From NCBI GenBank assembly GCA_002862305.1, contig PKCS01000016.1:1-33362 (forward strand): a stretch of 33,362 nucleotides of DNA, read 5' to 3'. The position numbers and the translations under genes are program-made. Of this stretch, positions 1 through 33,362 are shown in pieces (position 1 is the first letter of the stretch; the number at the start of each line of letters is the position of its first letter). Source of the DNA: Phycisphaerae bacterium. GTDB lineage: Bacteria > Planctomycetota > Phycisphaerae > Phycisphaerales > SM1A02. The notes below the pieces were generated by a model, which worked only from the letters and a program-made list of their open reading frames with translations, did not search any database and was not told the origin of the DNA.

Positions 1-2766
1 CCCGAACGCCCCGTCGTATCCCACCGAGATCGACGTGTTCCACGACGGCGCCCAGAGCAGCTGGACCCCGGTGTAGAACTGGCTGACGTTCCCGTTCCCG
101 GCATCCGCGCTCACCTGCGGGAGGCCACCGGGAAGGCTGAAGCTGGCGTTGCCGTAGTCGATGTACTGGCCCTGGTACCCGCCACGACAGCTCACCCTGA
201 GCTCCGGAGCGAGCAGCCACTCCCCGGCCATCCCGATCCGACCGTCGAGCAGCGAGAAATCCCCGCCCGAATACTGGCTGGATCCACCTGGCTGGTCCAC
301 GGATCCCGAGTAGTTCAGCAGGGAGTATCGAAGCGACGCCTCGGGCTGGAGCGCGAAGGTCTCGGACAGCGCGATCCGGGCGCCCACGGCGCCCTCGACG
401 TCGAACTCCCAGCCATCCAGGGAATAGTTCGACTCCGCGAAGACCGGTGACTCCTGGGTGCCGTCCGCGGTGTTGTATCCCCCGCCGATCGAGAAGATGG
501 CGTACTGCTCGTAGTCCTCCGTCACCCCGCTCCAGGAGATGAATGGAGTGCCTCGGAAGCTGTTGACGGTCGTGTCCCCGAGCGAGCCGTCCAGCGTGGC
601 CTCGATGTTCTCCCAGCCCGCGTTGATTCCGAGGGTGATGCCGTCGGCCAGTGCGACCCCCCAGCCGGCGGCCACCCCGACCCGGGTGGCGCTGTATCCG
701 ACCACGCTGGCGACCCCGTCCATGTCCTCCCATCGACCCCAGCCGTCGACGAAGAGCGTCTGGAAGACATCCGAATCGACCTGCTTCTCTTTGGGGCGTC
801 CCCTGGTGATCTGCACCGCGGATTCCTCCTGCAGGCCGGCAAGGAGGGCCGGGTTCATCCGGTCGGATGACTTGATCATGCCGGGAGCCCTGGTGCCGAT
901 CGCCACCTCGCGGAGGTTGCGCCGGGTGACGTTGAAGTACATGCTGTCCGCCGTCACCCGTTCCGCGACGTGCTCGCTCTGCGGGAGCAATCCCAGCGCG
1001 ATCGCCGATTGGTAGGACGACTGGCTCTGTGCGCGGGCATCGAGCCAGGAAAGGAGCTCCGCGGAACCACCGTTCGGATTGGCGACGGCATCGGGGATCA
1101 GTGCGTTGAGGCTTTGCCCGATCGACTGGAAGTCACCCGCCGGGGTCTGGTAGTCCGCCTGGATCGTTGCGTACAGCTCGCTGAACGCACCCCCCTGGGT
1201 GTCGGTCTCGATCTCGATCTGGCGGGTCACGAGGTTGGTGGTCGCATCCCAGAGTCCGAGGGTCGCGTTCACGAACGTGTTCCCCAGCTGGGAGCCGTTG
1301 GAGAGGAGGGTCAGCCTGGTCTCGGTGGAGATCCACGGGTCGCCGTCCTCGTGGAGGAGCTCGACGTGGATGTTGGTGTTGGGCAGGAACTGGAAATTGA
1401 GGATGCTCGTCGCCTCGAAGTACGGCGCCACGTGCGCACTCGGGTCCCCCGGCTGGTACGTGGAATGGTCGTAGTACACCCAGAGCCCGGCATCCGCCCC
1501 GAAGTTCGTGAGGACGGCCGAGCCTCCGGCTCCCCCGATCAGGAGCGTGCCCTGCCCCAGGCGGTCCCCGCCCAGCAGCCAGCCATCGTTGATGGCCAGC
1601 GCGGTGATCGGGCTGAATCCGGACAGGTCCACCTGGCCGTTGCCACCGAAGGTCCCGCCTCCGTTCACGGTCACGGGGGCTACCAGCGTGGGCAGTTGCG
1701 GCACGCCGGGCAGGACCGGGGTGATCAGGACCGTCGCCCCGTCGTTCACGAACAGCCCGCCCTGCTGCAAGAAGCCGCCGGGCGCCTCGATCCGGTTGCC
1801 CGTGGGAATCGAGGTGGCCGGGGCGGTGGCGGTCTCGCCCGCGCCGAGGACCAGAACCGTGTCCTCGCCTGAGACGATGAGGCTGCTTCCGGCCACGAGA
1901 TTGAAGTTGCCGGCGAAGTGTGACTCGAATCCTCCGTTGACCAGGATGTCCACGCTTCCCGAGGAATTCAGGATGGTTCCGTTCCCGTTGAGGCTTTCGA
2001 ACTCGTAGCTCGACACCGTGCCCGCGGAACCGGTCCCCCCGAAGTCGATGATGGAGCCTTCGTAGACGAAGAGGTCGATGGATCCCAGGATCTGGGAGGT
2101 GCCCTCGAAGATCACGCTCGCCATGTCCATCGGGTCTCCTTCGGTACCGATCACCATGGACCCGTTGAGGCTCAGCAGGCTCTGGCTCTCGAAGACGATC
2201 GAGCTGAGCAGGCCGCTCCCACCCAGGTTGGTGAACGTGAGCACGGAGTCCGAGCCGGTCAGGACGAGGTCCCGTGCGAAGGTGATGGTGCGGGGGGCGG
2301 TCACCGTGGATTCGACGCCGCTGGCATCGATCAACAGTTCGCCGCTGGCCGTGACGTCGACATCGAAGATCAGCTGGGCGGTCGGGGCGATGACCACCCT
2401 GCCGGAGTCGTCGGACATGCCCAGCGTCCCCGGACCACTGAGGGTCAGGCTCGAGCTGGTGTCCCCGCCGGTGGTCGTGATCGAGGTGATGCCATTCAGC
2501 AGCCCGAAGACCTCCTCGATGGTGACGTCCACCCCCGGAGTGCTGAGGTCGAAGTTGATGCTCCCACCCACGTTCTGGCCGTTGTTCGACCAGGAGCCCG
2601 GACCACCGGTGGTCCACCGAATGAGGTCCTGGAACGAGAGGGTCGCCGGGGCCCCCGAGGAGGCGTTGTAGACGTTGTCCGCCACCTGCGCGTTCGCAGC
2701 GGCAGCCGCGAGCAGGCAGGCGAGGGATCCCGGGATGACCGTGTTTCTGAGTCTGTCGCTACGCAT
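1..2766 (-). CDS. Autotransporter-type secreted protein, C-terminus cut by window edge
   Basis: The reading frame stays open from an ATG at 2766 to the first base of the window (922 codons); I checked several stretches and found no frameshift. Residues 1 to about 26 form a signal peptide ending in AAANAQ. A long passenger of about 640 residues is rich in G, S, T, N and V beta-strand repeats, as in hemagglutinin-like passengers. A linker with YQSAIAALG follows, then a barrel from about residue 670, starting FVDGWGRW, with alternating aromatic strands. The last visible residues (WAPSWNTSISVGYDG) align with WMPSWDVGISFRYEG of the upstream neighbour, so only some 15-20 residues should be missing. 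By family knowledge the barrel sits in the outer membrane and the passenger is exported or surface-held. The passenger's ligand or activity cannot be told. It lies 117 bp downstream of a paralogue in the same direction, so co-transcription is plausible. Confidence 0.85.
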   Translation of the reverse strand, partial: MRSDRLRNTVIPGSLACLLAAAAANAQVADNVYNASSGAPATLSFQDLIRWTTGGPGSWSNNGQNVGGSINFDLSTPGVDVTIEEVFGLLNGITSITTTGGDTSSSLTLSGPGTLGMSDDSGRVVIAPTAQLIFDVDVTASGELLIDASGVESTVTAPRTITFARDLVLTGSDSVLTFTNLGGSGLLSSIVFESQSLLSLNGSMVIGTEGDPMDMASVIFEGTSQILGSIDLFVYEGSIIDFGGTGSAGTVSSYEFESLNGNGTILNSSGSVDILVNGGFESHFAGNFNLVAGSSLIVSGEDTVLVLGAGETATAPATSIPTGNRIEAPGGFLQQGGLFVNDGATVLITPVLPGVPQLPTLVAPVTVNGGGTFGGNGQVDLSGFSPITALAINDGWLLGGDRLGQGTLLIGGAGGSAVLTNFGADAGLWVYYDHSTYQPGDPSAHVAPYFEATSILNFQFLPNTNIHVELLHEDGDPWISTETRLTLLSNGSQLGNTFVNATLGLWDATTNLVTRQIEIETDTQGGAFSELYATIQADYQTPAGDFQSIGQSLNALIPDAVANPNGGSAELLSWLDARAQSQSSYQSAIALGLLPQSEHVAERVTADSMYFNVTRRNLREVAIGTRAPGMIKSSDRMNPALLAGLQEESAVQITRGRPKEKQVDSDVFQTLFVDGWGRWEDMDGVASVVGYSATRVGVAAGWGVALADGITLGINAGWENIEATLDGSLGDTTVNSFRGTPFISWSGVTEDYEQYAIFSIGGGYNTADGTQESPVFAESNYSLDGWEFDVEGAVGARIALSETFALQPEASLRYSLLNYSGSVDQPGGSSQYSGGDFSLLDGRIGMAGEWLLAPELRVSCRGGYQGQYIDYGNASFSLPGGLPQVSADAGNGNVSQFYTGVQLLWAPSWNTSISVGYDGAFG

Positions 2767-2780
2767 CCTGCGTCGATCCT

Positions 2781-2825
2781 CCGGTTACCGGCCGGTCTCC
2801 GGTATCTGTTGGTCAAGGTAACCGG
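2781..2825 (-). promoter_or_regulatory. Inverted repeat over the leader and ribosome-binding site of the downstream autotransporter
   Basis: CCGGTTACC at 2781-2789 is the exact reverse complement of GGTAACCGG at 2817-2825 (9 bp, 27-nt spacer). The palindrome ACCGGCCGGT at 2787-2796 overlaps the first arm. On the minus strand the second arm runs into the GGAGGA ribosome-binding site (2777-2782) that precedes the ATG at 2766. A folded transcript could therefore mask the ribosome-binding site. It could instead act as a weak intercistronic terminator or protein-binding site; no U-tract follows. The structure is seen, its role is inferred. Confidence 0.35.
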
Positions 2826-2883
2826 GAGAACGTGGTCACGCCTGCCGCATTGCCCCCGCTGGTCGAATACCGCCAAGATTTCG

Positions 2884-5800
2884 TCAGAACTCGAAGCTGA
2901 CGCCCCCGCCGAAGTACTGGTCGTTGGTTCCGTCGAGGGTGCGGCCCTCGTATCGGAAGGAGATGCCCACGTCCCAGGAGGGCATCCAGGTGAGCTGGGT
3001 CCCGTAGTAGAGGTTGTTCCGGTCCACCTGGTCCGGCGTTCCGGGCAGGGGCGCGCCTCCGCCGAGCACCCCGGTCTCGAGGTCACCCCCGAAGCTGTAG
3101 TTGCCCTGCCAGCCGAGCCTGCCCTCGATGAGCAGTCCGGTTATCGACACCACCTCCAGGCTGGCCCCGGCCCGGCCGATGATCGCATTGAGGTCGTTGG
3201 TGTCCACGTCCAGCCGGCCCGCCTGGTTGCCTCCCTCGGTGTAGGAGTCGGTCTGGATGAAGCTGTACACGAACGAGGCCTCGGGAACGAGGTTGAGACC
3301 GCCACCCAGGGGGATCCGATAGCCTGCTCCCGCGGAGAAGTCGAGCTGCCACCCACCGGTGCTCCAGGGGTACTCGGCCTGAAGATTGGCGTTCCTGCGA
3401 GTGCCGTTCCAGTCGTTGTACCCGCCGGTCAGGGCGAGGTCCACGTTCCAGTCCTCGTTGGCCCACCCGAAGAACGGGCCCACCCGGACGGTGCCGACGT
3501 CGACGCTCCCGTAGTCGTCGTTGAGCGTCCCGTTGAAGTCGTCATACCCGACCAGGAGTCCCAGCACGGAGTTGTCGGAGACCTGCCCGCCCACCCCGAC
3601 CAGGACACCCCACTGGTTGCCGTCCACGCCGATCACGTTGCTCATGTTGTCGAGGTTGATGGTCCGGCCGTACCCCTGCACGAACGCGACCATGTCGTCC
3701 TCCTGCTGTCGTCGTCGCCCCGACTCGGCACCCGCCCCGTAGCCGTACTGCGACCTGACCGCGTCCGCCTCGTCCTGGGATGCGAGCAGGGACTGCGAGC
3801 TGCGACTGAGCGGACGCCGAGCCGGCCCGGGACGACCGAGCTGGTTGCCGGTCCGCATGTCGCTCAGCGCCTCGTGGTAGGCGTTGAATGCGTTGGTGTC
3901 GGAGAGGACCTGGAGGGCGCTGGCGGTTCCCTCGGGTCCCAGCCTGGCGAGTGCTCCCTGGTACTGGCTGACACTGGTGATCTGGTCCAGCTCGTGAAGC
4001 AGGTTGATGGCGTTCCCGTTCTCCGATTCGTTCTCGAGCCAGGCACCTCTCTGCTGCACCACCGTGCCACCCCCGCTGGCGGGGGCTTCGTAGTTCGCAC
4101 CCACCGTGACCACGCCCTCGATCAGAGCCCCGGAGCCGTCGTATGCAAGCTCGAAGGAACGGGTCACGGATCCCCCTTCGAAGCCGTCGAAATTGACGTT
4201 CTCCCATGAATCGCCCTCGATGTCGTCCTCGTTGAAGAGGATCCACTGGGTATCGGTCGGGATGTACTGATCTCCGCCGATCGAGACATCGATGTTGCTG
4301 TTGCTGCCGAACACGGCGTTGGAGTTGCTGATGATGTCGATGTAGGCCTGGCTGTTCCCGCTGGAATTCTCCGAAGCGATCCAGAAGGTCATGTCGGTTT
4401 CCGTCAGATCCAGGTTGACTCCGTCATTCAGGGCGATGTCGAGCGTCCCGTAGTTCGCTCCGAAGATTCCTTCGTCCGTGTTGTACACGCCACTGACCAG
4501 TGCCCCGACCGCCAAGCTGCCCCCGGCCGGGTCCTCGAAGAGGCTGAAGTCGAGGATCGAATTGATTCCAGCATAGTTCTCGGAAGATCCTCCACCCAGC
4601 GTGGCGCTGACCAGATCGAGCTCACCACCGCTGGCCGGTGCCGCGAGGGGGTCGACCTGGACGCTTCCGCCGTCACTGACCGCCAGCGTGCCAAGGACGT
4701 TGAGGTCCCCCACGACGTTGAACGCCGATCCGAAGCCGTCAACCGTGATCGTGGAGGTGGCGCCGATGTTGGTCACGTCGTCGCTGGCGGAACCCGACTG
4801 GAGGACACCTACGTTCTGGAGGCTGATCAGTCGGGCATCCAGGGTGTTCAGTGCCCCCCTGAGGTCGAGGGTGCCGTTTCGCACGAGCACGCTGCCCTGC
4901 GATCCGAAATCCGCGTCGCCTTCGATGCTGGTGACCCCACCAAGCACTTCGAAGGTGCTGGCACCGGTGATGAGGCCCGCGCTGAAGGCGGTGGTTCCGT
5001 AGGACTGGAACAGGCCCCCGCTGAACTCGGCGGCGTCGGCGCCATCAGTGAAGTTGAGCTGGCCTCCGGCCTGATTGATGACCGTACCACCCGTCATGTC
5101 GAAGAGGCCGAGATTGGCCGTGCCACCGCTCTGGACCACCATGTTGGTGGAGTCCCCCAGGTTCGTGGTGGTCGCGTTGAGCGTGGCGGCGTTGCCGACC
5201 ACCACCGCGGCGTCACCTTGAAGTGTCAGGCCGGCCGTGGTGTAGGAGGCGCCATCGACTCCGGGTTCACCCGCGGAGACCTGTGCGGCGAATCCCAGGT
5301 CGTCGGTCAGTGCATCCAGGTCTATCCCGCCCACCAGCAGCGCCCCGTATCCGCTGATCGTGGTGTCGGAGGTTCCGGTGCTGACCGCCGCCTCGTCGAT
5401 GACCTGCATGATTCCCCGTCCCTCTTCCCGGCCAGCCTGATCACCCGAGTAGGCGATCGTCACCCCGTTCACGAAGTCGTAGGTCGTCAGGGCATCTCCC
5501 GCCAGCATGAGGCTGGCGTTGTTCAAGGCAAGGGCGAACTCCGTGTCCGGATCCTGGATGTTCGTGCCTCCCGTGAGCAGTGCCCATCCTCCCCCACGAA
5601 ACGTGAGGGTGCTGTTGATCGCGGTGTTGCCGTCACCGATCGACCCGTTGATGATCAGATTGAAATCCATGCCGCTGGCGCCGGTACCGATCGGGGTGTA
5701 GTTGATGAGCAGCGCATCCGCGTTGCCGCCGTCGCCGTAGTCGAAGTCAAGGCCCGCGCCGGCATTGAACGTGTAGTACTGGTCGAACCACATGGCTCCG

Positions 5801-6219
5801 GAGCCGGTGTCGATCCGTGCGCCATCGGCGAAGCCGATGGTCACCTCGTTGGTGGTGGGTGAGGTGAAGAGGATCTGGGAACTCGAATCGAGGAACAGAT
5901 TGCTGATCTCGCTCCAGTCGTTCCCGTCGAACTGGATTTCAAACCAGCTCAGCGAAGCGTCCTCGTCATCCAGGTCGAACCTGAATGCTCCATCGACGTC
6001 TCCGTTGGGCGGTACCGATCCTTCCCAGTTGGCGCCCTCGTTGCCATTGAGCACAGTCGGTGGGGTGGGCGGAATGCTGGGGTTGTCGGGATCCTGGGCA
6101 GCGCCAGTCGTCCCATCCCCGTTGAAGACATCCTGGCCCACGGCAGGCATTCCGCCGATGGACAGCCCGAGGACTGCGAACAGAATCGTGGAACCAAGCC
6201 AGTGTCGTGTGAAAAGCAT
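2884..6219 (-). CDS. Autotransporter-type secreted protein, complete
   Basis: This encodes 1111 residues. The start at 6219 was chosen because GGAG lies 9 nt upstream and a classic signal peptide follows (MLFTRHWLGSTILFAVLGLS, cleavage near AVGQ-D); an upstream in-frame start at 6363 would bury that signal. The passenger (about 30-770) is a low-complexity beta-helix-like region with repeated TLxLxGxA and GGTxxNxxG patterns. A linker at about 770-820 (YQGALARLGPEGTASALQ) resembles the standard autotransporter pre-barrel segment. The barrel spans about 840-1111 and ends GGGVSFEF, with the terminal phenylalanine recognised by BAM in this family. A charged stretch (SGRRRQQEDD) precedes the barrel. 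No protease triad or catalytic motif is visible in the passenger. It is the first gene of a tandem pair; both barrels are clearly related, the passengers less so. Adhesion or surface display is the likely role, as an inference. Confidence 0.88.
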   Translation of the reverse strand: MLFTRHWLGSTILFAVLGLSIGGMPAVGQDVFNGDGTTGAAQDPDNPSIPPTPPTVLNGNEGANWEGSVPPNGDVDGAFRFDLDDEDASLSWFEIQFDGNDWSEISNLFLDSSSQILFTSPTTNEVTIGFADGARIDTGSGAMWFDQYYTFNAGAGLDFDYGDGGNADALLINYTPIGTGASGMDFNLIINGSIGDGNTAINSTLTFRGGGWALLTGGTNIQDPDTEFALALNNASLMLAGDALTTYDFVNGVTIAYSGDQAGREEGRGIMQVIDEAAVSTGTSDTTISGYGALLVGGIDLDALTDDLGFAAQVSAGEPGVDGASYTTAGLTLQGDAAVVVGNAATLNATTTNLGDSTNMVVQSGGTANLGLFDMTGGTVINQAGGQLNFTDGADAAEFSGGLFQSYGTTAFSAGLITGASTFEVLGGVTSIEGDADFGSQGSVLVRNGTLDLRGALNTLDARLISLQNVGVLQSGSASDDVTNIGATSTITVDGFGSAFNVVGDLNVLGTLAVSDGGSVQVDPLAAPASGGELDLVSATLGGGSSENYAGINSILDFSLFEDPAGGSLAVGALVSGVYNTDEGIFGANYGTLDIALNDGVNLDLTETDMTFWIASENSSGNSQAYIDIISNSNAVFGSNSNIDVSIGGDQYIPTDTQWILFNEDDIEGDSWENVNFDGFEGGSVTRSFELAYDGSGALIEGVVTVGANYEAPASGGGTVVQQRGAWLENESENGNAINLLHELDQITSVSQYQGALARLGPEGTASALQVLSDTNAFNAYHEALSDMRTGNQLGRPGPARRPLSRSSQSLLASQDEADAVRSQYGYGAGAESGRRRQQEDDMVAFVQGYGRTINLDNMSNVIGVDGNQWGVLVGVGGQVSDNSVLGLLVGYDDFNGTLNDDYGSVDVGTVRVGPFFGWANEDWNVDLALTGGYNDWNGTRRNANLQAEYPWSTGGWQLDFSAGAGYRIPLGGGLNLVPEASFVYSFIQTDSYTEGGNQAGRLDVDTNDLNAIIGRAGASLEVVSITGLLIEGRLGWQGNYSFGGDLETGVLGGGAPLPGTPDQVDRNNLYYGTQLTWMPSWDVGISFRYEGRTLDGTNDQYFGGGVSFEF

Positions 6220-6563
6220 CCCTGATCTGCTCCGTGGGTTGTGAGGGGCGAAATGACCTGAAACCTTAGTTCTTATCGGCTGTCGGGGGCACGCTCGCTC
6301 AGTCCAACTGCAGAACAGCCTGCCCACGTGCTCACCGAACCAGGCCGGGTACGACCAAGGCATGGTGGCGAAACGAACTATGGATTACTGCGCCGAACGT
6401 GGTCTTATATGCGACGAATCGCAGGCCATCGGTCTCGATCCTCGTACCTTCTCTCAAATTCCTCGTCATGAGTCACGAACAGTGCCCCAAACTCCACCTT
6501 CCGGTACGTGGTTCGGGTTGAGCAGGTTCGTGGGTGGGGGGGAATTTCGGGTCGGGTCCTGGC
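6220..6563. other. 344-bp intergenic region, no supported gene
   Basis: This separates the end of the DUF1080 gene from the start of the autotransporter gene, both on the minus strand, and probably holds the autotransporter promoter. A TATAAG-like -10 word lies at about 6408-6413 on the minus strand without a convincing -35. A 45-codon minus-strand frame (6469 to 6332, starting MTRNLREGTRIETDG) and a 79-codon plus-strand frame from 6362 overlap each other; neither has a good ribosome-binding site or a recognisable domain. I see no clear terminator hairpin. Confidence 0.5.
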
Positions 6564-7337
6564 TCAGGCACCGCCCAGAGGTCGGATCCAGATGTTCCTG
6601 AACTCGAGGGGGTCCGTGTGGTCCTGGATTCGGATCGGGCCGGGGCCGTGGGGGGCTCCGTACTCGGTGGTGTCCCCGTGGACGGTGGTCCCCGTGAACG
6701 CCTGGTTGTTCTGGACCACCACGCCGTTGAAGATCAGGGTCGCTCGTCCCGGGCTGGCCAGGCTGCCATCTGGGTTCCAGCGCGGGCTGGTGTAGATGAT
6801 GTCGTAGCTGTTCCACTCCCCGACGGGTCGGCAGGGATTCACCAGCGGAGGGTGCTGGCCGTAGAAGCTCCCGCCCGATCCATCCGCGTAAGTCGTGTTC
6901 TCGTAGCCATTAAGGATCTGGATCTCGTACTTGTCGTTGAAGAACACCCCACTGTTGCCTCCGCCCTGGCCTTCTCCCTTGAAGCCGGGCGGGACCCGCC
7001 ACTCAAGGTGGAGCTGGCAGTCCCCGAAGTCCGCGCGTGTGTGGATGTCGCCGCCCTTCACGCGGGCGATGCCGTCCTGCACGGTCCAGGCCGCCGCCCC
7101 GCCCCCGGTGCGCCAGGCGTCGAGGTTCCGTCCATCGAAGAGCACGATCGCATCACTCGGCGCGGTCCCCGGCTGGTCGGCGCAGGCGGCTGCGCCCGGC
7201 GTCACGACCGCCGGCTGCGGGCGGTTCATGTCGTGGACCGACCACGTCCCGGTGTCCTGGCAGGCGAAGCCGACCCCGATCACGAGGGGGGTGCAGGTGA
7301 CGGCGAGGGTGAGGGTGGTGGAACGCTGGCGAATCAT
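6564..7337 (-). CDS. DUF1080 (3-keto-disaccharide hydrolase) domain protein, exported
   Basis: This encodes 257 residues. The start at 7337 follows GGAG with 9-nt spacing and gives an N-terminal hydrophobic signal (TLTLAVTCTPLVIGVGFAC). Cys26 could be lipidated, but GFAC is a poor lipobox, so secretion or lipoprotein anchoring is uncertain. Residues about 62-257 match the DUF1080 fold: IVLFDGRNLDAW at the start, a WTVQDGIARVKGGDIHT strand pair, GGGNSGVFFNDKYEIQILN in the middle, EWNSYDIIY, and the terminal PIRIQDHTDPLEFRNIWIRPL. Family members are lectin-like jelly-rolls that bind or hydrolyse 3-keto-glycosides and are much expanded in planctomycetes. The gene stands alone and is divergent from the ABC importer operon, 87 bp away. 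Substrate unknown. Confidence 0.85.
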   Translation of the reverse strand: MIRQRSTTLTLAVTCTPLVIGVGFACQDTGTWSVHDMNRPQPAVVTPGAAACADQPGTAPSDAIVLFDGRNLDAWRTGGGAAAWTVQDGIARVKGGDIHTRADFGDCQLHLEWRVPPGFKGEGQGGGNSGVFFNDKYEIQILNGYENTTYADGSGGSFYGQHPPLVNPCRPVGEWNSYDIIYTSPRWNPDGSLASPGRATLIFNGVVVQNNQAFTGTTVHGDTTEYGAPHGPGPIRIQDHTDPLEFRNIWIRPLGGA

Positions 7338-7424
7338 GGTTGGGTGCTCCGATACGGTTTCCAGTTGTTGTACCAGATCCTCCGGATGACTGGGGTTGGT
7401 CCCGACCCGATACGATGGAGTCCC

Positions 7425-8207
7425 ATGACCGATCCCGGCTCCCACGACGCACCTGCGAGCCCGGCCCTCCAGCTCTCGGAGGTCGGCATGGTCTATCCAA
7501 ACGGCTTCACCGCGCTCTCGGGACTTTCATTCCAGCTCGAGGAGGGGGGGTTCCTCGCCCTGACCGGCCCCAGCGGGTGTGGCAAGACCACGGTGCTGCA
7601 GGCCCTTGCCGGACTGATCCGGCCGACGTCGGGTCGGATCACGGTCGGGGGTGACGATCCCGCCTCGGCGAACCACGTCGCCTGCTGCTTCCAGGATCCG
7701 AGGCTCCTGCCCTGGCGCACCGTGCTCGAGAACGTCTGCCTTCCCCTCCAGCTTGCCGGCGTCGACCGGGCCGACGGGGTGCAGCGCTCCCGGGAGGCCC
7801 TGTCCCGAGTCGGGCTCGCGGACGCCGCCTCTCGTCTTCCCCGCGAGCTGTCCGGGGGCATGCGGATGCGCACCGCCATCGCGCGGGCCCTCGTGGTCCG
7901 CCCGAGGCTCCTGCTGCTCGACGAGCCCTTCGGCGCACTCGACGAGGTGAATCGCGAGCAACTGGATGACGAACTGCTCAGGCTGTGGGAGGAGGACCGC
8001 ATGACCGTGGTCATCGTCACTCACTCCCTTCGCGAGGCGGTCTACCTCGCCCAGCGGGTGCTGGTGATGGACTCCGGCCCCGGGGCGCTGGTCGCCGACA
8101 CCGAGATCGCGTTCGGTCCCCGCACGGACTCCACCCGGACCGACCATCGATTCAACGACGAGGTCGGACGCGTGCAGCGCATCTTCCGCTCGGAGCGTGC
8201 CTCGTGA
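7425..8207 (+). CDS. ABC importer ATP-binding protein, nitrate/sulfonate/pyrimidine-type
   Basis: This encodes 260 residues. The start at 7425 follows GGAG with a short 4-nt spacer; the open frame extends further upstream but into the divergent gene. Walker A is GPSGCGKTT (48-56), Q-loop Gln90 lies in FQDPRLLPW, the signature is LSGGM (142-146), Walker B is LLLLDEPFGALD (from 162) and the H-loop is His200 in VIVTHSLREA. FQDPRLLPWRTVLENV is typical of the SsuB/TauB/ThiZ branch. It energises the adjacent permease at the cytoplasmic face. Its stop overlaps the GTG start of the permease gene (GTGA), implying translational coupling. The substrate cannot be assigned from the ATPase. Confidence 0.92.
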   Translation: MTDPGSHDAPASPALQLSEVGMVYPNGFTALSGLSFQLEEGGFLALTGPSGCGKTTVLQALAGLIRPTSGRITVGGDDPASANHVACCFQDPRLLPWRTVLENVCLPLQLAGVDRADGVQRSREALSRVGLADAASRLPRELSGGMRMRTAIARALVVRPRLLLLDEPFGALDEVNREQLDDELLRLWEEDRMTVVIVTHSLREAVYLAQRVLVMDSGPGALVADTEIAFGPRTDSTRTDHRFNDEVGRVQRIFRSERAS

Positions 8208-8980
8208 GGTTCCTGTTCCACAAGCTCCTTCCCCCGGTGCTGGTCGCGGTCCTCTTCCTCCTCCTCTGGGAGGGCATCGTGGTGGTCTTCGAGGTCCAGC
8301 CGTTCCTGCTCCCCTCCCCGATCAGGGTCGCCGAGTCGGCCGCGGAGCACTGGGACCGGCTCCTCTGGGCGACCCTGCGAACCGGTGGCTCGGCGCTCGC
8401 GGGTTTCCTGATCGCGGCCGCGACGGGGATCATCCTCGGCAGCCTGCTCGGGCTGTCCCGCTGGCTGGAACGCGGTTTCTACCCGCCCACCCTGCTCCTG
8501 CAGATGGTCCCCCTGATCGCGATCGCGCCCCTGTTCGTCATCTGGTTCGGCTTCGGCGCGAGTTCCACGATCGCCGCGACGGTGGTGGTCGCCATCTTCC
8601 CGGTCATCGCCAGCACCCTGGGTGGCATCCGTTCGACCGATCCCCAGCTCCTCGAGCTCTTCAGGTTCCACCGGGCCACGAGGCTGCAGACCTGGTGGAA
8701 GCTGCAGCTTCCCTCCGCCTCGCCGTCGATCATCACCGGGCTCCGGGTCTCCGCGGGCCTTTCGGTGATCGGGGCGATCACCGCTGAATTCGTCAGCGGC
8801 TACACCGGCGAATCGGCCCCGCTCGGTTCGTTGATCATCGCCTCGGTGCAGAACTTCCAGACCGCCCTGATGTTCGCCGCGGTCCTGATCTCCTCGGTGA
8901 TCGGGTTCGTCCTCTTTGGTATGGTCAACGTCCTCGGATGGATCATCCTTCACGACTGGTATGGAGAACGCACACGATGA
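8204..8980 (+). CDS. ABC importer permease, SsuC/TauC/ThiX type
   Basis: This encodes 258 residues from a GTG at 8204 that overlaps the preceding stop codon. About six hydrophobic segments are visible, beginning with LLPPVLVAVLFLLLWEGIVV. The coupling loop is present around residues 145-180 (IASTLGGIRSTDPQLLELFR, followed by KLQLPSASPSIITGLRVS), which is the EAA-type contact with the ATPase. The order and length fit the BPD_transp_1 family of nitrate/sulfonate/pyrimidine importers. The gene ends in ATGA, overlapping the start of the binding-protein gene, so all three genes appear coupled. It acts in the inner membrane. Confidence 0.92.
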   Translation: MRFLFHKLLPPVLVAVLFLLLWEGIVVVFEVQPFLLPSPIRVAESAAEHWDRLLWATLRTGGSALAGFLIAAATGIILGSLLGLSRWLERGFYPPTLLLQMVPLIAIAPLFVIWFGFGASSTIAATVVVAIFPVIASTLGGIRSTDPQLLELFRFHRATRLQTWWKLQLPSASPSIITGLRVSAGLSVIGAITAEFVSGYTGESAPLGSLIIASVQNFQTALMFAAVLISSVIGFVLFGMVNVLGWIILHDWYGERTR

Positions 8981-10017
8981 CCCGCCCTCACGATCCTCCG
9001 GCCGGTGGACGGCTGCCACGATTCACCGCGATCCTCGGCTGCCTCGCACTCGCAATGGGGGGGTGCGACCGGAGCACCCCCGATGCCGGGGAACCAGACC
9101 CCGCCAGCAGGGTGCGGCTCCAGTTGAACTGGGTCCCGGAGCCCCAGTTCGGTGGCATCTACGAAGCCAGGCGACTTGGCCTCTTCGACACCGACGAACT
9201 CCAGGCGGTGGTGCGTCCCGGCGCGGGTGGGGTCTCGGCCCCCCAGCTGGTCGCCACCGGGGAGGTCGAGTTCAGCATCGTGGGTGGATCCCAGGTGCTG
9301 CAGCTCAATGCGCAGGGCGGGGACCTGGTCGCGCTCTTCGCGGTCTACCAGCACGACCCGCACGGGATCATGGTCCCGGCGGACTCCTCCTACCAGAGCA
9401 TCAAGGAGCTCTGGGAGTCCCCGGACGCGGTGATCGGCGCCGAATCCGCACTGGCCTTCATCAAGGCCCTCGACCGGTCCTATCCCACCTCGGACGGCGC
9501 CCGGTTCGTGTCCTACAACCTTCCCGCCTTCCGGGCGGGCCGTCAGTCCGCCACCCAGTGCTTCGTCACCGCGGAACCCATCACGCTCGGTCTCGATGGA
9601 TTCGAGACCCGGGTGTTCCTCGCCGCGGACGCCTCGGGGTTCGACCCCTACAACACCGTCCTGGTCACCCGGAGGTCGTACCTCGAGTCGAATCCGGAGA
9701 CGTGCAAGGCCATGGTCGACGCCTTCACCAGGGGGTGGACCGCCTACCTCGCCGACCCATCCCCCACGAATGCCCTCCTCAACGACCTGAACCCGGCGAT
9801 GTCGCTCGAGGCGATGAAGCAGACCTCGGCGAGGCAGGTCCCGCTGATCGTCGACGACGCCACCCGCCGACTCGGCATCGGCTGCATGACCTCCGATCGG
9901 TGGACGGACATCGCGAAACGACTCGTTTCCATGGATCTCCTCGATGAAATCCCCGACATCGACCGACTCTTCTCCTGGCCACCCGCCGAGGCGGGTGCCC
10001 CGACTTCCGCCCGCTGA
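8977..10017 (+). CDS. NMT1/THI5-like substrate-binding lipoprotein
   Basis: This encodes 346 residues. The ATG at 8977 overlaps the permease stop; an upstream in-frame ATG at 8938 would start inside the permease and is rejected. The signal ends in a lipobox AMGGC with Cys30, so the protein is likely membrane-tethered. The mature part opens with RLQLNWVPEPQFGGIYEAR, the hallmark first strand and ligand loop of the NMT1/THI5 (ThiY-like) family. It continues with the VATGEVEFSIVGGSQVLQ and FVTAEPITLG segments expected of this periplasmic-binding fold. Relatives bind formyl-aminopyrimidine (thiamine precursor), riboflavin, nitrate or sulfonates. No thiamine or riboflavin gene is adjacent, and I see no TPP or FMN riboswitch in the 87-bp region before the operon, so the ligand stays open. 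Confidence 0.88.
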   Translation: MTRPHDPPAGGRLPRFTAILGCLALAMGGCDRSTPDAGEPDPASRVRLQLNWVPEPQFGGIYEARRLGLFDTDELQAVVRPGAGGVSAPQLVATGEVEFSIVGGSQVLQLNAQGGDLVALFAVYQHDPHGIMVPADSSYQSIKELWESPDAVIGAESALAFIKALDRSYPTSDGARFVSYNLPAFRAGRQSATQCFVTAEPITLGLDGFETRVFLAADASGFDPYNTVLVTRRSYLESNPETCKAMVDAFTRGWTAYLADPSPTNALLNDLNPAMSLEAMKQTSARQVPLIVDDATRRLGIGCMTSDRWTDIAKRLVSMDLLDEIPDIDRLFSWPPAEAGAPTSAR

Positions 10018-10131
10018 GGATCATCGATCGATGCCTGTCCGACCAGATGCACGCCACCTCGCCGCTCCCCGTTCTCCCCGGGATGCGGCGCTCCTGCGGG
10101 AGACGGTTCCGGGTGTTCGGATCCCCCGATC

Positions 10132-11466
10132 ATGAAGGCCATGGACCTCCCTCCAGTGACTGCTGGTTCGGTGGTTCGCGCGGCCCTGCTGCCGGCGCTC
10201 ATCACGCTCGTGCTCGGCAGCAGCTTCCTGCTGGGAGGCCGGGTGTTGAGCTCCCAGAAGTTCGACCAGGACCTCTACCACATCCAGGCCATCCGCCAGT
10301 TCGAGTCCCAGCTCCCCACCCCCGACCTCAGCGACTACTCCTCGGCGACCGGTCCGGGCTACCACCTGCTGTACGCCGTCTCCGCATCCGTGATCGGGTC
10401 GGATCTGGAGACCCTGCGCTGGTACTCGCTGGTCTTCGCCGTGGGACTGGTCGTGGTGATCGCGGGCTTCTGCACCAACCTCACCTCGCCGATGACCGCG
10501 GCCGTGCTCGCCTCCCCGGTCGCAGCCTCCTACTACCTGCTCGGCAGTGCGGTCTACGTCGCGACGGACAACCTCGCGTGGCTGCTGGCCGCGATCCCGC
10601 TCGGCCTGGTCGTCCTCCTCCCCACCCGCCCCTGGGTCCTGATCCTCAGCGGGTTCTTCATGCTCCTTGCGGTCCTCGTGCGCCAGAACTTCGTCTGGCT
10701 GGCCGGCCCGATCATCCTCGCGGGGCTGCTGACGAGCCCGCTGGTGCGGACCCTCCCCTGGTCGAGTCGGTTCCAGGACGGGGAATCCGCCGCCGGATGG
10801 GGACGACTGGTCCTGAGTCTCCTGGTGACGGTGCCCGCCTGCCTGCTCCTCGCAGCGCTGGTCACCAGCTGGGGCGGCCTGGTCCCGCCGAACTTCCAGG
10901 ACTTCCACCAGAAGAACCTGATGTGGGTCACCCTGGGGTTCGCCTTCTCGGTGCTCGGACTCTACGGCCCCTTCTTCCTGCTCTCCCTGCCTCGCGCGCG
11001 GGAGCTCATCGTGGCCAAGCTGCCGTTGCTGGTGGTCGTGGGAGTGCTCGGAGCGCTCTGCGCGCTGGTCCCCCCGAGCGACTTCGCCCCCGACCAGGGC
11101 AGGTATGCAGGGGTGATGTGGAGCCTGGTCCGGCTTGGTCCGGTGGTGGGGGAGCGGTCGCTGGTGCTCGCCTTCTTCGCCTTCGTCGGTGCGATCTGCC
11201 TCGCCGTGCTGTGGCTGGGGATGCTCCGTGCCGGTCGCTCGCGTCACGGGCTGGTGCTCGTGGTCGCCTGGGCCGCGATCATCGCCAGCAACTTCCCGAA
11301 CTCCCAGTGCTTCCAGCGGTACTTCGACCTGCCCACGCTCATGGTCCTGGTCTGGGGACTCGCGATGTGCCTGCCGTACCGACGGGACGAGGACCAGCCC
11401 GCGCCGCTGGGTCCCGGGCTGCTCGCGATGGTGCTGGTACTGCTCTTCGCCGCGAAGGCACTGTAG
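10132..11466 (+). CDS. Polytopic membrane protein, ALG10-like GT-C glycosyltransferase candidate
   Basis: This encodes 444 residues with about 10-12 hydrophobic segments. The start at 10132 is the first of two close ATGs (the other is at 10141); neither has a strong ribosome-binding site. Three features recall the eukaryotic ALG10/DIE2 family (GT59) and GT-C enzymes generally. An acidic first loop reads FDQDLYHIQAIRQF (44-57), comparable with the D-E-FH-QA-Y pattern. It is followed by SSATGPGYHLLYA (70-82), comparable with ITT-PGLY. Later comes VRQNFVWLAG (183-192), comparable with FRQTNIVW. Acidic residues in the first loop would be the catalytic candidates. The donor would be a polyprenyl-phosphate sugar and the acceptor is unknown. 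The gene starts 114 bp after the importer operon and ends 6 bp before dinB, so it may be co-transcribed with dinB. The membrane assignment is firm; the family is a motif-level inference. Confidence 0.6.
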   Translation: MKAMDLPPVTAGSVVRAALLPALITLVLGSSFLLGGRVLSSQKFDQDLYHIQAIRQFESQLPTPDLSDYSSATGPGYHLLYAVSASVIGSDLETLRWYSLVFAVGLVVVIAGFCTNLTSPMTAAVLASPVAASYYLLGSAVYVATDNLAWLLAAIPLGLVVLLPTRPWVLILSGFFMLLAVLVRQNFVWLAGPIILAGLLTSPLVRTLPWSSRFQDGESAAGWGRLVLSLLVTVPACLLLAALVTSWGGLVPPNFQDFHQKNLMWVTLGFAFSVLGLYGPFFLLSLPRARELIVAKLPLLVVVGVLGALCALVPPSDFAPDQGRYAGVMWSLVRLGPVVGERSLVLAFFAFVGAICLAVLWLGMLRAGRSRHGLVLVVAWAAIIASNFPNSQCFQRYFDLPTLMVLVWGLAMCLPYRRDEDQPAPLGPGLLAMVLVLLFAAKAL

Positions 11467-11472
11467 ACGCCC

Positions 11473-12657
11473 ATGGAGTCGCCGCGGTCCCGAACCATCC
11501 TCCACTGCGACCTCGACGCCTTCTTCGCCTCCGTCGAGCAGATGGACGATCCCTCGCTCCGGGGACGGCCGGTCCTGGTCGGAGGGACCGGGCTTCGCGG
11601 GGTGGTCGCCGCGGCGAGCTACGAGGCGCGAAGGTTCGGGTGCCGAAGCGCCATGCCGACCAGCATCGCGCTCCAGAGGTGCCCGGATGCCGTGCTGCTC
11701 CCCGGGCGGAGTGCCCGCTACGGGGAACTCTCTCGCCAGTTCATGTCGATCCTCGAGGACGCCAGTCCGCTCGTCGAGCCGCTGAGCCTGGACGAGGCGT
11801 TCGTCGACGTCACCGGCTCGCGTCGACTGCTCGGCGACGGTGTGCAGATCGCTCGGTGGATCCGCCAGCGGACCCTCGACGAGGTCGGCCTGGTGGTCTC
11901 GATCGGCGTCGCCCCGAACAAGTTCGTGGCCAAGATCGCCTCGGACCTCGAGAAGCCGGACGCCCTCTGCGTCATCGAGCCCTCCGGCCTCGCGGAACGG
12001 CTGGCCTCGCTCCCCATCGAGCGGATGTGGGGATTGGGACCTCGCTCCGTCGAACGGTTCCGCCTGGAGGGTTTCAGCACCTTCGGGGACCTCCAGCGGT
12101 CCTCGCCCGGGCAGCTGGCGGCGCGATTCGGGGATTCCGCCGCGCGGTTCCACTCCCTCAGCCTCGGGATCGACGAGCGCCCGCTCGCCCCCGAGCGAAC
12201 CGCCAAGAGCATCGGCCAGGAACGAACCTTCGGCGAGGACATCAGTGAACTCGACACCCTGAGGGGGATCCTGCTGGGGGAGGTCGAGCAGGTGGCGGAG
12301 CGCCTGCGGCGAAAGGGTTCACACGCGACCCGGGTCACGCTCAAGATACGCTTCGGCGACTTCCAGACCATCACCCGGAGCCGCACCCTCGGCAGCCCGA
12401 CCTCGGTCACCGGCACGCTCTGGGAGGCCGGGCTCTCGGTCTTCGAGGACTGGGCCCGCACCCAGTTCCGACCGGTGCGGCTGCTGGGATTCACGGTGAG
12501 CGGGTTCGACGGGCCGGACGCCCCTTCCCTGTTCCCGGATCCCGGGGACGAGCGGGGGAAGCGCATCGACGACGTCACCGATCGGATCCACGACCGTTTC
12601 GGGGAGGCCTCGATCTCACGGGCCAAGTCGGTGCGCCGTGAGCGCCGCGACCGTTGA
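11473..12657 (+). CDS. dinB: DNA polymerase IV (Y-family translesion polymerase)
   Basis: This encodes 394 residues. The palm motif HCDLDAFFASVE (11-22) contains catalytic Asp13 and steric gate Phe18. SLDEAFVDV (105-113) supplies Asp107 and Glu108. SIGVAPNKFVAKIASD marks the rest of the palm, and MWGLGPRSVERF the thumb HhH. The little-finger domain follows with KSIGQERTF. Near the C-terminus DAPSLF resembles a beta-clamp binding motif and precedes a final DRIHDRFG segment. Length is slightly above the 350-residue norm. The enzyme bypasses DNA lesions with low fidelity. It lies 6 bp after the GT-C gene, and no SOS-like operator is visible directly upstream, so it may be expressed constitutively with that gene. 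Confidence 0.95.
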   Translation: MESPRSRTILHCDLDAFFASVEQMDDPSLRGRPVLVGGTGLRGVVAAASYEARRFGCRSAMPTSIALQRCPDAVLLPGRSARYGELSRQFMSILEDASPLVEPLSLDEAFVDVTGSRRLLGDGVQIARWIRQRTLDEVGLVVSIGVAPNKFVAKIASDLEKPDALCVIEPSGLAERLASLPIERMWGLGPRSVERFRLEGFSTFGDLQRSSPGQLAARFGDSAARFHSLSLGIDERPLAPERTAKSIGQERTFGEDISELDTLRGILLGEVEQVAERLRRKGSHATRVTLKIRFGDFQTITRSRTLGSPTSVTGTLWEAGLSVFEDWARTQFRPVRLLGFTVSGFDGPDAPSLFPDPGDERGKRIDDVTDRIHDRFGEASISRAKSVRRERRDR

Positions 12658-12672
12658 ACGCGACCAGGAGCC

Positions 12673-12693
12673 GGCCCGGGTCAGTCCCGGGCC
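12673..12693. terminator. Hairpin shared by convergent dinB and M28 peptidase genes
   Basis: GGCCCGGG and CCCGGGCC form a perfect 8-bp stem around TCAGT. It sits 15 bp after the dinB stop, and the stop codon of the opposing peptidase gene (12681-12683) lies in the loop. A convergent position suggests bidirectional termination, but no T-run follows on either side. Confidence 0.35.
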
Positions 12694-14591
12694 TCCAGCG
12701 TGAGGTCGACCGTCTCCTCCCGGCCGTCTCGCAACAGGCGGATCTTGACCACGTCGCCCGGATCGTGCGTGCGGAGCTGCTCGATCAGCTGCCTGCGGCC
12801 CTCCAGTTCGACGTCGTTCCAGCCGATCAGCCGGTCACCGACCTTGATGCCGCTCTCGTTGGCGGCCCCGTCCTCGCGGATGAACACGATCCGGAGCCCG
12901 GGCTCCCCTTCGTCGGCGGCGGTCCGGAACCCGAACTTCACCCTGGGCATCGCGTTGTCCCGCTGCGGCTGGCGGTCCCTCTGGCGGGCCCTCCGGTTGC
13001 TGGTGTACTCGAACCGCTCGGGGTTGGCGGCCGCGCTGTACGCCAGTTCATGGAACAGGTCCGAAGTGGCCATCCCGCCTTCGTAGTTGATCAGGTCCAC
13101 CGTGTCCCGCGAGGTGTGGTAGTCGTTGTGGAGGGGGAACGGCGTGATCGCGAAGAGGATCGGGATCTCGCGCCTCAGGAAGTTCGTGTGGTCGCTGCCG
13201 CCCGAGGAGCGTTCGGACTCGACGATGACCAGGTCCGAGGCCTCGAAGTGCCCGCGTGCCCACTCCGGCATCCCGACCCCGGTCCCGGTGCCGGAGATGC
13301 TGAGTCGACGGTCGCCCTCGATGCGGCCGATCATGTCGAAGTTGATCATCAGCACCAGGTCCTCGAGGGGCTGCACCGGGTTCTCGACGTAGTACCGGGA
13401 CCCGTTCAGGCCGCTCTCCTCGCCGTCGAAGGCGATGAGGATCACGTCGCGGAGCGGCATGTCCTCGGGCGCCTCGTCGTAGGCGGCCTGGAGCGAGCCG
13501 GCGAGCATGATCAGCGCCGCCACCCCGGAGGCGTTGTCGTCCGCGCCGGGGTGGAGCTTGCCGGGCCCCTCGTTGCTGCCGAACTCGCCCATGCCGAGGT
13601 GGTCGAGGTGGGCCCCGATGATGATGTACTCGTCCTCGAGCTCGCCACGTCCCTCGACCTTGGCCATGATGTTCTCACCCCACTGGGTGACCGCGACGCT
13701 GCTTTCGCCCTTCAGGGTGACCTCGGTGTCACCCAGGTGGACGATCCCGTTGCCCTGGTCGGCATGGTCCCGCCACTCCTGGATGCTCCGGGTGTCGCCG
13801 GTCGCCTGCAGCATCTTCTCGGCGGCGTCGGGGGTCATCATGAAGACGGGAATGTCCCCGAGGTACTGCCGGCCGGAGCTGAACAGGCGGGTCGCCCTGG
13901 GATCGTCCGCCCCGGGGGGGTTGACGAGGATCACGCCCTCCGGGTTCAGGCCGCCCACCCCGCTGATCTTCGGTCGAAGGTTGACCCGCGACGTCCAGCC
14001 CTCGTCCTCCCAGAGGCTGCGACCGTCCTCGCCCATCGGTTCGAAGCGGAAGATCACGGCGATCTTGCCGGAGAGGTCGTCATCCTCGGAGAAGTCCGAA
14101 TAGCCGTCCGGTCCCTCGGAGATGCCGTAGCCGACGAACGCGAGCGGTGCGCTCACGTCCGCGTCGGAACCGAGCCGGGTCATCTCGTAGTCCGCCCCCT
14201 GCTTGAACTTCATGTCCCCGACCGAGAGCTGGCGATTGAGCATCTGGCTCGAGCTGCCCAGGGGGAATCGCTGGCGGTAGGTGAGGGTCCCCGGCTCCTC
14301 GCCGGGCGCCGGTGGGGTGAGGCCCCGTGCCGCGAACTGGCTCTCGACGTACTCCCGGGCGAGCTCCGCCCCCCGGGTGCCCGGAAGCCGCCCCTCCATC
14401 CAGGGACTGGAGAGAATGATGACATGCTCCTGGTATTCACGGACGTCGGGGTCGACGTCCCGCATCGCGTTGGAGAGCGGGGCCCAATCCCGGTCCTCCA
14501 CGTCCTGGGTGGAATCCTGGGCAGCGGCTGCGGGCACCAGCAGGGCGCTCAGCAGAAGCACGGTCGTCGTTCTGGTCATGGTCGTGCGCAC
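12681..14591 (-). CDS. Secreted M28-family zinc aminopeptidase with C-terminal PDZ domain
   Basis: This encodes 636 residues. The start is a GTG at 14591, because AAGGAG lies 6 nt before it; the ATG at 14579 would be 18 nt away. The signal peptide ends AAAAQD. A protease-associated-like insert lies at about 145-300. The zinc site is complete: H328 and D330 in GAHLDHLG, D351 in HPGADDNASG, E391/E392 in FDGEESGLNGS, D419 in INFDMIG and H492 in HNDYHTSRDT. Residues about 545-636 form a PDZ domain (IREDGAANESGIKVGDRLIGWNDVELEG), which would bind peptide or protein C-termini. The M28-PDZ order is common in planctomycete peptidases. It probably trims peptides in the periplasm or outside the cell. 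It stands alone between convergent dinB and the divergent gene at 14723. Confidence 0.93.
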   Translation of the reverse strand: MRTTMTRTTTVLLLSALLVPAAAAQDSTQDVEDRDWAPLSNAMRDVDPDVREYQEHVIILSSPWMEGRLPGTRGAELAREYVESQFAARGLTPPAPGEEPGTLTYRQRFPLGSSSQMLNRQLSVGDMKFKQGADYEMTRLGSDADVSAPLAFVGYGISEGPDGYSDFSEDDDLSGKIAVIFRFEPMGEDGRSLWEDEGWTSRVNLRPKISGVGGLNPEGVILVNPPGADDPRATRLFSSGRQYLGDIPVFMMTPDAAEKMLQATGDTRSIQEWRDHADQGNGIVHLGDTEVTLKGESSVAVTQWGENIMAKVEGRGELEDEYIIIGAHLDHLGMGEFGSNEGPGKLHPGADDNASGVAALIMLAGSLQAAYDEAPEDMPLRDVILIAFDGEESGLNGSRYYVENPVQPLEDLVLMINFDMIGRIEGDRRLSISGTGTGVGMPEWARGHFEASDLVIVESERSSGGSDHTNFLRREIPILFAITPFPLHNDYHTSRDTVDLINYEGGMATSDLFHELAYSAAANPERFEYTSNRRARQRDRQPQRDNAMPRVKFGFRTAADEGEPGLRIVFIREDGAANESGIKVGDRLIGWNDVELEGRRQLIEQLRTHDPGDVVKIRLLRDGREETVDLTLEARD

Positions 14592-14597
14592 GGTTCG

Positions 14598-14603
14598 CTC
14601 CTT
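14598..14603 (-). promoter_or_regulatory. Ribosome-binding site that decides the GTG start of the M28 peptidase
   Basis: AAGGAG on the minus strand, 6 nt before the GTG at 14591. The next in-frame ATG (14579) would sit 18 nt away, so the GTG start is preferred. Confidence 0.6.
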
Positions 14604-14722
14604 GTCGCATCTGGGTCGAGGTCGGGTGGGGGGGACGAATCATCCTAGCCGATCTCCCCTCCTCGGAGGACAAAGCCGCTCCATGGGTTCACATTTGGTC
14701 CCAACCACCTAGGATTGCATCC

Positions 14723-16090
14723 GTGAACGAGTCCCATCCATCCCCCGGCCGAGCCCCGACCCGCCTGGCCTGCCTCCTGGTGGGGCTGGCCGCCCTCGTC
14801 GGGGGGACGTGGAGTGATCAGGCTTCGGCGGCGGATCCGGTGGACGGACCCCACATCGAGATCAAGGTCTCCCTCGCCGAGGAGTTCCTGGTCATGCAGG
14901 TCACGATGAACATCGTGTTCCTCGACGAGACCATCGACTTCGAGCGCGAGCGCTACGACGTGATCGATCCCGCCGAGGGTCCGGCGCTGCTCGAGGTCCT
15001 CGACCAGTGGGCGGATCGCCACCTCACCGCCCGGATCGACGGGGTGCCGGTCATCCCCCTCGTCGAGGACCTCATGATCAACGACCCCGACACCTCGCTG
15101 CTCCCGCTGATGCAGCGATCCGGCATCCGGGGCCTGCGCAAGGTCCGCTTCAACCTCAAGTGGCCGGTGAAGTCAGCCCCGCAGGAGATCGAGTTGTCGT
15201 GGCCGTCCTACCCACCGGACACGACCATCGACCCGAACGACCCGCCCCCGATGCAGATCGCCGGCGAAGCCGCGGTCGAGGGGGTGCGGGAGGCGGTGTT
15301 CTTCACCGAGGAGTCCCCGGTCTGGCTCTGGCGCAGTGGTTCCACCTCGATCGAGGAACGCCTGGAGCCGATCCCGCCCCCGACGCCTCGGGACCCCTGG
15401 GGCCTCCCCCTGCTCTCACTCCTCATCGGTGCGGCCACCCTCGTGGGGGGCCTGTGCCTGCTGGTCTCGCCCCGGCCGTCGAGGTCCGTGGCGGGTCTCG
15501 TGACGCTGGCCGTCGGGGCCGGTTGCGGCTTCCTCTTCTCCGGGGTGCTGGTGGTGGAGGTGATGCCTCCCGGAACCTCCCGGATCGAGGCCCCCAGCAT
15601 CCAGCAGGCCGAGGATCTCTTCGTGCCGCTGCACGGGAACATCTACCGTGCCTTCGACTACGTCGAGGAAAGCGACGTCTACGACGCCCTCGAACGCAGC
15701 GTGTCCGGGGAACTCCTGGACGAGCTGTACCGGATGATCTACGCCAGTCTCGTGATCGAGGAGGCCCAGGGAGCCACCAGCCGGGTGCTCGCGGTGCGCC
15801 CGGTCGATCTCTCGATCGAGGACGTCGAGGTGGATCCCGCACGTTCCATGATCGATTTCAAGGCGCTCTACCGCTGGCAGGTCGACGGTCGGGTCGCCCA
15901 CTGGGGCCACATGCACGAGCGCACCAACGAGTACCTGGCCCGGTTCGGGGTCTACGGCACCCCCGAGGGCTGGCGGATCGACTCGATCGACCTCCTCGAA
16001 CAGGAACGGATCGATCCGGTGCTGGGCAGTGATTCCGGTTTCGAGGCCCCCGACCAGGACGAGTTCCTCGACGAGGGATCAGATTTCTGA
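14723..16090 (+). CDS. Unrecognised exported protein with two membrane segments
   Basis: This encodes 455 residues from a GTG at 14723 with AGGA 8 nt upstream. I do not recognise a family. An N-terminal signal (LACLLVGLAALVGGTW, cleavage near ASA-AD) leads into an extracytoplasmic domain at about 38-228. That domain has beta-sandwich-like strands and a proline-rich end (EPIPPPTPRDPWG). Two close transmembrane helices follow (about 232-255 and 262-288). The final domain, about 290-455, is acidic and ends DEFLDEGSDF. With a cleaved signal, both large domains would lie outside the cytoplasm and the helical hairpin would anchor the protein. It is transcribed away from the peptidase gene and converges on the DUF2071 gene with 7 bp between stops. 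No catalytic motif is visible. Confidence 0.75.
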   Translation: MNESHPSPGRAPTRLACLLVGLAALVGGTWSDQASAADPVDGPHIEIKVSLAEEFLVMQVTMNIVFLDETIDFERERYDVIDPAEGPALLEVLDQWADRHLTARIDGVPVIPLVEDLMINDPDTSLLPLMQRSGIRGLRKVRFNLKWPVKSAPQEIELSWPSYPPDTTIDPNDPPPMQIAGEAAVEGVREAVFFTEESPVWLWRSGSTSIEERLEPIPPPTPRDPWGLPLLSLLIGAATLVGGLCLLVSPRPSRSVAGLVTLAVGAGCGFLFSGVLVVEVMPPGTSRIEAPSIQQAEDLFVPLHGNIYRAFDYVEESDVYDALERSVSGELLDELYRMIYASLVIEEAQGATSRVLAVRPVDLSIEDVEVDPARSMIDFKALYRWQVDGRVAHWGHMHERTNEYLARFGVYGTPEGWRIDSIDLLEQERIDPVLGSDSGFEAPDQDEFLDEGSDF

Positions 16091-16097
16091 CGGCGTC

Positions 16098-16832
16098 TCA
16101 GCGGACCCTTCGCAGGTTCCAGCCACGCACCTCGACGTCCCCGCCCACCATGCAGCAGGGGGGGCCTTCCACCTCGATGCCCGCACTCGCGACCAGGCCA
16201 TCGTCGAGGTCGAGGAGTTCCGCCTCCCGCAGCCGCCAGGGTTCGTGGTGGATCCCTCCCCGCCAGACCCGGCCCCGGCTCGCCGAGTAGAGGCAGTAGC
16301 GTTCCGTGAGGAAGTGTCGAAGCGATCCGGATTCCGACGGGGGCAGCTCCGCGCCCTCCCGCCACGACACGCGACTGCGCGTACCGTCCGCTCGCTTCAC
16401 GGCGTAGTCGGTCCGTCCGTCCGCGGTGGACACCTCGAAGGCGGCGTGGACGTAGTTCAGCTTCCAGAGCATGCGCCCGCCCGCGACCGCGATGCGGCTG
16501 GCGGCGTCGAGGCTGAAGAACCACACCCCCGGCACCCCGTCGCAGAGCACGTAGGTCCGGACGTTGCACTCATGGAAGCGCGAGATCCCGGGGAGACTGG
16601 GCAGCCCCCACGGGCGGGTCTGGTCCATGGTGAACGGGATCAGCCCCACCCAGCCGCAGCCGTCGAAGGTGTCCAGCTCGAGTCCAGCCGGAATCAGGGA
16701 GGCGAGCCGGTCGGGGTCCACGCGCCAGTGCGCGAAGAGCAGGTTGCGCCAGCTCATCCGGATGCTCGCACCCGGTGACTGCTTGGTGGGCAGTGCCTGG
16801 TCCCAGTCGATGGCCGCATGCGGGGAACTCAT
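16098..16832 (-). CDS. DUF2071 (YqjF-like) protein
   Basis: This encodes 244 residues. The start at 16832 (MSSPHAAIDW) is preferred because the family core begins soon after and upstream codons would overlap the promoter region of the divergent gene; the ribosome-binding site is weak. The family signature is clear: RMSWRNLLFAHWRVDPDRLASLIP, then LELDTFDGCGWVGLIPF, FHECNVRTYV and GVWFFSLDAASRIAV. It shares the acetoacetate decarboxylase-like fold, but no function has been firmly established. Two adjacent cysteines near the end (GPPCCMVGG) are noticeable. It is predicted to be cytoplasmic. Its 5' end is 71 bp from the start of the divergent DUF2231-cytochrome gene. Confidence 0.88.
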   Translation of the reverse strand: MSSPHAAIDWDQALPTKQSPGASIRMSWRNLLFAHWRVDPDRLASLIPAGLELDTFDGCGWVGLIPFTMDQTRPWGLPSLPGISRFHECNVRTYVLCDGVPGVWFFSLDAASRIAVAGGRMLWKLNYVHAAFEVSTADGRTDYAVKRADGTRSRVSWREGAELPPSESGSLRHFLTERYCLYSASRGRVWRGGIHHEPWRLREAELLDLDDGLVASAGIEVEGPPCCMVGGDVEVRGWNLRRVR

Positions 16833-16903
16833 GTCCACATGGTAGGAATTCGCGGCTTGGCGGGGCGGATCCCCTGATATAGTCGTGTCCAGAAGGACCG
16901 ACC

Positions 16904-18469
16904 ATGATCGACCCTCCAACCCTCATGCTGTTCCTCGCGGGGGCTGACGGGCACCTCCAGGACGCCCCGGCCTCCACGGGTCCCGACTGGTGGGGGGCCC
17001 TCGCCGGACTCCACCCCCTGGTCATCCACTTCCCGATCGCCCTGATCATCGTCGCGGCCCTCGTGGAACTGGTCGCCCTGCTGGCACGGCACCATCGACT
17101 GACCTCCTTCGGCATCATCGCGGTCCTGGTCGGCACCCCGTTCGCGGTCCTCGCGGCCTGGAGCGGCTGGTCCCTCGCCGACGAGGGATACGGGCGCGGC
17201 CTGGAACTCGACCTCCACCGCTGGCTGGGGGTCGCCTCGGTCGGGCTCCTGGCGCTGATGTTCGTGCTGACCCTCGTCAGCTGGTTCGGTCACCGTCAGT
17301 GGGCCACGGGAAGCGTGCGCGGTCTGCTGCTGGTCTCGGCCATCCTGATCGGGATCACCGCCCACTTCGGGGGTGACATGGTCTGGGGCAAGTCGCTGGT
17401 CGCCGAGTCCCTGTTCCCGGGACCGGACGCCACCTCCGACGTGCGCACCGCCGCCGGCGAGGGCACCGGGGCGGTCCGCGACGACCCGGCCCCCGCGGCC
17501 ACCCCTGCCGAGCCGGCCGGCACCGCCGGCCCGACCGTGGCGGCGGTTTCCTTCGAGGCGCAGGTGAAGCCGATCCTCGACACCCACTGCTGGGACTGCC
17601 ATGGTCCGACCGGCCGGGCCAAGGCCGGGATCAGGCTGGCCTCGGCCGCCGATTTCAGTCGGGACATCCATGGTGCCCCCATGGTCGATCCGGGTTCCCC
17701 CGAAGGCAGCGAGCTGTTCAAGGTCGTGAACCTGCCACGCGACGACGACCTCGCGATGCCGCCGAGCGGCCCCGGCCTGACCAAGCAGGAGATCGAGGTG
17801 CTCCGGCGCTGGATCCTCGAGGGGGGACGGCTCGAGCCGGCGGCCGCGGCCCCGTCGACCGCCGACGTCACCCGGGACGAACCAAGGCCCCAGGACCCGC
17901 CCGCTCCCCCCGGGGCGGATCCACTCACCGACGCCCAGCGGTCCGCGATGCGCGACTCGACGTCACGCCTCCGCGAGCGAGGGGTGTCGATCCGCCCGGT
18001 TTCCGTGGACAACCCCTTCCAGGTGCTCAACGCCAACGGCCTGAGCCACCGCCTGGAACCTCCCTTCGGGGATGCGGACCTCGCGCTGGTGGCCGGCCTG
18101 CGCCCCGTGCTGCAGGACCTCGACCTCGCCAACACCGAGGTCACCGACCGGGGGATCTCGGACCTCGCTGGATTCGACCACCTCGAGCGCATCTCCCTGA
18201 AGGACACCGCCACCTCCGATCCCGGGGCCCGGGTCCTCGCGGGTCTTCCCGCCCTCGAGGTCGTCAACCTCTTCGGGACGCAGCTGGGCGACGAGGGACT
18301 GCTCGAGCTCGCCCGTTCAGCCAGCATCCGCCGAATCTACGCCGGCCAGACCCTGGTGACCGAGTCCGGCGTGGAGGCCGCCCGGCGGCTGCGAGCGGAC
18401 GTGACCATCATCTGGGCGGCCCCCGTGCTCCCGGCCACCACCGCCTCCGCCGCCTCGCCCGGCCTCTAG
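16904..18469 (+). CDS. Fusion of DUF2231 membrane domain, cytochrome c and leucine-rich-like repeats
   Basis: This encodes 521 residues; AAGGA lies 6 nt before the ATG. Residues about 34-160 are a four-helix DUF2231-like membrane domain with HPLVIHFPIALII at the first helix, HRWLGV at the third and a conserved-looking HFGGDMVWG at the end of the fourth; such domains carry histidines that may bind haem. A disordered A/P/T linker leads to a cytochrome c domain: CWDCH at 229-233 binds haem, and Met285 in AMPP is the probable axial ligand. A second P-rich linker leads to about 385-500, which reads as leucine-rich-like repeats (LQDLDLANTEVTDRGISDLAG, then LERISLKDT and LEVVNLFGTQLGDEGLLELA). The fusion suggests an inner-membrane, periplasm-facing electron carrier with a protein-binding tail. 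Partners are not in the window. Confidence 0.82.
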   Translation: MIDPPTLMLFLAGADGHLQDAPASTGPDWWGALAGLHPLVIHFPIALIIVAALVELVALLARHHRLTSFGIIAVLVGTPFAVLAAWSGWSLADEGYGRGLELDLHRWLGVASVGLLALMFVLTLVSWFGHRQWATGSVRGLLLVSAILIGITAHFGGDMVWGKSLVAESLFPGPDATSDVRTAAGEGTGAVRDDPAPAATPAEPAGTAGPTVAAVSFEAQVKPILDTHCWDCHGPTGRAKAGIRLASAADFSRDIHGAPMVDPGSPEGSELFKVVNLPRDDDLAMPPSGPGLTKQEIEVLRRWILEGGRLEPAAAAPSTADVTRDEPRPQDPPAPPGADPLTDAQRSAMRDSTSRLRERGVSIRPVSVDNPFQVLNANGLSHRLEPPFGDADLALVAGLRPVLQDLDLANTEVTDRGISDLAGFDHLERISLKDTATSDPGARVLAGLPALEVVNLFGTQLGDEGLLELARSASIRRIYAGQTLVTESGVEAARRLRADVTIIWAAPVLPATTASAASPGL

Positions 18470-18613
18470 GTCCGCTTCCCGTCGCCGATCCCGTTCATTA
18501 TCCCCCTTTGTCGAATGGGATGTTCACCCCATGGATTTTCCCCCCAGTCTTGGCACAATTGACCTGCATTCACCCCTCGACCCAGAGTCGCACCCCGAAA
18601 GGATGATCGAAAG

Positions 18614-19222
18614 ATGACAATCGACCCACGTCGCACCGCGCTGGTGCTGATCGGCTTCCAGCGTGACTACTTCAACGAGGACGGGATCCTGCACGGCGTG
18701 GTCGAGGAGTCACACCGCGTCAGCGGCACCCTCGAGAACACCCTGGAGTTCATCGAGGCCTTCAAGGATTCCGAGATGCTGATGGTGAACACCCCGATCG
18801 TCTTCAGCGAGCTCTACGAGGAGCTGGAGAACCCGATCGGGATCCTCAAGACGATCCGCGACGTCGAGGCGTTCAAGCAGGGCGCCCCGGGATCCGAGGT
18901 CATCGACGAACTCGGTGCCTTCGGGGACCGGATCGTCACCCTGCCCGGGAAGAAGAGCTTCAACGCATTCTCCAACACCAAGCTGGGCGAGACGCTCAGG
19001 GAGCACGACATCGACACGCTGGTCTTCGCCGGCTGCGTCACCTCCATCTGCGTCCACGCAACCGCGCTCCACGCCTTCGACTCCGGGTACAACGTGGTCC
19101 TGCTCTCGGACTGCACCTCGTCGAGGACCGCCATCGAGCAGGACTTCTTCTGCGAGAACGTGTTCCCGCTCTTCGCCGAGGTCGCGCGCTCCACCGACCT
19201 CTACTCCACGGTCAGCGGATGA
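18614..19222 (+). CDS. Isochorismatase-fold cysteine hydrolase-like protein with altered catalytic site
   Basis: This encodes 202 residues; AAAGGA lies upstream of the ATG. The fold is that of the isochorismatase/nicotinamidase family. The cysteine is present (Cys146 in GCVTSICVHAT) with its usual preceding V-T, and the lysine is present in PGKKSFNAF (Lys113 or Lys114). The first strand reads ALVLIGFQRDYF, whereas family members have a catalytic Asp where this protein has Gly14; the downstream Asp18 of the motif is kept. Either Asp18 or another acid substitutes, or the protein is a non-hydrolytic binder or a different hydrolase subfamily. Its stop overlaps the start of the histidine kinase gene (ATGA), so the two products are made together. 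The substrate is unknown. Confidence 0.85.
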   Translation: MTIDPRRTALVLIGFQRDYFNEDGILHGVVEESHRVSGTLENTLEFIEAFKDSEMLMVNTPIVFSELYEELENPIGILKTIRDVEAFKQGAPGSEVIDELGAFGDRIVTLPGKKSFNAFSNTKLGETLREHDIDTLVFAGCVTSICVHATALHAFDSGYNVVLLSDCTSSRTAIEQDFFCENVFPLFAEVARSTDLYSTVSG

Positions 19223-20898
19223 GCGAACCCCGCGACGAGCCCGCCAGCGAGGCCGGCCGGGAGGGGGACGCCAGTCCCAACCGGTACGACCAGCTGATCT
19301 CGGAGAACCAGTTCCTCCTGGAGAAGCTGCACGCCGAGCACGATCGTCGCGCCCGCCTCAAGCTCGAGGCGATGCTCGCGGAGACGCCAGCGATCCACTT
19401 CGAGCTGGACCAGCAGCAGCGCATCGCCTACGTCAACCCGACGTGGAGCCGGGAGCTGCTGCACCCGGTCTCCGACGTCCTCGGTCGCCCGCTTTCCGAC
19501 TTCGTGGCCCCGTCCCACCAGGCCGTCCTGGCCGCCGCGCTCACCGAGCGTACCCGGGAGGACCACACCGACTCGGCTCCCGACATCTGCTTCATCGATC
19601 GCGAGGGTCGTCCCCTGTGGATGAGCATCCGATTCAGGTTGAATCGAAGCGGCACCATCAGCGGGAACATGCAGAACGTCTCGGTGCACCGTGAACTCGA
19701 GAACGAGCGGCTCCGGACCCAGAAGATCAACTCGATCGGTCGGTTCGCCGCCGGGTTCGCGCACGACTTCAACAACCTCCTGATGGCGATCACCGCGAAC
19801 CTCGACATCACCCGGCGGAAGCTCGAGTCCCGCGACATCCTCCTCGAGGAGGTCTCGCTGGCGCTGAGGGCCTGCGGCCACGCCTCCCAGATCACCAAGC
19901 AGCTGATGAACTACAGCTCCATCGGCCAGGAGCAGCTTCCGGTGGTGACCCCGGCCTCCATCACCGAGCTGGTCGAGGAAGCGGTGGAGATCGCGTTCCG
20001 GGGATCCCAGGTCCAGCCGATCCTCAGCATCGATCCCGGAATACCCATGGTCAGGATGGACGGTTCGCAGATCCACCAGGTGCTCAACAACCTGCTGCTC
20101 AACGCCGAGCAGTCGATGCCCGAGGGGGGGGTGATCAAGATCCGGATCCGGGAGCGGTACTACGCACCGCCCTCCAACCCGAACCACCAGGAGGGGGTGG
20201 CCATAGAGATCCGCGACCAGGGCGTGGGAATCGCCAAGGAGGACCTCGAACAGGTCCTGGAGCCCTACTTCACCACGAAGGAGATGGGCAACGGACTCGG
20301 GCTCACCACCGCCTACTGGATCGTGAAGCATCACGACGGCCTGATGGAGATCGAGAGCGCCCCCGGGAGCGGGACGATGGTCAGGGTCACCCTTCCGGTC
20401 TCCGAGGTGCAGGCAGCCCCCGCCGAGTCACCCGCCCGCAGCCAGCCGGTGCACAAGCCGCTGACGGTGCTGGTCATGGACGACGACGACCAGGTGCGTT
20501 CGGTGCTGGCGTCGATGCTCGAGTTGCTCGGGCACCGGGTGCTCACCTCGCGCAACGGGGAGGAGTGCCTCGCCAAGTACCTTGACTCACTGGTCGAGGG
20601 GAGCGAGCTCCCCTCGATCGACGTGCTGGTCCTCGACCTCGTCGTCGCCGGGGGCCGGGGCGGGATCTGGACGCTCGATCGGCTCCGGGAGGTGGATCCG
20701 GCGGTCCGGGCGGTGGTATCCACCGGGTTCAGCAAGGACCCCGTGGTCGAGGACTACGCCAGCCATGGCTTCGTGGGGGCCCTCCGGAAGCCGTACACCG
20801 TGGACGAGCTGCAGGCGAGGTTGTCCGAGGCCTGCGAGATCGATCCCCTCCGGGATTCACGAGGTCCAACGGACGAAACGCGGCCCCGGCACTCCTGA
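19219..20898 (+). CDS. Hybrid sensor histidine kinase: PAS, HisKA, HATPase, receiver
   Basis: This encodes 559 residues and no membrane segment, so it is probably cytoplasmic. A short coiled coil (about 22-55) precedes a PAS domain (about 55-160, with YVNPTWSRELLHP). The H-box is FAHDFNNLL with phospho-acceptor His182. The ATPase domain has N-box NNLLLNAEQSMPEGG (from 290), G1 DQGVGIAKED (333-342), PYFTTK and G2 GNGLGL (357-362). After a proline-rich linker the receiver (about 415-540) has the acidic cluster DDDD (421-424), phospho-acceptor Asp473, Thr502 and Lys524 in RKPYT. There is no DNA-binding output, so phosphate probably passes to a separate protein or feeds back. It overlaps the isochorismatase-fold gene by 4 bp, which suggests that protein or its product informs the kinase. 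Confidence 0.93.
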   Translation: MSEPRDEPASEAGREGDASPNRYDQLISENQFLLEKLHAEHDRRARLKLEAMLAETPAIHFELDQQQRIAYVNPTWSRELLHPVSDVLGRPLSDFVAPSHQAVLAAALTERTREDHTDSAPDICFIDREGRPLWMSIRFRLNRSGTISGNMQNVSVHRELENERLRTQKINSIGRFAAGFAHDFNNLLMAITANLDITRRKLESRDILLEEVSLALRACGHASQITKQLMNYSSIGQEQLPVVTPASITELVEEAVEIAFRGSQVQPILSIDPGIPMVRMDGSQIHQVLNNLLLNAEQSMPEGGVIKIRIRERYYAPPSNPNHQEGVAIEIRDQGVGIAKEDLEQVLEPYFTTKEMGNGLGLTTAYWIVKHHDGLMEIESAPGSGTMVRVTLPVSEVQAAPAESPARSQPVHKPLTVLVMDDDDQVRSVLASMLELLGHRVLTSRNGEECLAKYLDSLVEGSELPSIDVLVLDLVVAGGRGGIWTLDRLREVDPAVRAVVSTGFSKDPVVEDYASHGFVGALRKPYTVDELQARLSEACEIDPLRDSRGPTDETRPRHS

Positions 20899-20935
20899 GG
20901 GCACCGCCGCGACCGCACCGGGATGACGCGCCGAT

Positions 20936-22633
20936 TCAGCCGGTCCAGGCCGAGAGCAGCAGGGCGAGATCGCCGCCCGCGACCGCACCGTTGCCGTCGA
21001 TGTCGTAGATGCAGACCACGGTCCCATCACCCTCGTCGCAGGGACCCCAGTTGGCGAGCAGCTGGGTCAGGTCGGCCCCGTTGACCGCGTTGTCGCCGTT
21101 GAAGTCCCCGGGCAGGATCGGCTGGCTCTCGTACTCGATGATGATCCCGTTGACGAGGGCCTCCCCGCTGGCGTCGTTCCAGGATCCGTCGCCGTAGATC
21201 TGGCCGTAGTCCTCGGAGCCAGGGTTGCCCGCGTTGTTCGGTTCGTTCACTTCCCAGTTCGTGTAGACCAGCGGTTCGCCGGTGACCCACTGCCAGCCGC
21301 CGTCCGGTTCGACCGAGCCCGGCTGCTGGACGAGTCCGATCGCGATCCCACTGTCGACGTACACGTTCGGGAGGACGTTGTTCCTGAGCATGACGCCCTC
21401 CGCCGCGGAAGTGATGGTCACCAGGTGCCCGCCACGCTCCTCGGCGTAGAGGATCGCCTCGGGGGAGGTCATCGGGACCGGAAGGGCGAACCCCTCGTAC
21501 TCGTTGCCGTTCCCGCCCTCCGAGACCGGCCACAGGTAGCGGGTGGGGGAGCCCGGACGCTTCACCACGTACCCACCCCACTGCTCGGGGGTGTCGTTCC
21601 GGTTGTCGTTCCACCCGTTGCCGCTCAGCTGCCCGTAGTCCTCGCCGCCCGAGTCGTTCGGTTCGCCCGGGTTCCAGTTGGTGTAGGTGAGCGGGGTCCC
21701 GTCGGTCCACTTCCAGCCTCCCGAGGGCTCGGCGTACTCCGGATCGGCCCGGTCCTGGTAGAGGCCGATGGCGCAGATCCCGCTCCCGAGGCCTGATCCC
21801 GCGAATCGAACCACGGCGTCCTCCACCGCGCTGGAGATCGAGACCATCTGGTCCCCGGCCGCTTCCGCCTCCGCTCGGCACTCCTCCCACGTGGCGCTTC
21901 CTCCCGCCACCTCCCAGAGCTCGTAGAGGGTGTCCTCCTCGGCTCCCAGGTCCGTGGTCCAGGGCACCACCTTCTGCAGCGTCCGGGTGGAGGGCTGCAC
22001 GGTCAGGGTCCCGCTGCCGATGAAGAAGTTCGCGTAGGCGCCAAGGCAGATGTAGTAGTCACGGCCGGCCTCCGCGAGGAAGGTCAGCTGCTGGGTGAAC
22101 CCGTCGCACCCCGGCGAGTCGTCGAGGCAGTCAACCAGGTCCGCGTTGGTGCAGTTGTCGACGAAGATCGCGAGCCGGGTGTCGAAGGTCGCCTGGCTGC
22201 AGGTGGAAGCCACGTAGCTCCCGGATTCCGGGCAGCTCCATTTGAACCACAGCGCCCGGTAGAGCACGTCGTTGCCGAATCCGAGATCGCAGGTCCCGGT
22301 GATGTCCACGGTCAGGGTGGAGCTCGTGTTGTCGAAGGCCACCGCACCGTCCACGATCGTCTGGGACTCCGGGCAGTCGTCCGGCGGCGGGGGCGGTGGC
22401 GGGGCGCCCGGGCACTCCTTGTCGGTGCAGTCGCCCCCGTCGTTGTCGTAGCAGCACAGGTTCGCCCCGTCGAGCTGGTCGACCCCGTCGCAGAATCCGT
22501 CGCCGATGAAGAGCTCCTCGATGCAGTCCGAATCGGCGCAGTCCTCGACCTCCCCGACCGGGCAGGTTCCCGTCGGTCCGTTCAGGGCGAGGCACAGGCA
22601 GGCGAGTCCGGTGGTCGTACAGGCGATCGGCAT
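20936..22633 (-). CDS. Mosaic secreted lectin: LNR-like, PPC-like, two C-type-lectin and dockerin-like modules
   Basis: This encodes 565 residues; AAGGAG lies 6 nt before the ATG at 22633. The N-terminus (MPIACTTTGLACLCLALNG) is a weak, Cys-containing signal without basic residues. Residues about 32-69 match a Lin-12/Notch repeat (GDGFCDG, then CCYDNDGGDC). A polyproline tract (78-84) leads to a PPC-like beta domain (about 87-213, with DTRLAIFVDNC). Two C-type-lectin-like domains follow at about 225-360 and 370-500. Each has an EPN triplet (324-326 and 464-466), the mannose-type calcium site of this fold, and a WND triplet (341-343 and 485-487). The end (about 508-565) has two dockerin-like calcium loops (DFNGDNAVNGADL and DIDGNGAVAGGDL). 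It probably binds calcium and sugars outside the cell. It converges on the kinase gene with 37 bp between stops. Confidence 0.85.
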   Translation of the reverse strand: MPIACTTTGLACLCLALNGPTGTCPVGEVEDCADSDCIEELFIGDGFCDGVDQLDGANLCCYDNDGGDCTDKECPGAPPPPPPPDDCPESQTIVDGAVAFDNTSSTLTVDITGTCDLGFGNDVLYRALWFKWSCPESGSYVASTCSQATFDTRLAIFVDNCTNADLVDCLDDSPGCDGFTQQLTFLAEAGRDYYICLGAYANFFIGSGTLTVQPSTRTLQKVVPWTTDLGAEEDTLYELWEVAGGSATWEECRAEAEAAGDQMVSISSAVEDAVVRFAGSGLGSGICAIGLYQDRADPEYAEPSGGWKWTDGTPLTYTNWNPGEPNDSGGEDYGQLSGNGWNDNRNDTPEQWGGYVVKRPGSPTRYLWPVSEGGNGNEYEGFALPVPMTSPEAILYAEERGGHLVTITSAAEGVMLRNNVLPNVYVDSGIAIGLVQQPGSVEPDGGWQWVTGEPLVYTNWEVNEPNNAGNPGSEDYGQIYGDGSWNDASGEALVNGIIIEYESQPILPGDFNGDNAVNGADLTQLLANWGPCDEGDGTVVCIYDIDGNGAVAGGDLALLLSAWTG

Positions 22634-22765
22634 TTCATGCTCCTTGCTTGGTCCTGATTCAAGGTAGCACCATCTCGCGCCCTTTCCCCCCAGAACTCGC
22701 TCGATCCGGGCATGATCAAGCAGTTTTCGGGCCCAGCAGCCCGTTCTCCCCCCCGGACCGCCCCC

Positions 22766-24052
22766 TCAGCGGGTCCTGGGAAGGTCCGACCAGCGCGTGG
22801 TGTACCGCGGGGAGTGGTGGGCGCGCTTCATCTGCCATCGCTGGCGTTCCGGCCGCCCGACCGCGGCGGGCTGGAGCGTCCGCGGCCCCATGGTGCGGTT
22901 GATCCGGTCCAGCACGCCCATCAGGCGTTCGTCGCGGGCGTGGTCCCGATCGTCGAAGAGGCCGGACTGTGGATGCTCGAAGGCGAGTTCCGAGAGCATC
23001 ACGCCCGCCTTCTTGTAGTGGAAGCCCTCCCGCCAGATCCCCCGCCCCAGCTCGAGTGCCCGGCGGAGGATGACCGGGGTGACGTCGGTGTGCGGCAGGA
23101 GCTCGCAGGTGCCCGAGCGGTGGTACTGCGGCAGGTCCTCGCGGAACCGGTTGGTGTTGAGGAAGACCGAGATCCGCCCCGCCCGACCGCCTTCCGCGCG
23201 CAGCTTCTCCGCGGCGCGGGTGGCGTGGGTGGCGATCGCCTCCGAGAGGTCCGTCCAGTCGGTGACCATCTCCCCGAACGAACGCGACCGAACGAGGGTC
23301 TGCCGGGGTTCGACCACGGTCTCGAGCTCCTGGCACGGGACACCGTCGAGCTCGAGGGCGGTCCGCATCGCGACCACGTTGAAGTTGCGGCGGACTTCCG
23401 TCGGCGGCACCCGGGTGAGGTCCAGCGCGGTGGCGATGCCCAGGTCCAGGAACCGCCGCGACCAGCGGCGTCCGATGCCCCACACGTCCTGGATGCCGAT
23501 CGACTCCAGGGTCCGGCTCCGTTCCGGCTCATCCTCCGGGAACCGGTGCACCCCGCGGGATTCCGGGGTCCGCTTGGCGATCCGGTTCGCGGCCTTGGCC
23601 AGCGTCTTCGTGGTGCCCACGCCGATCGACACGGGGATCCCGGTCCACTGGCGGACCGTGCCCCGGATCGTCCGACACAGCTCGTCGAGGTCGCGCCCGG
23701 CCATCGGGGCGAGGTCCAGGAACACCTCGTCGATCGAGTAGACCTCGATGTCGGGCACGAACTGGCCGATGGTCTCGACCACCCGGCGGGAGAGGTCCTG
23801 GTAGAGGGTGTAGTTGGAGGACCGGACCACCACGCCCTGGGCGTCGATTCGGTCGCGGCACTTGAAGATCGGCTCGCCCATCCCGATCCCGAGGTCCTTG
23901 GCCTCCTGCGAGCGCGCGATCACGCATCCGTCGTTGTTGGAGAGCACCACCACCGGCCTCCCCTCCAGCCCCGGGTCGAAGACGCGTTCGCAGGAGGCGT
24001 AGAAGTTGTTGCAGTCGACCAGGGCGTACATCCGCTTCGCCGCCCGCCTCAT
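22766..24052 (-). CDS. umuC: DNA polymerase V catalytic subunit UmuC
   Basis: This encodes 428 residues. The start at 24052 overlaps the umuD stop (ATGA); an ATG seven codons later is the alternative. The palm motif [15 protein letters not shown] has Asp13 and steric gate Tyr18. [19 protein letters not shown] is diagnostic of Umu[11 protein letters not shown] gives Asp108 and Glu109. DVWGIGRRW marks the HhH, SRSFGE the little finger, and QSGLFDD near the end matches the beta-clamp motif region. The terminal [20 protein letters not shown] closely follows the E. coli UmuC ending. With cleaved UmuD it forms the mutagenic SOS polymerase. The length is normal. The gene is the second of the umuDC operon. 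Confidence 0.96.
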
Positions 24053-24471
24053 GGTTCGTGGATCACCGAACGAACCACCCCCCAGATCGAGACCTCGGTC
24101 TCGGGACCGCAGGCGATCGGGGGGTAGCCCGGGTGCTCGGCGGTCAGCGTCAGGCCGCGGGGGGTCCGGGTGAGTCGCTTCACGGTGAACTCCCCGTCGA
24201 CCACCGCCACCACGACCCGGCCCGGGGCCGCGTCGAGGGCGCGATCGACCACCAGGAGGTCGCCGTCGTGGATGCCCGCGCCGAGCATCGAGGAGCCCCC
24301 GGCACGCAGGAAGAACGTCGCCGCGGGGTGGGGGATCAGTTCCTCGTTGAGGTCGAGGCTGCGTTCGACGTGGTCGTCGGCGGGGGAGGGGAAGCCGGCC
24401 TCGACGCGGGAGGCCAGCAGCGGCCGGACGACCCGGGTGGTCCGGGAGGAGGTTGGGTGCGGGGCGGTCAT
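24049..24471 (-). CDS. umuD: UmuD, self-cleaving subunit of DNA polymerase V
   Basis: This encodes 140 residues, the family's usual length. The cleavage site is Ala25-Gly26 in [11 protein letters not shown], matching the Cys-Gly site and FPSPA context of E. coli UmuD. The nucleophile is Ser61 in [14 protein letters not shown] and the base is Lys98 in DGEFTVKRL. RecA-stimulated self-cleavage would yield UmuD', the partner of UmuC. The stop codon overlaps the umuC start. The ribosome-binding site before the ATG at 24471 is poor. A promoter-like region with an SOS-box-like repeat lies immediately upstream, so the operon is probably damage-inducible; that is an inference from position and sequence. 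Confidence 0.95.
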
Positions 24472-24480
24472 GGGGCGGAT

Positions 24481-24508
24481 ACCCTAACAGAACACGAACA
24501 GAATGCAA
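24481..24508 (-). promoter_or_regulatory. Candidate LexA-controlled promoter of umuDC
   Basis: On the minus strand TTGCAT (24503-24508) and TAGGGT (24481-24486) are separated by 16 bp and could be the -35 and -10 boxes. Within and across the spacer lies GTTC-N7-GTTA (24485-24499), one base from the alphaproteobacterial LexA box GTTC-N7-GTTC, and a directly repeated TGTTC. An operator over the promoter of umuD is what SOS control predicts. This organism's LexA motif is unknown, so the call is tentative. Confidence 0.45.
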
Positions 24509-24601
24509 CCCCCGGACCGGCGAGGTCCCGGAAATCCACGAACTTCCCCCGACCATCCGCTTCGGACCGGGGGTGGGGCGATCCGAGCGTATCTTCGTGG
24601 C

Positions 24602-25861
24602 ATGACCAGACACGATCTTCAAGTGGCGGCGGTGGCGACGTGCGTGCTGTGCGCGAGCCCCGCCTGGGCCGGGGGGGACGCGCCCCGCTTCGAGCGGCTT
24701 CCCGACGGCTACGCCAACGGCGTCTCCGACGACGGTTCCCTCGTCGTCGGGGAGCGCTTCGGGCTCGGGGCGTTCGCCTGGACCCTCGACGGGGTGACCG
24801 ACCTCGGCGGGAGCGCCGCGGTCGCGGTGGGCGGGGACGGTCGGTACGTCGCGGGCAACGCCTCCAACGCGTCGTTCGGGGATTCCGCGGGGCGCCATGA
24901 CCTCCTGACCGGGGACTGGTGGCTGCTCGGCGGCCTGGGGTCGACGGGGTGCGATGCCAGCGTGTCGACCGCGTACGACCTGACCAGCGACGGGACCCGC
25001 TGCGTCGGACTCGGCTGGGACGGGTGCAGCGCGGGTGCGTTCCTCTGGACCGCCGGGGTGGGGATCGAGGCGTTGCCGCAACAGGGACCGTTCTCCTCCC
25101 GTGCGGACACCATCTCGGGCGACGGCACCGTGATCGGTGGCTGGGACGAAGCGAGCAACGGGTCCCGTCGGGCCGCGGTCTGGCGTCCGGTGCCGGCCAC
25201 CGGCGGGTGGACCCAGTCGCTGGTCCTGGCCGGCACCCCCGGCAACGCGGCGGGCTACGGGGAGGTCAACGGATCCAACGGGGACGGTTCGATCCTGGTG
25301 GGGATGGCCGACGGCTCGAGCACCTCGACCTCCGGCGCGTTCGTGCTGCGCGAGGACACCGGGTTCGAACTGCTCGGGCTGATGCCGTCATCGCAGTTCC
25401 CGGTGGTGGGGGGCGCGCTCGACGTGACCGAGGACGGGAGGGCCGTCGTCGGGTTCCAGCGCGAGGGAGCGGGGGGGTTCTCCTCGTTCCGGGCGACCTA
25501 CTGGTCGGAGGACACCGGCCTGGTCGAGCTGCGGGACCACCTGGAGTCCCTCGGCGTGGAGCTCCCCGCCGGATTCACCCTCGCCGCGGCGCAGTCGATC
25601 AGCGACGACGGCCGGGTCATCTGCGGATGGGGCTACGAGGACGTCATCTTCTTCCCCGACGCGTGGATCGTGGTGCTGCCCGCCGGGGAGTCGCCGTGTC
25701 CCGCCGACTTCGACGGGAACGCCGCGGTCGACGGCGCGGACCTCTCGCGGCTCCTGGTCGCCTGGGGTTCCTCGGATGCGGGGGTCGACCTCGACGGCAG
25801 CGGCACGGTCGACGGCGCGGACCTGGCACTGTTCCTCGCCGAGTGGGGCGACTGCGGCTGA
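24602..25861 (+). CDS. Secreted HAF-repeat-like protein with dockerin-like C-terminus
   Basis: This encodes 419 residues. The ATG at 24602 was chosen because a signal peptide follows at once ([20 protein letters not shown], cleavage near AWA-GG); the open frame upstream overlaps the umuD promoter. Residues about 30-350 carry spaced repeats of the HAF/beta-propeller kind, such as [49 protein letters not shown] and [11 protein letters not shown], alternating with WT/FVLRED-like strands. The last 55 residues hold two calcium loops ([13 protein letters not shown] and [13 protein letters not shown]), the dockerin-like tail common in Phycisphaerae secreted proteins. The ligand or activity is unknown. 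It is transcribed divergently from umuDC and converges on the tRNA genes. Confidence 0.82.
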
Positions 25862-25890
25862 TCGGGGGTCGTCGCGGGCGTGGGTTCGAA

Positions 25891-25964
25891 CACCCCGGGG
25901 AAGATTCGAACTTCCGACCTGCGGATTAGAAGTCCGCTGCTCTATCCAGCTGAGCTACCGGGGC
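25891..25964 (-). tRNA. tRNA-Arg, anticodon TCT
   Basis: Read on the minus strand, the acceptor GCCCCGG pairs with CCGGGGT (G-U at the first pair). The D-arm TAGCTCAGCTGGATAGAGC, anticodon stem GCGGA/TCCGC with loop CTTCTAA, and T-arm GGAAG/CTTCC with loop TTCGAAT are all intact. The anticodon TCT reads AGA and possibly AGG. The 3' CCA is not encoded. It lies 61 bp downstream of tRNA-Glu. Confidence 0.95.
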
Positions 25965-25988
25965 AGTGGTCGCACTATAGAACGTACA

Positions 25989-26020
25989 GGCCGGCGACGC
26001 CTCGGGAGGCGTCGCCGGCC
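25989..26020 (-). terminator. Perfect 14-bp hairpin between the two tRNA genes
   Basis: GGCCGGCGACGCCT pairs exactly with AGGCGTCGCCGGCC around a 4-nt loop. It starts 5 nt past the 3' end of tRNA-Glu, where a terminator or processing hairpin would sit. The following minus-strand bases (TGTACGTTC) are not a real U-tract, so strong intrinsic termination is doubtful. A TATAGT word at 25974-25979 could be the -10 of tRNA-Arg. Confidence 0.55.
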
Positions 26021-26025
26021 TTGGA

Positions 26026-26100
26026 TGACCCCTAGGGGATTCGAACCCCTGTTACCAGGATGAGAACCTGGTGTCCTGGACCTGACTAGACGAAGGGGCC
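26026..26100 (-). tRNA. tRNA-Glu, anticodon CTC
   Basis: On the minus strand, acceptor GGCCCCT pairs with AGGGGTC (G-U at the second pair). U8 is followed by the D-arm GTCTAGTCAGGTCCAGGAC. The anticodon stem CCAGG/CCTGG encloses TTCTCAT, giving anticodon CTC (GAG codons). The T-arm AGGGG/CCCCT holds TTCGAAT. TAACAGGGGTTCGAATCCCC is as in E. coli tRNA-Glu. The 3' CCA is not encoded. Confidence 0.95.
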
Positions 26101-26135
26101 TGGACGTGAACCCGGAAGTGTAGCCGTCCCGCCCC

Positions 26136-26915
26136 TCAACCGCCAGCATTCGGCGTGGAATCCGCCGTGCGGGACGCCGCGACCGCCAGATTGCGCAGCA
26201 GGCGCACCCGGTGCTCCGGATCGCAGTGCAGCGCGGGGGCGGGGACCCGCTCGCTGATCGGCAGGGGGGCCTCCGGATCCACCGGCATCGGGTGCCTCAG
26301 GCGCATCGCGCTGGCCTCGATCAGCCCGAACCCGCGCGGCAGCTCGCTTCGGCGGAGCAGGCCGCTGGGGGTGAACAGGTAGAGGTGATCGGCCAGCCGG
26401 TACCGACTCATCAGGCCGAACTTGGTCTCGCCGTGCAGTCGCTTCTCGACCCGGCGCAGTTCCCGGACCACCCTGCGGTAGGAATCGATCCGGCTGGCCG
26501 CGAAGTCCCAGGTCTCGAGCTCCGGGAAGAGCGCGCTCCCGCCCCGGCGCAGGTGGGGTTCACGGGGCTTGATCCGCTGCTCCTCGATCTCCGCCCGGCG
26601 ACGTTCGAGGTGTTCACGGGTGCGCACCAGCGAGGCCTGGTCCGCGTCGTCGCGGAGGAAGTCGGACCGGGACTGCTTGCACTCCACCAGGATCGTTCGG
26701 CCGCGGCCGGTCCCGCGCTCCCCCGCCTCCGCCTCGAAGAGCGGTCCCTGCGGGCCCGACCGACCCTCGTCGCCCTCGAACCATCCGGCCACGTCCACCC
26801 GCCAGCGCGAGAGGGGGCAGCGCACCTCCACCGCGACCGCGCTGCATCCCAGGCGCCGCAGCCATTCGACGGCCAATCGCTTCAGTTCACGATGCTGGAT
26901 GGTCTCACCGGGCAC
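26136..26915 (-). CDS. MmcB-like PD-(D/E)XK nuclease candidate
   Basis: This encodes 259 residues from a GTG at 26915, chosen for a very strong AAGGAGG 6 nt upstream. The longer open frame has no domain content and overlaps the dehydrogenase gene. The core looks like a restriction-endonuclease fold: RWRVDVAGW with Asp41, then TILVECKQSRSDFLRD with Glu78 and Lys80. The order D...ExK followed by SRSDFLRD, and later ADHLYLFTPSGLLRRSELPRGFGLIEA, resembles MmcB-family DNA-repair proteins (VEIKSS-DFR, then CDRFFFA-GL). An arginine-rich helical insert (about 95-165) is extra. It is the last gene of an apparent nuoC-dehydrogenase-nuclease run, 55 bp after the dehydrogenase stop. The nuclease core is likely; the exact function is inferred. 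Confidence 0.65.
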   Translation of the reverse strand: MPGETIQHRELKRLAVEWLRRLGCSAVAVEVRCPLSRWRVDVAGWFEGDEGRSGPQGPLFEAEAGERGTGRGRTILVECKQSRSDFLRDDADQASLVRTREHLERRRAEIEEQRIKPREPHLRRGGSALFPELETWDFAASRIDSYRRVVRELRRVEKRLHGETKFGLMSRYRLADHLYLFTPSGLLRRSELPRGFGLIEASAMRLRHPMPVDPEAPLPISERVPAPALHCDPEHRVRLLRNLAVAASRTADSTPNAGG

Positions 26916-26921
26916 GGGACG

Positions 26922-26928
26922 CCTCCTT
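26922..26928 (-). promoter_or_regulatory. Strong ribosome-binding site that decides the GTG start of the nuclease gene
   Basis: AAGGAGG on the minus strand with a 6-nt spacer to GTG at 26915. It rules out the longer frame that would begin inside the upstream dehydrogenase gene. Confidence 0.7.
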
Positions 26929-26970
26929 GCGCACCGATCGGAGCGGGCCCGCCGCCGGGCCCGCCAGTGG

Positions 26971-28113
26971 TCAGTCGCGCGATTCGAGGCGCGCGTCGTA
27001 GTTGACGTCCCGCTCGGCGAGGCCGGCGAGGACCTTGTCGAGGACACCCTCGTCGGTCGCGATGTGCTCGGGGGCGAAGACCCCGTGCCGGGTGATCGTG
27101 CCGTCGAGCATGAGCCGCGCCACGACCGTGCAGGTGAAGCCGGTGGTCCGGGCCATGCTCGAGAAGCCGGTCCCGGGGTCCATCGCGTCGAAGAGGTCCC
27201 AGCGGAACCGGGTCGGGACCCCGTCGAGGTCTCCTTCCACGGTGACCCGCATCACGGTGAGGTCCTCCTCCAAGGGCTCGTAGGTCCACTTGGGGAAGAG
27301 CAGCTTCGCGAGCAGGGCGCGGGGGCGGACCATCACGCCCTCGACCTCGACCGGTTCCTCGCTGAAGAGGCCGGCGTCGCGCAGGGCGGCGGCGAGGGCG
27401 ATGTGCCCGGGGTAGCGGAGGGTCTTCTCGCGCATGTGGGGGACGTCGAGGGTCTCGGCGAGGGAACGCAGTCCGTCGGTGTTGAACGCCTCCAGGGTGC
27501 CGACCCCGGGGAACTCGATCGGTTCCGGCTCGGAGAGCGCTTCCTTGATGACGATCTCCCCGTGCTCCACCACGCGGGAGGGGCGGACGTACTCCTCGAT
27601 CACGTCGTAGGGGGAGAAGCCGGCCTTGTACTCCCAGGGCGCGTAGCGTTCCCGGGGGACGCCCCCGACCAGGATCTCGACGCGTTCCGCGTGGTCGAGC
27701 TTCGAGACCCCCCAGCTCGAGAGCATGTTGCTCATCCCGGGGGCCACCCCGCAGTCGGCGACCACCGTGGTCTCGTGCTCCCGGGCGAGGGCGTCCAGGT
27801 CGAGGAAGTCCTCGGTCATGAACGAGATGTCGCACATCGGGGTCCCGGTCCGGATCACGGTCTCCAGCGACCGGTAGCCCATGGCGCTCGGGAGGGCGCC
27901 GATCACGATGTCGTGTTCCTCCGCGAGGGCGGTCACCACCGCCGCGTCCGAGCAGTCCAGTTCGCGCGCCTCGATCCGCGCTCGCCCCGCGACCTGTTCC
28001 AGTGCGGCCGCCGAGGGGTCCGCCACCACCACCTCGAAGTCGTCCGACCCGGCGAGGTCCATCGCCATGACCGATCCCACCTTGCCACAACCGAGTACCA
28101 CCGCCTTGGGCAT
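26971..28113 (-). CDS. Lysine 6-dehydrogenase-like / saccharopine dehydrogenase family protein
   Basis: This encodes 380 residues; GGAAGG lies upstream of the ATG. The N-terminal Rossmann motif is AVVLGCGKVGSVMAMDLA (4-21), with VVVADPS as the second strand. VIGALPSAMGYRSLE, CDISFMTEDFLDL, VVADCGVAPGMSNML and EYVRPSRVVEHGE follow in the order found in lysine 6-dehydrogenases. TLRYPGHIALAAALRDAGLF matches their C-terminal substrate domain. The family oxidises L-lysine at the epsilon-amine with NAD(P), giving piperideine-6-carboxylate, so lysine breakdown is the likely role; other saccharopine-dehydrogenase-family activities cannot be excluded. It is predicted cytoplasmic. It starts 30 bp after the nuoC stop, so it probably shares the nuoC transcript. 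The pathway partners (for example a semialdehyde dehydrogenase) are not in the window. Confidence 0.82.
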   Translation of the reverse strand: MPKAVVLGCGKVGSVMAMDLAGSDDFEVVVADPSAAALEQVAGRARIEARELDCSDAAVVTALAEEHDIVIGALPSAMGYRSLETVIRTGTPMCDISFMTEDFLDLDALAREHETTVVADCGVAPGMSNMLSSWGVSKLDHAERVEILVGGVPRERYAPWEYKAGFSPYDVIEEYVRPSRVVEHGEIVIKEALSEPEPIEFPGVGTLEAFNTDGLRSLAETLDVPHMREKTLRYPGHIALAAALRDAGLFSEEPVEVEGVMVRPRALLAKLLFPKWTYEPLEEDLTVMRVTVEGDLDGVPTRFRWDLFDAMDPGTGFSSMARTTGFTCTVVARLMLDGTITRHGVFAPEHIATDEGVLDKVLAGLAERDVNYDARLESRD

Positions 28114-28143
28114 CAGTGCCGCCTTCCTTCCGTCACGGGCCGG

Positions 28144-28701
28144 TCAGCGCGATTCGCGGCCCAGGGTCTTGTAGTGCTCTCGCTCGCCGCGGCCGCGCAG
28201 CGGGTAGTCCTTGCGGAGGGGGTGGCCCGGGAAGTCCCGCCAGGTGAGGATCCGCCTCATGTCGGGGTGGTTCCGGAAGCGGATCCCGTACATGTCGAAG
28301 GTCTCTCGCTCCGGCCATTCCGCCCCGGGCCAGATGTCGGTGACCGAATCGACCTCCAGCTCCGGGTCGAAATCGATCCCGCTGGTGTCCACGCTGGGAT
28401 CGAGGAACGTCTTGATGGTCAGCCGGGTGTCGTGCCGGGAACTGGCGAGCAGGTAGACCACCGCGAAGCGCCCCGGGGTCTCGACCGGGTAGTCCAGGTA
28501 GTCCACGCCCAGCACGTGGGAGAGGAAGTCGTAGCCGCACTCCGGGGAGTCCCTCAGGAAGCGGGCGACCTCGTGGAGCTTCTCGCGGGGGACCACCAGG
28601 GTCGTCATCCCCCTGAACTCGGAGGCCTTGAGGCCGACGTCGGGGAACGCCTCCTTGACGAACGGCAGGCTTGGATGATCGAGCACTGGCTTGGCGGACA
28701 T
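28144..28701 (-). CDS. nuoC: NADH-quinone oxidoreductase subunit C
   Basis: This encodes 185 residues. The start at 28701 (MSAKPVLDH) is preceded by GAGGA; the upstream ATG at 28758 adds a non-homologous tail. The family pattern is complete: [57 protein letters not shown] and [27 protein letters not shown]. NuoC is a peripheral-arm subunit of complex I. It is normally flanked by nuoB and nuoD, but here it follows a PEP-CTERM gene and precedes a lysine dehydrogenase-like gene, so the complex I genes of this organism are split. It may also be an extra copy. The length is normal for an unfused NuoC. Confidence 0.93.
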
Positions 28702-28758
28702 GGGTGACTTCCTCGAAGGGTGCCGGTGATCGTCCGACACGTGCCCAGATGGTAGCAA

Positions 28759-28787
28759 GGCCTCCGGTCGATGGTCGACCGGAGGCC
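28759..28787 (-). terminator. Hairpin terminator after the PEP-CTERM-like gene
   Basis: GGCCTCCGGTCGA pairs perfectly with TCGACCGGAGGCC (13 bp) around a 3-nt loop, about 55 nt past the stop of the gene at 28841-29530 and 58 nt before the nuoC start. TTGCTACC follows on the minus strand. Its position separates the two units. Confidence 0.65.
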
Positions 28788-28840
28788 CTTGATTGTACGT
28801 GAATCGAGTTGGTGGACGGCACTCAGACCGTCGAGGTCAC

Positions 28841-29530
28841 TCAGTTGCGTCGTCGACGCGCCGCGAGTCCACCCAGACCCATGAGGGCCAGCACGCCGGG
28901 CGCGGGAATCACGTTGGCCGTGAGGGTGGCCGGACTGAAGGGGCCGCCGGGGTAGGTGAACGTCAAGCTGTCGAAGTCGGCGATGTCCGCCGCCCAGTGG
29001 GTGCCGAGCGGGATGCCCACGTCGGGAATCCCCCAGCCGTTGACGGGCCATTCGAGTCCATCGGTGATGTTCAGGATCAAGCCGCCACCGATGTAGTCGG
29101 CGGAGCCGGACATGATGGTGCTGTAGATCGTGCTGGAGTCACCGGGCGTGAGGGCATAGGAAAGTCGCCAGTCCACGGTGGCGGCATCCGTCAGTTCCTC
29201 GCCCATGAAATAGGGGCGAAGCTCGTCGCCGCTCCCGGGAATGGCGAAATCGATGATGTAGTGCTCGGGATCGAGGTAGTCCCCGAGGTAGTCACCGAAT
29301 CCAAGCGTCACGTCCTGGTCGGGGATGTTGTCCCCGTCGAGGTCGAGGTGCGCGACATCGAGGTCGTAGAGAATGCTGAAGGTATCGTTCAACTGGAACG
29401 ACGACCCACTCAGCGGGTTCAAGGTCGTGTTGAAGTTCGAGATATCCGCCGAGGCCGTGCTGCCTGCGGCCAGCCCGAGTACGGCAGTGGTCACGATGCA
29501 TCCGGCGGATGCTGAAGGGAGTCGAAACAT
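28841..29530 (-). CDS. Exported PEP-CTERM-like protein of unknown function
   Basis: This encodes 229 residues. The start at 29530 gives a signal peptide (CIVTTAVLGLAAGSTASA, cut near ASA-D). The body is beta-rich and acidic, with a calcium-loop-like DLDGDNIPDQD near residue 65. The end, IPAPGVLALMGLGGLAARRRRN, is the tripartite PEP-CTERM-type sorting signal (P-x-P motif, hydrophobic helix, Arg cluster), used for exosortase-dependent surface or matrix delivery in planctomycetes and others. No exosortase is in the window. It is probably transcribed alone: a candidate promoter lies at 29612-29640 and a strong hairpin follows it. The rest of the protein resembles nothing I recognise. Confidence 0.82.
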   Translation of the reverse strand: MFRLPSASAGCIVTTAVLGLAAGSTASADISNFNTTLNPLSGSSFQLNDTFSILYDLDVAHLDLDGDNIPDQDVTLGFGDYLGDYLDPEHYIIDFAIPGSGDELRPYFMGEELTDAATVDWRLSYALTPGDSSTIYSTIMSGSADYIGGGLILNITDGLEWPVNGWGIPDVGIPLGTHWAADIADFDSLTFTYPGGPFSPATLTANVIPAPGVLALMGLGGLAARRRRN

Positions 29531-29611
29531 GAGAAACTCACACTTTCTCCCAATTCCCAGCCCTGATTCACGTTGTCGGAGTCGTCTCTCTCTCAGAAGA
29601 CTCGTGATGTC

Positions 29612-29640
29612 ATCATCCACGGATCCAGCGGCGTTTTCAA
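29612..29640 (-). promoter_or_regulatory. Candidate sigma-70-type promoter of the PEP-CTERM-like gene
   Basis: On the minus strand TTGAAA (29635-29640) and GATGAT (29612-29617) are 17 bp apart, five and four matches to the consensus boxes. It would give a leader of roughly 75 nt before the ATG at 29530. This is sequence resemblance only. Confidence 0.4.
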
Positions 29641-29668
29641 CGCTTGGTTCCGGTTTTTCCCGCCCTTT

Positions 29669-31264
29669 TCAGTGTCGGAAGTGGCGGACTCCGGTCAGAA
29701 GGCAGGTCACGCCCCTCTGGTCGCAGAGCTCGAACGTCTCCGAGTCTCGTTTCGAGCCTCCCGGGTGGATCAGGCATTGAACTCCCGCTTCGATGAGCAG
29801 GGCCGGGCCGTCGGAAAACGGGAAGAATGCGTCACTCGCGGAGATGACCGGACTGCCATCGCCGGCTCCGAGTCGCTCCCCGGCCTTCTCGATCGCGATC
29901 CGGCAGGAGGCGACGCGGTCCATCTGTCCCGCTCCGGCCCCCAGCAGCGCGCCACCACGGCCGATGCAGACGGCGTTGGACTTGAGGTGCTTGACCACGG
30001 TGGAGAGCATCCCGGCGTCCGCCAGCATCTCCGGGGTGGGAGCGGGGCCGGCGGTGTGCCTGAATTCGTCCGGCTGGACCGGGGCTCGATCCTGTTCCTG
30101 GGCGAGCAGGCCGCCGGGGATGCTTCGGTACATGACCTCCCCGCGATTCGCCCGCAGCAGGTCGCCGGTGGCGAGCAATCGGACGTTCGGCCAGCGTTCG
30201 CCCAGCACCTCGGCCGCCTTCGGGGTGAAGCTCCTCGCGATCACCACCTCGAGGAAGCGGGATTCCTCGACCATGCATGCGGCGAGACGATCATCGACCT
30301 CGCAGGAGATCGCCACGATGCCACCGTAGGCGGCCATCGGATCGCCGGCATGGGCACGGGTGAATGCCTCGGTCGCGTCGGTGCGCACCGCGGCGCCGCA
30401 GGGGTTGGTGTGCTTGATCACCGCGACGCTGGTCGACGCCGGATCCAGGTCCCGGAGGTCCTGCACCAGTTCCATCGCGGCCGCGGCGTCGAGGATGTTG
30501 TTGTAGGAAAGGGGCTTCCCCCTCAGTTGCTCGGCGGAGGCGAGGTCCGCGCCACTGGGCGCCGGATCCGCGTAGAGCATGGCTCGCTGGTGGGGGTTCT
30601 CGCCGTAGCGGAGGCTCTGGCGGGCGATGAACGAGAGTCGCAGGACGTCGGGGAACCGGGCTTCCGACTGGTGCCCCATCCAGGCGCTGATCGCCGCGTC
30701 GTACTCCGCGGTCCGGCTGAAGGCCGCGGCCGCGAAGTCCGCTCGCAGCTCCCGGGTGGTGTGGCAGTCCTGGCTCTTGAGCTCGTTGATGAGTCGGTCG
30801 TACTGGTCGCTGCTGGTCACGACCGTCACGAAGTCGTGATTCTTCGCCGCGGAGCGGAGCATCGAGGGCCCGCCGATGTCGATCTGCTCGATCGCCTGCT
30901 TGGTGGTGACGTCCGGCTCCCGGATCGTCCGTTCGAACGGGTAGAGGTTGACGCAGACCAGGTCGATCGGCTCGATCCCGTGTTCATCCATGGCCCGGAC
31001 GTGGCTGGCCTCGTCCCGTCGCGCGAGAACCGCGCCGTGGATCCGCGGGTGCAGCGTCTTGACCCGGCCGTCCATCATCTCCGGGAACCCGGTCACCGAG
31101 TCGACGGTCCGCACCGTGATCCCCGCCTCCTCGAGCGCCCTCGCGGTGCCACCGGTGGAGACCAGCTCCACGCCCAGCGAGTCGAGGGCCTGGGCGAAGG
31201 GGATGAGGTCGGTCTTGTCGCTGACCGAGATGAGGGCCCTGCGCACGGGGGCGAGATCCGTCAT
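29669..31264 (-). CDS. purH: Bifunctional AICAR transformylase / IMP cyclohydrolase
   Basis: This encodes 531 residues; AAGGA lies 7 nt before the ATG at 31264. The cyclohydrolase domain (about 1-200) has ALISVSDKTDL, VSTGGTARALEEAG and DGRVKTLHPRIHG. The transformylase domain has RYGENPHQ (220-226) and KHTNPCGAA with Lys284-His285, then AYGGIVAISCEVD and SDAFFPFSDGP. Near the end, residues 500-504 read HPGGS, where many orthologues have QPGGS. It catalyses the last two steps of IMP synthesis in the cytoplasm. It is 53 bp downstream of the PQQ-propeller lipoprotein gene, in the same direction; whether they share a transcript is unclear. The length is as expected. Confidence 0.97.
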   Translation of the reverse strand: MTDLAPVRRALISVSDKTDLIPFAQALDSLGVELVSTGGTARALEEAGITVRTVDSVTGFPEMMDGRVKTLHPRIHGAVLARRDEASHVRAMDEHGIEPIDLVCVNLYPFERTIREPDVTTKQAIEQIDIGGPSMLRSAAKNHDFVTVVTSSDQYDRLINELKSQDCHTTRELRADFAAAAFSRTAEYDAAISAWMGHQSEARFPDVLRLSFIARQSLRYGENPHQRAMLYADPAPSGADLASAEQLRGKPLSYNNILDAAAAMELVQDLRDLDPASTSVAVIKHTNPCGAAVRTDATEAFTRAHAGDPMAAYGGIVAISCEVDDRLAACMVEESRFLEVVIARSFTPKAAEVLGERWPNVRLLATGDLLRANRGEVMYRSIPGGLLAQEQDRAPVQPDEFRHTAGPAPTPEMLADAGMLSTVVKHLKSNAVCIGRGGALLGAGAGQMDRVASCRIAIEKAGERLGAGDGSPVISASDAFFPFSDGPALLIEAGVQCLIHPGGSKRDSETFELCDQRGVTCLLTGVRHFRH

Positions 31265-31317
31265 GTGGGATTCCTTGAACCGGGGCCTCGAGGGGAGGGT
31301 CCGGATCGGGTGGGGGG

Positions 31318-32652
31318 TTAGTTTCTCGGGTCCAGCCTCTGGACCCGGCCGTTGCGGTTGGAGACCAGGAGCACCTTCCGGCCGGCGTTGTCCACCGTGG
31401 CCTGGACGTGGTCCACGTTGTCCAGGCGGACCTCCAGGCGGATGGTCCCGTTCGTGGAGTCGATCCGACTCAGCCGCCGGGTGTCCTCGTTCCAGACGAG
31501 GAGGTCGTCCCCGAGGACCGTGACCACCTCGCCGCGGACGTTCGGGTTCCGCCAGAGAAGCCGGCCCTGCGGCGTGTTCCCCGGCTCCGAGGCCAGGCAC
31601 AACATGCCACCATCGCCCGCTACCTGCACGACCCGGTCGCCGAGGGGCAACGGACTGCCGGTGAGCGGGGTCTCCGAGAAGTACCTCCAGCGCTGGGTGC
31701 CGGTCTCCGAATCGAAGCAGAGGACGCGCTGTCCGTTGTCCGCGCAGAAGAACATCCCGTCGCTCATTGCGGGACCGTACTTGAAGCCCGCATTGAGCTG
31801 CTTCGTCCAGACCCGCTTGGCGGTGTTGGAGTCGAAGACCCCGACCCGCCCGTCGACGGAAGTGGCGCCCGTTCGGTTCCCCTGCTGCGCCAGCAACCCG
31901 GCGATCCGGCTGTCGAGACCGTTCGCCTTGAGCTCGAAGCCCACCGGGATGTTGTGCCAGATCAGCCGTCCCCTGGCGGTCCCGTAGATGATGTACTCGC
32001 CGACCTTCATGGATTCGGTCGCAGGGAGCTGCGCGAGGTTCTGTCGGCCGACCTGCAGCCCGGTATCCGAGCCGATCAGGTACAGGTCCGTGTCCGTGGT
32101 CACCAGGAGCAGGTCCTCGCTCTCGAGGTAGAAGCGCGCGACCCCCATGATCTTCTCCCGGGAGGGAATCGGCGCCTCGTGCCAGAGCAGCTCGCCGCTG
32201 GAGGCCCCGAACACGGTCATCGCGTTCATCCGATCGATCACGACCACGTCGTCGCCGGCAAGGACGACCCGCTTCACCCCCCCCGATCCCCGGGTGGGGA
32301 TCCGCTGCTGCCAGCCGGCCCGCATGCCCAGTTGCTTGGCCGTCTCGGCGTCCACCAGTCGGACCGGACCCGCATCGGCGGTCGCTCGCTTGGGTGGCGT
32401 CACGGGGCGAACGGTCGATGCGGCGGTCGCGGCCCTGGTCGGGGCGGTCGCCGTACCGGCCGGTGCGGGTGGGGGTGGGGTCCTGATCGCAGCCGCCTTC
32501 GACTCGGCGGGAGGCCGGTAGCGTCCGGGGCGGTTGGGATTCTTGCAGCCGGCGAACCCGACCGCGACCACCGCCACGACCGACGCGCCGAGGACGCCCC
32601 GGACGATCGAACTGGTTCTTCGCACCTGAATTCCCGTGGGGGCCTGTGCCAT
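31318..32652 (-). CDS. PQQ-like beta-propeller lipoprotein
   Basis: This encodes 444 residues. The start at 32652 is preceded by AGGAGA and yields a signal with lipobox GFAGC (Cys36), so the protein is probably lipid-anchored. A low-complexity P/A/T/R linker (about 40-95) leads to propeller blades with repeated patterns: VVVIDRMNAMTVFGASSGELLW, DLYLIGSDTGLQVG, VGVFDSNTAKRVW, VLCFDSETGTQRW and LSRIDSTNGTIRL. Each has the W/G-containing strand of PQQ-type repeats, as in BamB. The PQQ cofactor itself is not implied. A role in outer-membrane assembly by analogy with BamB is possible but unproven; planctomycetes have many such propellers. It lies between ribE and purH, 79 bp after the ribE stop. 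Confidence 0.83.
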   Translation of the reverse strand: MAQAPTGIQVRRTSSIVRGVLGASVVAVVAVGFAGCKNPNRPGRYRPPAESKAAAIRTPPPPAPAGTATAPTRAATAASTVRPVTPPKRATADAGPVRLVDAETAKQLGMRAGWQQRIPTRGSGGVKRVVLAGDDVVVIDRMNAMTVFGASSGELLWHEAPIPSREKIMGVARFYLESEDLLLVTTDTDLYLIGSDTGLQVGRQNLAQLPATESMKVGEYIIYGTARGRLIWHNIPVGFELKANGLDSRIAGLLAQQGNRTGATSVDGRVGVFDSNTAKRVWTKQLNAGFKYGPAMSDGMFFCADNGQRVLCFDSETGTQRWRYFSETPLTGSPLPLGDRVVQVAGDGGMLCLASEPGNTPQGRLLWRNPNVRGEVVTVLGDDLLVWNEDTRRLSRIDSTNGTIRLEVRLDNVDHVQATVDNAGRKVLLVSNRNGRVQRLDPRN

Positions 32653-32731
32653 GCTGCTGTCTCCTGGTTTGCCGGTTTGCGGGGTACGGATCCCACCCAG
32701 AACCCCAGTATCCGGACCCGGCAGGGGGGCG

Positions 32732-33340
32732 TCAACCTGAGCGCATTCCACCCCGCTCGAGCAGCTTGGCGACCATCCTCGCCAGGCAGTCGGACTCGAG
32801 GTTGACGGGATCGCCCTCCCCGAGTCGGTCGAGGGTGGTTCGTTCGAGGGTCTCCGGAATCAGGGCCACCTCCACCACCGTCCCGTCGAGTTCGGCGACG
32901 GTCAGCGACACGCCGTCGATGGTGATCGATCCCTTCTCGATCAGGTAGCCGCCCACGACGTCCGGGACCTCGACCTTCAGGATCCATCCCCGATCGGACT
33001 CCTCCCGGTTCGAGAGCACGCGCCCCATCCCCTCCACGTGGCCCTGGACGAGGTGTCCGCCCAGCAGGGTGGTGGGAGTCGCCGCATGTTCCAGGTTGAC
33101 GCCGCTTCCCGTGGGCATGGCCCCGAGCGTGGTGAGCCCGAGCGTGGTCTCCACCGCGTCGAACAGGAGCCTGGACCCCTCGTTCTCCACCACCGTCAGG
33201 CAGCAACCGCTGATCGCGATCGACTCGCCGCGCTCCGCCCGATGGTCCCAGCCCTCGAGGTTGACCACGATCCGGGCGCCTTCCGGCTGCGCGATCCGAT
33301 CCTCGAGGGTCCCGACGTGCTGTACCAGTCCTGTGAACAT
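32732..33340 (-). CDS. ribE: Riboflavin synthase alpha chain
   Basis: This encodes 202 residues from the ATG at 33340, with a weak ribosome-binding site. The start MFTGLVQHVG is diagnostic. The protein has the two lumazine-binding repeats: ISGCCLTVV with NLEHA in the first, then GGHLVQGHVEGMG linking to the second, which has IDGVSLTVAEL and IPETLERTTL. It dismutates two 6,7-dimethyl-8-ribityllumazine molecules to riboflavin. No other rib gene is in the window, and I see no FMN riboswitch in the 22 bases left upstream. The length is normal. Confidence 0.96.
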   Translation of the reverse strand: MFTGLVQHVGTLEDRIAQPEGARIVVNLEGWDHRAERGESIAISGCCLTVVENEGSRLLFDAVETTLGLTTLGAMPTGSGVNLEHAATPTTLLGGHLVQGHVEGMGRVLSNREESDRGWILKVEVPDVVGGYLIEKGSITIDGVSLTVAELDGTVVEVALIPETLERTTLDRLGEGDPVNLESDCLARMVAKLLERGGMRSG

Positions 33341-33362
33341 GTCCCAAGGATAGGCACTCGGC

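Follow-up and report, generated by a model that had tools for sequence, protein, structure and literature searches.

A Gly-type isochorismatase-fold protein is encoded beside kinases and c-di-GMP enzymes, most of which share a short helix

Hydrolases of the isochorismatase family use an Asp-Lys-Cys triad, and the fold is chiefly associated with amide and vinyl-ether hydrolysis. A different type of small soluble protein is represented by H-NOX and NosP, whose genes adjoin that of a cytosolic kinase or c-di-GMP enzyme, the presumed target of their control; H-NOX can reportedly act on the one or the other (PMC8738867). The arrangement of the gene pair analyzed here is alike, but H-NOX and NosP are haem proteins of other folds, whereas the small protein of our pair has an isochorismatase fold; set against H-NOX/NosP, Ser/Thr kinase partners and a helix shared by the partners are further features observed with our pair. 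Operonic accessory-sensor signalling is already known, and the novelty here lies in the fold, the diversity of partners, and the helix that they share. We found no description of such a pair among the literature matches listed, a search range outside which most subscription journals lie.

The structure closest to the small protein is PDB 3kl2, a putative isochorismatase of Streptomyces avermitilis from structural genomics, which has the same fold over the full length and the Lys and Cys in common. It differs at the acid position, where it has Glu (LIEYQ) and our protein has Gly, and none of the LIEYQ-kind relatives that we found in genome draws lies beside a kinase. Biuret hydrolase, RutB, and nicotinamidase are likewise similar in fold, Lys, and Cys, but the acid is absent in the Gly protein, whose scores are far below the NCBIfam equivalog cut-offs for BiuH (69 versus 370) and RutB (41 versus 378). 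The neighboring 559-residue kinase has its best NCBIfam matches with CckA-like and PRK13557-type soluble hybrid histidine kinases, which have the same PAS-HisKA-HATPase-REC order; it differs from these families by scores far below the curated cut-offs (187 versus 631; 184 versus 1000) and by the additional operon partner.

The gene pair of the planctomycete window

The window, i.e., the whole analyzed stretch of 33,362 nucleotides, belongs to a planctomycete metagenome assembly (G000) of 103 contigs that is 96.6% complete. The ORF at 18614..19222 (+ strand) encodes a 202-residue isochorismatase-fold protein, a putative sensor or regulatory subunit, that matches the Pfam family Isochorismatase over its full length (PF00857, E 1.1e-42, 146.6 bits versus a cut-off of 27) and has no second PF00857 match beside it in the genome. 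Among the matches listed, the closest named relatives of the gene are from Phycisphaerae/Phycisphaerales assemblies. The AlphaFold2 model has a mean pLDDT of 93.6, and its top PDB match is the above-mentioned 3kl2 (TM about 0.94, 32-34% identity, Foldseek E 3.5e-23), which, together with the sequence match over the domain, places the protein in the isochorismatase superfamily. A haem-binding sensor fold of the H-NOX/NosP type was not found, as Isochorismatase is the only Pfam family matched, and all five listed matches to NCBIfam equivalogs (biuret amidohydrolase, RutB, YcaC, and nicotinamidase) are below the curated cut-off.

As had been read from the DNA before, Gly stands in place of the triad Asp and the other two triad residues are kept, so that the protein has no complete Acid-Lys-Cys triad of the catalytic cysteine hydrolases. 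The residue aligned with Gly14 (18653..18655, + strand) is Asp in ordinary paralogues and Glu in the nearest relatives. Lys113 (18950..18952, + strand) is present in 63/63 rows of alignment A3 and is Arg in L181, and Cys146 (19049..19051, + strand), at the family's nucleophile position, is present in 62/63 rows. The exception is L008, a homologue adjoining a Ser/Thr kinase, which has Trp for Cys146 and thus lacks both the Cys and the acid. Position 14 is Gly in 63/63 rows of A3, a count that is not independent since these rows were selected by patterns of which one contained Gly. Cys180 is found in 57/63 A3 rows, is Met in L223, and is absent in the aligned acid-bearing relatives. No replacement acid is evident in the alignment. 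Asp18, which the original prediction had named as a possible substitute, can be ruled out, as most acid-bearing relatives are also acidic at that position, and Glu175 is likewise common in them. Glu31 is typical of the clade and is still a candidate.

The downstream gene (19219..20898, + strand) overlaps with the first by an ATGA (19219..19222, + strand), which confirmed the overlap noted earlier for the two genes. It encodes a soluble hybrid histidine kinase of 559 residues with a PAS domain (residues 49-138, 19363..19632, PF00989 E 2.9e-7), a HisKA domain (residues 174-237, 19738..19929) with the H-box HDFNN at 182, a HATPase_c domain (residues 281-395, 20059..20403, PF02518 E 2.4e-21), and a receiver domain (residues 417-535, 20467..20823, PF00072 E 8.8e-13), all on the + strand. 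The HisKA match is slightly below the Pfam cut-off (PF00512 E 2.4e-5, 24.7 versus 26.9 bits). The N-box NLLLNA, the G-boxes, and the Asp and Lys motifs of the receiver were located, and the protein has the domains and phosphorylatable residues of a hybrid histidine kinase. No membrane segment is evident (maximum 19-residue mean hydropathy of 1.42), and Pfam reported no DNA-binding family, in agreement with the original description of a kinase with PAS and receiver domains that lacks a membrane segment and a DNA-binding output.

Linkage of the Gly-type protein to signalling genes

The pair is more than a chance arrangement: in the genus of the window, it is present with a 4-nt overlap in 5/5 genomes searched (ATGA in four, GTGA in one). 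For unfiltered samples, whole genomes were searched with the family alignment at E <= 1e-20 in three draws that comprised 840 genomes, namely 148 of one cyanobacterial order, 294 of the window's phylum, and 398 of the phylum of Pseudoalteromonas, which contained 5, 20, and 21 copies, respectively, and thus 46 in sum. The 31 copies with at least 253 bits have Gly (30) or Ser (1, G180) at position 14, whereas the 15 copies with at most 180 bits have Glu (11), His (2), or Asp (2). A signalling gene adjoins all 31 Gly/Ser copies and none of the 15 acid- or His-bearing copies (Fisher's exact test, 31/0 versus 0/15, 2e-12, a value that is no count of independent events, since the rows are related by ancestry). 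None of the 30 ORFs nearest to the latter copies matched HisKA, HATPase_c, Pkinase, GGDEF, or EAL; some of these ORFs have no Pfam match and are possibly spurious frames, and for L213, whose contig stops just past the gene, both scanned ORFs are upstream. The 74 ORFs around the 15 copies contained no signalling gene among the 25 commonest of 136 families.

The partners of the 31 copies comprise 26 histidine kinases, two Ser/Thr kinases (G329 and G360), one fusion of a Ser/Thr kinase with a histidine kinase (G221), and two PAS-GGDEF-EAL proteins (G787 and G180); per-protein domain tables cover part of these partners, and the remainder is taken from family counts (one of which has HATPase_c in 21/24 proteins). 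The Gly-type gene is located upstream of the histidine kinase gene in G541, G506, and, as far as seen, G394. A fourth draw of 61 genomes from relatives gave seven Gly-type copies, six of which are linked, five to histidine kinases and one (G008) to a Ser/Thr kinase. The remaining copy, G025, is an orphan, with no kinase recognized nearby by eye and no helix match in its genome. Ten genomes with the family also contain ordinary paralogues at 13 places, all of which score below 60 bits versus more than 300, and those that were aligned have Asp at position 14. In 11 such stretches judged by eye, no kinase was seen in an operon with them.

The pairing of the Gly-type protein with a signalling enzyme is conserved. 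Absence of such linkage in other genomes had been named beforehand as the outcome that would speak against a signalling unit, and the linkage held in 31/31 copies of the 840 genomes and in 6/7 copies of the 61 genomes, with a neighbor that is a soluble kinase or a c-di-GMP enzyme. This linkage lends good support to the signalling interpretation. Since Ser/Thr kinases and PAS-GGDEF-EAL proteins also occur as partners, the pair does not depend on a hybrid histidine kinase, and the original prediction was too narrow in this part. The finding is larger than first described.

The phylogeny of the proteins was analyzed with the column of residue 14 set to be excluded. In a tree of 101 rows, the Gly label takes two changes. 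After removal of four long-branched acid-type rows (L127_D5, L129_D6, L125_D4, and L121_D3), the resulting tree of 97 rows has all 74 Gly rows on one side of a branch with an SH-aLRT of 99, and with this removal the Gly proteins behave as a single clade in these sequence trees. Some record titles are apparently wrong, as in the 101-row tree L030 groups with Planctomycetota rows despite its title Synechococcus, and L093 groups with Gemmatimonadota rows despite its title Kuenenia.

A wider set of loci was obtained by scanning genome contigs with two peptide patterns, one including the Gly, and by keeping the best 80 of 263 relatives. The record titles of these 80 loci give ten phylum names, which is a count of names, since some titles look wrong. 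A signalling gene is directly downstream on the same strand in 73/80 loci. Alignment A2 contains 70 of these partners together with the window's kinase, and the 71 proteins have HisKA in 67, HATPase_c in 67, PAS in 66, a receiver in 33, and GGDEF and EAL in 3 cases; the partner of L043 has HATPase_c and lacks HisKA. The three loci beyond A2 are L094, with a Ser/Thr kinase, and L039 and L040, each with a short helix-bearing downstream gene. The short gene of L039 has a weak HisKA match, and L040 is a near-copy. In the seven loci without a same-strand downstream partner, a histidine kinase is encoded upstream (L063) or on the facing strand (L044), a receiver-cyclase protein is on the facing strand (L066 and L077), the locus starts at a contig edge (L062), or no partner was assigned (L085 and L092).

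When ORFs of at least 110 residues within about 6 kb were clustered, kinase-type neighbors recurred in 76/80 loci, and the next cluster was present in 11. No metabolic neighbor recurred in this set, which speaks against a metabolic operon as a general explanation for the clade. A search of viral contigs with a single sequence gave no relative, and the alignment query gave one locus (L104). In plasmids, every match was below 60% identity, and two regions were inspected.

A short helix shared by most partners

In the region before the PAS domain, the aligned N-termini of 70 partners have just one feature in common, a stretch of about 20 residues that is predicted to be helical and has a consensus of about [DE]LxxQIQYRLIExL. 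We built a profile of 22 positions from 48 stretches, which were N-termini only and mostly from histidine kinases, and found its positions E13, L11, and L15 to be nearly invariant. The helix is also present on partners without PAS, namely on L043, which has neither PAS nor GAF, and on the Bacteroidota partners L073 and L079, which have GAF.

In ten genomes, the profile gave one strong match each (E <= 5.8e-7), which was always the neighboring kinase, and the next match had an E of 0.43; as these genomes supplied profile rows, only the lack of other matches is informative there. The genomes of the draws may also overlap with the sources of profile rows. Among the 148 cyanobacterial genomes, helix matches below 0.05 occurred in four, and exactly these four encode the protein. 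In the 294 genomes, 12/13 helix matches with E < 0.01 adjoin the protein, the exception being G478 (E 7.8e-4), which has no such protein. In the 398 genomes, 7/7 matches with E < 0.0015 adjoin the protein, and weaker matches (0.003 to 0.03) occurred in a chance-like manner in genomes with and without it. In total, the helix was detected for 24/31 linked copies (adjoining match below 0.05) and missed for seven (G000, which is the window's own genome, G221, G352, G394, G400, one of the two G452 copies, and G541).

The position of the helix depends on the partner class: it is N-terminal in histidine kinases and in PAS-GGDEF-EAL proteins (L034, L042, L223, and L186) and C-terminal in Ser/Thr kinases. 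With G329 and G360, which are of one genus and therefore count as one independent case, the profile matched residues 508-523 of the 528-residue Ser/Thr kinase encoded directly downstream (E 5.8e-6 and 6.9e-6). A weaker match (11.8 bits) is near the C-terminus of the Ser/Thr kinase adjoining L094 (Polyangiaceae), and the G221 fusion has a weak match (10.4 bits) between its Ser/Thr-kinase and HisKA domains. G008 has a similar stretch near the C-terminus by eye, with a profile score at chance level. The score is also at chance level for the L183 Ser/Thr kinase and weak for L170. Helix-bearing Ser/Thr kinases without a Pfam PAS domain are L179, L180, and L094.

The best explanation for a short element that recurs on unrelated enzymes, each beside the same type of small protein, is a binding place, and from these sequence comparisons we regard the helix as the likely docking place of the isochorismatase-fold protein. 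A comparison of distance matrices for 51 pairs gave a partial r of 0.47 with the kinase core and of 0.47 with the helix, and this equality indicates co-inheritance and is neutral as to docking. The window's kinase is a special case, as its N-terminal residues 23-45 (19285..19353, + strand) align in A2 with the motif of the kinases of genus-mates (e.g., L025) but are strongly diverged, with no profile match at E <= 0.5. Because the 4-nt overlap and the partner are conserved, we favor a remodelled contact in this lineage over the view that the docking reading is wrong there.

Function of the module and alternative explanations

The two genes would encode one cytoplasmic signalling module. We consider it likely, if well short of certain, that the small protein acts as a regulatory subunit, probably without hydrolytic activity, which docks on the helix and tunes the adjoining enzyme in response to a small ligand; here, the linkage, the split between Gly/Ser and acid-bearing copies, and the occurrence of the helix in unrelated partner classes are observed, and we infer docking, ligand, loss of catalysis, and direction of control. 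With the acid replaced by Gly, ordinary thiol-activated hydrolysis is unlikely, and the usual amidohydrolase activity has probably been lost, whereas a ligand pocket, including its Lys and Cys, would be retained; the almost invariant Cys146 and Lys113 suggest that this pocket still matters. The subunit would bind to the kinase, most simply via the short helix before the PAS domain, and a small molecule in the pocket, or a change at the Cys, could shift autophosphorylation or phosphatase activity of the kinase, from which phosphate would pass to its own receiver domain and on from there. Together with the helix, this subunit would also be plugged onto PAS-GGDEF-EAL proteins and Ser/Thr kinases. 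Since a PAS domain is already present in most partners other than the Ser/Thr kinases, the protein would bring a second input.

The main rival is that the protein has remained enzymatically active, with a remodelled Cys-Lys site whose acid comes from elsewhere or is not needed, and makes or removes a molecule that is sensed by the PAS domain of the partner. The near-invariance of Cys146 (62/63) and Lys113 (63/63) also fits an active enzyme, as do the intact fold seen in the AlphaFold2 model and the 3kl2 match and the presence of PAS in 66/71 partners. However, the feature that the partners have in common is the helix, which is also found on the Ser/Thr kinases without a Pfam PAS domain, on the GAF-bearing L073 and L079, and on L043; in addition, the neighborhoods of the 80 loci contain no recurrent metabolic gene family, and a replacement acid is not evident, with Glu31 as the candidate that is left. 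Moreover, L008 lacks the Cys and is nevertheless encoded beside a kinase, indicating that catalysis is dispensable in some cases. We regard a persisting enzyme as unlikely. The original prediction had left undecided between sensing and making a cue, and the helix on unrelated partners and the Cys loss in L008 now lean towards the regulatory subunit, with residual or altered catalysis kept in play by the near-invariant Cys146.

It is also conceivable that Cys146, together with the clade-typical Cys180, acts as a covalent or redox switch, which would set kinase activity after reaction with an electrophile, an aldehyde, or an oxidant. Aldehydes react chemically with such Cys residues, and the conservation of Cys146 (62/63) and Cys180 (57/63), the latter of which is absent in the aligned acid-bearing relatives, would fit, but Cys146 is missing in L008 and position 180 is Met in L223, and we consider a switch of this kind rather improbable. 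It would be a sub-case of the regulatory subunit and is compatible with that explanation. Mere co-transcription of two members of one pathway that have no contact or mutual influence would require the helix to be a dimerizing coiled coil of the kinases, and it does appear to run into the PAS domain, which is frequent among coiled coils. Against this, in genomes that are rich in other kinases, the helix is almost confined to the neighbors of this protein, and it is at the C-terminus of Ser/Thr kinases, which makes co-transcription alone very improbable.

Returning to the regulatory subunit that docks on the helix, a broader proposal has, in our estimation, about even chances: a single de-catalyzed isochorismatase-fold receptor would serve as a portable sensor subunit that is coupled via the docking helix of about 20 residues to three output classes with no relation to each other, i.e., histidine kinases, c-di-GMP enzymes, and Ser/Thr kinases, in about ten phyla, and this would be a previously undescribed system. 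If this is true, the isochorismatase fold would have a second role as a signalling receptor, and the short helix would flag partners from the sequence alone. The protein would then be a candidate input for many orphan-input soluble kinases of cyanobacteria, marine gammaproteobacteria, planctomycetes, and others, and it would provide a natural case of one sensor that has been shifted among two-component, Ser/Thr-kinase, and c-di-GMP signalling.

Genes flanking the pair

Upstream of the isochorismatase-fold and kinase genes, the window encodes a protein with a DUF2231 membrane region, a Planctomycete cytochrome C domain and a leucine-rich repeat (16904-18469), and five Phycisphaeral loci carry an ORF family of similar size at the upstream position. 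The gene facing the pair (20936-22633, minus strand) combines a C-type lectin domain with a dockerin-like C-terminus, the latter matching slightly below the Pfam cut-off.

Variant, interrupted and orphan arrangements

Among the copies adjoining a signalling gene, only one has Ser replacing Gly at position 14, the triad acid position (LLLVSYQNDYF; L186:4037-4603), and it neighbors a PAS-GGDEF-EAL gene. In genome G506, the kinase upstream of the isochorismatase-fold gene appears as two ORFs in the same frame, separated by a stop (L209:1663-3711); the match to the helix common to most partner enzymes, a putative docking site, lies in the first. Genome G025 holds an orphan Gly-type copy with the motif VGYQ (L007:1501-2076 / L184). 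A small cupin-like ORF comes after it, nothing nearby was recognised as a kinase, and the helix was not found in this genome.

A copy on a viral-collection contig

A Gly-type copy with the motif LIGYQ (L104:6001-6564) lies on a 34.5-kb contig from the IMG/VR viral collection, on which no helix-bearing partner was found and which also encodes a phage-type single-strand-binding protein. If the contig is truly phage, this copy might modulate host signalling or act as a decoy in it.

Verrucomicrobial loci with additional helix-bearing genes

At three verrucomicrobial loci, the facing minus strand holds a kinase-type gene that bears the helix (L039:7824-9284, L043:4202-6499 and L077:8585-10210). 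At L039 and L043, a second helix-bearing gene lies directly downstream of the isochorismatase-fold gene, and at L077 a receiver-guanylate-cyclase gene separates the isochorismatase-fold gene from the facing one. The arrangement looks as if several outputs were served by one sensor.
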